This document shows positions 1 to 64,000 of a stretch of 64,000 bases of DNA, piece after piece. Under the pieces are notes generated by a model. That model made no database searches. It was given only the letters and a program-made list of their open reading frames with translations, and had not been told where the DNA came from. Each line of letters starts with the position of its first letter. Within the stretch, counting starts at the first letter, position 1. Source of the DNA: a virus; IMG/VR virus record IMGVR_UViG_3300027763_000032, positions 1-64,000 of that record. One strand, 5' to 3'. A program made the translations under genes and the position numbers.

Positions 1-102
1 CCTGCATTTCTAAATCGTATTTTGAGTAATTTAACCGATGAACAAGCACCTGCAATTTTACCATTAATTGTTGCACAATTTCCAGGAGTAGAAATAAAAT
101 GA
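1..102 (+). CDS. C-terminal end of an unidentified protein (5' partial)
   Basis: The frame is open from the window edge for 33 codons and stops at TGA 100-102. The visible tail reads as a helix-prone stretch (LTDEQAPAILPLIVAQF). Its stop overlaps the ATG of the next gene as ATGA, which is the usual tight packing in this phage. The start lies outside the window, and the fragment is too short to classify. Confidence 0.6.
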   Translation, partial: PAFLNRILSNLTDEQAPAILPLIVAQFPGVEIK

Positions 103-329
103 AAGTAGTTAGCATATCAGATAAGAGTAAAGAAAAAAAGAAAGCGGATCTTTTAGAGATTCTTGATCATCTACGTGCCCAAGTAGAAGAAGGCACCATA
201 ACAGAGTTTGTGGCCGCAAGCATAGACGAAGACGGTGACGTACAAATACATGCGGCCTGTGCAGATTTTCCGGGTGCGGTTGGCCTGTTTGAAATTGGTA
301 AACACATTCTAATTACACAGGACGCATAA
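99..329 (+). CDS. Small conserved-type phage protein, unknown function
   Basis: A 76-residue protein begins at the ATGA overlap with the preceding gene and ends in a TAATG overlap with the next, so it is translationally coupled on both sides. The first 25 residues are very rich in Lys/Asp/Glu and probably helical. The second half (FVAASIDEDGDVQIHA) looks like beta strands. There is no signal peptide, membrane segment or metal motif. I do not recognise the family. Its position in a tight operon ahead of the ligase suggests an early or middle accessory protein. Confidence 0.65.
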   Translation: MKVVSISDKSKEKKKADLLEILDHLRAQVEEGTITEFVAASIDEDGDVQIHAACADFPGAVGLFEIGKHILITQDA

Positions 330-1027
330 TGGCCAGCTTGAAAGACATGCCATTTACAGTAGTAGAGGCATTGACCTTTGCCTGTTGTATCTATAGGGAA
401 AAAGGCTATACCAGCACCAGCAGTTATACAGCAGGGGATCAGCAGAGTTATACTAACAAGGACATGCTGACCTTTGAACTCTTGCCGCAATTGGCTGGTA
501 GTACATATCTCTTAAAGTTTACACCTACAGTAGAAGACATTGATCAAGCATTAGCCATTATCAAACACTTTCGCAAACTTAGCTTTGGCGTTATTGGTGA
601 CACACTTAATGACTATATGGGTAGAGTCTTTGGTGTTACTCAAAACGAAAATATTACTATGAAGGATTTTGGAGTATTGGCAAGCGTTCCCCAAGTCTAT
701 GATCGTGAGATTAACGAGAAACAGGTCAAGGCCGCAATTAAAGATACAGTAAAAGCCTATCTAGGACAGGAAGGGGATACCATTGTACTTAACATTCGGT
801 ATATACAAAGCAAGCCTGTGCCACAGATTGGATGTTTTAGCCATACTGCCATAACCGATGGCAACTATTTGGTGAGTTTTTTGAGCAAAGAATTGTTGGG
901 TATTGCAGGATCTAGCCAACAAATACGAGCCAAAGTAAAGAAACATTCGGTAAACTTTACCTCCAAAACACCCGAAACACAGTTAAATTATGTCAAAGTA
1001 CTTGACAGAGAGTTTGTTTGGCTGTAA
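329..1027 (+). CDS. Unknown 232-aa phage protein
   Basis: The protein starts at TAATG, overlapping the stop of the 76-aa gene by one base. It is a soluble mixed alpha/beta protein without membrane segments. Two cysteines sit together near residue 19 and no metal site is obvious. It has no motif I can name. Its stop codon TAA (1025-1027) is the first half of the -10 hexamer of the promoter that drives the downstream DNA ligase, so the 3' end of this gene doubles as a regulatory region. Confidence 0.65.
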   Translation: MASLKDMPFTVVEALTFACCIYREKGYTSTSSYTAGDQQSYTNKDMLTFELLPQLAGSTYLLKFTPTVEDIDQALAIIKHFRKLSFGVIGDTLNDYMGRVFGVTQNENITMKDFGVLASVPQVYDREINEKQVKAAIKDTVKAYLGQEGDTIVLNIRYIQSKPVPQIGCFSHTAITDGNYLVSFLSKELLGIAGSSQQIRAKVKKHSVNFTSKTPETQLNYVKVLDREFVWL

Positions 1028-1030
1028 AAT
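1002..1030 (+). promoter_or_regulatory. Sigma70-type promoter for the DNA ligase gene
   Basis: TTGACA (1002-1007), a 17-bp spacer and TAAAAT (1025-1030). The -10 overlaps the stop codon of the upstream gene and forms one arm of a short inverted repeat, TAAAAT-ATA-ATTTTA (1025-1039). A Shine-Dalgarno AGAAGGAA follows ahead of the ATG at 1055. Confidence 0.75.
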
Positions 1031-1054
1031 ATAATTTTAAACAGAAGGAATATC

Positions 1055-2377
1055 ATGAGCGATCCTTGCTACACAGTTATTAGTACCTTAGAAGACCACC
1101 CTAGTCGTTTGAATAAAGAAGCCATTGTTTTGGCACAAGCTGAAATGGCCAATGATGAGTTTTTTCAAGGATGCCGATTAGCTTTGGATCCAATGATTAC
1201 TTTTGGGGTTAAACAAGTTCCGGAGAAAAAAGATGAAGACGGCCCTGGGTTCAATTGGGATAGTTTTATTGTGCTTGCTGGCAACCTACGCGATCGTAAC
1301 CTCACCGGCCACGATGCTCGCGATGCCATTGCTGAAGCTGTAAAGCTGTCAACTAAGAATGAATGGAATGGATGGTATCGACGAATCCTTATTAAGGACT
1401 TGCGCTGTGGTACTAGTGAAAAGACTATCAATAAAGTAGTGGAAAAGAAATATGCTAGTTACGCTATTCCTGTATTCGGTTGTCAGCTTGCTCACGATAG
1501 TGCTAATCATGAGTCTAAGGTATCGGGCAAAAAACTTATCGAAGTTAAACTCGACGGAGTTAGAGTCATTACTATTGTTCGTAGTGATGGTCGGGTGGAT
1601 ATGTTCAGTCGAAATGGTAAAGAACTTGCTAATTTTCCACACGTTATAGAACAGATTAGTTCAGTTGTTAAAAAAGCGCCACCTAAGTATGATCTAGTAT
1701 TAGATGGTGAAATTATGTCTAGCAGTTTTCAGGACTTGATGACACAGGTGCATCGCAAAAGTGATGTCAAAGCCAATGATGCAATTTTGAATCTATTTGA
1801 CATGTGCCCATTGAGTAACTTTGAACAAGGTAGTTGGGATAAAAGTCAGACAGTTCGCAGCCAAATGGTGCAGGCTTGGGTGGAGAAGAATCACTTAGAC
1901 TTGCCTAATGTCACGTGCCTTGCTAACGAACTAGTTGATTTAGATACTAGCGAAGGTCAATTACGTTACAAAGAAATTAATGCACAGGCAGTAGCAGGTG
2001 GCTACGAAGGCATTATGATCAAAGATCCAGAAGCTGGATACGAATGTAAGCGTAGTGTAGCCTGGCTCAAGTTAAAACCATTTATTGAAGTTTCATTGGA
2101 GGTTAAAGATGTTGAAGAAGGTACAGGAAAAAATATTGGACGTCTTGGCGCATTGGTATGTGAAGGCATCGATGACGGCAAGTCAATTCGGGTCAATGTT
2201 GGAAGTGGTTTTACTGACGACAATCGCATTGATTATTGGTGTAGTCGGGATCTTATTCCTGGTAACATCGTAGAAGTCCGTGCTGATGCAGTAACACAGA
2301 ATCAGGATGGCACTTACAGTTTGCGATTCCCACGTTTTAAGGGCTTCCGTGGTTTTGAAGTAGGAGAGAAAATATGA
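1055..2377 (+). CDS. ATP-dependent DNA ligase (T4 gp30-like role)
   Basis: A 440-residue ATP-dependent DNA ligase that seals nicks during replication and repair through a lysyl-AMP intermediate. The nucleotidyltransferase motifs are in order: motif I KLDG at 165-168 (catalytic Lys165), SRNG at 185-188 (motif Ia/II region), DGE at 217-219 (motif III), EGIMIKDP at 318-325 (motif IV) and WLKLKP at 337-342 (motif V). The roughly 140 N-terminal residues are the helical DNA-binding region expected for T4-type ligases, and the C-terminal ~100 residues fit an OB fold. It is slightly shorter than T4 gp30. It has its own sigma70 promoter and a good Shine-Dalgarno, and its stop overlaps the next start (ATGA). 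Confidence 0.93.
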   Translation: MSDPCYTVISTLEDHPSRLNKEAIVLAQAEMANDEFFQGCRLALDPMITFGVKQVPEKKDEDGPGFNWDSFIVLAGNLRDRNLTGHDARDAIAEAVKLSTKNEWNGWYRRILIKDLRCGTSEKTINKVVEKKYASYAIPVFGCQLAHDSANHESKVSGKKLIEVKLDGVRVITIVRSDGRVDMFSRNGKELANFPHVIEQISSVVKKAPPKYDLVLDGEIMSSSFQDLMTQVHRKSDVKANDAILNLFDMCPLSNFEQGSWDKSQTVRSQMVQAWVEKNHLDLPNVTCLANELVDLDTSEGQLRYKEINAQAVAGGYEGIMIKDPEAGYECKRSVAWLKLKPFIEVSLEVKDVEEGTGKNIGRLGALVCEGIDDGKSIRVNVGSGFTDDNRIDYWCSRDLIPGNIVEVRADAVTQNQDGTYSLRFPRFKGFRGFEVGEKI

Positions 2378-2574
2378 CAGAGATAAGCAGAGTCACTGCT
2401 CAAAATACAGAAATATATCGACAGACAGAAATTAAAAAGCTGGACAAGCGGCACGAAGAACTTCGCATAGAAGAACAGCGTGTTAGGCTCAATCTCAAAG
2501 CTAACGAAGAAGCAAGACTTGATATGAATCGCCGGATGAATCGCCCGGGACAAAACGTAGATAAAATGGCATGA
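2374..2574 (+). CDS. Small charged coiled-coil protein, unknown
   Basis: A 66-residue protein that starts at the ATGA overlap with the ligase gene. Residues 10-55 are an almost uninterrupted run of Glu, Lys, Arg and Gln with spaced Leu/Ile, the pattern of an amphipathic helix or coiled coil (EIKKLDKRHEELRIEEQRV). There is no catalytic motif. Coupling to ligase and to the following 74-aa gene suggests co-regulation rather than a specific function. Confidence 0.6.
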   Translation: MTEISRVTAQNTEIYRQTEIKKLDKRHEELRIEEQRVRLNLKANEEARLDMNRRMNRPGQNVDKMA

Positions 2575-2795
2575 ATATAACAGCTCATCAAAGTAACATT
2601 AAGACCATCCGACAAGGTGATCCTAAGTTTACACTCAAAGACAAGTTTGTTACCTGTCCACGAGCCGGTTTTGAGATTAACGAAAAGTGCCCAACCGAAT
2701 ATCGGCAGATGTTAATGACTGCTCTAGACCTTGGTTGGATTAAACCTGTAGCACATATGTATGGAAAAGAACTAACAATGGACGCCCTAAGATGA
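2571..2795 (+). CDS. Unknown 74-aa protein
   Basis: Starts at an ATGA overlap and ends at another (2792-2795), so it lies inside a coupled chain of four genes. It has two cysteines about 13 residues apart (FVTCPRAGFEINEKCP, residues 27-42) and an otherwise featureless soluble sequence. A metal site is possible but there are only two candidate ligands. I do not recognise the family. Confidence 0.6.
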   Translation: MNITAHQSNIKTIRQGDPKFTLKDKFVTCPRAGFEINEKCPTEYRQMLMTALDLGWIKPVAHMYGKELTMDALR

Positions 2796-3382
2796 AACAA
2801 GAACTAGATAACCTGTTGTGCGAGAAATATCCAAAGATGATGGTGAACCGCAACAAGAACATGCAGGAAACTTGTATGTGTTGGGGCTTTGAATGTGGCG
2901 ATGGCTGGTTCAATATTTTAGATCAGCTAATGGGCAATATCCAACACCATATTGATTGGAAAGAGAAACAAAAAAAGTGGGCTATCGATTACAACGAAAT
3001 GGCCGCGCAGGCCAAGGCTGGTAACTTTGATCTGTTCGAAGAAACTATGAAGGCCTTGCCCAACGATGAATACAAAGAAAAGCGTCTAGCAGAAATCGTA
3101 GCTGATGATTTTAGAACTGTACCCGAGTCAATTCCACAAGTGACCTTGGATCAAGTCAAAGAAAAGTTTGGCACACTACGTTTCTACTACAGCGGCGGTG
3201 ACGATTATATCAGCGGTATGGTATCATTGGCAGAAAGCATGAGTGGGGTTACTTGCGAAGGCTGTGGCAACATTGGTGAACGCCGAGGTGGCGGTTGGGT
3301 GCATACCTATTGTACACCATGTGAAGAAAATCGCGAAGCCGAACGTGCTAGTTACGCAAAGCAAAATGGCTTTGAAGAATGA
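2792..3382 (+). CDS. Phage protein with C-terminal four-Cys zinc site
   Basis: A 196-residue protein. The C-terminal third holds KEKFGTLRFYYSGGDD followed by CEGCG, 18 residues and CTPC, a convincing CxxC...CxxC zinc-binding ribbon (about residues 151-176). The same arrangement, a KFGTLRFYY strand pair before a Cys4 knuckle, occurs in uncharacterised proteins of many tailed phages. The N-terminal half is helical, with a CMCWGFECGDGW segment near residue 30 that could hold further ligands. It is translationally coupled to the gene upstream. The function is unknown; nucleic-acid or protein binding is the usual role of such ribbons. Confidence 0.75.
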   Translation: MKQELDNLLCEKYPKMMVNRNKNMQETCMCWGFECGDGWFNILDQLMGNIQHHIDWKEKQKKWAIDYNEMAAQAKAGNFDLFEETMKALPNDEYKEKRLAEIVADDFRTVPESIPQVTLDQVKEKFGTLRFYYSGGDDYISGMVSLAESMSGVTCEGCGNIGERRGGGWVHTYCTPCEENREAERASYAKQNGFEE

Positions 3383-3719
3383 TGCACAGGGGCATTTAGG
3401 TGCCATACCAAAAGAGCCCACGTTTGAAGTAATGGTAATAGATGGATTTGCACATCGAATCCACAAAACTGTGGTACATAGATTCACAATGGGCGATGTT
3501 GAAGATCCAGACTTGTATGCGGCTGAACCATTACTGGCTTGGCAACATAGTGAAATGGGCAAATGGATTATGGCTAGAGCAGTTGACACGCCCGAATGGC
3601 ACAGAATGGCAGACATAATGAACTATGGTTACCAATATGCCGTTGTTGCCAAACTAAAAGAAAAAGATTACACCTATTGGGTCCTTAAGTGGGCCAATGA
3701 CATTGACAAGAAACGTTAA
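3366..3719 (+). CDS. Unknown 118-aa protein (start uncertain)
   Basis: The frame is open from 3243, but starting there would bury 140 bases in the zinc-protein gene. ATG 3366 gives a 17-base overlap typical of this genome. ATG 3432 is a second option. No strong Shine-Dalgarno decides between them. The product is soluble with several Trp and His residues (VDTPEWHRMADIMNYGYQY), which suggests a compact fold. The 3' end contains the -35 element of the next promoter. Family not recognised. Confidence 0.6.
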   Translation: MALKNDAQGHLGAIPKEPTFEVMVIDGFAHRIHKTVVHRFTMGDVEDPDLYAAEPLLAWQHSEMGKWIMARAVDTPEWHRMADIMNYGYQYAVVAKLKEKDYTYWVLKWANDIDKKR

Positions 3720-3731
3720 ATGTAGTATAAT
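3703..3731 (+). promoter_or_regulatory. Sigma70-type promoter placed for a leaderless mRNA
   Basis: TTGACA (3703-3708), a 17-bp spacer and TATAAT (3726-3731). Only six bases separate the -10 from the ATG at 3738, so initiation at the usual distance would begin at or next to the start codon. The -10 lies inside the perfect inverted repeat TAGTAT-A-ATACTA. Confidence 0.75.
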
Positions 3732-3737
3732 ACTAAT

Positions 3738-4598
3738 ATGAAAATCAAACTTGTATCAGACTTGCACTTGGAGTTTAGTGATATCAACATCACTAATGAC
3801 GACAACTGTGATGTCCTTATTCTAGGCGGCGACATTATGATCGCACAGGATCTACACGATCATCCAGAACCAAACAATACTGCCGATCAGGCCGCCATTG
3901 CCAACGGCACCGGTCTAGGTCGTAGACAGCAGGCCTCTCAAAGATATCGTGACTTCTTAAAGCGTTGTAGTTTTCAATTTTCGCATGTAATTTATATTGC
4001 CGGAAACCATGAATTTTACAATGGCAAGTTCTATGCTGGTATTGACTACCTGCGTGAAGAGTGCGCCAAATATCCTAATGTCTACTTTTTAGAATGTGAC
4101 ACTAAGGTCATTGATGATGTGACATTCATCGGTGGTACACTTTGGACTGACATGAATAAAGGTGATCCGTTGACCATGCATGCCATTGAAGGTATGATGA
4201 ATGACTTCCGTATCATTAAAAACGACAAGCGTAACTATGCTTCGATGAGTGCTAGAGACGTTGCAGGACGTCATGCTCGTACATTGGCTTACTTTAGAAG
4301 TGTACTTGCAGAACAACATGACAAAAAGTTTGTTGTGGTTGGGCATCACAGTCCTAGTTTCCAAAGTATGCATCCAAGCTATGCCCACGAAACACTGATG
4401 AATGGCGGCTATCACAGTGACTTGAGTGAATTCATTATGGATCATCCACAGATTAAACTGTGGACACATGGACATACTCATCATCCGTTTGATTATGTCA
4501 TAGGAGAAACTCGTGTGGTATGTAATCCGCGCGGTTATGAAAACGATGGTTACAGCGAAGACACAGGTTGGAACCCTAATATTGTATTGGAAGTATAA
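3738..4598 (+). CDS. Calcineurin-like metallophosphoesterase
   Basis: A 286-residue phosphoesterase of the calcineurin-like superfamily, which hydrolyses phosphomono- or diesters with two metal ions. All signature blocks are visible: SDLHLEF (Asp8, His10), GGD (Asp32), GNHEF (Asn90, His91), GHHSP in the middle and THGHTHH near residue 250. The substrate cannot be read from sequence; cyclic nucleotides, nucleic-acid ends and nucleotide second messengers are all precedented. The promoter predicts a leaderless transcript. The next gene starts on the last base of this stop codon (TAATG). Confidence 0.9.
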   Translation: MKIKLVSDLHLEFSDINITNDDNCDVLILGGDIMIAQDLHDHPEPNNTADQAAIANGTGLGRRQQASQRYRDFLKRCSFQFSHVIYIAGNHEFYNGKFYAGIDYLREECAKYPNVYFLECDTKVIDDVTFIGGTLWTDMNKGDPLTMHAIEGMMNDFRIIKNDKRNYASMSARDVAGRHARTLAYFRSVLAEQHDKKFVVVGHHSPSFQSMHPSYAHETLMNGGYHSDLSEFIMDHPQIKLWTHGHTHHPFDYVIGETRVVCNPRGYENDGYSEDTGWNPNIVLEV

Positions 4599-5038
4599 TG
4601 AAAATTGGACTTAGTTATAGCCGTTGCGTTAGAGATATTGTCGACGGCAAAGTAGACATTGATGATGTACTAGTATTGATTACTCGTACAGATTTTGATC
4701 CGCATGATGATGAACAGTGGAGGGGTATATGGATTGGCTATGGCGGTGGTACAGAAAATGCTTACTCAAATGGATTCTTTAGTCACAGCAATCCAGAATG
4801 GGCTGGCTACGACGATGAGGATCTATTCCGCTCAGTGAGTATTGAACTTTGGGAAAGAGGCCTGTTGCATCAGCCACGCAAGTTTGGTGCTCACCCCAGA
4901 CGTCGTCCAGAAATTTGGCTAGAAGCCGTGTTGCCTAGCAGTGAGCTAGATCGTAACCCTGCGGCCAAGACTGCATGGGATAAATTTCAAATGATTGCAG
5001 GATTGACTAACGTAGAGTTAGACGACAAGTACAAATGA
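4598..5038 (+). CDS. Conserved T4-like phage protein, unknown
   Basis: A 146-residue soluble protein starting at TAATG. The opening block MKIGLSYSRCVRDIVDG and the later block EQWRGIWIGYGGG, together with PRRRPEIWLE and NPAAKTAWDKFQ, resemble an uncharacterised protein found across T4-like marine phages, though I recall this only from general familiarity. There are no membrane segments and no recognised catalytic motif. It is coupled on both sides (stop overlaps next start as ATGA). Confidence 0.7.
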   Translation: MKIGLSYSRCVRDIVDGKVDIDDVLVLITRTDFDPHDDEQWRGIWIGYGGGTENAYSNGFFSHSNPEWAGYDDEDLFRSVSIELWERGLLHQPRKFGAHPRRRPEIWLEAVLPSSELDRNPAAKTAWDKFQMIAGLTNVELDDKYK

Positions 5039-5403
5039 TTAAAGGTTTAATGGGTACCACAGGTTTAACAGTAAGTGGCGGTGACACTAGCCTGCCTTAT
5101 GTTAATCAAAATCCTAACAACCCTATACAAGGTATGATACGTATTAACATGACAGCGTTGGAAGTGTTTAATGGTACCTCTTGGCAGTCATTGCCCAGCA
5201 GTTATGCCACTGTAAGTTTAGATCAAGAAGTTCTAGATGTTATCCAATGGGCTAGAACTCAACGTACTATGGCCATGAATCGTTTAACCCTTGCTCAAAA
5301 AAATCCTGCACTAATGAAAGCCCTCGAAGCTGTTAAACGTGCAGAAGATAATTTTGAGTTACTGTCAACTATTGCCGGAGAATACGAGCATGTCGAACGT
5401 TAA
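5035..5403 (+). CDS. Small protein with fibre-like N-terminus, unknown
   Basis: 122 residues in two parts. Residues 1-60 are Gly/Asn/Ser/Thr-rich (GMIRINMTALEVFNGTSW), resembling the short beta modules of phage fibres, where a peptide prints as GxIRxN...LExxxGxxW. Residues 60-122 are strongly helical and charged. This mix hints at a virion-associated adaptor, but the gene sits far from the fibre cluster. It begins in an ATGA overlap with the gene upstream. Confidence 0.6.
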   Translation: MIKGLMGTTGLTVSGGDTSLPYVNQNPNNPIQGMIRINMTALEVFNGTSWQSLPSSYATVSLDQEVLDVIQWARTQRTMAMNRLTLAQKNPALMKALEAVKRAEDNFELLSTIAGEYEHVER

Positions 5404-5626
5404 AATTAGATACGATGATCACTGTAGTGTTAAAAACGTTGCAAGTGGTAAAAGTGTAGAAGCTGAAATATTAGCCTTTAATGAAGGACGTAATCTAACA
5501 GTAGTTTTGAATAAGAGTGTAAAGGTTCTTATGAACTGGAATGGTCGTATGTACGAAGGTCGTATGGCTGGTATGGATTTTACAAGCAATGGTCCTAAGG
5601 GTCAACAATATTCGGAGGGAAGATGA
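5390..5626 (+). CDS. Small beta-rich protein, unknown
   Basis: 78 residues from ATG 5390, chosen because GGAG lies nine bases upstream and the overlap with the previous gene is then only 14 bases; an upstream in-frame start at 5339 has neither. The sequence alternates hydrophobic and polar residues (EAEILAFNEGRNLTVVLNKSVKVLMNW), suggesting a small beta barrel. No motif is recognised. The stop overlaps the next gene (ATGA at 5623). Confidence 0.6.
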   Translation: MSNVKIRYDDHCSVKNVASGKSVEAEILAFNEGRNLTVVLNKSVKVLMNWNGRMYEGRMAGMDFTSNGPKGQQYSEGR

Positions 5627-6330
5627 GTAACGTATTAGAAGTAACTGATTGGATTAAAGATTTTGAGTTAACAGCAACCTACGAAGAAAAGCCTGAGACG
5701 TATAAGTTTGATCTATTAGAAGCGGCTGTTGTTTTATATGATCATGCTCCTGCATTTTTGAGTATTGAAGAGTCCAGAGTATTAGACGCTATTGATCAAA
5801 AGATTAAAGACCGTGCAGAAGCCATTCGCAAATTCTATACCAAACAATGGTTTTGGAACTCGCTGTCTAGTAATAGAAGTCTTAGTCCATTTCGACAACG
5901 TGCTCACTATCTACTTGAAAGCCGGACTCGAGAAGTTACAAAGAGAGATATAGGTATATACGTAAAACTGCCGTGGTTCTACGAGGAAGATATGATCTAT
6001 AACGAATTTAAAAAGACGCTAAACACAACACGAGATATCCCTACTGTTAATCACAACAGGAATAAAGTACAGATTGCTCTTACATTTCTAAAGACAACAA
6101 ACGGATGGCAGGGTAAACGTCGATCAACTCGCTATTGGTTTAAAGACGATGCAGACTATTTGTATTGCATTGATTTGGAAATGACTAATCCTCTAATGAA
6201 TATGTTTGACGAAGCAGTCAAAGAACAAATCACTTGTTTATTCGAAACACTCATTCAAACTGATCGCATTGATCAATTGTATTTTTACAAACTTAATCAA
6301 TATAAACTCTTAAAGGAAAACAATGTCTAA
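5623..6330 (+). CDS. Unknown 235-aa protein
   Basis: A soluble, mainly helical 235-residue protein with many aromatics ([22 protein letters not shown]). It contains several basic helices ([17 protein letters not shown]) but no recognisable nucleotide or metal motif. Coupled by ATGA to the gene before. The next gene, clpP, begins inside its last codons (overlap 6323-6330), so this protein and ClpP are co-expressed; whether it is an adaptor is open. Confidence 0.6.
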
Positions 6331-6916
6331 TTTAGTACCAATGGTAGTTGAGTCTACTAGTAAAGGTGAACGTGCCTATGACATCTATAGTCGATTGCTG
6401 AAGGATCGCATTGTTATGTTAGATACGGATGTCAATGAACACTCTGCTAGTCTAGTAGTTGCACAGATGCTGTTTTTAGAAAGTGAAGATCCTAACAAGG
6501 ACATCAGTTTCTTTATTAATAGTCCAGGTGGCATTATTACTGCCGGTATGGCCATCTATGATACAATGCAGTTTATCAAATGTGATGTTCAGACCATTGT
6601 AATGGGACAGGCCTGTAGCATGGGATCATTCCTAGCACAAGCGGGTGCGGCAGGCAAGCGTAAAATACTTCCCTATGCTCGTCACATGATACATCAGCCT
6701 AGTGGCGGTGCTCGTGGTATGCAGAGCGACATCGAAATCCAATACAAAGAGATTACCAAGATGAAAACAATCTTAACTGAACTCTATGTCAAGCACAATA
6801 CTAAAGGCAAGACCTACGGGGACTTTGAACGTGATATGGATCGCGATACCTTTATGTCAGCACAAGAGTCACTAGACTACGGATTGTGTGACGAAATTAT
6901 TACCAAGCGTCCATGA
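6323..6916 (+). CDS. clpP: ClpP-family ATP-dependent protease proteolytic subunit
   Basis: 197 residues, the normal length of a processed ClpP. The serine protease triad is complete: Ser99 in GQACSMGSF, His124 in [11 protein letters not shown] and Asp175 in DRDTFMSA. The oligomerisation and oxyanion segments FFINSPGG (63-70) and the handle helix after residue 130 are also present. ClpP forms a tetradecameric barrel that needs a AAA+ unfoldase; a ClpA-type partner with an IGF docking loop is encoded at 55212. The start at 6323 has Shine-Dalgarno AAAGGAAA. There is no obvious propeptide. The gene overlaps its neighbours on both sides. Confidence 0.95.
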
Positions 6917-7479
6917 CCATACTTTACCAGAATGGTTGGGAAACTGTAGAAACTTTTGACTTTAGCAGTTTAATCACTGCTAAGGATCAAAAGTTAGCTA
7001 TGGTTGATATTGAACAGGTCATTGCTAGCGGAAACTATTTTAAGAATAGTCCTCCCTATCAAACCAATATTAATATTTTTAATCACCCAGGCGAACATTG
7101 GCTAAAGTTTAGAATGAGCTTTACATTCAGTTGTTTCATGTATTTGAAGAAAGAAGTAAAAATTAATCAAATCCAGTCCTGGAGTTTTATGACTTCAAAT
7201 GCTGTTGTAGAGGATCGAGATAATCTATGGCATACTCATCAATACGGTACTGAACGAGCCCTGTCTGGAATTTGGTACTTGCACATTCCAGATGACGTTG
7301 AATCTCGTAGTCAATGCGGTACTGAGTTTGCCGTCAATGGTGTGGAGCAACCTGAACGCTGGGTTGCAGAACCACAGAACTTTAGTTGGTTAATATATCC
7401 GGGTAAACTTTGGCACAGACCAATGCCTCCACAATCAAGCAAGAATAGATTTATTATTGCCGCAGACATGATATTTTAA
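6913..7479 (+). CDS. 2OG-Fe(II) dioxygenase-like protein
   Basis: 188 residues. The double-stranded beta-helix pattern of 2-oxoglutarate/Fe(II) oxygenases is visible: LWHTHQ (His107/His109), [16 protein letters not shown] (Glu138), then [12 protein letters not shown] (His168) and [11 protein letters not shown] (Arg179). This order (WHxH, LSG-YYL, distal His, Arg) matches the putative 2OG-Fe(II) oxygenase family found in many T4-like phages. The substrate is unknown; hydroxylation of proteins or nucleic acid bases is typical of relatives. It starts at an ATGA overlap with clpP. Confidence 0.75.
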
Positions 7480-7486
7480 GGAACAT

Positions 7487-7792
7487 ATGACAGATATTAC
7501 AGAATTAGCAGAGTTTAATGAAACATGGTATAGTACTGCCAATGAAGAAGAACGTAAACAGTTTCGTGAATGGCTTTTAGGTGTACTCAATATGCATGAA
7601 AATGTTGAAGTTACCTTTAAAAAGGCTGACGGAACTATTCGTGAAATGAAGTGTACACTCAAAGAAGGCATCCGTCCAGAAGTCAAGGACCCAAAAACTT
7701 CAGACTCACTCTGCACAGTTTGGGCAACAGATGTCACTGCATGGCGCAGTTTCAAGTTCGAAAACATCACCAAAATCAACTTTAGCCTCTAA
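7487..7792 (+). CDS. WYL_2/SH3 beta-barrel fold protein
   Basis: 101 residues. After a helical N-terminus, the segment VEVTFKKADGTIREMKCTL and the closing VWATDVTAWRSFKFENI match the small Sm/SH3-like barrel family (WYL_2, DUF2693) common in T4-like phages. Members are small and of unknown role, presumed nucleic-acid or protein binders. The Shine-Dalgarno AAGGA lies just before ATG 7487. It is the last gene before a strong promoter. Confidence 0.75.
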   Translation: MTDITELAEFNETWYSTANEEERKQFREWLLGVLNMHENVEVTFKKADGTIREMKCTLKEGIRPEVKDPKTSDSLCTVWATDVTAWRSFKFENITKINFSL

Positions 7793-7809
7793 GTTGAGCC
7801 CAAAAGAGC

Positions 7810-7838
7810 TTGACAAAGTGGCCGTTTGACTATATAAT
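7810..7838 (+). promoter_or_regulatory. Full-consensus sigma70 promoter
   Basis: TTGACA (7810-7815), 17-bp spacer, TATAAT (7833-7838): both hexamers match consensus exactly. Unlike several other promoters here it leaves a normal 5' leader of about 25 bases, with Shine-Dalgarno TAGGAG before the ATG at 7871. Confidence 0.85.
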
Positions 7839-7870
7839 ATGTTTATTGTTTAGTTAACTTAGGAGCAAAA

Positions 7871-9076
7871 ATGGCAACAAAGACAGCAACAAAAACTCGT
7901 GTAACCAAAAAGCAAGTTACAGCCCACCGTACTCGTGCAGTTAAAGATCACAGTCCTGTTTGGGAAGGTTGCGAGACTTGGGATGACAATACATTCCATC
8001 GCCATTTTAAACGCTCAATGGACTACTATCGCTTAGAAAGCGAAATTAAAACTTACAAGCCCACTGTTATCAAGTGGATGGAAACTGTAGGGTGTACCAA
8101 AGCAGACATTGCGGCTTTCAAGAAAGTCAAAGACAATCGTATTAGTACCACAATGGGTGCTGTTGCCGCCTGCTTGAATCGCGGCATGACTCCACAACGT
8201 GCTGGATTCAATAGTGGACGTGATACTGCCGCTTGGATGAGAGCGGAGATCGTTAAAGTTCTTGCTGAAGGCAAAAATGATATTGACCCGGAAACACTAG
8301 CCGCTGAAAAAGAAGCCAACAAGAAAGAAGTCTACACACCTAGCATACAAGAACGTCTGCGTGAAGTTGCTCTAGGCATGACTGAAGAACTTGAAAATGC
8401 CTATCAGGCCTTTAATGATGACCCAGAAAACTTTGATCCAAAAGCATTTAAGGTGTTGAATTTGCTCAAAGGTAAAGGCGCTAAGGCCGCACACGCTCGT
8501 ATTATCCGTGACTTCTATGCTCGTGATTTGGCAGAGCTTGAAGAACTTGCCAGCGGTAAAGCAGACGAACAGTTACGTGAAGGTTACAGTCATCGTAGCA
8601 AAAAACAAGTCAAGGCATTTATTGCGTTCTTAACTGAGATTCAAAATGCCTGCGAAATGTTGGCACAAGAAGCCAAAGTTAATCGTGCGCCACGTGCTAA
8701 GAAAGCTGTACCAGCAGAAAAGATTGTGGGCAAGCTCAAGTATATGAAGACTAACGAGCCTCTAAAACTTGTTAGTATTAACCCTGCAGATATTTTGGGT
8801 GCAAAAGAACTGTGGGTTTACAACACTAAGAACCGTAAAATTGGTCGTTATGTGGCTAAAGAGTACGGCGACCTTAGTGTAAAAGGTACTAGTATTATTA
8901 ACTTTGATGAAAATCTCAGCATACAAAAGACTGTTCGCAAGCCAGAAGATAAACTCAAAGAGTTTAAAGCCGCTGGTAAGGTTGCATTGCGTAAGTTCTT
9001 AGATGACATTAATGCTACAGATACCAAGTTAAACGGCCGTCTTAACGAAGAAACAGTACTGCTTAAGGTACAATAA
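7871..9076 (+). CDS. Unknown 401-aa basic-tailed protein under a strong promoter
   Basis: A 401-residue soluble protein. Residues 1-26 are Lys/Arg/Thr-rich without acidic residues (ATKTATKTRVTKKQVTAHR), suggesting a nucleic-acid-binding tail. The remainder is mainly helical with two Lys-rich linkers (near 268-278 and 360-375). No catalytic motif is seen and I do not recognise the family. The consensus promoter makes it one of the best-expressed early genes predicted here. It is followed directly by the late transcription unit of the first giant fibre. Confidence 0.7.
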   Translation: MATKTATKTRVTKKQVTAHRTRAVKDHSPVWEGCETWDDNTFHRHFKRSMDYYRLESEIKTYKPTVIKWMETVGCTKADIAAFKKVKDNRISTTMGAVAACLNRGMTPQRAGFNSGRDTAAWMRAEIVKVLAEGKNDIDPETLAAEKEANKKEVYTPSIQERLREVALGMTEELENAYQAFNDDPENFDPKAFKVLNLLKGKGAKAAHARIIRDFYARDLAELEELASGKADEQLREGYSHRSKKQVKAFIAFLTEIQNACEMLAQEAKVNRAPRAKKAVPAEKIVGKLKYMKTNEPLKLVSINPADILGAKELWVYNTKNRKIGRYVAKEYGDLSVKGTSIINFDENLSIQKTVRKPEDKLKEFKAAGKVALRKFLDDINATDTKLNGRLNEETVLLKVQ

Positions 9077-9111
9077 AGACTGTTTATGCGTTCGTAAAAC
9101 AAGTTTACAGG

Positions 9112-9146
9112 CATAGATAAATACTCTAAAGTGGAGTATTTCTATG
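9112..9146 (+). promoter_or_regulatory. Late promoter embedded in a start-codon-sequestering hairpin
   Basis: The late octamer GATAAATA is at 9116-9123. Left arm AAATACTC (9119-9126) pairs perfectly with GAGTATTT (9134-9141). CATAG (9112-9116) can add five pairs with CTATG (9142-9146), leaving a two-base bulge. The right side contains the Shine-Dalgarno GTGGAG (9131-9136) and the ATG (9144). RNA reading through from upstream would fold it shut. RNA started about six bases after the octamer lacks the left arm. Confidence 0.75.
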
Positions 9147-12100
9147 TCTGTGATTAGTGCTGACGCATTTAGAAGAATTGTTTTAGTTGATAACCTTGGT
9201 ACGACCCAACCCGTTTTACGAGCAGATGACCGTAATGACGTATTAACAATCCGTGCAGGCACTGGCATTTCAATTCAGAAAGATGAAGGAGATGTAAACG
9301 CCGGATTTACAATCTATAATACAGGTGAGCCGGGACCTACTAGTATTGACGATATACTAGAAATTCCAACAATTGGAGAACGTCCACAACCAGCGGGCGT
9401 AAGCTGGAAGCCAATGGAGCTTGGTAAGTTAACTGTTCAAGATTACTTGCCCGATAACCTAACAAAAACAACAAAGATGTTCTACACCGGACACGGTGTA
9501 CAGGCTCCTACTAACAGTAGTCTCTCCCTAACTGTTGCTGGTACAGGTACAGTTATTGTAGACGGCACTTCAGCATTGCGTTTGCCAGTTGGCGACATTG
9601 CTAGTCGTCCGGGAACTACAATCGGCACAGTACAAGCAGGTCAAATACGTTTCAATTCCGAGATACCAAGATTTGAAGGCTATGATGGTCGAGGTTGGAA
9701 CACTCTGGGTGGTGTAAGTAGTATTGATGGCGGTACAACTATTGCACCGGATCCTACATTACCCATACTAAACTTTAATGCTAACGGCTACCTAGTAGCC
9801 ACAATGAGTAGCTTAAACACAAAAATCTTTAGTCCGGGACTTGTAATCCCAACTGGAACTACTGCTGAACGTCCGCCTGCTATTGTTGGACAGATTCGTT
9901 TCAATACGCAAAACACTCAGTTTGAAGGATACAATGGTAGTGGTTGGTCAAGTCTAGGTGGGGTTCGAGACATTGATGGCAACACTTACATTGTTCCGGA
10001 ACTAGGCCCAGGTACAAATGAAAATACCCTATACTTTGTAACCAATGCTAATCTAGCTCTTACTCTAGACGGCAGTAGACTGTCTTTACAAAATGGTCGT
10101 TCTCTAATGTTTAGAGAAGGCATTGCCAGCGGCAATCAAACTGCAACTATTGCACCTCCAACAAATATTACATCAAGCTACACTCTTAAATTACCAACTA
10201 GTCTTGGATCAGCTGGTAGTGTATTAGGAGTTGATGGGTCAGGACAACTAGAATTTGTCAATGCTGATTCGAGTGCGGGTAGTAAGATTAACGTATCAGA
10301 ATTATTTGGTGATGACAACAATGATGGATTTAGTCGCCCTGTTAGAACATTAAAACGTGCTCTACAAATAGCATCAGGTTATGTTTATAGCCCAACATTT
10401 ATCTATGAAGAGGAAGTATGTCGACGTGACGCTGGACTTATTATTGACAGTTTGGGTTGGGACCTAGTAACAGATTCTAACTGGAGATCTTTAAAGAGCG
10501 GACTTACTTATTTTAATGCCACGGCATTGCCTGTTATAACAACTCAACGTCCCCAAACAATACAGGCTGTTTCTTTCTTAAAACGAAAAGTATTAGACCT
10601 AGTAACAAGTGAACCAACAGTTACTAGCACTCTTACAAGTTTATCAAATGAGATTATTGATATATTAACTAATGGTGTCGGCGCGGCCAATGCTGTATCA
10701 ATGCCTGCGCCTGCAGGTACACCTAGTGGTGTTGAAAACGCTAAGAACTTACTGTTAGCCAACACCAGTTTCTTAGTAGCAGAAACTATTGCATGGATCA
10801 ATTATCAAGCGGCAAATAATATTGCGCCATTTGACAAGAGCATTAGTTATGACGAGTCTAAATGTCGTAGAGATACCGGACTAATTTTAGATGCTGTTGG
10901 ATACGATCTAGCATTAGGTACAAACTATAATGCTGTAACTATCGGACTAGCATATCAAAGATATTCTTATACAACACTACCATCACAAAAAACAGTAACC
11001 CTTTCTGCTATACAATTTGCAAAAACTAATACTCTAGCACTTGCAGGAGTTAGTGCCGATGGAACTGCTACTACTAGGGCGGGTGCGGCATTTAATGAAA
11101 TTATTGACATTATAACCAATGGTGTAGTTCAAACTGCAACTGCCGCTGATGCATTAATATTCCCAACACCGACTGGAGCAAGCGCAAATAAAACTAATGC
11201 AAAAGATCAACTAATAGCCAATAAAGATTTCTTAAAAGCAGAAGTTATTGCATGGTTAAATTTAAACTACCCGTCTGTTGGTTTTGACCCTGCTTTATGC
11301 AGTCGAGATATGGGATACATTATTGATGCCCTATGCTATGATGTGTTGTATGGCGGCGATAGTGCAAGCATTCAAGTTGCTCAAACATATTTTACAGGCA
11401 GTGGCGCACAAGTATTACCATTGTTTCAAAGAGCCGCAACAGTTGCCGCATTTAATAGACTGTCAGAAATTGCTCAACAGGTTATTCTAAAAGACGAAGT
11501 AGTACCAACTGCTGGCAATACTGTCAGTCAAGATATTATTAACCCTGCAGGCACTACGACTGAATCAAATATTGTCTTTACACTAATTTCATATATTACT
11601 AGTTCTATTACTGGCAATACAACTGCGGGCCTACCTTCTCCAACATATCCATCAGTTACTTGGTCAGATGCCGGCCTACAAACTGCAAAGTCTGCTATTG
11701 CATCTGCTAGATCAACTATTATTAATGATACTATTATTAATATTAACGCTAGCAACCCGTTTACCTATGACAGTCCCAAGTGTGCTAGGGATACTGCCTT
11801 TATTGTCAACTCAGTCGCATACGATTTAATCTACGGTGGTAACAGTCAAAGTCGAGACGCTGGTTTAAAATATTATAGTAATGTAACTGGTCTAACTCTA
11901 ATTGGATCTCAAAATGCTCAAACAGCGGCGGCAATAGAAAGACTTAGAGCAGTTTCAATTCAAGTTGCACAAAATATTTCGATTGTTAAAACATCAGGTA
12001 ATGCACAAAATCAAGTATCGGGGTCTGCAGGCAGTAGCGGTGCGGCTGCAATTATTTCAGCAAGGCTATCAGAAATTATATCAGTTGTTAGTGCTGGAAC

Positions 12101-15100
12101 AAGTTATGCCCCAACATTGGTAGATCCAACAGTTGCAATAGATCCAGCATTAGGTCTCATACAAACAAAATTAGACAATGCTAAAGATCGTATTGCTGAT
12201 AACGTAGTTGCGTTTACTAGCAAATATAAACCAAATGGCAAGAAGATTGTTGTCCAAGTTGCGGCCGGTAACTATGTTGAAGACAATCCAGTTATCATTC
12301 CAGACAATACAAGCGTACTAGGCGCAAGTCTTCGTGCCTGTGACATTCGTCCGTTAAATGCTAACCAAGACATGTTCCGTTTACGTAACGGTGCATACTT
12401 TGGTGAGTTTACTTTCCGAGATGCAGTTGATGCGAGTGGCGTGCCAACATTCACTTTTGACTACGCTACTTCGTTTGATGATGCTACTGACATTTACACT
12501 AGTCGTCTTGGTTATACTAATATGCCTATTAGTAAACCTATTATTACTGTATCTCCATATATTCAAAACGTTTCCATCTTAAGTTTCTTAGGTGGTAACG
12601 GCGCAAAGGTTGACGGTAACCTAGTTGAAACTCCTAACATTCCGTTGATTAGAGAAACTGCTGAATTCCCATTAAGTGGTCCAGCACCTGAACAAGGTAA
12701 GTCATTTGTTGCTAACGCATTTACCACATTGAGCTTTGGCGGTACTGGCTGGCGTATTATTAACGATGCCTATGCTCAGATTGTGTCATGCTTCCAGATT
12801 TTCATGTTGAACGGTTCGTATGCTCAGTCAGGCGGATATCTATCTGTTACTAACTCTGCTACTAACTTTGGTATCTATGCGCTTCGTGCATCTGGTTACA
12901 GCCCAAATGCATTTGCCTTTGACAAAGGTTATATTGCATCAACTGGAACTAGCAACAGTAAACAGACTCTTACTACTCTAGGATTTGGTCGTGCGCCAAC
13001 ACAAGATTATGTTTTAAGATTTAGAAGCCCCGACTATAAGGTTGCCTATGACCTATTGTTAGCCAGCAAACTTGCAATACAGAACGCAACTATAACTTGG
13101 ATTAATTTAACATATCCAAGTTTAACATATAACAATGCAACTTGTTTTAGAGATGTTGGCCTGATCATTGATGCTGTAGCATATGATACATTCACAGGCG
13201 GTAATAGCAAGAGTGTAGAAGCCGCTACAAGTTACTATAAAGGCTCTACATCTAGTCAAATAGTTATAACTGGACAACTAACTGAAACCATTGCGGCAAT
13301 TAATTATGCTAGAAGTCTAGCGTTAACTGCTGTTTCTAATAGCGGACTAGGCACATATGTTGGCAGTAAGTTTGATATTATTACCAACGGCCTTGCAGAT
13401 CCGGCAGGAGTTCCTGTATCAGTTGGCTACGGTAATATTGGTGATATTACCAACAACTATAAACCAGCCGCAGTTAATGTATCATTTGATGCGGCAGTTA
13501 ATATAAATCCTGCTCTCGATACTATTACTGTTAATGCACACGGATTTACAAATGGTCAAGCAATTGTTTATCACGCAAATAACAATCCAGAAATTCCAGG
13601 ATTAAACAACGAACAAACTTACTATGTCAGTTATGTTGACCTTGATACCATTCGATTGACATTTGACGAAGGCGGAACTGTTCCTGTAGACATTAGAGCC
13701 ACAGGTGTTGGTACACATTTCTTCTTTAAAAATATTCAAGAGTTCTTTGTTGATGAAATACTTGAAAGTCATAACACCTATCAAGAACTAACTCTACAAG
13801 CTGGCTCATATAACTTTGTGCCAGGTAGTGAAATTACTGGCGTAACTGGCACTTCTAGTAACAATGCATTTGTGTATAGTTATGATCCAGTTAGCTATAA
13901 ACTAGTTGTTAGTCTAAACAAAGTTACTGTTGGTGCAAGTATTATTCGAAATGCCTTTGCGGCCAACAGTACTATTAATTCAGATAACGGTGCACCTGCT
14001 ACAACAAATATTGTAGTAAGTGATGTACTTGCTATCAATACATTATACTCTGCTAGATTTAGCGTACAGGGCACAACTGGAAACGGTCTACTAACTAACC
14101 TAGGTAATCTTCCAAATAAACAAATTTGGCTACATCGTCCAAGTATTGTTAACAGTTCTGGACACACTTGGGAATATGCTGGATCGGGGGTTGACTACAA
14201 TGCCCTACCACAAAACGGTGGACAAAGTATTTTCAAATATGAACAGTACAGTGATTTGCCAGGTCGAGTTTACTCTTCAGGTACTAACGAACTAGGTGAC
14301 TTTAAAGTTGGTGACTTCATTAAGGCTGAAAACAAAACTGGTAATGTTAGCTTTACCAACAAGGTATCAGTTGCACAGTTAGATGCACTACGTCTAGCGG
14401 TGGGTAATATTGTTATTGACTTTATCAGTGATGACGTTGACCTAGGTGATAATGAACCGGGTGGCGCAAGTAACAGTCGTCTAACAACACAGTTGGCTAT
14501 TCGTACATTCTTATCAAACAGACTAGGCGGATTCATTGACAAAGCTGTGAGTACTAACGCTGTTCCGGGTGCGGTTATTCAGCTGAACAGCTCTGGACAA
14601 ATTAATCCAGACTTGTTGCCTGCGGTACGTGCTTTCAACTCAGCTAAGAGCAAAGGCTTCTATAGTAGATTAAGTCTAGTTGAAGAAGTACCTGCTTACG
14701 ATTTCTTAAACGGTGACATTGTAACTGAAGAATATGCTACAGTACAGTTAACATTAAGTGCTCCTATCACTGCGCCTGTTGGCTCACTAGTTGTTCAAGC
14801 AACTACAGGTGCCAGTGGTTACCTAATTGGAGATGTGCTTGCTGAAACAGTTATCACAGTTGCCAGTGTAGGCGCATCTTTTAGTGCGGCATTTAATACA
14901 GTAGATAATTTAACAGTAGCTGGTGATGCTACACCTTCTACAGGCAACGGAGTCGTAAAGCCAAACTTGGTAGGTACCGTGGCTAGTAACGTGCCTGCAA
15001 ACTTTGTATTGTCAAATGCCAACGAAGGGCAATATTTAAATCTACGTGCAGATCAAAGTTACAGCTTTACCAACGGCACAATTGTTACCAGTGCTAATGA

Positions 15101-18100
15101 TAACGTACAAGGTAATGTTACATCTACAAGATTTGGAGTATTAGATACCGTAGACAACGGAAGCATTACTCCAGGAACATTGTATACTCCACTATCCGGA
15201 TCAGTTACATACTCTTATGTTACACTAACTAATATTTCAGGAACAGGTACTGGTGGTATTGCAGATATTACTGTAACCAATGGTGCTGTTAGCAGTGTTG
15301 ACTTACGTAGAGGCGGTACCGGTTATGCTGTAGGAGATGTTCTATCAGCGGCTAGCGGTACCATTGGCGGCACAGGTAGTGGCTTTAGAATCCCAGTAAC
15401 TGGTATCGAACAGCGTGTATACCTTAGCTTGCTAGGTGGCGAAAGATTTACTGCTACACTAGCAAGTCCAAACTTTATTGCTGATAATAATGCTCCAGTA
15501 AAAGCAATAACTGCTACCGGTACATCTACAAAAACATTTAGTGCTAATTCAATTGGTGGTAATGTAAACTATGTTACTAGTCGAATCACTATTACCGGCC
15601 ACACATATGCAGACGGCGATCCAGTAAAATATGTCAGCAGTCCAAACACTGCTATTGATCCGTTGGTCAATGCCGAAGTCTATTATGTAAATGTCTATGA
15701 TGCCAATACCATTGAACTGTACGAAGACTATGCATTGATACAAAAAGTTGTATTTACAAGTTCAAGTACTGGCAATCATACTCTAACAATCTTTAATGCC
15801 AACGTAATTGATAACTCATTCTATTATGCGGCACATGGATTAACTACAGGTGATCCATTAAGACTAACAGGATCAAGTTTACCATTAGTCGGCGGCTCTG
15901 CTATTGTTACTGGCACATTCTATTTTGCCGGTTCAATAACTGCAAACTCATTTACTATCCATGCATCAAGAAGCGAAGCATTGGCCAGTATTAACGGTCT
16001 TGTAACTAACAAGATTGTGTTCACTACTACTGGTAGCGGCACACTGACATTCACTAAACAAAACGTACAGGTATTTGGAACTGTAAACACTAGTTCTACA
16101 AACAAAGACAACTGGAGCTCATTGAGTGCTACCACTATTGATGCTTCAAGTATTACCGGTGGCGTTATCTCAACAAGTCGACTAGCTGGTACCGGTAGTG
16201 CTAATGATACTACATTCCTACGTGGTGATAGTTCATGGCGCACAGCAGTTCAAAGTATTAGAGAAGTCAGCACACCGTTGACATTTACTGGTTCTTATAA
16301 TACCGTCGGCGGTAACAATTATTACTATGGCGATGTACAATTAGACATTGAAAAAGTTGATAGCAACGGCGGTGACGACAACTACACTAATCTAGGTGTG
16401 TCTAAATTCCGTAAGACACAATTTGCTGTCGGAACTAGCGTTGCGGCAGGCGAAGTTTATATTAAAGACGGCGTAGTTGATGCAGGTACCTTAGACAGTT
16501 TAGACAGCGCATACTTCTTAAATCCTGCTAACCTAACTAGTAACGTGCCTGTTACACGTGGCGGAACTAATATTAGTTCGTATGCTGTGGGTGATTTATT
16601 GTATGCTAGTGCTACTAGTATTTTAAGTAAGGTAGCGATTGGGCCAGCTAATACCATATTAACCAGTGACGGCACTAAGCCTGCTTGGAGATCTAGTCTA
16701 ACAGTTGATGGTGCATTGACTATTGGCAGTCCGGCAGAACAAGCTCTTATTGTTACAACAGGCGGAGCTAACATTGGCGGCAACTTGTGGGTTGGTAAAA
16801 ATGGGTACATAACAGGCGATTTGAATGTTACTGGTAATGTAAACATTAAAGGTTCAATACTAACTATTAATTCAACTACAGTTAACGTTGACGATAAGAA
16901 TATTGAATTAGGCAGTGTATCTACACTATCAGATTTATCGGGTACTATTAGTGGAAACATAGTAGCAGGATTAATAGACACGTCCGGATTAACTAGCGGA
17001 ATGAGGTTGGTTAAAACTACTGGTACTGGTGCATTTGGCGGTACTACTGTCATTAATACTGTTGTTAACCCAACAACAATTACTGTAACTCCAACTACTG
17101 CAAACACAGATGGTACTATCACGTTTGATGTATTAACCGCAACTAATGCCACAGCAGACGGTGGCGGCATTACACTAAAAGGTACAACTGACAAAACATT
17201 CAATTGGGTCAACTCAACTAGCGCATGGACTTCGAGTGAGCACATGAATCTTGCCGCTGGTAAAGAATATCGAATTGGTGGAGTAACTGTACTAACAAGC
17301 ACAAGAGTATTAGGCAAGCTGCCTGGCGGAACTACTGCTGGCGATCTAGTTGACATTGATAGTACACAAACATTAACTAATAAAACTCTAACTAATCCTG
17401 TAATTAGTGGAACAACTACTAGCATCACTAACATCGGCACACTAGCAATAAGAGATGCCAGTGCGGCATATGATGTTACGCTTGCGGCCAACAGTTCAAC
17501 TGCCTTAACAGCAGGTCGTACATTGACTCTTGACATGGTCAATGCGGCAAGAACTATTAAGCTAGGTGGCAATTTAACTCTAGCCAATAACTTTACAACT
17601 GTTGGCAATGCTATAACATTAACAGTAAGTGGTGCAACTAACGTTACAGTACCAACTACAGGTACATTGGCTACCTTAGACGGTACAGAAACATTTACCA
17701 ATAAGACATTAACAAGCCCAGTGATTGGTACTATTGTTAATACAGGTACATTGACACTGCCAACAACTACAGATACTATTGTTGGTCGTGCTACTACTGA
17801 CACATTGTCCAACAAGACATTGACATTACCTAAGATTAATGACGCAAGTTCAGATCATACATATAATTTTGCGGTCAGCGAACTACCGGCTAATAGAACT
17901 ATAACATTGCCATTATTAACAGGTAATGATACATTTGCATTTACTGGACAAGCGCAGACATTTACTAATAAAACATTTACTGACGCTAGCACCTACTTCC
18001 AAGACGAAGCTGATAATCTTAAAAAATTACAGTTTCAACTAAGCGGAATTACTAGCGGAGTTACTCGTACATTAACTATTAATGATGTTAGCGGAACTAT

Positions 18101-19877
18101 TGTAACAACAGGCGACACTGGTTCTATTACCAGCACCATGATTGCCAATGACACTATTGTTAATGCTGATATTAACTCGGCTGCGGCCATTGCCTATAGT
18201 AAACTAAGTCTAGGCAATAGTATTGTCAATGCTGATGTAAGTAGCACAGCGGCAATTGCCTATAGCAAATTAAGTTTAGGTAATAGTATTGTCAATGCTG
18301 ATGTAAGTACTAGTGCGGCAATTGCCTATAGCAAATTAAATCTATCAGCAAGTATTGTCAATGCTGATATTAGCGCAACTGCCGCAATTGCAACAAGTAA
18401 AATTGCAGGCTTGGCAGCTTCAGCTACCACTGATACAACTAATGCTAGTAACATTACCAGTGGGTCGTTACCAAATGCACGCCTAACTAACAGTAGTATT
18501 ACTATTGGTACAACTCCAATTAGCTTAGGTAGTACAAGTACTACACTAGCAGGATTGACTAGTGTAACGGCAACAACATTTACTGGTTCGTTAAGTGGTA
18601 ATGCCAGTACAGTAACCAACGGTGTTGTTACTAGCGGCAGTTATAGTGATCCAAGTTGGTTGACCATCAGCAAGAGCAAAGTTGGGTTAGGCAACGTTGA
18701 CAACACCGCTGACGCTAATAAATCAGTTAACTATGCTACCAGCGCAGGTAGTGCGGGTAATGCAACCACAGCCGGCGGTCTAGCAGTAGCTACTGGCCGC
18801 AATAATAGTGCTAATCAAATTGTTCGTACAGATGGTAGTGGCTATTTACAAACAGGTTACATCAACTCTAGCAACGGTGACGAGGGCAACAACAGTAGTC
18901 CAAGTAGAGTCTGGGGTACAAATGGTAGTGATAGTTATCTACGTACATACTTAACTAGTGCGCTAAGTGTTAGCTATGCGGCATCTGCTGGTGCAGTAGC
19001 ATGGAGTGGCATAAGTGGCAAGCCGACCACAGTTAGTGGTTTTGGAATCACTGATGCAATTACTACAAGCAATATTGGTTCGCAATCAGTTAACTATGCT
19101 ACTAGTGCAGGTAGTGTAAGCGGTACGGTAGCTAACGCAACCAACGCTACCAACGCAACGTATGCAACCTATATTAATACAGATTCATATAATATGAAAC
19201 TGCATTGGAATGGACAAAGCGGGCAACCAACTTGGCTATGGGGTTCAAATAACGGAACAGATGCATATGTTTGGAACCCAAGTAACTTTAGTGTTAACTA
19301 TGCTACTACCGCAGGTAGTGCTCCGGCTAGTGACGTTTATAATTGGGCTAAACAACCTAATCCGCCTGCAAGTACATCTACCTTAGTAGGTGCTAGCGGA
19401 TATACTGCCGTATCAGGAACTGTTACCCTAGCAGGTGGCGGCGACACTAGTGTTACACAAAGTGGAAATACTATTACTATTAGCTCATTATCAACTGCGG
19501 TATACGCGGCTGACTTAGCTGAGAAATATCAGGCCGATGCAGACTACGAACCGGGTACTGTATTAATGTTTGGCGGTGAGTTTGAAGTTACAGTAGCAGA
19601 CGATGACACTATTCGCGTAGCTGGTATTGTATCCACAAACCCAGCTTACTTGATGAACAAGGGCCTAGATGGTGTTAATACTGTAGCGATTGCCCTACAA
19701 GGTCGTGTACCATGTAAGGTTAAGGGCAAGATCCGCAAGGGCGATATGCTAGTTGCCGCTGAAGGAGGGTATGCCCGTGCTACTGATAACCCACGATTGG
19801 GTGCTATTATTGGTAAAGCTCTAGAAAACTTTGACGGTGAAGAGGGTGTTATCGAAGTAGTTGTAGGAAGAATTTAA
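9144..19877 (+). CDS. Giant tail-fibre/adhesin-like virion protein (3577 aa)
   Basis: A single uninterrupted 3577-residue frame. Visible modules in order: two QIRFN...FEGYxGxGW modules (about 166-191 and 250-274); four tandem modules with a C-x-RD-x-G-x-I-[IL]-D-[AS] core (Cys near 425, 573, 718, 879); a pectin-lyase-like beta-helix region (about 1030-1270, KKIVVQVAAGNYVEDNP); a fifth CxRD module (near 1333); long Thr/Gly/Asn beta-rich shaft; TLTNKTLTNP-type repeats (from about 2740); four 22-residue repeats (3005-3092); and a C-terminal AADLAEKYQADADYEPG domain (about 3455-3577), shared with the second giant, that may be a trimerisation or self-cleaving chaperone domain. It most likely forms a fibre for host recognition. 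It is expressed from a late promoter. Confidence 0.8.
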   Translation: MSVISADAFRRIVLVDNLGTTQPVLRADDRNDVLTIRAGTGISIQKDEGDVNAGFTIYNTGEPGPTSIDDILEIPTIGERPQPAGVSWKPMELGKLTVQDYLPDNLTKTTKMFYTGHGVQAPTNSSLSLTVAGTGTVIVDGTSALRLPVGDIASRPGTTIGTVQAGQIRFNSEIPRFEGYDGRGWNTLGGVSSIDGGTTIAPDPTLPILNFNANGYLVATMSSLNTKIFSPGLVIPTGTTAERPPAIVGQIRFNTQNTQFEGYNGSGWSSLGGVRDIDGNTYIVPELGPGTNENTLYFVTNANLALTLDGSRLSLQNGRSLMFREGIASGNQTATIAPPTNITSSYTLKLPTSLGSAGSVLGVDGSGQLEFVNADSSAGSKINVSELFGDDNNDGFSRPVRTLKRALQIASGYVYSPTFIYEEEVCRRDAGLIIDSLGWDLVTDSNWRSLKSGLTYFNATALPVITTQRPQTIQAVSFLKRKVLDLVTSEPTVTSTLTSLSNEIIDILTNGVGAANAVSMPAPAGTPSGVENAKNLLLANTSFLVAETIAWINYQAANNIAPFDKSISYDESKCRRDTGLILDAVGYDLALGTNYNAVTIGLAYQRYSYTTLPSQKTVTLSAIQFAKTNTLALAGVSADGTATTRAGAAFNEIIDIITNGVVQTATAADALIFPTPTGASANKTNAKDQLIANKDFLKAEVIAWLNLNYPSVGFDPALCSRDMGYIIDALCYDVLYGGDSASIQVAQTYFTGSGAQVLPLFQRAATVAAFNRLSEIAQQVILKDEVVPTAGNTVSQDIINPAGTTTESNIVFTLISYITSSITGNTTAGLPSPTYPSVTWSDAGLQTAKSAIASARSTIINDTIININASNPFTYDSPKCARDTAFIVNSVAYDLIYGGNSQSRDAGLKYYSNVTGLTLIGSQNAQTAAAIERLRAVSIQVAQNISIVKTSGNAQNQVSGSAGSSGAAAIISARLSEIISVVSAGTSYAPTLVDPTVAIDPALGLIQTKLDNAKDRIADNVVAFTSKYKPNGKKIVVQVAAGNYVEDNPVIIPDNTSVLGASLRACDIRPLNANQDMFRLRNGAYFGEFTFRDAVDASGVPTFTFDYATSFDDATDIYTSRLGYTNMPISKPIITVSPYIQNVSILSFLGGNGAKVDGNLVETPNIPLIRETAEFPLSGPAPEQGKSFVANAFTTLSFGGTGWRIINDAYAQIVSCFQIFMLNGSYAQSGGYLSVTNSATNFGIYALRASGYSPNAFAFDKGYIASTGTSNSKQTLTTLGFGRAPTQDYVLRFRSPDYKVAYDLLLASKLAIQNATITWINLTYPSLTYNNATCFRDVGLIIDAVAYDTFTGGNSKSVEAATSYYKGSTSSQIVITGQLTETIAAINYARSLALTAVSNSGLGTYVGSKFDIITNGLADPAGVPVSVGYGNIGDITNNYKPAAVNVSFDAAVNINPALDTITVNAHGFTNGQAIVYHANNNPEIPGLNNEQTYYVSYVDLDTIRLTFDEGGTVPVDIRATGVGTHFFFKNIQEFFVDEILESHNTYQELTLQAGSYNFVPGSEITGVTGTSSNNAFVYSYDPVSYKLVVSLNKVTVGASIIRNAFAANSTINSDNGAPATTNIVVSDVLAINTLYSARFSVQGTTGNGLLTNLGNLPNKQIWLHRPSIVNSSGHTWEYAGSGVDYNALPQNGGQSIFKYEQYSDLPGRVYSSGTNELGDFKVGDFIKAENKTGNVSFTNKVSVAQLDALRLAVGNIVIDFISDDVDLGDNEPGGASNSRLTTQLAIRTFLSNRLGGFIDKAVSTNAVPGAVIQLNSSGQINPDLLPAVRAFNSAKSKGFYSRLSLVEEVPAYDFLNGDIVTEEYATVQLTLSAPITAPVGSLVVQATTGASGYLIGDVLAETVITVASVGASFSAAFNTVDNLTVAGDATPSTGNGVVKPNLVGTVASNVPANFVLSNANEGQYLNLRADQSYSFTNGTIVTSANDNVQGNVTSTRFGVLDTVDNGSITPGTLYTPLSGSVTYSYVTLTNISGTGTGGIADITVTNGAVSSVDLRRGGTGYAVGDVLSAASGTIGGTGSGFRIPVTGIEQRVYLSLLGGERFTATLASPNFIADNNAPVKAITATGTSTKTFSANSIGGNVNYVTSRITITGHTYADGDPVKYVSSPNTAIDPLVNAEVYYVNVYDANTIELYEDYALIQKVVFTSSSTGNHTLTIFNANVIDNSFYYAAHGLTTGDPLRLTGSSLPLVGGSAIVTGTFYFAGSITANSFTIHASRSEALASINGLVTNKIVFTTTGSGTLTFTKQNVQVFGTVNTSSTNKDNWSSLSATTIDASSITGGVISTSRLAGTGSANDTTFLRGDSSWRTAVQSIREVSTPLTFTGSYNTVGGNNYYYGDVQLDIEKVDSNGGDDNYTNLGVSKFRKTQFAVGTSVAAGEVYIKDGVVDAGTLDSLDSAYFLNPANLTSNVPVTRGGTNISSYAVGDLLYASATSILSKVAIGPANTILTSDGTKPAWRSSLTVDGALTIGSPAEQALIVTTGGANIGGNLWVGKNGYITGDLNVTGNVNIKGSILTINSTTVNVDDKNIELGSVSTLSDLSGTISGNIVAGLIDTSGLTSGMRLVKTTGTGAFGGTTVINTVVNPTTITVTPTTANTDGTITFDVLTATNATADGGGITLKGTTDKTFNWVNSTSAWTSSEHMNLAAGKEYRIGGVTVLTSTRVLGKLPGGTTAGDLVDIDSTQTLTNKTLTNPVISGTTTSITNIGTLAIRDASAAYDVTLAANSSTALTAGRTLTLDMVNAARTIKLGGNLTLANNFTTVGNAITLTVSGATNVTVPTTGTLATLDGTETFTNKTLTSPVIGTIVNTGTLTLPTTTDTIVGRATTDTLSNKTLTLPKINDASSDHTYNFAVSELPANRTITLPLLTGNDTFAFTGQAQTFTNKTFTDASTYFQDEADNLKKLQFQLSGITSGVTRTLTINDVSGTIVTTGDTGSITSTMIANDTIVNADINSAAAIAYSKLSLGNSIVNADVSSTAAIAYSKLSLGNSIVNADVSTSAAIAYSKLNLSASIVNADISATAAIATSKIAGLAASATTDTTNASNITSGSLPNARLTNSSITIGTTPISLGSTSTTLAGLTSVTATTFTGSLSGNASTVTNGVVTSGSYSDPSWLTISKSKVGLGNVDNTADANKSVNYATSAGSAGNATTAGGLAVATGRNNSANQIVRTDGSGYLQTGYINSSNGDEGNNSSPSRVWGTNGSDSYLRTYLTSALSVSYAASAGAVAWSGISGKPTTVSGFGITDAITTSNIGSQSVNYATSAGSVSGTVANATNATNATYATYINTDSYNMKLHWNGQSGQPTWLWGSNNGTDAYVWNPSNFSVNYATTAGSAPASDVYNWAKQPNPPASTSTLVGASGYTAVSGTVTLAGGGDTSVTQSGNTITISSLSTAVYAADLAEKYQADADYEPGTVLMFGGEFEVTVADDDTIRVAGIVSTNPAYLMNKGLDGVNTVAIALQGRVPCKVKGKIRKGDMLVAAEGGYARATDNPRLGAIIGKALENFDGEEGVIEVVVGRI
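18156..18419 (+). repeat. Four tandem 66-bp repeats coding 22-aa units in the first giant
   Basis: Four in-frame copies, starting at 18156, 18222, 18288 and 18354, encode IVNADxxxxAAIAYSKLxLxxS units, the last being more diverged. DNA copies differ mostly at third positions. This looks like a coding repeat that can lengthen or shorten the fibre shaft. Confidence 0.85.
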
Positions 19878-19879
19878 AC

Positions 19880-19887
19880 GATAAATA
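19880..19887 (+). promoter_or_regulatory. T4-type late promoter
   Basis: The octamer GATAAATA lies three bases after the stop of the 3577-aa gene and 18 bases before the ATG at 19906. No hairpin covers the downstream start, in contrast to the copy at 9116. Confidence 0.7.
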
Positions 19888-19905
19888 TTCTAAAGAGAAC
19901 TGATT

Positions 19906-21429
19906 ATGAGCCAATTGCTTTCCATTGTTGATGATAAAATTGTTATTGAAAAACTAAGTCTAAAATATCTAGACGGCAACACTACGCACGTCGGAACATT
20001 AGATATCAAAGGTGGCTTAAAAGTTGTTCAGAGCGTATCATTCGACACTGATCTTAGAGTACGAGGTACTTTAGACGTCGACACTATTAATGTTAAAAAT
20101 CTTAATAGAGGTGATGCAAGTCAACTAGATGCGTTTACCTTTTCAGCAGAAGCAGAGTCAGGATTAGACGGCCGAGGCGTAGTTTGGGGCATTGGCGATA
20201 CTTCATATCAATTGATATTTAAAGCACAGCCCCGTAGAATTTATTCAAGTGAATCTTTTGACATTGGTAAAAATTCCAAATATCAAATTGACGGTGTTGA
20301 CGTATTGCTACAAGATAGATTAGGCAATTCAATTAAACACTCAAAATTAACTGAAGTTGGTACACTCACCGGACTAGAAGTAGACGGCAATACTAACCTA
20401 GGCAATACAATAATTGTAAACAGCTACTTGAATCGTGTTGGCATTAATACTGAAATCCCAAATGCGGCATTTAGCGTTATGGAAAACGGTATTGAGATCG
20501 TTGTTGGTACAGAAGACAACCGTGCTGTTATTGGAACTTGGGGGAATCAAGCATTAGATATTATTACAGATAACACTTCTAGAATTAACATCCAAGGTAA
20601 TACAGTAACATTTGGCAGCGAGGCCAGTAAAAACGCACAGGTTAAAATTAACGGTACACTAACAGTAGATAGTATTGTCAGCGATGTTCGAGTTGAAAGA
20701 ACTGCACCTATTGAGTTTTTAGAAGATAATAATAGTGGAGTATACGGTAAAGGATTAATTTGGAGATCTAAAGGCAACAGTTCTAGACAGTTCTTTTTAA
20801 TGCCAAACCCAGATAGATTCTATAGCACCGAGTCTATTGACCTAGCTAGTGGAAATTATTTTAGCATTGCTAAGAATCTAGTTATTAGTGAAACAGCATT
20901 AGGTGCCGGTGTTAAAAATAGTAATTTAGAAACACTAGGCACATTATCAAATCTAACAGTTGGCGGTGATGTTAATCTAAATGACGCATTAAAAGTTGTT
21001 AACTCAGAAGCCGTTGCCAACAGATTATTTACTGTAGCGTCTGGAGATGTTAGTCTTAGATTAACTGCTGACAGCATCAATGCTAGCGACAGCATTAGAG
21101 TGTTTGTAAAAGAAACACAAGAACTAGCTATTACTGATAACGGTATTACTATTGGTAATAAAAACAATACTGCTAGAACTATTAACGCATATGGTAAACT
21201 AGCAGTAAACATTACTCATCCAGATCCAGACGCGGCATTTAGTGTCGACGGACCGGTGGTAATGAATGGCAAAAAGTTTGTAACCACAGACGCTATGCCA
21301 ACTACCGGCGAATGGAACGTTGGAGATATTGCTTGGAACTCTACACCACAGACATCTAGCTATATTGGTTGGGTATGTGTTACTAGCGGAAACCCGGGCA
21401 TTTGGAAACCGTTTGGGCAGATTGCCTAA
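19906..21429 (+). CDS. Virion structural protein, fibre-like with internal duplication (507 aa)
   Basis: 507 residues with two related halves. Each carries a block of the form DxNNSGxxGxGxxWxxxGxSxRQxxxxxxPxRxYSxESxDI (about residues 80-125 and 265-310), then a GTLxxLxVxGxxNL block. The C-terminus (TGEWNVGDIAWNS...GWVCVTSGNPGIWKPFG) resembles the tip or closing module of phage fibres. There is no signal peptide and no membrane segment. Its own late octamer and its location between the two giants suggest a fibre hinge or adaptor. The Shine-Dalgarno AAGAGA is moderate. Confidence 0.75.
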   Translation: MSQLLSIVDDKIVIEKLSLKYLDGNTTHVGTLDIKGGLKVVQSVSFDTDLRVRGTLDVDTINVKNLNRGDASQLDAFTFSAEAESGLDGRGVVWGIGDTSYQLIFKAQPRRIYSSESFDIGKNSKYQIDGVDVLLQDRLGNSIKHSKLTEVGTLTGLEVDGNTNLGNTIIVNSYLNRVGINTEIPNAAFSVMENGIEIVVGTEDNRAVIGTWGNQALDIITDNTSRINIQGNTVTFGSEASKNAQVKINGTLTVDSIVSDVRVERTAPIEFLEDNNSGVYGKGLIWRSKGNSSRQFFLMPNPDRFYSTESIDLASGNYFSIAKNLVISETALGAGVKNSNLETLGTLSNLTVGGDVNLNDALKVVNSEAVANRLFTVASGDVSLRLTADSINASDSIRVFVKETQELAITDNGITIGNKNNTARTINAYGKLAVNITHPDPDAAFSVDGPVVMNGKKFVTTDAMPTTGEWNVGDIAWNSTPQTSSYIGWVCVTSGNPGIWKPFGQIA

Positions 21430-21438
21430 CCATAATCA

Positions 21439-21475
21439 TTGACTTTGTCTAGTAAGAGTGTATAATTACTAGACA
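21439..21475 (+). promoter_or_regulatory. Sigma70-type promoter with -10 inside a 9-bp inverted repeat
   Basis: TTGACT (21439-21444), 16-bp spacer, TATAAT (21461-21466). Perfect arms TGTCTAGTA (21446-21454) and TACTAGACA (21467-21475) flank a 12-base loop that contains the -10. No T-run follows, so it fits an operator or RNA 3'-end structure better than a terminator. It serves the short ORF at 21493 and the queD-like gene. Confidence 0.65.
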
Positions 21476-21492
21476 CACACAAAGAGGACTCT

Positions 21493-21600
21493 ATGGCATC
21501 ATCCCTCTATAAACACTCTGCAGTCATCAAACTTGCTACCTTAATAAAGGAGACTAGAGATGGCAAAATTTTACTCAACAAAAACTTACGGCAACGATAG
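21493..21600 (+). CDS. Possible 35-aa leader peptide overlapping the queD-like gene
   Basis: ATG at 21493 is preceded by Shine-Dalgarno AAAGAGG at a good distance and runs 35 codons to TAG 21598-21600, in a different frame from the queD-like gene that starts at 21560. The peptide is Lys/Arg-rich (SAVIKLATLIKETRDGK). It fills most of an otherwise empty 130-base leader. It could be a coupled small gene, a regulatory leader, or chance. Confidence 0.35.
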   Translation: MASSLYKHSAVIKLATLIKETRDGKILLNKNLRQR

Positions 21601-22075
21601 GGGTCTATCATGCTGTTTTAGACAGTGGAGAGCGACCCATAGTCACTGCTCAACACTTCACGGATACTCAATCGGTATTAAACTCGTATTCGAATGCGAT
21701 ACGCTAGATGACAAAAACTGGTGTATGGACTTTGGCGGTCTCAAGGAATTCAAAGCATGGGCAGACTACATGTTTGATCATACGCTAGTAATTGCGTTTG
21801 ATGACCCTATGATGCCTTTTTTCAAACAAATGGCCGCACAAATCAATATGGGCTCTGAAGATCCTCGTAGCGATATTCCACACAAGCGAGGTGCTATTTG
21901 CGATCTTAGAGTAGTAGATGGTGTAGGTTGTGAAATGTTTGCCAAAATGGCATACGATAAAATGGCTGAACTTTTGGCTAGTGGCGATATGCGCTATCCA
22001 ATTAATCCAACAGTTAGGATCAAATCAGTTGAAGTATTTGAACATGGTGCTAACTCAGCTACATACGAAGGCTAA
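21560..22075 (+). CDS. queD: QueD/6-pyruvoyl-tetrahydropterin-synthase family protein
   Basis: 171 residues. The family features are visible: HCSTLHGYSIGIKLVF (Cys30, His34), DFGGLK (58-62 region), FDHTLV (Asp73, His74) and VEVFEHGANSA (Glu161). QueD converts dihydroneopterin triphosphate to 6-carboxytetrahydropterin, the first step to 7-deazaguanines used in tRNA queuosine or in phage DNA modification. The usual HGH zinc motif reads HGY here (Tyr36). I recall a QueD subfamily with this FRQWRA...HGY signature, so it may be normal, or the metal site may differ. No QueC, QueE or FolE is in the window. Shine-Dalgarno AAAGGAG precedes ATG 21560. Confidence 0.82.
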   Translation: MAKFYSTKTYGNDRGLSCCFRQWRATHSHCSTLHGYSIGIKLVFECDTLDDKNWCMDFGGLKEFKAWADYMFDHTLVIAFDDPMMPFFKQMAAQINMGSEDPRSDIPHKRGAICDLRVVDGVGCEMFAKMAYDKMAELLASGDMRYPINPTVRIKSVEVFEHGANSATYEG

Positions 22076-22087
22076 CAACTTTTGGAC

Positions 22088-22135
22088 TTGACTTAAATAG
22101 ACATACATGCTATAATGCTGTATGTCTATTTTTTT
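22088..22135 (+). promoter_or_regulatory. Combined terminator hairpin and sigma70 promoter
   Basis: TTGACT (22088-22093), 17-bp spacer, TATAAT (22111-22116). A perfect 13-bp inverted repeat AAATAGACATACA (22095-22107) / TGTATGTCTATTT (22119-22131) holds the -10 in its 11-base loop and runs into a T-tract (22129-22135). RNA arriving from the queD-like gene would meet a terminator-like hairpin, while DNA at the same place starts transcription of the UV endonuclease gene. Confidence 0.7.
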
Positions 22136-22146
22136 GATTGGTAGCT

Positions 22147-23175
22147 ATGATTAAGCGTATTGGATTTGCTTGTAAATGGATTGACGGGCCTAGCCAGATT
22201 AATGGCATTAAACAGACAGATACTGCCAAACAGTACAATACAAGTACCACAACAGTGGCATGGCTTAAAAGGCAAGACCGTGCAGTAGCAGAACAAAAGC
22301 TATGGGACCTAATGGTAGGTAACTTAGACGCTGTGCAAAAGCTCGTTGATCGAGTAGGAGAGTTAGATGAAAATCGTAGGATGGTGCGCCTTAGCAGTGA
22401 TATTCTCCCTGTTTATACCGAGCCCACTTTCAGTTATTTCTGGCGCAGGCCCGATGTTATTGATTATCTTGACCGGAACTTTATCCTTATCGGGGATAGT
22501 GCTCGTGCAAGCAATACCCGTCTTTCTTTTCATCCTGGCCAGTTTACTGTTCTTGCTAGCATTAATGAAGGTATTGTCCAAAGATCAATAGAGGAGTTTG
22601 AATATCATGCCGATATGGTCAGATACATGGGCTACGGTAAGGCCTTCCAGGATTTTAAAATCAACGTACACATCTCGGGTAAACAAGGTCCCCAAGGTAT
22701 TCGATCTGCCTACAAACGCCTTACCTCCGAAGCCCGGAATTGTATTACAATTGAAAACGAAGAAAACGCATGGGGGTTAAATGATTGTCTTGAGCTTGGT
22801 GATATCTTGCCTATTGTTATGGATATTCACCACCATTGGATCAGGGAAGGTGCATACATTACACCAGAAGATGATCGAGTACAACGTGTTATTGATAGTT
22901 GGCGGGGTGTTCGCCCTACTATGCATTACTCAGTTAGTCGTGAAGACATCTTAGTTGGTCACGATCCTTTTACGATGCCGGATCATGCTCTGCTACTAGA
23001 ACAAGGATACAAGAAACAAAAGATGCGGGCTCATTCAAACTTTTATTGGAATATGCCAGTCAATCAGTGGGCATTAAGTTTCTTAGAGCACTTTGACATC
23101 ATGTGCGAATCTAAAGCGAAAAACCTAGCAAGTGCTAGGCTATTCGAACAAGCTAAAGAACTAGATCTTATTTAG
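22147..23175 (+). CDS. uvsE: UV damage endonuclease (UvsE/UVDE family)
   Basis: 342 residues from ATG 22147; a TTG at 22138 is possible, but ATG is preferred. The TIM-barrel metal sites of UVDE are recognisable: RLSFHPGQF, NVHISGKQG, TIENEE, VMDIHHHW and TMHYSVSRED. The enzyme nicks DNA 5' of UV photoproducts independently of excision nucleases, a repair role comparable to T4 DenV but from another family. The Shine-Dalgarno is weak. Transcription comes from the hairpin promoter just upstream. The gene converges on a leftward gene, with the two stop codons overlapping (23168-23175) and no terminator between. Confidence 0.9.
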   Translation: MIKRIGFACKWIDGPSQINGIKQTDTAKQYNTSTTTVAWLKRQDRAVAEQKLWDLMVGNLDAVQKLVDRVGELDENRRMVRLSSDILPVYTEPTFSYFWRRPDVIDYLDRNFILIGDSARASNTRLSFHPGQFTVLASINEGIVQRSIEEFEYHADMVRYMGYGKAFQDFKINVHISGKQGPQGIRSAYKRLTSEARNCITIENEENAWGLNDCLELGDILPIVMDIHHHWIREGAYITPEDDRVQRVIDSWRGVRPTMHYSVSREDILVGHDPFTMPDHALLLEQGYKKQKMRAHSNFYWNMPVNQWALSFLEHFDIMCESKAKNLASARLFEQAKELDLI

Positions 23176-23422
23176 GTGCTTTTGGGGCACGTGGCTTCTT
23201 GACAGCAGGAGCCTTTTTAGCAGCCGGTGCTTTCTTAGCAGCCGGCTTTTTCTTAGCTGGTGCTTCAGCTACTACCGGGATTGCTTCTGCTATAGGAGCA
23301 ACTTCCACTGCTGGTGCTACTTCAACTACTGGTGCTACTTCAACTTTATACTCAGCTACTGGAGCTGGTGTCTCTACAACTGCTGGCTTGCCTGTAAAGA
23401 ACTCTTTGATTGCTTTGAACAT
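23168..23422 (-). CDS. Small Lys/Ala/Pro-rich protein, possibly DNA-associated
   Basis: 84 residues on the minus strand. It opens with MFKAIKEFFTGKPA, then a Val/Ala/Pro/Glu repeat region (EVAPVVEVAPAVEVAP), then a basic tail of KKAPAAKK-type repeats similar to histone H1 tails. An excellent Shine-Dalgarno AAGGAGGA lies before the start, which supports this strand over the plus-strand Ala/Thr reading of the same DNA. It is co-directional with, and 25 bases after, the zinc-ribbon gene. A tail of this kind binds nucleic acid non-specifically. The biological role is unknown. Confidence 0.7.
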   Translation of the reverse strand: MFKAIKEFFTGKPAVVETPAPVAEYKVEVAPVVEVAPAVEVAPIAEAIPVVAEAPAKKKPAAKKAPAAKKAPAVKKPRAPKAPK

Positions 23423-23447
23423 TTTAATGTCCTCCTTGTTAGTTTAT

Positions 23448-23735
23448 TTATAATCTGCTAATATCATCTAGACTGCTAACGGGCGTATCCCATATATGTT
23501 TTCGTTCTACACCACGCTTTTGAGCAAAGCGTTTACTATCGCAGTTTTTACACACATGAAAGTAGTTATTACTAAGTCTAGCAGGATCCATTGATCCCTT
23601 TGACCTAGTAAAAATTTCTTTGCAGTTATCACAACGTAATACTACTATAGATTTTTTGCGTTCATACTCATGTTTATGCCCTAGCTTGCTAGTTCTTTCG
23701 TGTAGTGTTTTTTCTATATCAATTCTGATGAACAT
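23448..23735 (-). CDS. Zinc-ribbon phage protein
   Basis: 95 residues on the minus strand. It has Cys35-x2-Cys38 (RCDNCKEIFTR) and Cys62-x2-Cys65 (HVCKNCDSKRFAQKRG), a four-cysteine zinc ribbon, with a conserved-looking MDPARLSNNYFH between. Related ribbon proteins are common in tailed phages and their function is not established; HNH-like or nucleic-acid binding is the usual guess. It is the first gene of a two-gene leftward unit diverging from the giant fibre gene at 23807. I see no convincing sigma70 promoter for it in the 70-base divergent gap. Confidence 0.75.
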   Translation of the reverse strand: MFIRIDIEKTLHERTSKLGHKHEYERKKSIVVLRCDNCKEIFTRSKGSMDPARLSNNYFHVCKNCDSKRFAQKRGVERKHIWDTPVSSLDDISRL

Positions 23736-23769
23736 ATAGTGTATTTACATTAAGGTTATAAAACGGAAA

Positions 23770-23777
23770 GATAAATA
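23770..23777 (+). promoter_or_regulatory. T4-type late promoter
   Basis: GATAAATA in the divergent gap, 29 bases before ATG 23807, with Shine-Dalgarno TTGGAG between. Only a four-base complementarity (ATTG/CAAT) surrounds the start region, so no strong sequestering hairpin is predicted here. Confidence 0.7.
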
Positions 23778-23806
23778 TCATATACAAAGACTTATTGGAG
23801 CATTCA

Positions 23807-26800
23807 ATGGCACGTAAAATAGTAGACATCGGCGTAGAAGGTAATGACGGTACTGGTGACAGTATTCGCGAAGGTTTTAGAAAAACCAACGAAAATTTTA
23901 AAGAAATCTATGCTGTATTTGGACAAGAAGGTACCTTATCATTCTTAAGTTTAGGTGACGTAGAAGCTGGACAGCGTGAAAATTATTCTGCTATAGCAAA
24001 TCAGTTACCGATTGTTAACAATCAAGGTAACGGAATAAAGTTCAAACCTCTAGTGGGCGCCGCTGGTTTGACTATTACATACCCAGATGATCCGGCTGAT
24101 CCCAACTATAACAAAATTGTTCTAACACAACAACGTGCAGTAGCAGAATTAGGCTCAGCTGATGCGGCTGGTAAATTTGGAAATTCCGTTGATGCCCAGG
24201 GATTTGTCTTTGGAAATATTGCAGATCCAACACAACAGAATGTGTTAAATTGGAATACTGCATTTGAACGCAGTGGACAGACTGTTATTGGGGCTGAAAA
24301 GTTTCCAGTTACATTAGGATTTGCAGACAACAGATACATCAATAAAGGTACAATACCTGGCGAAGTTGCGGATGCAATGGTAGGTTATCTTGCTGTTCCG
24401 GCAGGTGCGAGTGGAGATCAAGTACCACAGGCCGCGGAAACTGTATTGAAAGCTGGTGCAACAATGACCGGCAAACTGTTCCTAAACGATCATCCAGGTG
24501 ATCTAGCAGGTGCAGGTAACCCTATTGGCCTTGACGACAAACAAGCCGCTACCAAATACTACGTAGACACAACTGCATACTCAAGTAAAGTTAACTTGTA
24601 TGTTAGTACTAGTGGTGACGATTCACAACGTAAAACTCCCGTGGGTAAAGAAGGCCGAGCATTTGCATATGCTTATGCCAGCGTAGTTGCCGCGTGTTTA
24701 AAAGCCGAACAACTTATTGATGAGAGTCCATGGGAAACAGGTCCGTATCGTCAATTGATTGCATACGGCGGTGCCAAATATTATTCAGAAATTACGCCAG
24801 GTGGTATTATCATTGGTGGCGGTTTAAACGGAACTACACGTATTAAATTTACTAACGATAATGGTAGTCCAGTTGATCAAGGTATTGCAAACAATAGAGA
24901 TATTATTCCAGGTAAGCTAGTAGTTGGCCGAGAAAGTGGCGCAAGAGGTTTCATTGTAAAATATGGAACTATCGACGATACTGACTACGTTGACCTACGA
25001 GATGTAACTGGATCTTTTGCTGTTGGCGAAAACCTGTTCTTTGACCAAGCTGTTAAGCGTTTAGAAATTTCAATCTTCATCGAGTCAGGTAACTACTATG
25101 AAGACTATCCTATCCGTATTCCACGTAACTGTTCTATTCTAGGTGATGAATTCCGTCGTACAGTTATTCGTCCTGCTGATCGAGTAAGTAGAAGCCCGTG
25201 GGCAGGTACTTGGTTCTACCGTGATTTAGAATTCGATAACCTAAAGATTGCAGAAACAGAATGGGGTTATCATTATCTATCAGACCCAACTAACAAGGCA
25301 TCTACTCCAAAGAACAACAAAGACATAGATGTGTTCTTATGTAATGATGCTACTATTATTCGTCAGATCAGCTGTCAAGGTCACGGCGGATTTATGATGG
25401 TACTTGATCCTAACGGTCAAATTTTAACCAAGTCGCCCTACTGTCAACAGTCGGGCTGTTTCTCTGGATCTCTAAACAAACAAGCGTTCCGAGGCGGTCA
25501 ATATGTTGACGGACAAGCAGGAAGCATGCCTGTAACTTCAGTCAGTACTAACGTAGATAAAACTGAAATCACAGTCACTGATGCATTCCGTATACCACAA
25601 ACTCCTACAGCGTTCTTTGTTAAAGGTAAACGCTACAAGATTGACACCTTTACCGATAACGGTTTAGGATACCGCGGTGCTAGAGAACTACTGTTATTAA
25701 ACAAAGAATTTATTGTTGCTGAAACTATTGCTTACATTGACGATGTTATTACTCCAACATTTACATATGACTCTATTAAATTCAGCCAAGCTGTAGGTTC
25801 TATTATCAATGCAGTTGCATGGGATGTAGTATTTGACAGTAATGTACAGTCTATTCTAGTAGCTCAAGAATATTATGTAAGAAGTAATTATACAACTTTT
25901 GCTTCAGAGAAAACACAAACATTAGTTGCACTTGAATTTGTAAAAGATTCTCTAGTAGATCTGTTGTCTTCAAATGCAACAGCGGCAGCTCGTGCTAGTG
26001 CGAAGATGGACATAATATTACAAATTCTTACCAACGGCGTCAACGACCGTGCTATCTTAGATGCAAGCTCATGGAGCTATAATGGCACTACCATTACTGT
26101 GACTAAATCAAGCGGTCACGGTTTAGGTGCTGGCTGGTCTGTTAAGATCGTTGATGCTACTGCAACAACTAATGCACCTAACGGTACATTCAATGTTGCT
26201 TCTATTGTTAATGCTAATACCTTTACATATACAGTTACTAACGCACCAACTGGAACAGCCGGTGGCAACATTAGATTCACTAGCTCTCCAGTGCCAATTA
26301 GATCAATTCCAAATCCGCCAGTTGATCCACAGGCATTGCCTGCTACTACCCTAGGAATTCAAAATAGTCTTGCATTATTAATTGCCAACAGAGAGTTAAT
26401 CAAAGCAGAATATATTGCATATATTCAAACTTACTATTCTGATTTCCTATTCGGAACTATTGGCGTTACTGGCTATCTTAGAGATGCTGACAGAATTGTC
26501 AATGCGGTAATATATGATTCTATCTACGGCGGTACTAGTCAAACTGTACTAGTGTCTAAAAACTTCTTTGACCTTGAAGGCAAGTCAAAAATATCTACTG
26601 AAGTTACACAAATATATAATGCGTTAGAATGGATCAGAGATGTTGCCAAACAAGTAGTTACCAATACTCAAATTACAGGTCTGTTACAGGTATCAGTTCC
26701 CCAGGTAAGAGGAACTGCTGGAACTTTAGAAATTTCTACTATTATAGAAGATAATTTTGATTCTGTAGTCACTGCTGTTAGATTTGGAGAAGATACTCTT

Positions 26801-29800
26801 CCTGCTGTGTCATATCCAAGAATTGAAAACGTTGCTACAAGTTTACAGTCAGCAAAAAGTTTATTAGATATAAATGCAGGCAATATCCGTTCAAATACTA
26901 TTTCGTTTATCAATAACAAATATCTATATGACGTGGCGGCTGCACAACGAGACATTAGATTCCTAGTAGATGATCTAGCACATGACATTGTCTACACTGG
27001 TGATCTAAAAATGGTAGAGCACGGACTAGGCTACTTTGTCGGTGATGCAAAACTTGTTAGCGATCCTGAGCGTCCAAGAACACTGGCTATTCTTGATTAC
27101 ATACAAGATCTAGCATTAGCCATTGTTGACAACGTTTCTATTCCAAATCCACAATTAACTAAAGTTGGTAGTTTAATTGTTGGTCAAACTTATAAAATTA
27201 ATAATGCTGGATCGACTATCTGGACAGCATTAGGTTCTGCAGACAATTTACATAATACTGTCTTTACTGCAACTGCCACTGGAACCGTAAACGCTACACA
27301 AGTTGTTCTGGGTCGTGCATATACTATTGTATCTAGAGGAAGTCCAACTAATTTAACTAACTATATCAGCATGGGTTCTTCAAGCAATGCTATAGGAACT
27401 TCGTTTATTGCCACTGCCGTAGGTACCGGTACTGGCGTTCTTACACAGGGAACAGGAGATGCTAGACTTGCTAGTGGTAGTGATTTCTATAGAAGACAAT
27501 TTGGTATAAGTCAAACAATTCAATTAATATCAAGCGGAGCAGGTCCCGCTACTATTGTACCAAGTTTAACATGGGTCAATACTAACCTAGTAAATGCTTT
27601 CCAAAAATTACAAGACGACAAAGCAATAATTCAAGCGGCAGTCATTACTTGGATCAATGGCAACATAGTATCAAACGTTACTAATCCAAATAGCATATGG
27701 TATGGCTTTAGTTATAACAGTGGCACTTGTAGTCGAGACGTGGGATTCGTTATTGATGCTGTTGGTTACGACATGATGTTTAACAGCAACTTCCGTAGTA
27801 GTAAAGCTGGTATGGCCTACTACAGAGGAGTGGTCAGCGCCGCGCTAGTACGAAGTAATCAACTACCGCAGACTGTAGCTTCGTTCGTTTACTTAAAGAA
27901 TTATCTATTATCAACTGTTACGGCAGCGGCCTTTGGCGAGACAGCCAATACTAGAGTTGGCGATAAAATGGATGTTGTCATAGACATCGTTACAAATGGA
28001 TTAGGTGCAGTTCCTGCATTTACATTACCAAACCCAACAGGATTTAGTATTGACTATAGCAATGCTAGAAGATTAATCAGCGACAATAAGGCATTTATTA
28101 TTGATGAGATCACGCAATGGATTGCCGCACAGATTGTTGGAAATATTACACCGTTCACTACACAGTTCCAATACGATTCAGTAAAGTGTGCTCGTGATGT
28201 TGGATATATTATTGATGCTATCCTATATGATTTAACCTATGGTGGAAATTTAGAAACTATTGTTGCGGCCAATGCATACTTTGTAGGATCCAATACCACA
28301 TTAGGTGCAGACCAAAAAGATAAAACCATTGCCGCATATGCTCGATTAAAAGAAGTTATTGGTAAAGTTGCACAGGCTGTTCAAGTATTAGATAAAAATA
28401 CTGCCATTGCACAGACTACCGCAGTAAGTGGCGGCGGATTAACTACTTCGGTAGCATTTGCTCAAGCTCGTGTTCAAGATATTATTAAACAAATTAATAT
28501 CACAGCAGTTGACAGTAAACCTCAATTAGAGTCGTTAATTAGCACTACTAGAGAAATGGTTGCTAATACTAAACCAGAAGGATATGTATCTGCTAAAAAC
28601 TTATTAGTAGCCAACCGTGCATTTATTCAAGCTGAAGTGTACAATTATCTAACAAATACTTACACATTCACTATTACTCAAACAACAAATAATCAACTGG
28701 TGACAGCTAGTACTGCTAAGATGAGAGTCGGTATGCCGGTTAAGTTTCTTGGTACTGATCCGTTTGAACAAACAATTTTATCAGCATCAACTCCGTTGTT
28801 AGTAGACGGCAAATATGTAGTTACTTTTGAATTTGTAAGACAACGAGTTAGACCAGATTCAACAAAAGAATATGAGATTCAAGGAAATGCCAACGGCTTA
28901 TACAATTTAATTGTACCGGTTGCTATTGTACCTGATCAATCAACTACTGATACTTCAACTACTAGTATCACCGTAGTGTATCCGTTTAATCCCGGAGTGT
29001 TTGACTATGCTAATCAAACAACTATTCGCGTGTCAGGCGGAACATTTGGCGGTGTAAATCGTGATGCCAAGTATTATGTTAAACAAATTGTCAGCGGCAC
29101 TAATTTTACAATCTCAGAAACTATTAGTGGCGGAACTCCTGGATCGGTATTTTCATTAGACAGTGATACCGGAACAATGTATTGCTCGTTTGCATTTGAT
29201 GAAGCTACTTGCAGAAGAGATACTGGCTTCTTAGTTAGTAACATTTCAACTGACATATTATACGGCGGTCGTTATAATACTATTAAGTCTGGTAAGAGAT
29301 ACTTGGTTGCAAGTTCTGTATTAGTTGTAACAGAACAAAGTGTTGAGTGTCGAGCCGGTATTACTTATATTGATACTCTAGCACAGCGTATTATTAACAA
29401 TCAAGCACCATTAGTAAATTATCAATCATTAAACAATGTTAACCCTAATGATGTTGTTGCTCAAGTTATAGACACTGACTTTGCAGGTGGATCTGCGGCA
29501 GGCCCTACTATCACCGGATTAGTTCAACTAGTAAACAACATTATTCTAAACGGAAAAATATGGGCAGAAAGTTTTATTAATATTCCGGATGCAGTAGTAT
29601 ATCCAAAATATGTTTTACAATTAAATCAAGATACCCCGTATAGTACAGATGCATCTGGACCACTCCCAGACGAACTAGTTCTGCAGGCAGCTGGTAATAC
29701 AAGTATGTTGTCCAATGACTGGACACAGTTAAACGACTTGGCCTACGGTCTAGTTGCTACAAACAACGGATTGATTGAAACTGTTTCTGTGTTTACTTAC

Positions 29801-32800
29801 TATTGCTGGACTGCTTACTACTCACGCAACGGCGGACAAATTCGTTCAGTAGCAGGATCCAATGCACACGGAGAGTATGCTCTTGTTGCCGAAGGTAGTG
29901 ATCCTTTTGAAGTTCCAGACTCTTCTAACCTAGCAAATGACATGCCACAGGTGGCAAGAATTTACAAATCTGGACCTTTTGCCGCAGAGATGGCAAAAAC
30001 AAAAACAACTGTGTATATTGACACATACAGTTACTTGCCATATAACGTAAGTGAAATTGAAATCAATCACGGATATACTGTTGTTGATGGGGCTATCACT
30101 GATATCGGTATTACTAGATACGAAGTTGCAGGCATTGTTGATGCATCAGGAACATATTTCTCAACTAATCAACCAGTTGCCGCAGCCGCAACATTTAATA
30201 GCGGAACTGGAAAATATAGAGTAGAATTTAGTTTCCCTGCAAAAACTTACATTCCAGATGTTGGAAGATATTATACTATTACTGGAAACTCAAATTCTGC
30301 ATATAACAATAACTTTACAGGTTGGTTATGTGTAGCATCTACTACCAATACTATCACATTAGAATTTACTAGTGTTAATCCCGGAACATTTGGTACTGTT
30401 ACAGCTACTACTCTTAAACTAAAGAGCGGAACTATTCTTAGATTGAATTTAAACACTAGTGGTACTAACAATACTAGTTCTAGCGGGTTACAAGACGCAT
30501 TAGCAGACAACCAACTAGTTGTTATTAGACCAAATCAAAACTTTAAATTCTATAATGTTGATAACATCAGTCCAACACGACCAAGTACTGCATTAACGTT
30601 TAGAGGTGATCCATTAGATAATGCCAATGCTCCGGTATATCGTGTATTGGCATTTAATACTAAAGACCCATTAAGCAATCCAATGACGTTGACTTTCAAT
30701 ACTCTTGAAAGAGCATTTAGTGCAGGTAATGTAATCACTGTTGGTTCAACACTGCCAATTCGTCCTGGAATGAAGATTTCAATAGTAAGCGGAACAGGCA
30801 GTGTATCTGAATCAACTACTGTGGTTGCTGTTACTAGCGATACTACATTTACAGTTAGTCCTAGTCCAGCTCTTGCATTGTCAAATGCAACTATACAAGC
30901 AGTATCGCCAACACAAAATGATATCATCTTAACATTTGACTCTGGTTACAATTATATTGGACTAGTTATCGACCCTGATCATAATACATTGACCGAAGCA
31001 CAAGCAGGTATAGATGGCGGAAGTACTACTAGAACACTAGGATCTAGACAAGGCGATCAATTCTTATCTATTAGAAAAATTAATAGCGCAGACGAATTAC
31101 AACGTATACTAACCGGACAAATGTGTTTTGCATGGAACGGTCGTGTTCATAGAATTTCTAACTATCTTGTTAGGACCATTAGTAGCACCGAAGGTTACGG
31201 CATTGTACAACTTAACGAAGTCACTCTTGATGGTAGTAGATCATATCAAGACATTAGCGGATACGGTGGCACTGGTATTACCGCCCCAACAAGACCTGGT
31301 GAAGGTTACAACGTTTCTGCTGCCTTGTATAATATTGATGATCAGTTAATAACATATTCAATTAGTGGATTAGAAACTGCACCTAATGCGGCTAGATTCA
31401 CCGGTGTTATTTCTGCTACTACATTAACAGTTAGCAGTATTACGGCTGGTAGCATGTTGGTTGGGTCTACCATTACAGGTATTACTGGCACTAGTGTAAC
31501 TACTGATACTAGAATAACTGCACAACTAACTTGTTCGGCGGCGGCTATATATAGTTCAACTGCAACAGGTACTAGTGGATCATTTACTATAACATTGTCT
31601 GCAGGATCTGCTAATATTTTAGCTGGACAATTTGTTTCAGGTAATGCGGCAACTATTGCTGGACTACCAACCAATACATATGTAACCAATGTTAGTAGTA
31701 CTACTATTACATTAAGCAACGCATTAACAAGCAATATTTCTACAACTGTTTATTTCTTTACAGCAGGATTAGCAGGCACATATAGTGTAAACAACTCGCA
31801 ATCAGTTACAAGTCAATTGATGGGTGTTCATTATACTGTATATGGTAACAGCAATGCTAGTTACAATATTGCTGGGCCAATACTAAGTTCAACTTATTCG
31901 GCATTAACCATTGCGGCTGCAAAAGCAACTGTTGTTGGCTCTGTGTCAGGATTATTCTTAACTGTTAATTATCTAAGTGGTAATACAATACAACTTGGTC
32001 AAAATATTAGTGGAACTGGTTTAAGTGCAGGCACATATGTTGTAGCACAAAGTTCAGGTACACCCGGCGGTGTCGGAGTATATCAATTAAACACTGTTGC
32101 TAGTATTCTAACTCCCACATTTACCGCGGCTATTAATAACGGTAGTGGTAGTGCAGGCACTATATTAAATGTTAGCACGGTAGCTAGCGGTACAATTTTA
32201 GTTGGCGCAGATATTCAGAAAACTGGTGGGACTGGTGTAACTACTGGGACTACTATTACAGGACAGTTAACTGGTGTAACTGTAGCTACAACTACTGCTA
32301 CAGGTACTAGTGGTACTAATATTTTATCTGTAGCCTCAGTAGTAGGTATTATAGTGGGACAACTAGTAACTGGTACTGGCGTTCCTAGCGACACGTATGT
32401 TAAAGAAATTAACATGACCGGAATACAACTAGTAGGCAGTAACGGTGCAACTAGAGTATTAACACAGGCAGCAACCGGAGGTAGCTATATATTTGCCACT
32501 GCTGGGGGCCAAGGTACATACTCAGTAGATGTAAGCCAATTAGTTACATCGGGAGAGATGAAAGCATCGTTTGTAGCAATTCCAGGAATATTTGGACCTG
32601 CTAGTGCTACACGTATTTTCCCAACAGAAAAACTATATAACCCTACGTTGGTGCAAGATAATACAATTACTATCCGTACTGGTTTAAGTGCAGGCGAACC
32701 TGCAGACATTATTATTAATATTAGTACTTGCCGAGTTACCGGACATGACTTCAGTGATATCGGTACTGGTGGTTATAACCAAACTAACTATCCAAACAAA

Positions 32801-35800
32801 GTTTACGGAGTTGGCAAGGCAAAGAATCAAAAGAAAGAAGTTGCTGAACGTGGAACAGGTCGTGTATTCTGGGTTGCCACTGACCAAGACGGTTTCTTCC
32901 GTGTAGGTCGATTCTTTACAGTTGATCAGGGTACTGGTACAGTTACATTTGCGGCGTCATTGGCATTGAGTAACTTAGATGGTTTAGGATTTAAACGTGG
33001 TCGTGCTATTTCTGAGTTCTCAGACGATGATACTTTCCAAGATTTATCAGATACTAAAGTTCCAACAGAAAATGCCATTGACGGTTATATAAATCGTCGA
33101 CTAGGTATTGATCGTAACAACATTATTATCAGTGAGGGAACATTAGGAGCAGGATTCTTAGATCGTAATGGTATTCTAGAAATGAATGCCAACCTAAGAC
33201 TAGGTGGTCGCTATATTGAAAACTTAGGCGAAATTACATCAACTACCCCATTCAACTACGCTGTTACAAAACGATATGTCGATAATCAACAATTGTCAGA
33301 TGAATTTGTTGATGTCGATGGTCGTCTTAATAACGATCTATTAATATACAATAGTGATAGGATAACAGGGCCAGAATGGGTAAATGCTAGGAGTTCAAGT
33401 TTTAATAGTCAAATATATGTCGAACTGATTGCTGATAAAGAACTTGACATCCGTGTTAAACGTGAAACTATTAGTGATAGTCAAATTAAAGAAGATGCTA
33501 ATATATCACAGAATAAACTTGATCTTAATGTTGCTAATGAACAACGAGATCAAGGTGTATTGTTATCTAGCGTACAGTTGTCTAGTGGATATACAGTGGC
33601 CACTGCAGATGCACCTACAGGTAAATCGCCGCATTGGTTAGTTAAACTATCTGTAGGTGGGGACCCTACACTATTATCAAACAATATTTGGTATACAGTT
33701 TCTGGAAACAGTAACTTAAACTACAACGGTAAGTTCTTCTGTGTAAGCTCTAGTCTACGAGTTGGCGGCGCAAACGCCTATGTAATATTAGAGTATCCAG
33801 AGAATCCAGGAGTATTTGGTGGCACTACTACTACAGTAACTCCGTGGGAGACAACAATCACTAGTCAGCTAGACCATGGATTAGTTGCTGGTGATAATGT
33901 CTTAATAACTAATTCTGGTGTGGCGGCAGTCAGCGTAGATGCCAACGGTACTATCAATAGCCGTCAATTGACATTGACCGTACAAACTAGCGGCATTGGT
34001 ACAGGTCAATTGGTGACTGGTACTGGCGTACCGGCCAATACCTATGTAGCTTCTATTGATGGCGCTAATGTAACCTTAACTGAAAAGTTGACTACAACCG
34101 GTTCAGGTTCATACTCGTTCGCTAGTAACATTAATGGTAACTGGCTGGTAAAATCTGTTCCGACTACTAGTTCGTTTGTAATATCTCTCGATACAAGAAT
34201 ATCAGGCGTATTTACATTAACAACTGCACGGGCAACTAAGTTAGGCTTGTCAACATTTAACAACAGTCAATTTGCAGTTACAAATGGTTTTGCTTCTTTA
34301 GAAACGAGTTTAACTGACTCAGTAACAGCAACTATCAATGCTAACAGTAATATTGTAACTATTTCAAGTAGTGACATGACTAAAATTAACATTGGTTCTG
34401 TAATTACTATTAGATCAGGCGGTAGTTTAGTAACTGTACCAACAACTGCATTAGCTAACCCAACTGGCATCGACAACAGCGTTCAACCACGACCAATGAC
34501 TGTGACTGCCATTACTAGTGCTACTACATTTACTGTGTCAGTGGCATTTAGCGGAACTGGCTCGGCAGCAACTGCTATCTTAAATGTTATATTAGGCGTA
34601 CCACTATCTAGCATTCAACAAATTGAAACAGATAGCATTGTCGGTAATCTAAGCGGTACTAGAACTAGTCCTAATACAGTAACTACAGGACAGATTGTCA
34701 AAGCTGGTGATGGTATTAAGAACATACAGTTTAATGATGCGCTATTGGCCGATGTAGCTGTACGTGGTATTATGAGTGTGATGGCTATTGATACTAATAA
34801 CCCACACAAGAATACATATGGTGTTTGGAACGTAACTAAAACTGGTGCCGGCAATAGTGTTGTTCGTACAACCAATGAGGGTGCTATAGAAGCTACTCAA
34901 TATATCTTAGACGGACAACGAGCAATTGACAGTTCAAGTGGTGCTAATATTGATTTATATACTCCGGGACAAGCTAAATTCTTAACAGCATCAGGTAACA
35001 GTGGTGTGGCAGCACAACCAAATATTTCAATTGGTACATTTACAACTTCAGTTAATACATTTGCAACAAGAAACGATAGCGGAGCCATTCGTGTTGATTC
35101 AGTTGCTAACATGTATATAGGTCAAGAAATAGCATTAACCGGAACTCCGTTTGGTGGACTTACTGTTGGAACATACTATATTGTTTCTATAAATTCTCTT
35201 GACAGGACTTTAACGCTCAGCACTAGCGACACATTGTCTCCAGTGTTTGCAGGAACTACTGCGGCAGGATCAATGACTGTTAACGGTACTGCTATTAATC
35301 CAGGTGTACTAAATGGTCAAGTATATGTGCCAAAACTAAAAGCATACGGTACTGTAACCTTTAATCCTGTTAATGCAAATATTAGTTTACAACCTCGTTC
35401 AACAAACGGATCAGACGGTACTATTATCATTTACCCTGCTGTTAATGGTAGCATTAACAATATGGCTGTTGGTGCGTTATCAGAGTCGAGTGGTAAATTT
35501 ACCACTGTTGAAATTACCAGCGTAACTGATGCGGCAAATTCTACAACTGGTCCTTTAAAAGTTGCAGGTGGTGCGGCCATTGCCAAGAAACTATTTGTAG
35601 GAGGTAACTTTGAAGTTACGGGAGATGCGTTAGTAACTGGCAACTTAACCGTTAAGGGTGTAACTACTACTGTTAATTCAAATACAGTTAATATTGCTGA
35701 CAAGAATATTGTTCTAGCAGGCGTAACTACTTCACCAAAAATTGGCGGTGATATTGATGCTAGCGGTATTATAACAAATATGCTTGCTGAAAATGCATTG

Positions 35801-37936
35801 GCAATTACTGGTCTAATCCCAGGAATGATTGTTACTCAAGACGGAGCAACTGGTCCAACTAACAATGCATCAATAAGTGGCGGTGTTGCGACTATTGCTG
35901 AAGTGTTCAGCGCAACTAGTATACGAATTACACTATCAGCGGGAGCTATTGGTGCAGGTAAGATAATATTTACAGCGGCAGGCGGTAATGATACAACTGG
36001 TGACGGTGGTGGTATTACTGTCAAAGCGGCCGCTAATAAGACACTAATATGGGTTGCCGCAACTAACCGTTGGACAACTAATGTTGGATTTGAAACTCCG
36101 GACATTACTGTAACCAACGGGTTTGGTGCAGACACTGTTACTACTAAGATATTAAACGCAAACGATACAATAACATTAGGTAATAATACTTTTGAGATCA
36201 ATAATACTGATACGATTACTACCAATGCTTATTTTGTAGCAGGAAACCAATTAAAAACAGCCAAACTAAACGGTAATACACTATCAATGTCAGCGTGGGA
36301 CGTTGATGCAAATGGGTATGTAGATTTAGTTAAACTAACAGCGGCCAACTTGCCTAAGTTAACAATTACTTCAACAGATGTTGGTAACTTAGATAACATC
36401 GATGTCGGTATCAACACTAGAGGTAGTGGTAAGTTTACAACACTATTTGCTAACAATACTGCTACATTTGAAGCCGCAGTTACAATGACTGCTGTCAATA
36501 AAGATGTGACATTTAGCCCAACAGGTACTGGTCTTGTTAAATTAGAACCTGCGGCTTCATTAAGTTTAAAATCAACTGCATCAACTGTTACTATTTCTTC
36601 ATATAACACAGGTAATATGGATGGCGTTGCAATTGGTGTTAACAATGCCAAAGATGGTACATTTGTAAACTTAGTTGCTGGTACCTCAGCATCTTTTGGG
36701 TCTGGAGTAGGTACCGCAAGTACAAGCAAAATAACTGGTACTGTAAAAATTATAGGCGGACTTGGTGTAACTGGGGCTATCTGGGCAACAAGTATCAACG
36801 CGGCAATCACAGGTGACCTAGACGGTACTGCTGACAAGGCAAAGAAAGTACAAACTCGAGATTCAGCTGACTCAGCAAGTACTCATTATGTAACACTTGT
36901 TAATGCTAATAATCCTAATGGTACTCCAACAGACATGACTGTCTTTACTGATGGAGGAATGAGTTACGTTCCGAGTACTAATACCCTAACAGTTGACAAC
37001 GTTACAGGTACTGCTAGTAGGGCAACAAACTTAACAGGTGGCGTGTTAGGATCAATTCATTATCAATCAGCGGCAAACACATCAGCAATTTTAGCACCAA
37101 ATATCACTACAACTGCTAGATATTTAAAATCAGTCGGCGACGGTTCAAACGGCGTTGCTCCTTCTTGGACACAGATTGCATCAGCTGACATTTCAGATTT
37201 AAGTACTACTATTAGTAATGCTCTTGGATCCGGGCAAAATATTAGTGCTAATGCGGCAAGTGCTGACAAGTGGAAAACTGCACGTACAATTACATTTACT
37301 GGTGGTGCTACTGGCAGCGTATCGATAGATGGTAGTACTAACGTTAGTTGTGCATTGACATTAGGTGCGGCGGCGGCTGATACAGTAAAAGTTAAAGATG
37401 AGGGTGGTGCAAGCACTACAAGATATGTAACATTTACCAGTCAAGGCGCCGACGGTGCACAGGCTGCTATAGGCATTGACGGTGACTTAACATACAAGCC
37501 AAGTACAAATACATTAACGGCTAGTGTCTTTGCAGGTACTGCTACTACCGCCAACTATGGTGACTTAGCTGAAAAATATCTAGCAGATGCAGAATATGAA
37601 GAAGGAACAGTACTAGTGTTTGGTGGAGAACACGAAGTAACTCAAAGTACCATCTTTAACGATCGCAGAGTTGCTGGTGTTATATCGTTAAAAGCCGCAC
37701 ATACTATGAACAACTCGTTAGTAGGTGATCATGTAGCAGTTGTCGCTCTACAGGGGCGTGTGCCAGTTAAGGTCATTGGCCGTGTGCAAAAAGGCGACAT
37801 TCTAGTATCAAGTGGTAAACCAGGATATGCGATTGTTAACAACGATCCAAAAGTTGGTACCGTTATTGGTAAGTCATTAGCAGTAAAAACAACAGACGGC
37901 GAAGGCGTTGTCGAAGCTGTTGTAGGTAAACATTAA
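23807..37936 (+). CDS. Second giant tail-fibre/adhesin-like virion protein (4709 aa)
   Basis: 4709 residues from ATG 23807; GGAG lies six bases upstream, so the in-frame TTG at 23795 is not needed. Residues 1-40 carry a docking-like motif (NDGTGDSIREGFRKTNENF) shared with two neighbouring structural genes. A beta-helix region follows (about 260-470, ESGNYYEDYPIRIPRN), then six degenerate RD-x-G/xRDIxF modules (near 655, 890, 1045, 1306, 1460, 1801). Next come a YTI...G...FTATxxGTG module (about 1123-1218), three Thr/Ser/Gly modules (about 2532-2918) and a long beta-rich shaft. The C-terminal NYGDLAEKYLADAEYEEG domain (about 4585-4709) is shared with the first giant. Probably a host-recognition fibre or baseplate-attached adhesin. 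Transcribed late. Confidence 0.8.
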   Translation: MARKIVDIGVEGNDGTGDSIREGFRKTNENFKEIYAVFGQEGTLSFLSLGDVEAGQRENYSAIANQLPIVNNQGNGIKFKPLVGAAGLTITYPDDPADPNYNKIVLTQQRAVAELGSADAAGKFGNSVDAQGFVFGNIADPTQQNVLNWNTAFERSGQTVIGAEKFPVTLGFADNRYINKGTIPGEVADAMVGYLAVPAGASGDQVPQAAETVLKAGATMTGKLFLNDHPGDLAGAGNPIGLDDKQAATKYYVDTTAYSSKVNLYVSTSGDDSQRKTPVGKEGRAFAYAYASVVAACLKAEQLIDESPWETGPYRQLIAYGGAKYYSEITPGGIIIGGGLNGTTRIKFTNDNGSPVDQGIANNRDIIPGKLVVGRESGARGFIVKYGTIDDTDYVDLRDVTGSFAVGENLFFDQAVKRLEISIFIESGNYYEDYPIRIPRNCSILGDEFRRTVIRPADRVSRSPWAGTWFYRDLEFDNLKIAETEWGYHYLSDPTNKASTPKNNKDIDVFLCNDATIIRQISCQGHGGFMMVLDPNGQILTKSPYCQQSGCFSGSLNKQAFRGGQYVDGQAGSMPVTSVSTNVDKTEITVTDAFRIPQTPTAFFVKGKRYKIDTFTDNGLGYRGARELLLLNKEFIVAETIAYIDDVITPTFTYDSIKFSQAVGSIINAVAWDVVFDSNVQSILVAQEYYVRSNYTTFASEKTQTLVALEFVKDSLVDLLSSNATAAARASAKMDIILQILTNGVNDRAILDASSWSYNGTTITVTKSSGHGLGAGWSVKIVDATATTNAPNGTFNVASIVNANTFTYTVTNAPTGTAGGNIRFTSSPVPIRSIPNPPVDPQALPATTLGIQNSLALLIANRELIKAEYIAYIQTYYSDFLFGTIGVTGYLRDADRIVNAVIYDSIYGGTSQTVLVSKNFFDLEGKSKISTEVTQIYNALEWIRDVAKQVVTNTQITGLLQVSVPQVRGTAGTLEISTIIEDNFDSVVTAVRFGEDTLPAVSYPRIENVATSLQSAKSLLDINAGNIRSNTISFINNKYLYDVAAAQRDIRFLVDDLAHDIVYTGDLKMVEHGLGYFVGDAKLVSDPERPRTLAILDYIQDLALAIVDNVSIPNPQLTKVGSLIVGQTYKINNAGSTIWTALGSADNLHNTVFTATATGTVNATQVVLGRAYTIVSRGSPTNLTNYISMGSSSNAIGTSFIATAVGTGTGVLTQGTGDARLASGSDFYRRQFGISQTIQLISSGAGPATIVPSLTWVNTNLVNAFQKLQDDKAIIQAAVITWINGNIVSNVTNPNSIWYGFSYNSGTCSRDVGFVIDAVGYDMMFNSNFRSSKAGMAYYRGVVSAALVRSNQLPQTVASFVYLKNYLLSTVTAAAFGETANTRVGDKMDVVIDIVTNGLGAVPAFTLPNPTGFSIDYSNARRLISDNKAFIIDEITQWIAAQIVGNITPFTTQFQYDSVKCARDVGYIIDAILYDLTYGGNLETIVAANAYFVGSNTTLGADQKDKTIAAYARLKEVIGKVAQAVQVLDKNTAIAQTTAVSGGGLTTSVAFAQARVQDIIKQINITAVDSKPQLESLISTTREMVANTKPEGYVSAKNLLVANRAFIQAEVYNYLTNTYTFTITQTTNNQLVTASTAKMRVGMPVKFLGTDPFEQTILSASTPLLVDGKYVVTFEFVRQRVRPDSTKEYEIQGNANGLYNLIVPVAIVPDQSTTDTSTTSITVVYPFNPGVFDYANQTTIRVSGGTFGGVNRDAKYYVKQIVSGTNFTISETISGGTPGSVFSLDSDTGTMYCSFAFDEATCRRDTGFLVSNISTDILYGGRYNTIKSGKRYLVASSVLVVTEQSVECRAGITYIDTLAQRIINNQAPLVNYQSLNNVNPNDVVAQVIDTDFAGGSAAGPTITGLVQLVNNIILNGKIWAESFINIPDAVVYPKYVLQLNQDTPYSTDASGPLPDELVLQAAGNTSMLSNDWTQLNDLAYGLVATNNGLIETVSVFTYYCWTAYYSRNGGQIRSVAGSNAHGEYALVAEGSDPFEVPDSSNLANDMPQVARIYKSGPFAAEMAKTKTTVYIDTYSYLPYNVSEIEINHGYTVVDGAITDIGITRYEVAGIVDASGTYFSTNQPVAAAATFNSGTGKYRVEFSFPAKTYIPDVGRYYTITGNSNSAYNNNFTGWLCVASTTNTITLEFTSVNPGTFGTVTATTLKLKSGTILRLNLNTSGTNNTSSSGLQDALADNQLVVIRPNQNFKFYNVDNISPTRPSTALTFRGDPLDNANAPVYRVLAFNTKDPLSNPMTLTFNTLERAFSAGNVITVGSTLPIRPGMKISIVSGTGSVSESTTVVAVTSDTTFTVSPSPALALSNATIQAVSPTQNDIILTFDSGYNYIGLVIDPDHNTLTEAQAGIDGGSTTRTLGSRQGDQFLSIRKINSADELQRILTGQMCFAWNGRVHRISNYLVRTISSTEGYGIVQLNEVTLDGSRSYQDISGYGGTGITAPTRPGEGYNVSAALYNIDDQLITYSISGLETAPNAARFTGVISATTLTVSSITAGSMLVGSTITGITGTSVTTDTRITAQLTCSAAAIYSSTATGTSGSFTITLSAGSANILAGQFVSGNAATIAGLPTNTYVTNVSSTTITLSNALTSNISTTVYFFTAGLAGTYSVNNSQSVTSQLMGVHYTVYGNSNASYNIAGPILSSTYSALTIAAAKATVVGSVSGLFLTVNYLSGNTIQLGQNISGTGLSAGTYVVAQSSGTPGGVGVYQLNTVASILTPTFTAAINNGSGSAGTILNVSTVASGTILVGADIQKTGGTGVTTGTTITGQLTGVTVATTTATGTSGTNILSVASVVGIIVGQLVTGTGVPSDTYVKEINMTGIQLVGSNGATRVLTQAATGGSYIFATAGGQGTYSVDVSQLVTSGEMKASFVAIPGIFGPASATRIFPTEKLYNPTLVQDNTITIRTGLSAGEPADIIINISTCRVTGHDFSDIGTGGYNQTNYPNKVYGVGKAKNQKKEVAERGTGRVFWVATDQDGFFRVGRFFTVDQGTGTVTFAASLALSNLDGLGFKRGRAISEFSDDDTFQDLSDTKVPTENAIDGYINRRLGIDRNNIIISEGTLGAGFLDRNGILEMNANLRLGGRYIENLGEITSTTPFNYAVTKRYVDNQQLSDEFVDVDGRLNNDLLIYNSDRITGPEWVNARSSSFNSQIYVELIADKELDIRVKRETISDSQIKEDANISQNKLDLNVANEQRDQGVLLSSVQLSSGYTVATADAPTGKSPHWLVKLSVGGDPTLLSNNIWYTVSGNSNLNYNGKFFCVSSSLRVGGANAYVILEYPENPGVFGGTTTTVTPWETTITSQLDHGLVAGDNVLITNSGVAAVSVDANGTINSRQLTLTVQTSGIGTGQLVTGTGVPANTYVASIDGANVTLTEKLTTTGSGSYSFASNINGNWLVKSVPTTSSFVISLDTRISGVFTLTTARATKLGLSTFNNSQFAVTNGFASLETSLTDSVTATINANSNIVTISSSDMTKINIGSVITIRSGGSLVTVPTTALANPTGIDNSVQPRPMTVTAITSATTFTVSVAFSGTGSAATAILNVILGVPLSSIQQIETDSIVGNLSGTRTSPNTVTTGQIVKAGDGIKNIQFNDALLADVAVRGIMSVMAIDTNNPHKNTYGVWNVTKTGAGNSVVRTTNEGAIEATQYILDGQRAIDSSSGANIDLYTPGQAKFLTASGNSGVAAQPNISIGTFTTSVNTFATRNDSGAIRVDSVANMYIGQEIALTGTPFGGLTVGTYYIVSINSLDRTLTLSTSDTLSPVFAGTTAAGSMTVNGTAINPGVLNGQVYVPKLKAYGTVTFNPVNANISLQPRSTNGSDGTIIIYPAVNGSINNMAVGALSESSGKFTTVEITSVTDAANSTTGPLKVAGGAAIAKKLFVGGNFEVTGDALVTGNLTVKGVTTTVNSNTVNIADKNIVLAGVTTSPKIGGDIDASGIITNMLAENALAITGLIPGMIVTQDGATGPTNNASISGGVATIAEVFSATSIRITLSAGAIGAGKIIFTAAGGNDTTGDGGGITVKAAANKTLIWVAATNRWTTNVGFETPDITVTNGFGADTVTTKILNANDTITLGNNTFEINNTDTITTNAYFVAGNQLKTAKLNGNTLSMSAWDVDANGYVDLVKLTAANLPKLTITSTDVGNLDNIDVGINTRGSGKFTTLFANNTATFEAAVTMTAVNKDVTFSPTGTGLVKLEPAASLSLKSTASTVTISSYNTGNMDGVAIGVNNAKDGTFVNLVAGTSASFGSGVGTASTSKITGTVKIIGGLGVTGAIWATSINAAITGDLDGTADKAKKVQTRDSADSASTHYVTLVNANNPNGTPTDMTVFTDGGMSYVPSTNTLTVDNVTGTASRATNLTGGVLGSIHYQSAANTSAILAPNITTTARYLKSVGDGSNGVAPSWTQIASADISDLSTTISNALGSGQNISANAASADKWKTARTITFTGGATGSVSIDGSTNVSCALTLGAAAADTVKVKDEGGASTTRYVTFTSQGADGAQAAIGIDGDLTYKPSTNTLTASVFAGTATTANYGDLAEKYLADAEYEEGTVLVFGGEHEVTQSTIFNDRRVAGVISLKAAHTMNNSLVGDHVAVVALQGRVPVKVIGRVQKGDILVSSGKPGYAIVNNDPKVGTVIGKSLAVKTTDGEGVVEAVVGKH
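31400..32560 (+). repeat. Three divergent repeats of a Thr/Ser/Gly beta module in the second giant
   Basis: Protein-level repeats with the pattern GxISxTTLTVSS...GSxLVGxxIxGxxGTxxTxxTxI...GTYSVNxSQxVTS recur three times in about 390 residues (around 2532-2918). This module family is widespread in phage structural proteins as interchangeable shaft elements. Boundaries are approximate because they were set by eye. Confidence 0.6.
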
Positions 37937-37947
37937 AGGAAACAACT

Positions 37948-38742
37948 ATGCCAGTTCCATTTGAAATTCAAGACAATCTTGTTAACGTTGGGCAAGTTGC
38001 CAACGACGGTACAGGTGACGATCTTAGAGAAGCATTTTTAAAAATCAACGGAAACTTTCTATATCTAGGTAATAGATTGGGAACAGATCCCAGTGGTGCT
38101 AACGTAGGCACTACCGGAGAATCAGTTTTTAAAGAAGTTGTAGATTTTCAATATCGATTTAGAAAGATTGATGCTGACGGTAATCTACGTGTAAGACTTG
38201 TAGGCGATGTTGTTACCTTAGACTTTAGACCTAATGGTGCTGTTAACTTCCAGGGACAGGCTATTACTAATGCTGGCGCTGTAACTGCTACAAGTTTTAC
38301 AGGACCGTTAACTGGTAATGTTACAGGAACAGTAACCGGCAATGCTGGATCTGTTACAAACGGCGTTTACACTACGGGCGACCAAACAATAGGCGGGGTT
38401 AAGACATTTACTAGCACAATTACTGGAAGTGTTACTGGCAATGCAGGTACGGTTACTAATGGTGTTTATACCCAAGGCAATCAAACAATTGACGGATTTA
38501 AAACATTTACACAACCTATAACAGGGCTACTATCCGGTAACGTAACCGGTTTAATTAGAAGCCCTAACCAAACTGCTTACGTGGATGTAAGTAACCTAGA
38601 AAGACGAATAAATACATTCGACTACGGAGTTATCAATCCAGTGTTTGTGGATCCTATAAGCTACTATTTGTATGCAGTAGGAACAGATATGGGCACATTC
38701 AATAACCCTAGCGACTTTGGCATAGACGCTGGAACTATATAA
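37948..38742 (+). CDS. Virion structural protein with shared N-terminal docking motif (264 aa)
   Basis: 264 residues, 11 bases after the giant gene with Shine-Dalgarno AAAGGAA. Residues 14-40 (VANDGTGDDLREAFLKINGNF) repeat the N-terminal motif of the 4709-aa protein. The middle holds two copies of a VTGNAGxVTNGVYTxGxQTIxGxKTFT repeat (about 128-188). The C-terminus (DVSNLERRINTFDYGVINPVF) differs from the giants. It probably attaches to the same baseplate or tail location and forms a short fibre or cap. Confidence 0.75.
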   Translation: MPVPFEIQDNLVNVGQVANDGTGDDLREAFLKINGNFLYLGNRLGTDPSGANVGTTGESVFKEVVDFQYRFRKIDADGNLRVRLVGDVVTLDFRPNGAVNFQGQAITNAGAVTATSFTGPLTGNVTGTVTGNAGSVTNGVYTTGDQTIGGVKTFTSTITGSVTGNAGTVTNGVYTQGNQTIDGFKTFTQPITGLLSGNVTGLIRSPNQTAYVDVSNLERRINTFDYGVINPVFVDPISYYLYAVGTDMGTFNNPSDFGIDAGTI

Positions 38743-38753
38743 CGGAGAATAAA

Positions 38754-40457
38754 ATGGCATTACAAATTAGACGCGGACCAACAGCAGACAGAACAACTAA
38801 GAGATTTGTCGAAGGCGAGCTTGTTTACGATACACAAGAAAAAGCACTTTATGTTGGCGATAGTACCGATGGCGGTGTTACTGGAACATTAGGCGGAAAG
38901 GCTGCATCGTCTTATACTGACGAACGAGCAGTTGACGCAGTGGGTGCGGCTCTTGTTGCTGGTACTGGAAATGTTGTCTTTACCTATGGCACTACGCAAG
39001 ATAATGCAAATAGAATAGATGCAACTGTTACATTAGATGGTATTGGTTTGTTGAATGTTGTAGAAGATACAACACCACAACTAGGCGGTAACTTAGATTT
39101 AAATAGTCGCGATATTACAGGCACTGGAAATGTTAACATTACCGGAACAGTAACTGCCACAGGGTTTACAGGACCATTAACTGGTAATGCCTCAACAGTT
39201 ACTAACGGAATATATGCTGGACAGAAATTTTATGTTGGTACTACAGAAATTGATATTCAAAGATCTAGTGCAACTCAAACATTAACTGGAACTAGTATTG
39301 ACGGGAACGCTGGCGGTAATGCGGCAACAGCAACTAAACTTGCCGCTACTAAAAACATTAATGGTGTAGCATTTGATGGAAGTGCTGATGTTACAGTAAT
39401 AACACAAGGCACTGGAGTAACAGTAAGCGGAAGTACTATTAGTATTGGTCAAGCTGTTGCTACAACAAGTGATGTTACATTTAATAATCTAACAGTTAGT
39501 GGTGACTTAACGGTTAACGGAACTACTACTACACTTAATACTACTACATTAGATGTAGAAGATCTCAATATCAACATTGCTAAAAATGCTACAAGTGTTG
39601 GAGCGGCAGATGGTGCAGGTATTACTATTGGTAACTATGCAAATAGTCCAACCCTAACATATCTACAAAGCGGTGATAAAATTGTTATTAATAGACGAGT
39701 TGACGCTACAAGTTTTTATGGTGATGTAACTGGAAATGTTACTGGTAACATTACAGGAAACGTAACTGGTAACGTAACTAGTACAAGTGCTAATTCGTTT
39801 GGAACTGCAACTATTACCGGTGGTGATGGCAGCAACTCTAGTTTACGTCTTGCAGGTTATAATCAACGAGGCGGATTAGGATATCACGGATTTTTAGAAG
39901 TTACAAACACATATAGTTCTGCGGCCAACCCCAACCGATATTTCCGTTTAGACTCGGACGGTGTTTTAGAAATTGTTAATAGTGCATATGGCGCAACTTT
40001 ATTGACGTTAGACAACGATGGGAACATGACAGTTCTTGGAACATTTGAATCTACTGGTAGCATAACTGCTCCTGGATTTAGTGGGCCACTAACTGGTAAT
40101 GTTATTACTAATAGCATTACTAGTGTAACTGTCGGTGGGGCACTGATTATAGCACCAGAAACAACATTTAATGATTATGTTGACGTTGCATTAGATTTGC
40201 TAGTTCTTGGAAGTTCTATTTCAGTTGCAGGGTTTAAAGTTGTTAGTTCAGCTAGTCCTGGATTTACAACTGCGGCTGATTTGACTAATACTAGAGCAAC
40301 ATTTAATGTACCTGTACGTTTTGGCAGCTATACAACTACACAAAGAAACGCATTAACTCCAGGCAACGGTGATGTAATTTATTGTACAGACAGTGGTCCG
40401 GGCGGCATTGGTCAGTTCTTGGGCTATGCAAATGGTGCTTGGGTATCGCTAAGTTAA
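38754..40457 (+). CDS. Fibre protein with Mtd-like N-terminal module (567 aa)
   Basis: 567 residues. The opening block MALQIRRGPTADRTT...GELVYDTQEKALYVGD is the trimeric fibre N-terminal module seen in the phage major tropism determinant and related fibres. Residues 240-320 contain the LTVNGTTTTLNTTTLDVEDLNI module, also present in both giants. A run of VTGN repeats follows near residue 325. The C-terminus FGSYTTTQRNALTPGNGDVIYC...FLGYANGAWVSLS is a typical fibre tip. No reverse transcriptase or template repeat is nearby, so it is not shown to be a diversity-generating target. Shine-Dalgarno ACGGAGA. Confidence 0.8.
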   Translation: MALQIRRGPTADRTTKRFVEGELVYDTQEKALYVGDSTDGGVTGTLGGKAASSYTDERAVDAVGAALVAGTGNVVFTYGTTQDNANRIDATVTLDGIGLLNVVEDTTPQLGGNLDLNSRDITGTGNVNITGTVTATGFTGPLTGNASTVTNGIYAGQKFYVGTTEIDIQRSSATQTLTGTSIDGNAGGNAATATKLAATKNINGVAFDGSADVTVITQGTGVTVSGSTISIGQAVATTSDVTFNNLTVSGDLTVNGTTTTLNTTTLDVEDLNINIAKNATSVGAADGAGITIGNYANSPTLTYLQSGDKIVINRRVDATSFYGDVTGNVTGNITGNVTGNVTSTSANSFGTATITGGDGSNSSLRLAGYNQRGGLGYHGFLEVTNTYSSAANPNRYFRLDSDGVLEIVNSAYGATLLTLDNDGNMTVLGTFESTGSITAPGFSGPLTGNVITNSITSVTVGGALIIAPETTFNDYVDVALDLLVLGSSISVAGFKVVSSASPGFTTAADLTNTRATFNVPVRFGSYTTTQRNALTPGNGDVIYCTDSGPGGIGQFLGYANGAWVSLS

Positions 40458-40458
40458 C

Positions 40459-40491
40459 AATAAATACAGCATATAGGATAATAATATGCTG
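40459..40491 (+). promoter_or_regulatory. Late promoter followed by start-codon hairpin
   Basis: AATAAATA at 40459-40466, followed at once by CAGCATAT (40467-40474), which pairs perfectly with ATATGCTG (40484-40491). The right arm contains the ATG (40486-40488) and the nine-base loop contains the Shine-Dalgarno AGGATAA. Initiation about six bases after the octamer would remove most of the left arm. Confidence 0.7.
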
Positions 40492-43400
40492 AATATATGG
40501 AGCGTAAAGTCTGGGCACTCACTTGGATCCCTACAAGAAGGTAGGGTATTTAAGGATATCCACGGGACGGACAATCGCATACCTCTACCGCTGATTAACG
40601 GCGCCGACTTATCTAATGTGACTTTTAGTTTGATCTCGGGTAAATTACCCCAAGGTCTTAGATTAATAGATCATTATATTTCAGGATCACCCTACGAAGT
40701 TGTTAGGTCAACTGTGTCAACATTTGTTATCCGAGCGCAAAACTTAGTTACTAAAGAAATATCAGATCGTACCTTGTCAATTACAGTTGAAGGTGCAGAT
40801 GCTCCAAGATGGGTTACTACAGAAGGCACATTGCCTGTTGGGGCATTGCCTTATAGAATAGCACGTATTATTAGTGCATCAAGATACAATAACATTGTTA
40901 CCCTTACAACTGATAAGGCGCATGATTTTGTTTTTGATAACATAATCTCAGTAACTAGTTCTTTGAATGATATCAACAATGATAAAATAAAAGTTTTACG
41001 TCCAGGATTTTCTGGAGTTGAAACTCCCGATGAATACATTTATAGAATATCACATACTATAACCTATAGAGACGTAGGTATTAATTTTGGCACTAGATCT
41101 GTAACAGGTACTGTGCAGTTATTAAAAGCGCCTCTGACATTTGTATTAGACGGATCCTACATTGATTTTCAATTACTAGCGACTGATACTGATCTACGAG
41201 CAGGGGATGAGTTAGAGTTTTTTATTGAAGACAAAAGCGGACAACTTCCACCTGGCCTAACATTAAGTAGAAGCGGACGCATTACTGGATTTATTGATCC
41301 TATTCTTGCACTAGACATCACAGCTCGAGACGGAACATTCGACGTTAACACCTTTGATGATTATCCGTATGATTTTGCTCCGTTGCCTAACATTGGTATT
41401 GCAGGATACGAACAAGTACTTACTCCTAAAAAATTAAATAGATTCTATGAATTTATTGTTAGTGTAAGTGACGGCGAAACTATTACCAAACGTACATTTA
41501 AAATATATGTAGTTGGAGATGACTTCTTACGCACAGATAATACCATAATGAAAATTGGTGGCGGTGCTTATATTTCCTATACTTCCGACAGCACCTATCT
41601 ACGTAGCCCAATTTGGTTAAGCGCGGCTAACCTAGGAACTAAACGTGCTAATAATTATGTTACTGTTATACTAGATACATTTGATCCTAATCCAGCAATT
41701 GGGCCAGTTGATTATCGTTTAGAAAAATTTAACCCCGATGGTACTCCAAGCGAGTTGCCGGCAGGTCTAGCACTTGATCCTAGCAACAGCGAAATTTTTG
41801 GTTTTGTTCCTTACCAACCAGCTGTTACAATAAATTATAAATTTACAGTTAGTGCAACAAAGTACGATAAAGAAAATCTTGAACAAATTGAAGTTGAAAT
41901 TGTCAATGCAGAATTAGCGCCAATTGGTCAAAATTATTTAAAAATTAACAAATTACCAACAAGTGATCAACAATTGATCACTAATGACAACATACGAATT
42001 GGTGCTTATACTTACAAGATTAACTCTTACGAAGTGCTGTCTAATCAAGCATATGACACTATTAAATTAGATAAGCCCCTAAAGAATGTAGTTATTAAAA
42101 GTTTTGTTATTGCCAATTCTTATTACAGAGTACTAAGTCAGCTGTATACAACACGTACAAGTTCAAAAACTTTTACCATGCAGGTGCTTGGAGAGATTGA
42201 CAGCGTTATTAGATTCTTAACTCCTGCTAACTTGGGGTCAGTTAGAGCAAACTTATCAAGTCAACTAGAAATACAAGCAGAAACTACAGTAGTTGGTGCG
42301 GTGCTTACTTATAGACAAGTTGGGGGTACATTGCCTCCAGGTGTTGAACTACGTGCCAACGGTGAACTAATTGGCAGGGTTACGCAGTTTGGAAATATTG
42401 TTTATAGGAGTTTTTGGAAGAGTGGAAAACAATATAAAATTAATGATGTTGTAAAATATCAAGATCAATTATATAAGGCCAACTTTGCACATACAAGTAG
42501 TAGTCCTTTTAATATATCTTATTGGGACAAGTATACCTTTAGAAATAATATTACAGGTCTTACAACATATGATAGTAGAACTACTACGTTTGACGGTCGT
42601 ATGGGAACCCAAGACCGATCATATTCATTTACTGTATTAGCACAAGATCAATTTAAGTACAGTGCAATATCCGGAACCTTTACAGTATTTGTAGAAGATC
42701 CCGATGTAAAATTGTTCAGTAATGTTTATGTCAAGCCGTTTCCAACATTGGCAAAAAGAGCAAAATTTTATACGTTTATCAACGACCTAGATATTTTTAC
42801 TGAAAGCAAAATATATCGATCAAGCGATCCAAATTATGGTGTGCAGAAAGAATTGAAAATGTTAATATATGCAGGTATTGAAACACTAGAAATTAAAAAC
42901 TATGTGCCTGCGCTAATTATGAACACCAAACGTAAACGCTTCCGCATTGGCAGTCCAAAGAAGGCCATTGCAAGGAACCAGGGTTCAAACGATACAATAT
43001 ATGAAGTAATATATCTTGAAATTTTTGACGAGTACGAAATTGGAAAACTTAGTCCTGCTCAGGCAATAAAGTTATCATACGGCTCCCGTTCTAAAGTTCA
43101 AGTTAATCAAACTGACATAAATCCAGTTAACGGACGTCTAGATCTTTCTAATAGCAAAATACGCGATAAGTTAAACGACGATACTGTAGATCGATTTCAG
43201 AAAACAGGAGATAGTCTAGGAGCAGACAATACTGTGGTCAAGGCCAGCGGTACAGACGTTGAATATATCTATCCGTCAAGCGTTAGTAACATTAGACGAA
43301 ATATAAAAACATTAGTTGTGGGTAACGGCAGTCCTAGACAAATTGACACAGAAAATAGCTTTTTGCCTCCCTGGATGGTAACTCCGCAAGATTCGAGAAC

Positions 43401-43602
43401 GCCCGCAACAGGCTATATAAAAGCAGTGCCCCTGTGCTACTGTAAGCCGGGTGAAGCAGACTATATTTTAGAAAATATAGCATATAGTGGATTTGATTTT
43501 ACTAGCTTAGACTTTGAAATTGATCGATTTATTATCGATGCAGTTTCGGGCAATAACGAAGATCAGTATTTGAAAATTCCTAATTACAAGTTTAACGTAT
43601 GA
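40486..43602 (+). CDS. Virion structural protein with Ig-like modules (1038 aa)
   Basis: 1038 residues. Three or more putative-Ig (He_PIG-like) segments are visible from their turn signature: SGKLPQGLRLIDHYISGSP (about 51-69), SGQLPPGLTLSRSGRITGF (about 250-268) and GTLPPGVELRANGELIGRV (about 614-632). The C-terminal ~300 residues are less repetitive and include PRQIDTENSFLPPWM followed by LCYCKPGEADYIL. Large phage proteins of this type serve as baseplate or fibre attachments with adhesion modules. It is driven by a late promoter with a sequestering hairpin. The next late octamer overlaps its stop. Confidence 0.78.
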   Translation: MLNIWSVKSGHSLGSLQEGRVFKDIHGTDNRIPLPLINGADLSNVTFSLISGKLPQGLRLIDHYISGSPYEVVRSTVSTFVIRAQNLVTKEISDRTLSITVEGADAPRWVTTEGTLPVGALPYRIARIISASRYNNIVTLTTDKAHDFVFDNIISVTSSLNDINNDKIKVLRPGFSGVETPDEYIYRISHTITYRDVGINFGTRSVTGTVQLLKAPLTFVLDGSYIDFQLLATDTDLRAGDELEFFIEDKSGQLPPGLTLSRSGRITGFIDPILALDITARDGTFDVNTFDDYPYDFAPLPNIGIAGYEQVLTPKKLNRFYEFIVSVSDGETITKRTFKIYVVGDDFLRTDNTIMKIGGGAYISYTSDSTYLRSPIWLSAANLGTKRANNYVTVILDTFDPNPAIGPVDYRLEKFNPDGTPSELPAGLALDPSNSEIFGFVPYQPAVTINYKFTVSATKYDKENLEQIEVEIVNAELAPIGQNYLKINKLPTSDQQLITNDNIRIGAYTYKINSYEVLSNQAYDTIKLDKPLKNVVIKSFVIANSYYRVLSQLYTTRTSSKTFTMQVLGEIDSVIRFLTPANLGSVRANLSSQLEIQAETTVVGAVLTYRQVGGTLPPGVELRANGELIGRVTQFGNIVYRSFWKSGKQYKINDVVKYQDQLYKANFAHTSSSPFNISYWDKYTFRNNITGLTTYDSRTTTFDGRMGTQDRSYSFTVLAQDQFKYSAISGTFTVFVEDPDVKLFSNVYVKPFPTLAKRAKFYTFINDLDIFTESKIYRSSDPNYGVQKELKMLIYAGIETLEIKNYVPALIMNTKRKRFRIGSPKKAIARNQGSNDTIYEVIYLEIFDEYEIGKLSPAQAIKLSYGSRSKVQVNQTDINPVNGRLDLSNSKIRDKLNDDTVDRFQKTGDSLGADNTVVKASGTDVEYIYPSSVSNIRRNIKTLVVGNGSPRQIDTENSFLPPWMVTPQDSRTPATGYIKAVPLCYCKPGEADYILENIAYSGFDFTSLDFEIDRFIIDAVSGNNEDQYLKIPNYKFNV

Positions 43603-43608
43603 TAAATA
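43601..43608 (+). promoter_or_regulatory. T4-type late promoter
   Basis: GATAAATA directly follows the stop region of the 1038-aa gene, 21 bases before ATG 43630, with Shine-Dalgarno CAAGGA between. No strong hairpin is seen. Confidence 0.7.
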
Positions 43609-43629
43609 CATAATCAAGGATACTATAAC

Positions 43630-44640
43630 ATGGCTACAATGAGAAATTTAGATATTGACCAGGATTTTCCAGTTGCTGGGCAAGATAACGAAAGTCAAGG
43701 CTTTAGAGATAATTTTAGTGCAATTAAAGATTCACTAACCTATCTTGACGAAGAACTTTTTAAAACTGGTGGACTAGCAGAAACTACTGTAAAGCTGGGC
43801 GAAAGAAACGAATTTGACATTAATGCCAGTTTAGAAACTGTTAAATTGCTAGGAACTTCGGAAGCTACTGTTAAAAGCGGACAAGCAATTGTATTGCCAA
43901 GCGGACAAGAATTAAATTATTCAGCAGGTTCCTATCATTCTATTTTATTATCATCTAGCACTAGTTTGGATGTTATTGGTTTTCCTCAGCCAGACGGCAC
44001 TGAAGATGGACGTTTTGCTAAACTGCGCCTTGATGCTACATTAAGCACATACAATGTAACTACAGCAGGAGCATTTGTTGTAGGCAATGTCTATACTATT
44101 TTTGCATTAGGCAATACTAATTTTACAGCTATTGGTGCTACTGCAAATACTGTAGGGGTTACATTTAAAGCTACCGGAGTTGGCAGTGGAACAGGAACTG
44201 CCAAGGAAGCTAGAACACTGAGTTTTACAAATTCAGTAGCTGGCGGTACTATTAAGTACGAAGGCAACTGGCCGGCACCATTATATGTTACTAGCGAAAC
44301 AAATCCAGTAGTTGTTGAATTTTGGTCCTATGATGGTGGCGAGACTGTTTACGCACAATATCTAGGACAGTTTGGACAAACTGTTAGAGATACCGCAGTG
44401 GTAAATTTAACAGTAACTGGTACTGCTACATTAGGTGATGCTGTTACTGATAGAATCATTTTTAATGGTATACCAAAACTACCATTAGTAGATGGAGTTA
44501 CCCTTTCTGGATTAACTCCGGAAGTAGGTATGATGATTTTTAATACTACTACTAAGCGTGTTCAATCCTATGTTCCAGACACAGGACTAGCACAGGGTAG
44601 CCCTGCATCCAATACTGCTGGTTGGATTAATATAAGCTAA
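43630..44640 (+). CDS. Virion structural protein, fibre-like (336 aa)
   Basis: 336 residues. The N-terminus (residues 15-35, GQDNESQGFRDNFSAIKDSL) is a variant of the NDGTGDxxRExFxKxNxNF motif of the two genes at 23807 and 37948. Residues about 147-194 carry an inserted VGNVYTIFALGNTNFTAIG...GVGSGTGTA module, also found in the second giant. The C-terminus (PEVGMMIFNTTTKRVQSYV...GWINIS) is a fibre-tip-like closing. Probably a short fibre or tail accessory protein. Late expressed. The stop overlaps the next start (TAATG). Confidence 0.75.
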   Translation: MATMRNLDIDQDFPVAGQDNESQGFRDNFSAIKDSLTYLDEELFKTGGLAETTVKLGERNEFDINASLETVKLLGTSEATVKSGQAIVLPSGQELNYSAGSYHSILLSSSTSLDVIGFPQPDGTEDGRFAKLRLDATLSTYNVTTAGAFVVGNVYTIFALGNTNFTAIGATANTVGVTFKATGVGSGTGTAKEARTLSFTNSVAGGTIKYEGNWPAPLYVTSETNPVVVEFWSYDGGETVYAQYLGQFGQTVRDTAVVNLTVTGTATLGDAVTDRIIFNGIPKLPLVDGVTLSGLTPEVGMMIFNTTTKRVQSYVPDTGLAQGSPASNTAGWINIS

Positions 44641-44873
44641 TGTTACATCCGCTATCTCCCGACTTGTCAAAGTTAAAAGATAACGAGCTCGAGAATAAAC
44701 TTCAAGAGCTCAGTAAGCGTTATTTTCAAACTAGCAATGCTAGTATTCAGCATCAGCTAATAATACTAATTGAAGGCTACAAAGAAGAATTGGCAAACCG
44801 CAGAGCCAAGATGTGGCAAGAACAATATCAAAAACGCGATACAGATCTTGACAGTTTAATAAAAGTCAGTTAA
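44640..44873 (+). CDS. Small coiled-coil protein, unknown
   Basis: 77 residues from the TAATG junction, so translated by coupling to the structural gene. The sequence is a run of amphipathic helices with heptad-like Leu spacing (LSKLKDNELENKLQELSKRYF). There is no catalytic motif. Co-transcription with a late structural gene suggests a small assembly factor or tail component. Its 3' end contains the complete promoter of the next gene, and its stop TAA is part of that -10. Confidence 0.65.
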   Translation: MLHPLSPDLSKLKDNELENKLQELSKRYFQTSNASIQHQLIILIEGYKEELANRRAKMWQEQYQKRDTDLDSLIKVS

Positions 44874-44876
44874 AAT
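44848..44876 (+). promoter_or_regulatory. Sigma70-type promoter placed for a leaderless mRNA
   Basis: TTGACA (44848-44853), 17-bp spacer, TAAAAT (44871-44876), entirely within the 3' end of the 77-aa gene. Six bases separate the -10 from ATG 44883, the same geometry as at 3731/3738, and no Shine-Dalgarno is present for that ATG. Confidence 0.7.
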
Positions 44877-44882
44877 AGCTGA

Positions 44883-45401
44883 ATGCATATTGACCTTTTA
44901 GGAATACCCGTCTACTCCAAATCTGACATACTTGATATTATCTATCAAGGAAAATTGGATATCTTAAAAACTACCCTAGTTGATATTGACGATGCAGAAT
45001 TTGATAAATTTAATTCTGCGGCAAAAGAAGCGGGTGTTGCAGAATTACAAAAATATTATCCACTAGACATTAGCGTAGAAGAATTTGATCAGTCGCTTCA
45101 AGAAAATTGGTTAATGCCCGATAGCTATAAAGAAATGGACATTGCCAAATGGGTATTAGATCAATGCACTACACAAGATCAATTACAGCGAGTTGGTGCA
45201 GAATTATTAGAATTTCAAAGACGAGATATGATGCCTTTATTAAAATGGATGAAATATTTTGTTGATACTTGTAGAACTAATAGAGTAGTTTGGGGTGTAG
45301 GAAGAGGTAGCTCTGTTGCTAGTTACGTGTTATACTTAATAGGCGTACATCGCATAGACAGTATGAAATATAATTTAGACTGGCAGGAATTTCTGAGATA
45401 A
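44883..45401 (+). CDS. Stand-alone fragment related to bacterial DNA polymerase III alpha
   Basis: 172 residues. The C-terminal 70 residues (LEFQRRDMMPLLKWMKYFV, then VVWGVGRGSSVASYVLYLIG and VHRIDSMKYNLDWQEFLR) align by eye with the PolIII-alpha segment running from the RxExE/YFLIV helix through the GPGRGSSAGSLVAYxLGITDIDP loop to the FERFLN helix. The protein ends exactly where DnaE continues into the catalytic PDxDxDF motif, so it cannot be a polymerase on its own. It may bind primer-template, clamp or host polymerase. It is the first gene of an early operon from a promoter predicted to give a leaderless mRNA. Confidence 0.72.
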   Translation: MHIDLLGIPVYSKSDILDIIYQGKLDILKTTLVDIDDAEFDKFNSAAKEAGVAELQKYYPLDISVEEFDQSLQENWLMPDSYKEMDIAKWVLDQCTTQDQLQRVGAELLEFQRRDMMPLLKWMKYFVDTCRTNRVVWGVGRGSSVASYVLYLIGVHRIDSMKYNLDWQEFLR

Positions 45402-45428
45402 GTAATACTATAATAGGAGGCTAGTAAA

Positions 45429-45659
45429 ATGGCACAAAAACCGCAACCAAAAAAAGTGTACCGTACTTCAAACGGTAGAATAGTAGATATGGATCTATTA
45501 CGTCAAAAGAACGAATTAACGCCAGCAGTGGGCAATGTTCGAGTAAATGCTAGAGGCGATGAACTAGGACCAGGTGGACAAATTGTCCGCAGTCGTGAAG
45601 AAATTCTAAAAGACTTTTATGCTTCAGCTGAAGCGGCCGCTAAAGAAGCAAAGGAATAA
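45429..45659 (+). CDS. Conserved T4-like phage small protein, unknown
   Basis: 76 residues with Shine-Dalgarno AGGAGG well placed before ATG 45429. The sequence KVYRTSNGRIVDMDLLRQ...VGNVRVNARGDELGPGG resembles a short uncharacterised protein that recurs in marine T4-like phages beside chaperonin or clamp-loader genes; this is recalled, not checked. It is basic at the N-terminus with an Ala/Glu/Lys helix at the end. A TATAAT at 45409 lacks a matching -35, so it probably belongs to the operon from 44883. Confidence 0.7.
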   Translation: MAQKPQPKKVYRTSNGRIVDMDLLRQKNELTPAVGNVRVNARGDELGPGGQIVRSREEILKDFYASAEAAAKEAKE

Positions 45660-45661
45660 CT

Positions 45662-46063
45662 GTGAACGTTAATGCAGTAAAAGGTAAGATTATACCATTA
45701 GGTGATAAGGTATTTGTTAACAATATGAACTTTGGTGAGCAAACAACTGCCGGTGGTATTGTATTGATGAGCGATGATGCCAAGGATCACGGCATCCATC
45801 CTAGATGGGCACAGGTTTGGGCAGTAGGTAAAGACCATGCTGAAGAGTTTAATATTGGCGATTGGATCTTAATTGAACACGGTCGCTGGACTCGAGGTAT
45901 TCCGTATGAATACGAAGATGGTACAGAAACTACTATCCGTATGGTAGAGAACAAGTCTATTATCATGTGGGACACTGAACAGCCCAAAGATGCTATCATT
46001 GGTCACTTAGACGGTGGTGGTCCTCCCCCAACAGTTAGCCCAGATGAGTTTTTAAGAACATGA
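45662..46063 (+). CDS. GroES-like co-chaperonin (T4 gp31 role)
   Basis: 133 residues starting at GTG 45662; no ATG is in frame upstream, and AAAGGA lies just before. The GroES fold is suggested by IIPLGDKVFVNN, the mobile-loop region FGEQTTAGGIVLM, then the VWAVGKDHAEEFNIGDWILIEHGRW strand block and VENKSIIMWD. In T4 the co-chaperonin gp31 replaces GroES to let GroEL fold the large capsid protein. The extra C-terminal tail (GGGPPPTVSPDEF) is beyond the core. Its neighbours are early genes. The stop overlaps the next start (ATGA). Confidence 0.82.
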   Translation: MNVNAVKGKIIPLGDKVFVNNMNFGEQTTAGGIVLMSDDAKDHGIHPRWAQVWAVGKDHAEEFNIGDWILIEHGRWTRGIPYEYEDGTETTIRMVENKSIIMWDTEQPKDAIIGHLDGGGPPPTVSPDEFLRT

Positions 46064-46422
46064 CAAATCCATTCCGCGATCAAGAAAAATTTATGAAGGC
46101 CTGCGATCAAAGCGTTGACAGCTTTAATCAAGATCAGTTTAATCTATATCTTAACCTAATGGAAGAGGAATGGAAAGAACTTAAAGTTGCTATCGATAAT
46201 AGCGATAATGTAGAAACATTAGATGCACTATTGGATTTTATTGTTGTTACAGTTGGTGCTATTCATAGTGCAGGCTACGACGGCGAAGGTGGCTGGAAAG
46301 AAGTCATGCGTACAAATTTTGCCAAGATTGATAGTGAAACCGGCAAAGTGCGTAAGCGTGAAGATGGCAAAGTATTAAAACCCGTGGGATGGACTCCTCC
46401 AGATTTGAAACCGTTTGTTTAA
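46060..46422 (+). CDS. MazG/PRA-PH-like nucleotide pyrophosphohydrolase
   Basis: 120 residues. The all-alpha MazG-superfamily metal motif is visible as Glu37-x2-Glu40 (EEEWKEL) followed by Glu52-x2-Asp55 and Asp59 (ETLDALLDF). The closing KIDSETGKVRKREDGKVLKPVGW is typical of phosphoribosyl-ATP pyrophosphohydrolase-like phage proteins. Such enzymes hydrolyse nucleoside triphosphates, and in phages have been proposed to adjust nucleotide pools or alarmones. It starts at an ATGA overlap with the co-chaperonin gene. Confidence 0.82.
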   Translation: MTNPFRDQEKFMKACDQSVDSFNQDQFNLYLNLMEEEWKELKVAIDNSDNVETLDALLDFIVVTVGAIHSAGYDGEGGWKEVMRTNFAKIDSETGKVRKREDGKVLKPVGWTPPDLKPFV

Positions 46423-46430
46423 GGAGCAGG

Positions 46431-46562
46431 ATGTACAGAGTTAAGTATTATACATATGAAGATCTACACACCAAATACTTTGAAACACTACACGATGCGA
46501 TAACGTTTGCGGTGTATCAAGTAAAGACTGGTAATGTTTATGCAGTCGATCTAATCAAATAG
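46431..46562 (+). CDS. Small 43-aa protein, unknown
   Basis: ATG 46431 is preceded by AAGGAG at ideal spacing and the frame runs 43 codons to TAG. The peptide (MYRVKYYTYEDLHTKYFE...VYQVKTGNVYAVDLIK) has a plausible beta-alpha-beta pattern and good codon texture, so I regard it as a real gene despite its length. It ends eight bases before a terminator-like hairpin and is therefore the last gene of its operon. Confidence 0.65.
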   Translation: MYRVKYYTYEDLHTKYFETLHDAITFAVYQVKTGNVYAVDLIK

Positions 46563-46570
46563 ATAACACC

Positions 46571-46607
46571 AAAGGGTCTTGACAGACCCTTTTTTAATTG
46601 CTATACT
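46571..46607 (+). promoter_or_regulatory. Combined terminator and promoter: TTGACA forms the hairpin loop
   Basis: AAAGGGTC (46571-46578) and GACCCTTT (46585-46592) form an 8-bp stem followed by a T-run to 46595, a good Rho-independent terminator. Its six-base loop is exactly TTGACA (46579-46584), the -35 of a promoter with 17-bp spacer and TATACT (46602-46607). The -10 is also one arm of TATACT-AAC-AGTATA. Confidence 0.8.
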
Positions 46608-46632
46608 AACAGTATATGCCAAGAGGTCAACT

Positions 46633-46788
46633 ATGAAATGTAATACGTGTAATCAACAATACAGCATTACCTGCGATTGGAATCAGGGTCGATGCCCTCA
46701 TCACCCACCGATGATCAATCCATATAGCATGAGATTCTATAATCTTGTGCAGTTTATCAGAAACATCTTTAAAGGAAAAATATCATGA
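46633..46788 (+). CDS. Small Cys/His-rich protein, unknown
   Basis: 51 residues from ATG 46633 (an upstream in-frame start would lie inside the promoter). It opens with KCNTCNQQY...CDWNQGRCPHHPP, giving Cys3, Cys6, Cys14 (approximate) and a CPHH, a possible zinc site. The C-terminal half is aromatic and basic (FYNLVQFIRNIFKG). Shine-Dalgarno AGAGG. It is the first gene after the promoter and is coupled to the membrane protein that follows. Confidence 0.6.
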   Translation: MKCNTCNQQYSITCDWNQGRCPHHPPMINPYSMRFYNLVQFIRNIFKGKIS

Positions 46789-47036
46789 CAGACAACGAAC
46801 AAAATATAGAAATAATGAAAGACCTTAGAAATAGATTAGATAAGGTACTTGATAATACACCAACAGAAACATCAACAGTTAAACATCCGGATGCAACAAA
46901 ACACTTTTATGTTAGTGTTGTTAAGAGTGCAGTACGGATAGGAGCCGCATCTGCTCTTATTATGGGATCGTTTATGCTAGCAGGCGCATTGTTTATTCTA
47001 GCAGAGATTCTAGGCATTGTTGAGGAAATAGTATGA
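46785..47036 (+). CDS. Small membrane protein, unknown
   Basis: 83 residues. A charged N-terminal half is followed by one long hydrophobic segment (about 50-78, IGAASALIMGSFMLAGALFILAE quoted in part as GAASALIMGSFMLAG) and a short acidic tail, so a single-pass inner-membrane protein is expected. There is no signal-peptidase site. It overlaps the genes on both sides (ATGA) and leads into the clamp loader gene. The function is unknown. Confidence 0.6.
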   Translation: MTDNEQNIEIMKDLRNRLDKVLDNTPTETSTVKHPDATKHFYVSVVKSAVRIGAASALIMGSFMLAGALFILAEILGIVEEIV

Positions 47037-47953
47037 AAGAGTTGTGGGTAGAAAAATATCGTCCTAAAACTGTAGAAGGTTATGTTTTTAAAGACGACGC
47101 CCTAAAAGAGCAAATTGCCAAGTGGATTAAAGACGGATCAATTCCTCATATCTTGTTAAGTGGCAATGCAGGTACTGGTAAGACTACATTAGCAAAGGTG
47201 TTGTTAAACGAAATTGGCGTCCAGGACACTGACATCCTGTTTGCTAACGGAAGTAAAGAAGGTCGCAAGATCGAATGGGTCGACAAGCTAATTGGCTTTT
47301 GTCAGACTATGCCGTTTGGTGACTTTAAGGTTGTTCTAATCGACGAAGCAGATTATATGAACAAAGATTCAGTACAACCAGCACTACGTAACCTAATGGA
47401 AGACTATTCAAATAGTGTTCGCTTTATTTTTACCTGTAACTACCCACACAGAATTATTACACCAGTAAAGAGTCGCTGTCAAGAGGTTAAAATTGAACGC
47501 ACTGACTTGACTGAGTTTACTGCTCGTGTTGCTACAATACTTGTTACAGAGGACATTGAATTTGACTTAGATACCCTGGATACCTTTGTACAAGGCACTT
47601 ATCCTGATCTGCGTAAATGTATTAACAATGTACAAATGCACAGTACCGGCGGTACATTAAAAGTTCCGGAAGTAGTTGACGGAGCAGGAGACTATCGTGT
47701 AGAGATGGTAGACTTGTTTAAGAAGGGCAAGATTAGCGAAGCACGTAAACTCTTATGTAGCCAAGCTCGTCCAGAAGAGATGGAAGAAATTTATCGCTGG
47801 ATGTATGACAATGTTGCTGTGTTTGGTGACAGTGAAGAGAAACAAGATAGTGCAATACTTATTATTAAACAGGGTCTTGTGGATAATGCATCAGTTGCAG
47901 ATCAAGAGATTAATCTAGCGGCAACGTTGATTAGACTTTCGAGACTGCAATGA
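47033..47953 (+). CDS. Sliding-clamp loader ATPase subunit (gp44-like)
   Basis: 306 residues. This AAA+ clamp loader opens the phage sliding clamp and places it at primer ends. [14 protein letters not shown] (5-18) is the RFC-box-like opening, followed by Walker A GNAGTGKT (44-51), Walker B LIDEAD (102-107) and the SRC arginine-finger motif (147-149). The C-terminal helical domain is present, and the length fits T4 gp44. Partner gp62 and clamp gp45 genes are not in the window. It is coupled by ATGA to the membrane-protein gene before and to the ferredoxin gene after. Confidence 0.92.
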
Positions 47954-48273
47954 CATATCTAGTAACAGAAAATTGTATCAAATGCAAGCACACTGATTGT
48001 GTAAGTGTTTGTCCCGTTGACTGTTTTTATGAAGGACCAAATTTTCTAGTAATTAATCCAGACGAATGTATCGATTGCGGAGTTTGTGTTACAGAATGTC
48101 CAGTAGATGCTATTGTAGCAGATAGTGATGCCACTGTTAATGTGCCATTTTGGTTAGAAATTAATACTAGACTAAGTAAAAAGTGGCCGGTTATTACAAA
48201 ACAAAAACATGCATTACCTGATGCGGACAATTGGAAAGATGTTCCGGACAAAATAAAACTATTAGAGGAATAA
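47950..48273 (+). CDS. fdxA: 7Fe ferredoxin, FdxA type
   Basis: 107 residues, the full length of proteobacterial and Azotobacter FdI-type ferredoxins. Cysteines at 9, 12, 17, 21 and 25 and at 40, 43, 46 and 50 give the CxxCxxxxCxxxCP and CxxCxxCxxxCP pattern of a [3Fe-4S][4Fe-4S] protein, and the stretch [20 protein letters not shown] is a family hallmark. The C-terminal extension with [19 protein letters not shown] is also kept, so the gene is intact rather than decaying. It is a small electron carrier. Being overlapped by the clamp-loader stop, it is fixed in the phage operon rather than a loose insertion. Confidence 0.93.
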
Positions 48274-48274
48274 C

Positions 48275-49069
48275 ATGGCGCAACGAATTTTAGTTATGGG
48301 ATTACCAGGTTCTGGTAAAACTTATCTAGCACAGCATATTGTAGATCATCTGCAGGCAGAAAAGAAAAAAGTCGGTTGGCTTAATGCAGACGATGTACGT
48401 AAAAAGTACAATGACTGGGATTTTAGTGAAGCTGGACGTATTCGTCAAAGTAAACGTATGCGTGATCTAGCAGATGCTATGACTGAATGTGATTATGTCA
48501 TCTGTGACTTTGTTGCACCATTACTCGAAATGCGTCATAACTTTAAAGCAGACTGGACCATTTGGGTTGACACTATACGTGAAGGTCGCTATGCAGATAC
48601 AAATGCGATGTTTGTTGAACCTGAAGTATATGATTTTAGAATCACAGAACAAAATGCAGGAAAGTGGGGTGAGTTTATTGCCGCACACATTATAGATAAT
48701 CGTAGGCGCCCCGTATTTGATTGGAAAAAAGAAACAGTGCAGATGTTAGGACGTTGGCAACCATGGCATGACGGTCACCGTGCCCTATTTGAAAGACTAC
48801 TTGCTAAAACAGGACAAGTCATTATTCAAGTACGTGATGTACAAGGTTGGCAAGGTAGTAATCCGTTCGAAGTGGCTAAAGTTAAAAGTTTTATCAAGCG
48901 TGATTTAGATCCATTGTATCAAGGTCAATATGAAATACAAGTAGTTCCTAACATTGTACATATTGGCTGGGGTAGAGGTGTAGGTTACACGTCAGGTGAA
49001 GAAACATTTGACGAAGCAGTCACTGACATCAGTGCTACAAAAATACGCAAAGAATTAGGACTAAAATGA
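48275..49069 (+). CDS. APS-kinase-like P-loop domain fused to a nucleotidyltransferase
   Basis: 264 residues in two domains. Residues 1-140 form a P-loop kinase (GLPGSGKT, 9-16) whose LNADDVRKKYNDWDFSEAGR segment parallels the adenylylsulfate-kinase pattern. Residues about 155-264 form a cytidylyl/adenylyl-transferase with GRWQPWHDGH (HxGH equivalent) and DISATKIRKEL (ISxTxxR equivalent). The order kinase then transferase is the reverse of NadR-type fusions. Possible roles are nucleotide-sugar, NAD or sulfate activation; the substrate is not decided by sequence. It is coupled to a DUF2061 gene that often accompanies APS kinase. Confidence 0.8.
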   Translation: MAQRILVMGLPGSGKTYLAQHIVDHLQAEKKKVGWLNADDVRKKYNDWDFSEAGRIRQSKRMRDLADAMTECDYVICDFVAPLLEMRHNFKADWTIWVDTIREGRYADTNAMFVEPEVYDFRITEQNAGKWGEFIAAHIIDNRRRPVFDWKKETVQMLGRWQPWHDGHRALFERLLAKTGQVIIQVRDVQGWQGSNPFEVAKVKSFIKRDLDPLYQGQYEIQVVPNIVHIGWGRGVGYTSGEETFDEAVTDISATKIRKELGLK

Positions 49070-49251
49070 GAACAATATTAAAAACGTTATCCTGGAGAGT
49101 TATTGGCTCTAGTTCAACGTTTTTAATCAGCTATCTAATAACAGGGCAGGCATTTATTGCCACTAGCATCGCAATTACGCAAATGATAGTTAACACCGTG
49201 TTATATTACATACATGAATTACTTTGGAATAAAGTGAAAAAGGGCCAATAA
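49066..49251 (+). CDS. DUF2061 membrane protein
   Basis: 61 residues. KTLSWRVIGSSSTFLISYLITG and the closing LYYIHELLWNKV match the DUF2061 family of small two-helix membrane proteins (hydrophobic segments about 13-28 and 32-50). In bacteria and marine phages this family frequently lies beside adenylylsulfate kinase genes, as here, so it probably works with the fused protein upstream at the membrane. It starts at an ATGA overlap. Its TAA lies in the loop of the terminator hairpin. Confidence 0.85.
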   Translation: MRTILKTLSWRVIGSSSTFLISYLITGQAFIATSIAITQMIVNTVLYYIHELLWNKVKKGQ

Positions 49252-49261
49252 GGCCCTTTTT
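49237..49261. terminator. Bidirectional Rho-independent terminator
   Basis: AAAAAGGGCC (49237-49246), loop AATAA, GGCCCTTTTT (49252-49261): a 10-bp stem with A-tract and T-tract on both sides, so it can stop the rightward DUF2061 operon and the leftward phoH gene. The stop codons of both genes lie in or at the hairpin. Confidence 0.9.
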
Positions 49262-50016
49262 TATTCGTCACCGTATAACGATAGTACCTCCTTAACAGCT
49301 TCGTGACGTTCGATATCTTTCATACCAAACTGGCACACGCTCAATAGATCTAACTGTTTACCGTGTAATCGCTCGCAGAAATCGATCAAGCCATTATCGT
49401 TCAAACGATCAGCTTGACGCAAATCTCCAGTTACGACCATTTTAGAACCTTCACCCAATCTCGTTAGCAACATCTTCATTTGGTTTGGCGTAGCATTTTG
49501 CATTTCGTCTGCAATAATGTATGCTTTCTTGAAGGTGCGACCTCTCATATAAGCTAACGGGCTAATTTCAATTACTCCCTCGCGGATCATGCTCTCGATA
49601 TCCTTAGCGTAATAGTACTCTGCTAACACATCCATAATAGGGCGTGTCCATGGAGCCATTTTTTGCTCAAGGGTTCCGGGAAGGAATCCGTGATCTTCAT
49701 CAACAGAAACAGCAGGGCGTGTAACCACGATTTTATCTACCAACCCTTCTTTGAAGAGTTTGATACCGACTTGGCAGGCGATTAATGTTTTGCCCGTGCC
49801 AGCGGGACCCAGTGCGAAAACTATGTTTTTCGATGGATCTAATAGTTGTAATAGATATTCTTCTTGATTTCGATTGCGTGGAACTACGTGTACGCTACGT
49901 TTTTTCTGTGGAAGATTTTGTGAAAGTGTGTGTTGAAAGGGTTGAAACTCAATCACGTTTGCACGTGGATCGTTAAATCCGTCGTTAAAACGCTTTTTGG
50001 CTCTTTTTGTCGTCAT
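49261..50016 (-). CDS. phoH: PhoH-like ATPase
   Basis: 251 residues on the minus strand. Walker A is GPAGTGKT (70-77), followed by VVTRPAVSVDEDHGFLPG (about 97-114), the Walker B segment IIADE with MQNATPNQM (167-180) and VTGDLRQAD near 194. This is the PhoH/superfamily-1-like ATPase common in T4-like phages, perhaps acting in RNA metabolism; the link to phosphate starvation in phages is weak. A good Shine-Dalgarno AAGGAGAG precedes the start. It is the only leftward gene in the right half of the window, and its 160-base upstream region contains three copies of TGTAGGAC. Confidence 0.92.
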   Translation of the reverse strand: MTTKRAKKRFNDGFNDPRANVIEFQPFQHTLSQNLPQKKRSVHVVPRNRNQEEYLLQLLDPSKNIVFALGPAGTGKTLIACQVGIKLFKEGLVDKIVVTRPAVSVDEDHGFLPGTLEQKMAPWTRPIMDVLAEYYYAKDIESMIREGVIEISPLAYMRGRTFKKAYIIADEMQNATPNQMKMLLTRLGEGSKMVVTGDLRQADRLNDNGLIDFCERLHGKQLDLLSVCQFGMKDIERHEAVKEVLSLYGDE

Positions 50017-50037
50017 TAACTGCTCTCCTTTTGAGGC

Positions 50038-50090
50038 TGTAGGACGTCATTGTCACACTACTCTTTGTAGGACAACTGAGAGGTCCTACA
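50038..50090. repeat. TGTAGGAC repeats in the phoH upstream region
   Basis: TGTAGGAC occurs at 50038-50045 and 50066-50073 on the plus strand and inverted (GTCCTACA) at 50083-50090. The last two form an 8-bp stem with a nine-base loop, within the leader or promoter region of leftward phoH. An operator or RNA element is likely. The remaining intergenic bases show no gene. Confidence 0.55.
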
Positions 50091-50145
50091 CTCATATTTA
50101 AGACATAGATAAAAAACAGAAGTGATACTATATCAAAACAGTCAA

Positions 50146-50153
50146 GATAAATA
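50146..50153 (+). promoter_or_regulatory. T4-type late promoter
   Basis: GATAAATA, 23 bases before ATG 50177, with Shine-Dalgarno AAAGGA between. It drives the rightward late operon that contains the lysis genes. Confidence 0.7.
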
Positions 50154-50176
50154 CATTGACAAAGGATCATTCGAAC

Positions 50177-50737
50177 ATGGCAGACATTTTAGACATTATC
50201 GAGAATATTAGCACAATCTACGAAAGTAATAGTAGCTTGGCTATTCTCAAAGACTACGAACGTGTATTTGACGAGTTAGATCTCTACGTGTTTGAAAACT
50301 GGCAAGACGGCGAACTTATATCAGGTCCGCAAGTAGAACGTCATTGGGTCACTTGCAGTTTCATGTGGCCAAAAGATAAGATGCCTAATCCCGAAGCAGG
50401 CAAGCGACTAACAGAATATGGCTGTAATGTTAAATATAAGAAAGACACACTAATTAAAACTAGAAAAATTCAAAAGCCAGACGACATTCGTCCTGGAACT
50501 AAAAAAGGCAAACTTGACGAGCACCCAATATGGGTTGTTGAGGTTACTATGCCAAAGAAGTTGATGTTAGATATATTCCGTGGATACCACAATCAACTAA
50601 TGGACGATTTGGGTATTGATAAAAACATTACTGCTCCTGAGCTACAGCCGCCGCCTGCAGGAGAAGCGGTACAGGCACAAGAAACACCAGTGGCTCCGGG
50701 AACTGCCGCACCAGAAGGAGCACCAAATGTTGCTTAA
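50177..50737 (+). CDS. Unknown late protein (186 aa)
   Basis: 186 residues from ATG 50177; the TTG at 50156 lies too close to the promoter to be used. It has a helical acidic N-terminus (ILDIIENISTIYESN), a central beta-rich region with HWVTCSFMWPKDKMPNP, and a Pro/Ala/Glu-rich flexible tail from about 155 (ELQPPPAGEAVQAQETP). No motif is recognised. Late expression and the disordered tail fit a virion or assembly protein. Its last bases overlap the next gene, which is translated from an internal AAGGAG. Confidence 0.65.
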   Translation: MADILDIIENISTIYESNSSLAILKDYERVFDELDLYVFENWQDGELISGPQVERHWVTCSFMWPKDKMPNPEAGKRLTEYGCNVKYKKDTLIKTRKIQKPDDIRPGTKKGKLDEHPIWVVEVTMPKKLMLDIFRGYHNQLMDDLGIDKNITAPELQPPPAGEAVQAQETPVAPGTAAPEGAPNVA

Positions 50738-51455
50738 TGAAGATAGTTTACAAGCAGGTGACCTACGAGATCTAGTAGATCATGTATTTGAAGTTGATAG
50801 TTATCGTTCAAAGATGGGCGATGACAAAGACGTAGTGGTATTAAGTTTTACAGTAGAAAGTAAAGATCCGGCAGATGATCTAGTTAACTTTATCGAAAAA
50901 GGTTATCAGTTTGTTTTAGACGCTGATGTAACGCCCGGAGAACTTGCTAACGGCAAATACAAAGTATTTGTTGAACTACAGCGTGATAGGCATGTTGCTG
51001 AACACATTAGCGATTTATTATATGGTGTTAAGAAACTTACTGGTGTAGAAGATTTTAAATTTCGTTACTACAAGAGTTTTGACAGCAAAGATGCTGTCAG
51101 AGAAATGTTAGAAGAAGTTATTCCTAACGATCCAACTACATACGAAGAAAGTATTAAAGAACATAAGATGGAAAGCTATGAGCACTTCTTTGCTAAAGGC
51201 CGTTTAGAAAAAGTTGTAATGGAAGGCAATCTATTGCGAGTCAAAAAGATCTATGCTGATCCTTTACAGTTTAAAGTTATTAGAGCAGGAACACCAGAAA
51301 GCATATTAGAATCTATAGAAGAAAAGATTAATGTCAACGAATGGGCAGAAGTTATCTTTTTGACTAAGTACTTTGGTGACTTTAATATTACCAAATTTGG
51401 TAACAAACTCATGTTCGAAGATAAAGGACATGCAGTATTAATGGAGAGACTATAA
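50727..51455 (+). CDS. Unknown late protein (242 aa)
   Basis: 242 residues from ATG 50727, chosen because AAGGAG lies just upstream and the overlap with the previous gene is then 11 bases; the longer frame from 50616 has neither. The sequence is a mixed alpha/beta soluble protein (DVVVLSFTVESKDPADDL; NITKFGNKLMFEDKGHAVLM). It may be a structural or neck protein given its neighbours, but no family is recognised. The stop overlaps the endolysin start. Confidence 0.65.
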   Translation: MLLNEDSLQAGDLRDLVDHVFEVDSYRSKMGDDKDVVVLSFTVESKDPADDLVNFIEKGYQFVLDADVTPGELANGKYKVFVELQRDRHVAEHISDLLYGVKKLTGVEDFKFRYYKSFDSKDAVREMLEEVIPNDPTTYEESIKEHKMESYEHFFAKGRLEKVVMEGNLLRVKKIYADPLQFKVIRAGTPESILESIEEKINVNEWAEVIFLTKYFGDFNITKFGNKLMFEDKGHAVLMERL

Positions 51456-52093
51456 TGAGCGGATTCGATTTTGATTTTACACAAGCTAAGTTTACAGAAA
51501 TTATTGGTAAGAACCCTTACGCAGACCACTGGTTTGGCGCACTGGCTCAAATATTACCAGACTACGATATTAATACAGTACCGCGTGTTGCGGCTTTCCT
51601 AGCGCAGACAGCACACGAGTCAGGCGGCTATCGTGCTATTAAAGAAAACTTAAACTATAAGGCAGCTACCTTACGTAAGATTTTTCCTAAGTATTTTCCA
51701 GACGATGCAACAGCTAACCACTATGCTAGTCTACCTAACAAACAAGAAGCAATTGCTAATAAAGTATATGGCGGACGTATGGGCAATGGTCCAGAAGAGT
51801 CAGGCGATGGCTATCGCTATTGTGGTCGTGGTCTTATCCAGTTAACTGGTAAGGACAACTACACACGTTACGCACAGAGTTTAGAGATTAGTGTAGAAGA
51901 AGCACAAGAACATTTAACAACTTTTGAAGGTTGTGTACAAAGTGCGGCTTGGTTCTGGGAAGCTAATAATTTAAACCAGTGGGCAGACAAAGGCGACATC
52001 CTAACATTAACAAAACGTATCAACGGCGGTACAATTGGATTAGAAGATCGTATCAAGCATTATAATCATGCTTGTCACGTTCTAGGACATTAA
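51455..52093 (+). CDS. Endolysin, glycoside hydrolase family 19
   Basis: 212 residues. It belongs to the chitinase-like lysozyme family that cleaves peptidoglycan glycan strands. Glu55 in LAQTAHESGGY is the likely general acid, ENLNY follows at about 64, and YCGRGLIQLTGKDNY is the substrate-cleft signature, with a C-terminal LTKRINGG helix. There is no signal peptide, so export to the wall depends on a holin. It is the first recognised gene of a lysis cassette that continues with spanin-like and small membrane proteins. The start overlaps the gene before (TAATG). Confidence 0.92.
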   Translation: MSGFDFDFTQAKFTEIIGKNPYADHWFGALAQILPDYDINTVPRVAAFLAQTAHESGGYRAIKENLNYKAATLRKIFPKYFPDDATANHYASLPNKQEAIANKVYGGRMGNGPEESGDGYRYCGRGLIQLTGKDNYTRYAQSLEISVEEAQEHLTTFEGCVQSAAWFWEANNLNQWADKGDILTLTKRINGGTIGLEDRIKHYNHACHVLGH

Positions 52094-52094
52094 T

Positions 52095-52559
52095 ATGTGG
52101 ATGATGAGCTTCGTACCTGATAGTGTTTTACTATATGTTATAAACACAGTATTACTAGTAGGTGCTGTTGGCTCATTCCTCACTTTCTTTGCATTGAATA
52201 GAATCCTTCGTTGGTTCCCTGCTATTTCTCCTTACTATCTTGTTTTACAAATAGTCAGTGCTGTGTTACTAGTAGGTGGCATTTATCTTAAGGGCGGCTA
52301 TGGTGTTGAGATGTCATGGCGTGAGAAAGTAAAAGAAGCAGAAGCCAAAGTGGCTGCTGTTGAAGAACAAAGTAAAGAGATTAATAAGCAGTTAGAGGCC
52401 GAGCGTAAGAAAAAGCAACAGGTAAAAGTTGAATATTACAATACTGTAAAAACTGAAATTAAAGAAGTTGAAAAACTTATCGATGGTAAGTGCGAACTTG
52501 ATCCCAAGGTAAACGAACTACATAACAAGGCAGCAACTAATCCGGAGAAGGCAAAATGA
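52095..52559 (+). CDS. Putative i-spanin (Rz-like), membrane protein with coiled coil
   Basis: 154 residues. Two hydrophobic segments (about 10-32 and 44-66) are followed by a Lys/Glu-rich coiled coil (about 74-130, AEAKVAAVEEQSKEINKQL) expected to lie in the periplasm. Classical Rz has one membrane helix, so this may be a two-helix variant or combine holin and spanin functions. The gene order endolysin, this protein, lipoprotein is the normal order of a lysis cassette. The stop overlaps the lipoprotein start (ATGA). Confidence 0.65.
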   Translation: MWMMSFVPDSVLLYVINTVLLVGAVGSFLTFFALNRILRWFPAISPYYLVLQIVSAVLLVGGIYLKGGYGVEMSWREKVKEAEAKVAAVEEQSKEINKQLEAERKKKQQVKVEYYNTVKTEIKEVEKLIDGKCELDPKVNELHNKAATNPEKAK

Positions 52560-52825
52560 AAAGACTAGTATTGCTACTTCCAGTGATTTTATTAACAGGA
52601 TGTCTAGCAACTGTGCCAGTGGTACCAACTTGGCCTGATGTGCCTAAAGAATTATTAGAAGCATGTCCAGATTTAAAAACAGTAGATCCCACAAACAATA
52701 AACTAACCGCAGTGTTAGATGTTGTTGCAGATAACTACAGCGAGTATTATGGGTGTAAATCTAAAGTAGAAGACTGGATTACTTGGTATAACAGTCAACA
52801 AAAACTTTGGAAAACGCTTAAATAA
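52556..52825 (+). CDS. Putative o-spanin (Rz1-like lipoprotein)
   Basis: 89 residues with a textbook lipoprotein signal: basic MKR, hydrophobic LVLLLPVILL and lipobox LTGC with Cys16. The mature part is Pro-rich at first (TVPVVPTWPDVP) and then helical. It overlaps the coiled-coil membrane protein by ATGA, as Rz/Rz1 pairs often do. It should be anchored in the outer membrane and join the inner-membrane partner to disrupt the outer membrane at lysis. Confidence 0.75.
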   Translation: MKRLVLLLPVILLTGCLATVPVVPTWPDVPKELLEACPDLKTVDPTNNKLTAVLDVVADNYSEYYGCKSKVEDWITWYNSQQKLWKTLK

Positions 52826-52846
52826 AGTTAGTACATTAAGGAGCGA

Positions 52847-53146
52847 ATGATGGAAGATAAGAAGTTAGTAAAATGGTTAGCACTACTATTACTACTGCCC
52901 TTGTGTCTGGCAGTTTTTAGCGGTGACAGATATCGCTACCCTTGCCAAGACCCAAACAACTGGGATAAGGATTTTTGTAAAATGCCGGTTTGTGATGTAA
53001 ATAGAACATGCCCGGAACATATTTTTAAAGGGCAACGCGACCCAAGATTAGGACCCCCAAAAGATGGACAAACTCAAGCAACTACTACTCCAGCTCCGCA
53101 AGCGAGTTTTGGACCTACTACACAAGGAGCAAACTGTGGAAAATAA
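52847..53146 (+). CDS. Small secreted or membrane-anchored Cys-containing protein, unknown
   Basis: 99 residues from ATG 52847 or 52850; AAGGAG fits 52850 better by spacing. A hydrophobic N-terminal segment (WLALLLLLPLCLAVFSG) is followed by a short domain with six cysteines (YPCQDP...DFCKMPVCDVNRTC) and a Pro/Thr/Gln-rich tail. It is likely exported, with disulfides in the periplasm. Located in the lysis cassette. Family not identified. Confidence 0.65.
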   Translation: MMEDKKLVKWLALLLLLPLCLAVFSGDRYRYPCQDPNNWDKDFCKMPVCDVNRTCPEHIFKGQRDPRLGPPKDGQTQATTTPAPQASFGPTTQGANCGK

Positions 53147-53666
53147 TAATGTACCTTTAATATATACTGAAGAGCAGTTAATGGCTCGACTAAAATTCTT
53201 TATCGGCATTTGTCTATCATTGACATTGTTTGGTATTGTATTTGTTGTGTTGTACTCATTGATATTTGTAACGCAACCGTTAAACGCTATCAGTCCAATT
53301 GACCAAAAGTTCTTTGAGTTAATTATTCCTATTGCTACATTCTTAACAGGTACACTAAGTGGTATCATGTTAGCAAGTCCAGGCGATAAAGAAGCACAGA
53401 AGCAGGCATTGACCGCGGCAAATGCAGGTTGGTCTAAGCCGCCGACACCAATTGCACCTACCCCAAGTACGCCAATGAGCGGTGGATTTGGTAGCGCACC
53501 GCTAGGCGGAAATAGTGCAAGTACATTTGGCGGCAACACAAATCAATTTACAGCACCCCCAGCAAGCACAAGTTTTGCGGCACCAGCAAGTTGGGGAACA
53601 ACCCCAATAGCAACAACAGCAAGTGGTAAAGCTATTGTTCCAGACTTACCACAACCAGAACTATAA
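53136..53666 (+). CDS. Membrane protein with Pro/Thr/Ala-rich tail, unknown
   Basis: 176 residues starting at GTG 53136, chosen because AAGGAG lies seven bases upstream and the overlap is then 11 bases (an ATG at 53064 would overlap by 83). Two hydrophobic segments (about 20-45 and 60-82) are followed by a low-complexity Pro/Gly/Ser/Thr tail (PTPIAPTPSTPMSGGFG). The topology resembles a holin- or scaffold-like membrane anchor. It belongs to the membrane-protein run after the spanins. Confidence 0.6.
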   Translation: MENNNVPLIYTEEQLMARLKFFIGICLSLTLFGIVFVVLYSLIFVTQPLNAISPIDQKFFELIIPIATFLTGTLSGIMLASPGDKEAQKQALTAANAGWSKPPTPIAPTPSTPMSGGFGSAPLGGNSASTFGGNTNQFTAPPASTSFAAPASWGTTPIATTASGKAIVPDLPQPEL

Positions 53667-53678
53667 TAGGAGCGAGAC

Positions 53679-53822
53679 ATGTTAGAAACATTATTTTATA
53701 TTTTAATCGGAGCATTCATTGGTTGGAACTTTCCTCAACCACAATATGCAAAAGATATCCAGGCCAAATATTTACAAAAATATATTGATGGCTTAAAATC
53801 AATACTGTTCTTTTGGAAATAA
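53679..53822 (+). CDS. Small 47-aa membrane peptide
   Basis: ATG 53679 has Shine-Dalgarno AGGAG at good spacing, and the frame runs 47 codons to TAA at 53820-53822. Residues 4-18 are hydrophobic (TLFYILIGAFIGWNF) and the rest is amphipathic and basic. It is tightly packed between two membrane-protein genes, which supports reality. It could be a small holin-associated or antiholin peptide; there is no direct evidence. Confidence 0.6.
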   Translation: MLETLFYILIGAFIGWNFPQPQYAKDIQAKYLQKYIDGLKSILFFWK

Positions 53823-53824
53823 TT

Positions 53825-54052
53825 ATGAACTGGCTATCGAGTATGTTATCAGACGGCGACAACGGAAGCGTTAGTAGCAAACGAGTAGTTACTCTATTGG
53901 CGTTCATCATGTGCGGCATTGCTTTTATAGTGGACTTGTTCACTGTATACAAAGCAGATCCACATTTATTTGATGCTATGATGTACATAGCTATCGCAGG
54001 GTTAGGATTTACAGCAAGCGAAAAGTTTGCTTCAAAAACACAAGGAAAATAA
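53825..54052 (+). CDS. Putative holin-like small membrane protein
   Basis: 75 residues from ATG 53825. Two membrane segments (about 24-42 and 51-66, VVTLLAFIMCGIAFIVDLF and AMMYIAIAGLGFTA) are preceded by a short polar head (LSDGDNGSVSSKR) and followed by a basic tail. Length and topology fit two-helix (class II-like) holins, and the position in the lysis cassette agrees. The Shine-Dalgarno is weak, so translation may be coupled to the 47-aa gene three bases upstream. Confidence 0.55.
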   Translation: MNWLSSMLSDGDNGSVSSKRVVTLLAFIMCGIAFIVDLFTVYKADPHLFDAMMYIAIAGLGFTASEKFASKTQGK

Positions 54053-54053
54053 A

Positions 54054-54257
54054 ATGAAAAAATTATTAGCATTATTAGCATTATGCGTGGCTAGTACAGC
54101 ATTTGCAGGCGGAGAAATGAAAGAAGTCTGTACAGATAAGAAAGACAAAGCCGGAAAAGTAGTAAACGGCAAGGATGGTAAACCTGTACAAGAGTGTAAA
54201 AAAATCAAAGTTCACAAGAAAGTGGAAGGTGAAAAAGTTCCAGACGGCAAGAAATAA
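54054..54257 (+). CDS. Small periplasmic basic protein
   Basis: 67 residues from ATG 54054. A classical signal peptide (MKKLLALLALCVASTAFAGG) has a signal peptidase I site after AFA. The mature ~48 residues are highly Lys/Glu-rich with two cysteines (EVCTDKKD...VQECKKIKV), which could form a disulfide. A secreted protein at the end of the lysis operon may alter the envelope; the role is unknown. The operon ends at the hairpin promoter that follows. Confidence 0.65.
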   Translation: MKKLLALLALCVASTAFAGGEMKEVCTDKKDKAGKVVNGKDGKPVQECKKIKVHKKVEGEKVPDGKK

Positions 54258-54265
54258 TATTTCTC

Positions 54266-54312
54266 TTGACATAAGTAAAAAGGTATAGTATAATGACTAC
54301 TATGCCTTTTTT
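54266..54312 (+). promoter_or_regulatory. Combined terminator hairpin and sigma70 promoter
   Basis: TTGACA (54266-54271), 17-bp spacer, TATAAT (54289-54294). A 14-bp inverted repeat (54277-54290 with 54298-54311, one G-U) ends in a T-run, so read-through RNA forms an intrinsic-terminator-like hairpin. The -10 straddles the left arm and the seven-base loop. The downstream gene is the dnaJ-like one. Confidence 0.75.
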
Positions 54313-54329
54313 CACCAATAAAATAAAAT

Positions 54330-55160
54330 ATGGACTATTATAATGTATTAGGCGTTCCTAGAGGTGCTAGCCCCGAGGACATTAAAAAAGCCTATAGAAA
54401 ACTAGCCGCCGTACATCATCCAGATAGAGGTGGTGATACACAACAGTTTCAACAACTGCAAGAAGCATACGCAACACTCAGTGACGATCAAAAACGTGCA
54501 GAGTACGACAACCCACAACCACAATTTGGCGGGCCTGGTGGATTCCACTTTAATACCGGAAATATGAATGATATTTTTGGAGGTATGTTTGGGGGACCGT
54601 TTGGAGGATTCCAGCAACAGAGAATGATGCGTAAAAATAAATCTATTAACATTACTGTGCAAATGACTCTTAAAGATATTTTACATGGTAAGGATGTTAT
54701 TGGCAGTATTCGATTGCCTTCCGGTAGAGAACAAGCACTTCAACTTAAAATCCCTCGCGGTGTTGCAATGGGAGATAGTATTAGATTCCACGAAATGGGA
54801 GATGATACTCATCCGCAATTACAGCGTGGAGACCTAATTGCTGTTATTCAAGAAATACCGCATCCACAATTTGAACGCAGGGGAGCAGACCTTTACACTA
54901 CTGCTCCAATATCTGTATTTGATACAATGCTAGGAACATCAATTAAGATTCAAACTATAGAAGATTCAACATTAGATATTACTATACCAGTAGGTATCAA
55001 TCCAGGTACTACTATGTCATGCCATCAATATGGATTGCCTATTGGTATGCACGAACATCGACGTGGTAATTTATATGTTAAAATTGATGTTGTTGTCCCA
55101 AAATCAATAGACTATGAAGATACCGAAACATTGAGGCAATTAAAAGCCAAGTACGGTTGA
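54330..55160 (+). CDS. DnaJ-like co-chaperone (CbpA/type II, no zinc finger)
   Basis: 276 residues. It has a J domain with HPD at 30-32 (residues 1-65), a Gly/Phe-rich linker (about 70-98, GGPGGFHF, GGMFGGPFGGF), then two C-terminal substrate-binding barrels (about 105-262) with RGDLIAVIQEIPHPQFERRGADLY. The four CxxCxGxG repeats of type I DnaJ are absent, so it resembles CbpA/DjlA-type II proteins. It would recruit host DnaK to phage or host clients. It has its own promoter and is followed by the ClpA-like gene, an apparent proteostasis pair. Confidence 0.9.
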   Translation: MDYYNVLGVPRGASPEDIKKAYRKLAAVHHPDRGGDTQQFQQLQEAYATLSDDQKRAEYDNPQPQFGGPGGFHFNTGNMNDIFGGMFGGPFGGFQQQRMMRKNKSINITVQMTLKDILHGKDVIGSIRLPSGREQALQLKIPRGVAMGDSIRFHEMGDDTHPQLQRGDLIAVIQEIPHPQFERRGADLYTTAPISVFDTMLGTSIKIQTIEDSTLDITIPVGINPGTTMSCHQYGLPIGMHEHRRGNLYVKIDVVVPKSIDYEDTETLRQLKAKYG

Positions 55161-55184
55161 CAAGTATTTTAATTCGTGTATAAT
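55157..55184 (+). promoter_or_regulatory. Sigma70-type promoter for the clpA-like gene
   Basis: TTGACA (55157-55162), 16-bp spacer, TATAAT (55179-55184). The -35 overlaps the stop codon of the dnaJ-like gene. A Shine-Dalgarno AAGGAA precedes ATG 55212. Confidence 0.75.
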
Positions 55185-55211
55185 TAACTCATCATAACCC
55201 AAGGAAACGTA

Positions 55212-57464
55212 ATGGTAGAACCAAGTGATCAATTACAACAAGTATTTGAAAAAGCAGTTGAAGACTGTAAAAAACTTTCGCATGAATATGTAACACTAGA
55301 ACATTTAGTCTATGCTATGCTATGCGAAGAAAAGTTCTTTGAGCTATTGACAAACTTTGGTGCTGATACATCATATATCAAAACCAATTTAGAACACTAT
55401 TTGAAAAATAATCTTGACGAGATTAAAATTGAAAATGCTTCAAAGGGATTTAAACCCAAGAAAACGCAGACAGTTGAGCGTGTACTTAATCGTGCATTTA
55501 CACAGGTCCTGTTTAGCGGCCGTCAAAGCATAGAGCTAGTTGATGTATTCTTAAGCATCCTTAGTGAGAAGCGTAGCTATGCAGTCTACTATATTAATAA
55601 AGGCGGTATTGAGCGCGATAAGTTTGCTGACTTTGTCAACAACGAACTCAACGAAGAGGAAGAAGATACAGTAGTAGATGCACAAAGCGAAAAAGCTCTG
55701 CGAGCATTTACAACCAATCTTAACGATCAAGTTAAGAAAGCTAAAATTGATCCAGTTATCGGTCGAGTTGAAGAGCTTGAACAGATTGCTCTTGGCTTAG
55801 GTCGTCGTACTAAAAACAATGTATTGCTAGTTGGTGATCCTGGTGTTGGTAAGACTGCCATTGCCGAAGGACTGGCATTTAATATTATTCACGGTCAAGT
55901 TCCAGAATTCTTAAAAGAATATACAGTCTATAACTTAGACATCAGTGCTATGCTTGCTGGTAGCAAGTATCGCGGTGACTTTGAAGAACGTTTTAAACTA
56001 GTTCTCAAAGCATTGGGTACTAAAGGTAAAACTGTTTTGTTCATTGACGAAGCACACATGATCAGTGGTGCCGGTGCTGGCGGTAGTAATAGTAGCAATG
56101 ACCTTGCTAACATGATGAAGCCTGCACTAAGCAAAGGCAACATTAAAGTTGTAGCATCAACTACTTGGGAAGAATATCGCAAGTACTTTGAAAAGGATCG
56201 TGCATTGATGCGTCGATTCCAACGCATTACTATTGACGAGCCTACTCCAGAAATGGCTATTGAGATTCTCAAAGGTATTAAGAAGTACTATGAAAAGCAC
56301 CACAATGCTACTATTACCGATGCCGCAGTTGAGACCGCAGTTAAGTTAAGTGTTAAGTATCTAACTGATCGTAAGTTACCTGATAAAGCTATTGACTTGA
56401 TTGATGTTGCTTGCTCACGCTTTAACATTAAACAAGTCGACAACAGAAATGTTGACGTAGCTGAAATTCAGTTTGAGCTTGCTAAGATGGCCAACCTTCC
56501 TGAAGAAACTGTTAAGGAAAAAGAAAGCGAAAATCTTGCTAGCCTTGAAAAGAATCTTAAAGGCGAAGTATATGGTCAAGACGAAGCTATTACTGAAGTT
56601 GTTGACAAGATCCTTGTTGCACAGGCGGGCCTAAAAGCAGAAAACAAACCTATTGGATCATTTGTGTTTATGGGACCAACTGGTGTTGGTAAGACTGAAG
56701 CCGCAAAACAGTTAGCTAGACAGCTAGGTGTGCCGATGATCCGCTTTGATATGAGTGAGTATCAAGAGAAACATTCAGTAAGCAAGTTGATTGGTAGTCC
56801 TCCTGGCTATGTTGGCTTTGAAGAAAATGCAGGTCAATTGATTACCAAGCTACAAGAACAACCACATTGTGTTCTATTACTTGATGAGATTGAAAAGTCA
56901 CACCCAGATGTGTCAACTATCTTGTTACAGTTAATGGACAATGGTAAAGTTACAGGATCAAATGGTAAAGAAGCCGACTGCCGTAACGTAGTGCTTATCA
57001 TGACTACTAACTTAGGTGCGGCTGATGCTGATCGCAACATTATCGGTTTTGGTAGTCAAGAGAATGATTACGAAGATAAAGAACTTAAGAAGTTCTTTGC
57101 TCCAGAGTTCCGTAATCGTTTAGATGGTATTATTACATTCAGTAAGTTAAGCAAAGAAACAATGATCAAGATTGTTGGCAAGTTCCTAGTAGAACTTAAA
57201 GCACAGGTCAACGATAAGGGCATTACTGTTACTATTAGCAACGAAGCTATTGACTACTTGGTAGAAAAAGGCTTTGATAGCAAAATGGGTGCTAGACCTT
57301 TACAACGTGTTATTGACAAAGACGTTAAGCGTCCATTGTCACGTGAGATGTTGTTTGGTAATCTAAAAGACGGTGGTGCTGTTGAAATTGACGTTAATGA
57401 CTCTGGTATTATATTAAAAGTTAAACAGCATGTATCAGAAGAAAACTACCAAACTGTTCTTTAA
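55212..57464 (+). CDS. clpA: ClpA-type AAA+ protein unfoldase
   Basis: 750 residues, close to E. coli ClpA in length. It has an N-domain (1-150), AAA module 1 with Walker A GDPGVGKT (208-215) and Walker B LFIDEA (276-281), no ClpB-type coiled-coil insert, and AAA module 2 with GPTGVGKT (488-495) and VLLLDEI (554-560). RNIIGFGSQEN contains an IGF tripeptide (611-613) at the ClpP-docking loop, which argues for a protease partner rather than a disaggregase. The phage ClpP at 6323 is the obvious partner, though host ClpP is possible. It has its own promoter and follows the dnaJ-like gene. Confidence 0.93.
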   Translation: MVEPSDQLQQVFEKAVEDCKKLSHEYVTLEHLVYAMLCEEKFFELLTNFGADTSYIKTNLEHYLKNNLDEIKIENASKGFKPKKTQTVERVLNRAFTQVLFSGRQSIELVDVFLSILSEKRSYAVYYINKGGIERDKFADFVNNELNEEEEDTVVDAQSEKALRAFTTNLNDQVKKAKIDPVIGRVEELEQIALGLGRRTKNNVLLVGDPGVGKTAIAEGLAFNIIHGQVPEFLKEYTVYNLDISAMLAGSKYRGDFEERFKLVLKALGTKGKTVLFIDEAHMISGAGAGGSNSSNDLANMMKPALSKGNIKVVASTTWEEYRKYFEKDRALMRRFQRITIDEPTPEMAIEILKGIKKYYEKHHNATITDAAVETAVKLSVKYLTDRKLPDKAIDLIDVACSRFNIKQVDNRNVDVAEIQFELAKMANLPEETVKEKESENLASLEKNLKGEVYGQDEAITEVVDKILVAQAGLKAENKPIGSFVFMGPTGVGKTEAAKQLARQLGVPMIRFDMSEYQEKHSVSKLIGSPPGYVGFEENAGQLITKLQEQPHCVLLLDEIEKSHPDVSTILLQLMDNGKVTGSNGKEADCRNVVLIMTTNLGAADADRNIIGFGSQENDYEDKELKKFFAPEFRNRLDGIITFSKLSKETMIKIVGKFLVELKAQVNDKGITVTISNEAIDYLVEKGFDSKMGARPLQRVIDKDVKRPLSREMLFGNLKDGGAVEIDVNDSGIILKVKQHVSEENYQTVL

Positions 57465-58083
57465 CAAGTACATCTATAAGGTAGCAGTTCGTACCCCGTT
57501 GTCTACACTGTTTAGAGGTAAAAATCTACCAGTCACTAGACAACAGATCGAAGCATTATCTGAACGCTTTAGTAATGCAAGAGTAGCATCGACTAATATA
57601 ACCAACGGCTGGCGTACTAGGCAACAGGCTACATCAGCAGATGTCTTTATTGGTCTGATGCTATTAGATCAACTAGAGTCATTAAGTGATTTTACACTTA
57701 GAGTTGAAAATAGTACGTTAGGATTGTACTGCAATGATCAAGATTTTATTTCAAAAATCACTAATATTAACGATATTGATGTAGAAGAAATTGCAGAGCC
57801 AGAAACTGACGAGATTCGAGAGTATTTGTTATTGAATCCCAAGTCTATTATTCGCGGGGAATATACCCACAAGTATAAAGTAACTATTAATGCATTGTGG
57901 GAGTCTGCTGATAACTTTAAAGAATGGGCTATTAAACTACCTAAAATCAAGACTACTAACAACAGATACCGCTTTGGCGGGCACTTTTATGTAGCAGATG
58001 AGAAGACTTTAAGCCTTTGCCACATCTTTTTAGCTGATAAAATACGCAAAGTAGAACAGCTAGTCACTACAACGGAAATTTAA
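57430..58083 (+). CDS. Unknown 217-aa protein
   Basis: 217 residues from ATG 57430, overlapping the clpA-like gene by 35 bases. The start is not certain, but the sequence KLFFNKYIYKVAVRTPLSTLFRG encoded in the overlap looks genuine and similar to the opening of an uncharacterised T4-like protein. The body is mixed alpha/beta with RYRFGGHFYVADEKTLSLC near the end. There is no recognised motif. Translational coupling suggests it is co-expressed with the unfoldase. Confidence 0.6.
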   Translation: MYQKKTTKLFFNKYIYKVAVRTPLSTLFRGKNLPVTRQQIEALSERFSNARVASTNITNGWRTRQQATSADVFIGLMLLDQLESLSDFTLRVENSTLGLYCNDQDFISKITNINDIDVEEIAEPETDEIREYLLLNPKSIIRGEYTHKYKVTINALWESADNFKEWAIKLPKIKTTNNRYRFGGHFYVADEKTLSLCHIFLADKIRKVEQLVTTTEI

Positions 58084-58099
58084 CCTAACTTCAAAATAG

Positions 58100-58128
58100 C
58101 ATAAATACTCTATAATAAGGTATTTGTG
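58100..58128 (+). promoter_or_regulatory. Late promoter forming the left arm of a hairpin
   Basis: CATAAATA (58100-58107). CATAAATAC (58100-58108) pairs with GTATTTGTG (58120-58128) with one U-G wobble, with an 11-base loop. The Shine-Dalgarno-like AAGG (58117-58120) is at the loop/right-arm junction, and the ATG (58131) follows two bases after the arm. Initiation about six bases after the octamer would delete the left arm. Confidence 0.6.
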
Positions 58129-58130
58129 CT

Positions 58131-58475
58131 ATGAGAATGGATGAAGTTACAAACTCAGCGATCAATCTTGAAGAAGTAGACCTACACGACGATCTACACT
58201 TCTTCATGCATAACGATCCTAATTTTTACCGCAAGGTGTTTTTTCCTATGATCAGTAAGGTCAAAGCACACATCAAAGCAGGTAATCGTTGTCACGACGG
58301 AGTTTTTCGTCCCTGTGTAGATAGAGCCGCAGAAGCTTACTGTAAAAAGTTTAATATTCCCGATAATGAAAAGTCAGTGTTTACTGATGTTGACCGCGAC
58401 GAACTAGCCCGTAAGATTTTTGGGCAAGAGAAAGATCGCATTGAACAGGGTGACTATGATGGAGATGACAAATGA
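58131..58475 (+). CDS. Conserved-type late phage protein, unknown (114 aa)
   Basis: 114 residues from ATG 58131 (58137 is a second option). The block DLHDDLHFFMHNDPNFYRKVFFPM resembles a small protein found in the head region of T4-like marine phages, and CHDGVFRPCVDRAAEAYCKKF follows with three cysteines. The Asp/Lys-rich C-terminus overlaps the next gene (ATGA). It is the first gene of a long late operon. Function unknown. Confidence 0.68.
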   Translation: MRMDEVTNSAINLEEVDLHDDLHFFMHNDPNFYRKVFFPMISKVKAHIKAGNRCHDGVFRPCVDRAAEAYCKKFNIPDNEKSVFTDVDRDELARKIFGQEKDRIEQGDYDGDDK

Positions 58476-59233
58476 TTTTATTAGAAGGCGGAAATGTATT
58501 TGCCAACGCAACTCCATTTGACCACAAAGATGTTCCTGCAATACTTAAAACTGTCAACGGAGCACTAGCCGGTACAGGTATTACTGCTATCCCCGTTGGT
58601 TCTGCGGCAACTCCCAAGCCAGGTAAAACTAGCGGAGACATGGACGTTATTGTTGACGAACAGGCAGTACTAAACTACTTCAAAGCCAAAGATGCTAAGG
58701 CAGGCCGTAAGGCACTAAACGATTATATCAGCAGTAAAGGATTAGAAACTGCACAAAGCGGTATTAATGTACACGTAAATGTTCCAGTCGGTGGAGAGTT
58801 TCATCAAGTAGATGTTATGGTATCAGCTAATGCTGAGAAAGTATCTAAGTTTCACACACATGCTATTCCTGATAACAGTCCGTACAAGGGTGTTAACAAA
58901 CAACTGATGATGGCTATACTAGCCAAACAGAAAAACTACATGTGGTCTGCATGGCAAGGATTGTTTAGTCGTACACCAGAAGGTAAGAAAGGCGACCTAG
59001 TTGCCGACAATTTAGATGATGTTGCTAAACACCTATTTGGACCAAATGGTAGTGCTAAAGATTTAGGTAGTGTAGAAAGTATACTTGCGGCTTTGCCAAA
59101 GCAAGAAGCAGATGCATTGTTAGCAAGAGCTAAAGAAGATGCCAACTGGAAAGAAGTGCCAGTCCGTCAAGAAAGTTATCGCATTGGAACTAACGAATGG
59201 TTCCGTCATATGTTGGATAAGGTACAGCTATGA
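58472..59233 (+). CDS. Nucleotidyltransferase-fold protein, late cluster (253 aa)
   Basis: 253 residues. GSAATPKPGKTSGDMDVIVD (about 43-62) has the GS...DxD shape of polymerase-beta-like nucleotidyltransferases, and HQVDVMVSA (about 111-119) could provide the third acidic residue, so an active site is conceivable. The C-terminus (RIGTNEWFRHMLDKV) resembles the end of the 95-aa protein at 61650. Families of this kind occur in the head-gene region of marine T4-like phages with unknown substrate. The gene begins MILLEGG, which contains an LxE sequence like its neighbours. Confidence 0.6.
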   Translation: MILLEGGNVFANATPFDHKDVPAILKTVNGALAGTGITAIPVGSAATPKPGKTSGDMDVIVDEQAVLNYFKAKDAKAGRKALNDYISSKGLETAQSGINVHVNVPVGGEFHQVDVMVSANAEKVSKFHTHAIPDNSPYKGVNKQLMMAILAKQKNYMWSAWQGLFSRTPEGKKGDLVADNLDDVAKHLFGPNGSAKDLGSVESILAALPKQEADALLARAKEDANWKEVPVRQESYRIGTNEWFRHMLDKVQL

Positions 59234-60372
59234 GATTAAGACAACTGTTTAAAGAAGCAGAAGCACCTAAACAGTTAGGTCGCGCATTTAACCACCTAGA
59301 AGATCTAGTTTTCTTTCATGGTACTAAAGGCACACTTGAAGCACTAAGTCATATTAAAGACTTTGCTAGTCAAGAAGGAGCCAATAGTATTCGCATGAAG
59401 TGGGACGGCAATCCACAAATATATTGGGGTCGTGCAGAAGCCAACGGTCCTTTAATACTTGCAGGACATAATGGCTGGAGCAAAGGTGCTGTAACAGATA
59501 GTCCAGAAGCGGTACAAGATTTTATTGCCAACAAGTCGGGAAGTCCCAAGACTCCTGAAGAGAAAGAAGCAAGAGATAAATTTGCCAGCGAGTTTGCTAG
59601 TCTGTATCCCCTGTTTGACAAAGCTACTCCACGAGACTTTGTAGGCTTTGTGTATGCAGATGGTTTGTTCTTACAACAACCTCCAGCAGATAAAGAAGGC
59701 GTATATAACTTTTGTCCCAATAATAAAAGTCAAACGTGTTATCATGTAAGATCCAATAGCGGATTGGGTAAGCGTATTGCTAATGCACAAGTAATGGTAG
59801 TGGGACATGCGTTCTTTCCAGAGTTTGGTATGCCAGATGCTAGTCAAAAGCCTATCAGTGACTTCAGTCAGTTCAATAGTAATCCACAGTTAATTGTTCT
59901 TGGCCCAATATACAACAGCAAGCCTGTTAAAATTGATACTACAGCAGTCGATGCCATTGAGCAGTTTGCACAGGCGCACGGTGGTCAAATGGATGGATTC
60001 CTACAAGGGCTTCCGGGACTAAGCGACCTAAAAAATATTATCTACACTTATGTAAATCAAACTGCCAAAGCAAAACAGTTAGACAGTCTAAGCCCAAAAC
60101 ATTTTACAGATTGGTTAGCTGTATCAAAGACTAGTCCAGGAAAACAACAAAAGATTAATGATCTAGTTGCGGCAAATCCTACTGCACTGGCAACTATCTT
60201 TACATTGGTAAAAAGAATACAGGCAATGAAAGACGACATCATTGATCAAATTGAAGGCGAACAGGGTGAGATATGGGACACAAATGGCGAAGGTCGTGTT
60301 CGATATGCAGATCAAAATAAACAGCTAGGTCACGTTAAACTTGTACCTCGCAAGCGTTGGACGCCGACCTAA
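59230..60372 (+). CDS. Phage protein with KxDG ligase-like motif (380 aa)
   Basis: 380 residues. RMKWDGNPQIYWGR (about 56-69) contains K-W-D-G, the nucleotidyltransferase motif I of ATP-dependent ligases and RNA capping enzymes. FVGFVYADGLF, KEGVYNF and a C-terminal KLVPRKRW are candidate motifs III, IV and V in the expected order. This is suggestive, not decisive. The protein resembles an uncharacterised marine T4-like phage family. Residues 1-8 are MRLRQLFK, a shared tag. It is coupled to the preceding transferase-like gene. Confidence 0.6.
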   Translation: MRLRQLFKEAEAPKQLGRAFNHLEDLVFFHGTKGTLEALSHIKDFASQEGANSIRMKWDGNPQIYWGRAEANGPLILAGHNGWSKGAVTDSPEAVQDFIANKSGSPKTPEEKEARDKFASEFASLYPLFDKATPRDFVGFVYADGLFLQQPPADKEGVYNFCPNNKSQTCYHVRSNSGLGKRIANAQVMVVGHAFFPEFGMPDASQKPISDFSQFNSNPQLIVLGPIYNSKPVKIDTTAVDAIEQFAQAHGGQMDGFLQGLPGLSDLKNIIYTYVNQTAKAKQLDSLSPKHFTDWLAVSKTSPGKQQKINDLVAANPTALATIFTLVKRIQAMKDDIIDQIEGEQGEIWDTNGEGRVRYADQNKQLGHVKLVPRKRWTPT

Positions 60373-60381
60373 GGACTTATT

Positions 60382-61653
60382 ATGAAACTAAGACAGCTAT
60401 TTGAAGGACTAGGACAAGAAGTTGCCATTATATTTGGTCGCTTTAATCCCCCGCACAAGGGACATAGAGCCGCATGGGAACTTGCCGCTAAGAGTCCCGT
60501 TTGGTATGTAGGCACAAACGAAAGCACAGTAGGTCCAAAGGATCCATTACCATATGGTATTAAAGTAGAAGCAATGACTGCCATATGGCCAGAAGTTGAA
60601 GGACATATTATTGCAGAAACAAGTTGGCTAACACTAGCTAGTCTAGTATACGAAAAGCACGGTGATGTTACACTACTATGCCTAACTGATGAAGATTGGG
60701 TTACTAAAACTATTGTACAGTACAATGGTAAAGAAGGTGCCCACGGTTTCTATAATTTTAAAACTATTAAACAAAAACCAACACCACGTTTAAGTTCAGC
60801 TACTGCCCTACGTGATGCAGTTTCTAAAGGTGATCGTGAAGCCTTTGCCACTGCCGCAGGTGTAGATGCTGATACGCCTGTTGCTGGTAAACCGTTCTTT
60901 GATCTAGTAGCAGAATACCTGCTACCATACTCTAATGCACCTGTAAAGAAAACTGCAAAGAAAAAAGTTGCGGCTCCTGTGGAAGGCATAGATGAAGGCT
61001 GGAAGGATTTGGCAATAGGTGGAGCAATGGCTTTGGGCGCTCTAGGTGCAGGACACTCTCAGGCAGCAGACTTGAGTCATTTTAACACACAATATCTACA
61101 ACAAGTGGTCAAAGGAGAACATCCTCGTCCAATGGTTAGCATTGATGATGCTAAACAAGAATTACAGGATAGAGCAAACGGTAAGAAACAAGCTACAGCT
61201 CCTGCTAGAATTGATTTACCGAGCGGATCGAATGGTTTTAGTAAAGAATATCTACAAAAGGCGGCGGACCCAGATCGATTTGGTAGATACATGATTAGCG
61301 TAGAAAAGGCGCAAGAACTATTGAATAAAATAAACAAAGGTACGACAGAAGGTATTATGAGTTTTTTAAAAAGCGAGCCTCCTAAAAAGAAATGGAATCC
61401 TGCTAAAGATTCAATAGTAGTTAGTAACAAAAAAGACGACGAAGCATGGATCAAACTTTTATTAGATAAACATCGTAGAGGTATCGAACTTACAGATCGT
61501 GAATGGAATTCAATCCAGCAATGGAAACTAAAACGTAATATGAAAGGTGAGGATGCGGCAGGTGTAGGTATTATTACTAAACAGAATTCAACTGTGGATG
61601 TAAACAAAGGTACGCCCCGTAAAAATCTCAAAGCATTTAGACTAGTAAAATGA
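60382..61653 (+). CDS. Cytidylyl/NMN-adenylyltransferase-like protein with long C-terminal extension
   Basis: 423 residues. The N-terminal domain (about 10-185) has VAIIFGRFNPPHKGHRAAWE (HxGH-type motif, about 13-32) and RLSSATALRDAV (ISSTxxR-type motif), typical of NMNAT or cytidylyltransferases. From about 190 a Lys-rich linker leads to a region with a hydrophobic stretch (AIGGAMALGALGAGHSQA) and a basic C-terminal domain of unknown fold. The first eight residues, MKLRQLFE, are the tag shared with three other genes. It may act on NAD precursors or nucleotide sugars, or be packaged. Confidence 0.75.
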   Translation: MKLRQLFEGLGQEVAIIFGRFNPPHKGHRAAWELAAKSPVWYVGTNESTVGPKDPLPYGIKVEAMTAIWPEVEGHIIAETSWLTLASLVYEKHGDVTLLCLTDEDWVTKTIVQYNGKEGAHGFYNFKTIKQKPTPRLSSATALRDAVSKGDREAFATAAGVDADTPVAGKPFFDLVAEYLLPYSNAPVKKTAKKKVAAPVEGIDEGWKDLAIGGAMALGALGAGHSQAADLSHFNTQYLQQVVKGEHPRPMVSIDDAKQELQDRANGKKQATAPARIDLPSGSNGFSKEYLQKAADPDRFGRYMISVEKAQELLNKINKGTTEGIMSFLKSEPPKKKWNPAKDSIVVSNKKDDEAWIKLLLDKHRRGIELTDREWNSIQQWKLKRNMKGEDAAGVGIITKQNSTVDVNKGTPRKNLKAFRLVK

Positions 61654-61937
61654 AACAATATAAGATAACAAGTCAAGACTTAAATCAGGATAGCCCTGAT
61701 GATTGTTATCTTGCGCCTGATGATCCTGTACACGAACTAAAAATATTATCAGGCATGGGCGGACTAGGTGCCGAAGCTAGACTACATGAGTATCGTGCTA
61801 ATCAAGGCAGTAACATTAGTGTTACCGGCAACAGTAAGGGCGAGCTAATGAAGAAGCATAACATACAGCCAGGAACTCAAGAATGGTTTAAGCTATGGTT
61901 TAGTCTGCCTTATCTCACAGGGGAGCCACCTGTATGA
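61650..61937 (+). CDS. Unknown 95-aa protein with GTQEWFKLWF ending
   Basis: 95 residues, starting at ATGA in the end of the transferase gene. The sequence is polar and largely helical, with GMGGLGAEARLHEYR in the middle. The C-terminus GTQEWFKLWFSLPYLTGE resembles the end of the 253-aa protein at 58472 and of small proteins in related phages. No catalytic motif. The stop overlaps a 44-aa gene. Confidence 0.65.
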   Translation: MKQYKITSQDLNQDSPDDCYLAPDDPVHELKILSGMGGLGAEARLHEYRANQGSNISVTGNSKGELMKKHNIQPGTQEWFKLWFSLPYLTGEPPV

Positions 61938-62068
61938 GATTACGCGAACTGTTTGAACATAAAAAAGGCATTCGTGCCAAAAAATATAACAAAAAACCTA
62001 AGAAGTTTATTGAACCTATTAAACCTAAAAAAGCGGAGTCGCCGCAAACTACTAAGGAACCATCATGA
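61934..62068 (+). CDS. Small 44-aa basic protein with MRLRELFE tag
   Basis: ATG 61934 lies in an ATGA overlap with the previous stop, and the frame runs 44 codons to TGA 62066-62068. After MRLRELFE the peptide is almost only Lys, Arg, Pro and Glu (KKYNKKPKKFIEPIKPKK), suiting a DNA-binding or internal-head peptide. Both overlaps and the shared tag support that it is expressed. Confidence 0.65.
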   Translation: MRLRELFEHKKGIRAKKYNKKPKKFIEPIKPKKAESPQTTKEPS

Positions 62069-62397
62069 AAATACGTGAACTATTAGAAGCAAAAACTAAA
62101 AAAGCCGAAGCACCTAAGCCTCGTAACTTTGTAGCTAAAAATGCTATTAATACAGGCGCTGGCGCACACAAAGACAAAAAGAAAGCCGCAAAGCAAGGTG
62201 ATGCTAAACACAAGAATAAAGACTATGAAATGGCTGAATCTGCTAGTGCAGGTGCAACTAGTGCGGCTAACGTAGGAGTTGGTCCAGTATACCCTAACAA
62301 AACAGGTAAAACTAATAAGAATAAAGACGGTACAACAAAAAATGCGCTGGATGTTAAGGGCACTAACTTACTCACCGGTGGCAGCTTAAAACGCTAA
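62065..62397 (+). CDS. Basic low-complexity protein with MKIRELLE tag (110 aa)
   Basis: 110 residues from an ATGA overlap. After MKIRELLEAK it is rich in Lys, Ala, Gly, Asn and Thr (KDKKKAAKQGDAKHKNKD), without a globular core, like T4 internal head proteins. The combination of tag with an LxE sequence (L-L-E) and a highly basic body is what one expects of a packaged, protease-processed protein. This is inference. Confidence 0.65.
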   Translation: MKIRELLEAKTKKAEAPKPRNFVAKNAINTGAGAHKDKKKAAKQGDAKHKNKDYEMAESASAGATSAANVGVGPVYPNKTGKTNKNKDGTTKNALDVKGTNLLTGGSLKR

Positions 62398-62400
62398 ATA
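62393..62400 (+). promoter_or_regulatory. Weak late-promoter-like octamer
   Basis: GCTAAATA differs from NATAAATA at the second base and ends 23 bases before ATG 62424. The Shine-Dalgarno ACGGAG follows. It may be functional but is not as convincing as the other late sites. Confidence 0.3.
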
Positions 62401-62423
62401 TATAAAGATAACGGAGTTACCTC

Positions 62424-63482
62424 ATGCAACCACAAGTACAAATGCAAGGACCAGATGACGAAGGCGGAATGGCCCGTGCTGACCTATATAGAGCTGCCAA
62501 GCACTCTATGAAACTGTTTCAAATGATTCAGAATAACCAACAGTTAGAAGGTTGGGTACAAGCAAAGATTACTAAAGCGGCAGATTACTTAGACAGTATC
62601 TACCACTATATGGAATATCAAGTAAAGTTTGGACAAGGCGCTGTTGCGTCAAGTGTTGATGACATTACTGGAGATATGGAAACTGCCGCTCGTGCCGCAG
62701 AAGAAGCCGATGACGAAAAAACTGATATGGAAGAATCTATGAACTACGAACAAAAACTACAGGCACTATTAGAAAGTGCCGTTAAGAAAGCCAAGAAAGA
62801 TTATGATGGCGATGGCAAAGTTGAAACAAACAAAGATGAAGTTTGGGGATCACGTGCCAAGGCTGCGGCAAAAGCAGGCAAGCCATTCAAAGAAGGTTTC
62901 CCAACTGTCGATGATGCAAAGAAAAATGCACAGGGTACAGCAGGCATGAAGCCAGGCGAAAAGAAAAAGTCTAGCACTGGTGGTACTATTGAAAAGACAG
63001 CAACAGGTATCAAACATACTGCTGGTAAGAACTACAGCGGCAAAGGTGCTGAAGCTGATAAGAAAGTCAAAGAAGAAAAGTTTGATCCATTAAAGCACGT
63101 TAAGAATCCTACTCCAGGTGAGAAGAAAGCCGCTAAAGATGTCAAGCGCGGTAGCTATGCAGATCGTGCGGCAATGTTAAAGTCAGCTGAAAGAGACGGA
63201 CGTTTAAAAGAAGCTGATGCTAAATGTAATCACACTGAAAAGGGCGAGAAGTGTCCAGTACACGGTCTAAAAGAATGTGGTAGTACAATGGCATACGAAG
63301 CGGCAAAACCAAGTGCAGGCATGAGTAAAGGTGCTAAGTCAGCATTAGTTAAAAAAGCTAAAGCTGGCGGTGACGTTGGCAAGCCAGGCAAGAGTTTTGA
63401 CAAAGTAGCCAAGTCAGCAGGTGGTGGTGAGAAAGGCAAACGTATTGCCGCTGCCGCTATGTGGAAGAACGCTGCCAAATAA
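62424..63482 (+). CDS. Late head-region protein, Lys-rich, Asp-Gly loop and Cys/His cluster (352 aa)
   Basis: 352 residues. The first ~100 are helical (ARADLYRAAKHSMKLFQMIQ; QLEGWVQAKITKAADYLDS) as in a conserved marine T4-like family. At about 130 lies YDGDGKVETNKDE, an EF-hand/dockerin-like Asp-Gly loop. At about 280 lies CNHTEKGEKCPVHGLKEC, a Cys/His cluster with possible zinc. The rest is Lys/Ala/Gly-rich. LQALLESAVKK contains a candidate LxE processing site. It may be a core or scaffold protein. Late cluster. Confidence 0.65.
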   Translation: MQPQVQMQGPDDEGGMARADLYRAAKHSMKLFQMIQNNQQLEGWVQAKITKAADYLDSIYHYMEYQVKFGQGAVASSVDDITGDMETAARAAEEADDEKTDMEESMNYEQKLQALLESAVKKAKKDYDGDGKVETNKDEVWGSRAKAAAKAGKPFKEGFPTVDDAKKNAQGTAGMKPGEKKKSSTGGTIEKTATGIKHTAGKNYSGKGAEADKKVKEEKFDPLKHVKNPTPGEKKAAKDVKRGSYADRAAMLKSAERDGRLKEADAKCNHTEKGEKCPVHGLKECGSTMAYEAAKPSAGMSKGAKSALVKKAKAGGDVGKPGKSFDKVAKSAGGGEKGKRIAAAAMWKNAAK

Positions 63483-63496
63483 GGAATAGACAAAAA

Positions 63497-64000
63497 TGGA
63501 TATGAAGAAAATATTACAAGCCTTTGACGGGGCAACTACAAAGAAGCCTGTTCAAGGTGCTAATGATATGAAGAAGTTTGTATCTATTGTTCGAGAAAGT
63601 ACGAATCCTTACACACCTGCACAAGAATCTGTTATTACAAGTTTTGAAGAAGGTTCAGTAGGCGGTGATGCTAATGCATTTTTATTGGCTGCGGATACTA
63701 TTCAAGACGAAGTAATGGCACAGGTCAACAAGATTAAAATCAACGCAGACGAAGCTAGTCTACGTGACATGATGGAAAAGTTTAATGCTTTCATGACTGC
63801 TTACCACAACGTCGGTAAAGGCATTCTACAACCAGACATGTTTAATGACAGCATGGGAGAAAGCGCAGAAGAACAAGTTGATGAAGCAGGTTCATATCGT
63901 CGTCCAGGTAGCTCATCTGCATACGATAGAGATTATGCATCAAGTGTAAGCGGCATGGGCAAGAAGGATTCATTAGCCTATCAACAAGACGGCGGAGCCA
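63497..64000 (+). CDS. Late protein, 3' partial (168 codons visible)
   Basis: ATG 63497 follows a Shine-Dalgarno AAGGAA after the previous stop and the frame stays open to the window edge. The visible part begins MDMKKILQAFDG and includes MKKFVSIVRES, then helical DTIQDEVMAQVNKIKINAD and an acidic ESAEEQVDEAG stretch with Ser/Tyr/Gly after it. No motif is recognised. It belongs to the late operon and probably to the head region. Confidence 0.6.

Follow-up and report, generated by a model that had tools for sequence, protein, structure and literature searches.

Why would a late promoter be placed inside a hairpin that closes the start of the very gene it serves? The question is raised by an IMG/VR phage contig of 121 kb, itself a fragment. 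Its first 64,000 nucleotides, here called the window, encode T4-type genes (DNA polymerase, clamp loader, ligase and tail fibres). All coordinates of the junction discussed here refer to the + strand. An ORF of 3577 aa (9144..19877, ATG at 9144), a tail fibre or virion structural gene according to its match with phrog_5342 tail fiber (5e-200), lies behind a codirectional 401-aa ORF (7871..9076; phrog_11903, function unknown) whose stop codon is found 67 nt before the fibre ATG. The gap contains the T4-type late promoter octamer GATAAATA (9116..9123). This octamer occurs five times in the window against 4.3 expected, without excess over chance, and all five copies are on the + strand and immediately 5' of ORF starts. 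The portion of the literature on T4-like cyanophages considered here gives late promoters with the same octamer form (NATAAATA) and, unlike the present case, describes no hairpin over their ribosome binding sites (RBS) (PMC2984593).

The hairpin counts 22 base pairs. Its left arm (9105..9128) contains the octamer, and its right arm (9132..9153) covers the Shine-Dalgarno (SD) sequence GTGGAG (9131..9136, paired from 9132 on), the spacer, the ATG and the codons that follow. Positions 9105-9117 pair with 9141-9153 and 9120-9128 with 9132-9140, leaving 9118-9119 as a bulge and 9129-9131 as the loop. The initial annotation had located the octamer in the left arm and considered the SD and the ATG to be buried by pairing, and both sequence and fold agree with it; the hairpin it described is real, though it was drawn too short, since the stem reaches 22 pairs. 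The folding calculation of RNA 9100-9160 that it proposed gave -25.4 kcal/mol, far beyond dinucleotide shuffles (-9.3 +/- 2.4; z -6.8, 0/200), and when octamer, SD and ATG were kept fixed the native energy was reached by 0/5000 shuffles (z -6.5). Following the T4 rule (+6), late transcription is predicted to start at 9129, the first base of the loop, with the octamer one helical turn before it as in T4, and RNA begun there would lack the whole left arm, as had been anticipated. Opening of 9131-9146 is calculated to cost about 22 kcal/mol in read-through RNA vs about 3 kcal/mol in RNA from 9129, and the outcome is the same for assumed late starts from +4 to +9. An Rfam covariance-model search with the hairpin gave no match up to E = 1, and the region shows no DNA similarity to phage isolates.

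A stage switch of this type has been described in T4 for e, soc, 49, I-TevI, I-TevII, I-TevIII and segB (PMC3014915, PMC2988022), which bears out the precedent of e and soc invoked by the initial annotation. In order to place the fibre hairpin on the same scale we used ddG, the energy gained by allowing pairing between the RNA before the late start and the RNA after it. With T4 as positive control, the published cases rank among the strongest values of that genome (e -14.9, I-TevII -13.9, 49 -13.3, 26 -12.8, I-TevI -12.4, segB -12.3), soc reaching just -5.2 with the same flanks. In the window, the fibre hairpin attains -22.3, and is stronger by this measure than those of e, 49, I-TevI, I-TevII and segB (-12 to -15); it is followed by octamers at 58100 (-15.9) and 40459 (-7.0), the other late promoters ranging from 0 to -4. 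The octamer at 58100..58107 (+; CATAAATA) lies within an RBS-covering hairpin that precedes a 114-aa ORF (58131-58475), and a perfect sigma70 promoter is found upstream at 55157. At 40459-40498, the octamer AATAAATA shows a modest hairpin before a 1038-aa ORF, which 29/2000 shuffles equal.

RNA entering the fibre gene from upstream would have a candidate source. A perfect sigma70 promoter, TTGACA-17-TATAAT (7810..7838), lies 1.3 kb upstream of the hairpin and is presumably the early promoter of the 401-aa gene and the source of read-through. It is conserved at the equivalent place in nearly all relatives, with 10-12/12 matches (mostly 12/12) and diverged spacers, and no terminator was found between it and 9116. 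The conserved perfect promoter and the uninterrupted path suggest that the fibre gene is exposed to upstream early or middle transcription. In the scheme we propose, host sigma70 RNA polymerase would start at 7810-7838, transcribe the 401-aa gene, meet no terminator and enter the fibre gene. In the long run-in RNA, 9105-9128 would pair with 9132-9153, hiding SD and ATG, and no early fibre protein would be made. Later, a gp55-type polymerase would recognise GATAAATA and start near 9129, giving an RNA devoid of the left arm in which the ribosome site is free and fibre protein can be produced. With the late promoter inside the hairpin that hides the start, translation would be expected of late RNA and not of RNA running in. 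Here we infer the early timing of the sigma70 promoter, the start at 9129 and the block of translation. The gp55 late sigma family (phrog_234) was detected in the near-identical relative G001 and also in G004 and G005, with no match to its profile in the 121-kb fragment itself; the gp33 and gp45 profiles (phrog_254, phrog_223) gave no match in the six records (fragment and five relatives), nor in any control genome. As far as can be read from the DNA, the features of the T4 e/soc switch are present at this locus, and the interpretation first given to the hairpin appears well supported but unproven. Very probably the element acts as a stage switch and insulates the gene against read-through, by the T4-type mechanism.

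The relatives of this junction indicate how far the arrangement extends. The 401-aa gene is encoded at 80 loci with 32 distinct downstream contexts, 19 of them with a late octamer and an ORF. These 19 distinct relatives carry an arm-matched hairpin without exception; it covers the RBS in most and often differs in sequence among them. Own arms give a mean ddG of -16.7, swapped arms one of -9.3. Among 64 distinct late promoters of the relatives' contigs, 21 (33%) reach a ddG of -10 vs 5% when swapped (z -12.4); the p-values given in this work ignore the relatedness of the sequences. Two layouts occur, one with the octamer in the left arm, as in the window, and a second, seen in L051, L066 and L027, whose loop holds the octamer and whose right arm holds the SD. 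In cultured phages carrying the 401-aa gene family (Cr30, BUCT-ZZ01, ACP17, phiN3, DLP6, OC, PA5oct) the gene has other neighbours, and no clear equivalent was found at the junction. After the 401-aa gene of L049 and L050 hairpin, octamer and ATG are intact, the frame behind has just five codons and the next gene comes about 80 nt on.

Covariation in the 33 aligned leaders is moderate, since the promoter and the start codon leave few positions free to vary. Compensatory changes fall mainly on two pairs: 16-47, never broken, is GC in 23, AU in 8 and GU in 2 leaders, and five pair types occur at 12-51. G.U pairs are tolerated at 14-49, 23-39 and 17-46. None of 500 shuffles attained the covariation score or the count of cells with changes on both sides, but the number of pairs with double changes did not exceed the shuffles. 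Some rows were contributed by a scan of the collection for GATAAATACTC..GAGTATTT, which served only for this addition and is biased to a perfect inner stem; the inner stem of the alignment is thus partly selected, the pattern fixing part of it.

A natural experiment is provided by the gene behind the hairpin, which in most relatives encodes a virion structural protein of about 490 aa and in the window is the 3577-aa fibre gene. The hairpin is not explained by how large the fibre protein is, because the same hairpin guards the ~490-aa gene in relatives. A homologue of the latter (507 aa, 19906..21429, +; 39% identity, 4e-107) stands behind the fibre gene in the window. Its own promoter (octamer at 19880..19887, +) keeps the octamer and the downstream AAGAGA core (TTCTAAAGAGA) and has no hairpin (ddG -2.8); the closest relative, G001, is alike. 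The ~490-aa family was surveyed at 80 loci, and the following counts use distinct ones. Directly behind the 401-aa gene a hairpin is present in 20/20 loci (median -15.7), and elsewhere there is essentially none in 9/9. Six of these nine loci are without a 401-aa gene (median ddG -0.9), and in three it is further off, with ddG at most -8.1 and the RBS largely unpaired. An opposite-strand gene precedes 7/9 and the late fibre gene 2/9; in L223, L225 and L287 an opposite-strand gene intervenes between the 401-aa gene and the late promoter. On the tree of the ~490-aa protein there are six context changes, at least four of them forced, and the sister pair L250 (-22.0) and L287 (-8.1) displays such a switch. 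The exceptions are exceptions in degree: L277 (-8.1) and L293 (-7.2), both behind the 401-aa gene, meet the strongest value found elsewhere (-8.1), and in L261, also behind it, the hairpin has another layout, upstream of the SD and not over it. The hairpin depends on a codirectional, sigma70-driven neighbour. As the same family with the same octamer and core occurs elsewhere without hairpin, the promoter alone does not produce it, and these sequence contexts indicate, in our view, that what the hairpin tracks is exposure to codirectional run-in, and neither the gene nor the promoter.

Terminators offer a second view of the same dependence. In five distinct relatives an intrinsic terminator is located between the 401-aa gene and the late promoter, and their hairpins are weaker (-9.1 to -14.0, n=5) vs those without one (-14.7 to -22.3, n=14), with no overlap (p = 8.6e-5, uncorrected for relatedness). 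The terminator state changes four times on the tree, at least three changes being forced. A positional insulation rule for a large uncultured T4-like group seems somewhat more plausible than its absence: a late gene behind a same-strand, sigma70-driven gene would carry a hairpin around its own late promoter, weaker when a terminator intervenes and decaying behind an opposite-strand or late gene. The hairpin would belong to the junction and not to the gene, being kept or rebuilt when the gene is replaced.

Could the stem instead be an intrinsic terminator or an RNase processing site of the upstream transcript, covering the start codon by accident? A long, near-perfect stem that begins 29 nt past the upstream stop codon invites this reading, as do the true terminators present in the same gap of some relatives. 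However, those terminators stand beside the hairpin and not in its place, the relatives hold start codon and SD in the right arm despite sequence change, and neither a U-run after the stem nor a terminator call at the stem was found. The intrinsic terminator was rejected for the missing U-run, and the reading as a whole is very unlikely. A slightly smaller chance is left to a palindrome that acts as DNA, either as a repressor or activator site overlapping the late promoter or as an extruded cruciform. The octamer does lie within an inverted repeat, and I-TevI binds its own late promoter, so that overlap of operator and late promoter is known (PMC2988022). Nevertheless, the tolerated G.U pairs fit RNA better than DNA, and no fixed protein site is kept, because stem sequences are unrelated among relatives and the octamer-in-loop layout exists. 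What the relatives share is that the SD/ATG region pairs with bases 5' of the predicted start, and both the G.U pairs and the variable stem sequences speak against a palindrome acting at the DNA level. Least probable of all is that the arms only seem matched because of the promoter and SD consensus sequences (AAATACTC with GAGTATTT) together with common descent. In favour of this, AAATAC and GAGAGTAT recur in many of these promoters, and close relatives are numerous. Against it, arm swaps among promoters sharing octamer and SD lose about half of the energy, the same gene family, octamer and AAGAGA core are found elsewhere without hairpin, at least four context changes are independent, and the hairpin proved not to be equally frequent in homologues without codirectional sigma70 transcription.

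The stage switch and insulator reading brings the junction close to the T4 e leader (with soc, 49 and 26), which has the octamer in or beside the left arm and SD/AUG in the right arm and whose late RNA begins past the left arm (PMC3014915), the latter being predicted only in our case. In T4 e, early read-through RNA is poorly translated (PMC3014915). The present hairpin differs in guarding tail-fibre or virion structural genes of an uncultured lineage, in a stem of 22 pairs that goes past the start codon (ddG -22 vs -12 to -15) and in persisting at the junction when another gene comes to stand behind it. The leaders of T-even homing endonucleases, intron-encoded and free-standing (I-TevI, I-TevII, I-TevIII, segB and mobE of Aeh1), also combine a late promoter with an RBS-sequestering hairpin, on genes within early or middle transcripts (PMC2988022). 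Unlike these, the genes downstream of our hairpins are not mobile endonucleases, and the link with mobile genes does not apply.

The mechanism itself is thus known from T4, and what is new with respect to the openly licensed literature is the lineage, the genes and their setting, the clade-wide recurrence and the natural experiment. Until now, few genes were known to have the T4 switch (lysozyme, soc, endonucleases), mostly in T-even phages; in this uncultured group it is a recurring design and serves structural genes, and the repeated rearrangements point to codirectional run-in from an early-type promoter as the selecting factor. Why only some late genes have such a hairpin becomes a rule that is testable on any T4-like genome, and, with sequence alone at hand, it could aid in working out when transcripts are made.

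Late-promoter hairpins were also observed at other genes. In related phages, a gene of about 241 aa with an HExxH motif (putative metalloprotease) has its late octamer in an RBS-covering hairpin (TAGTACAC..GTGTACTATG) with ddG up to -19 (L008:795, L013:6729, L037:2226, L029:161, L074:4360). A protein of about 110 aa with hydrophobic stretches, possibly a membrane protein, shows values of -11.6 to -15.4 (L030:11802, L034:11282, L055:11192). A small protein family of other viral contigs (MAKIVEDVIVIKFSKIVKDSE.., 55 aa in L085) carries the same GATAAATACTC..GGAGTATTT hairpin at its start (L085:11392 and many loci from the collection scan).

A transcription-level analogue may exist as well. A terminator-like hairpin encloses a sigma70 promoter at 22088-22131 of the window, at L035:15632 and at L081:9212; run-in RNA would end there, and the left arm would be missing from RNA begun within it. 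All three precede the same gene (M(I)KRIGFAC..), with differing stem sequences. Genome-wide, sigma70 promoters were not significantly more frequent within terminators than in swaps (5/88 vs 1.9 swapped, maximum 5). Two further cases were noted in the window: a perfect sigma70 promoter at 54266-54310 whose -10 region is within a terminator-like stem (AAGGTATAGTA / TACTATGCCTTTTTT), and an intrinsic terminator at 46571-46607 in which loop and right arm double as the -35 region of a sigma70 promoter (AAAGGGTCTTGACAGACCCTTTTTT).
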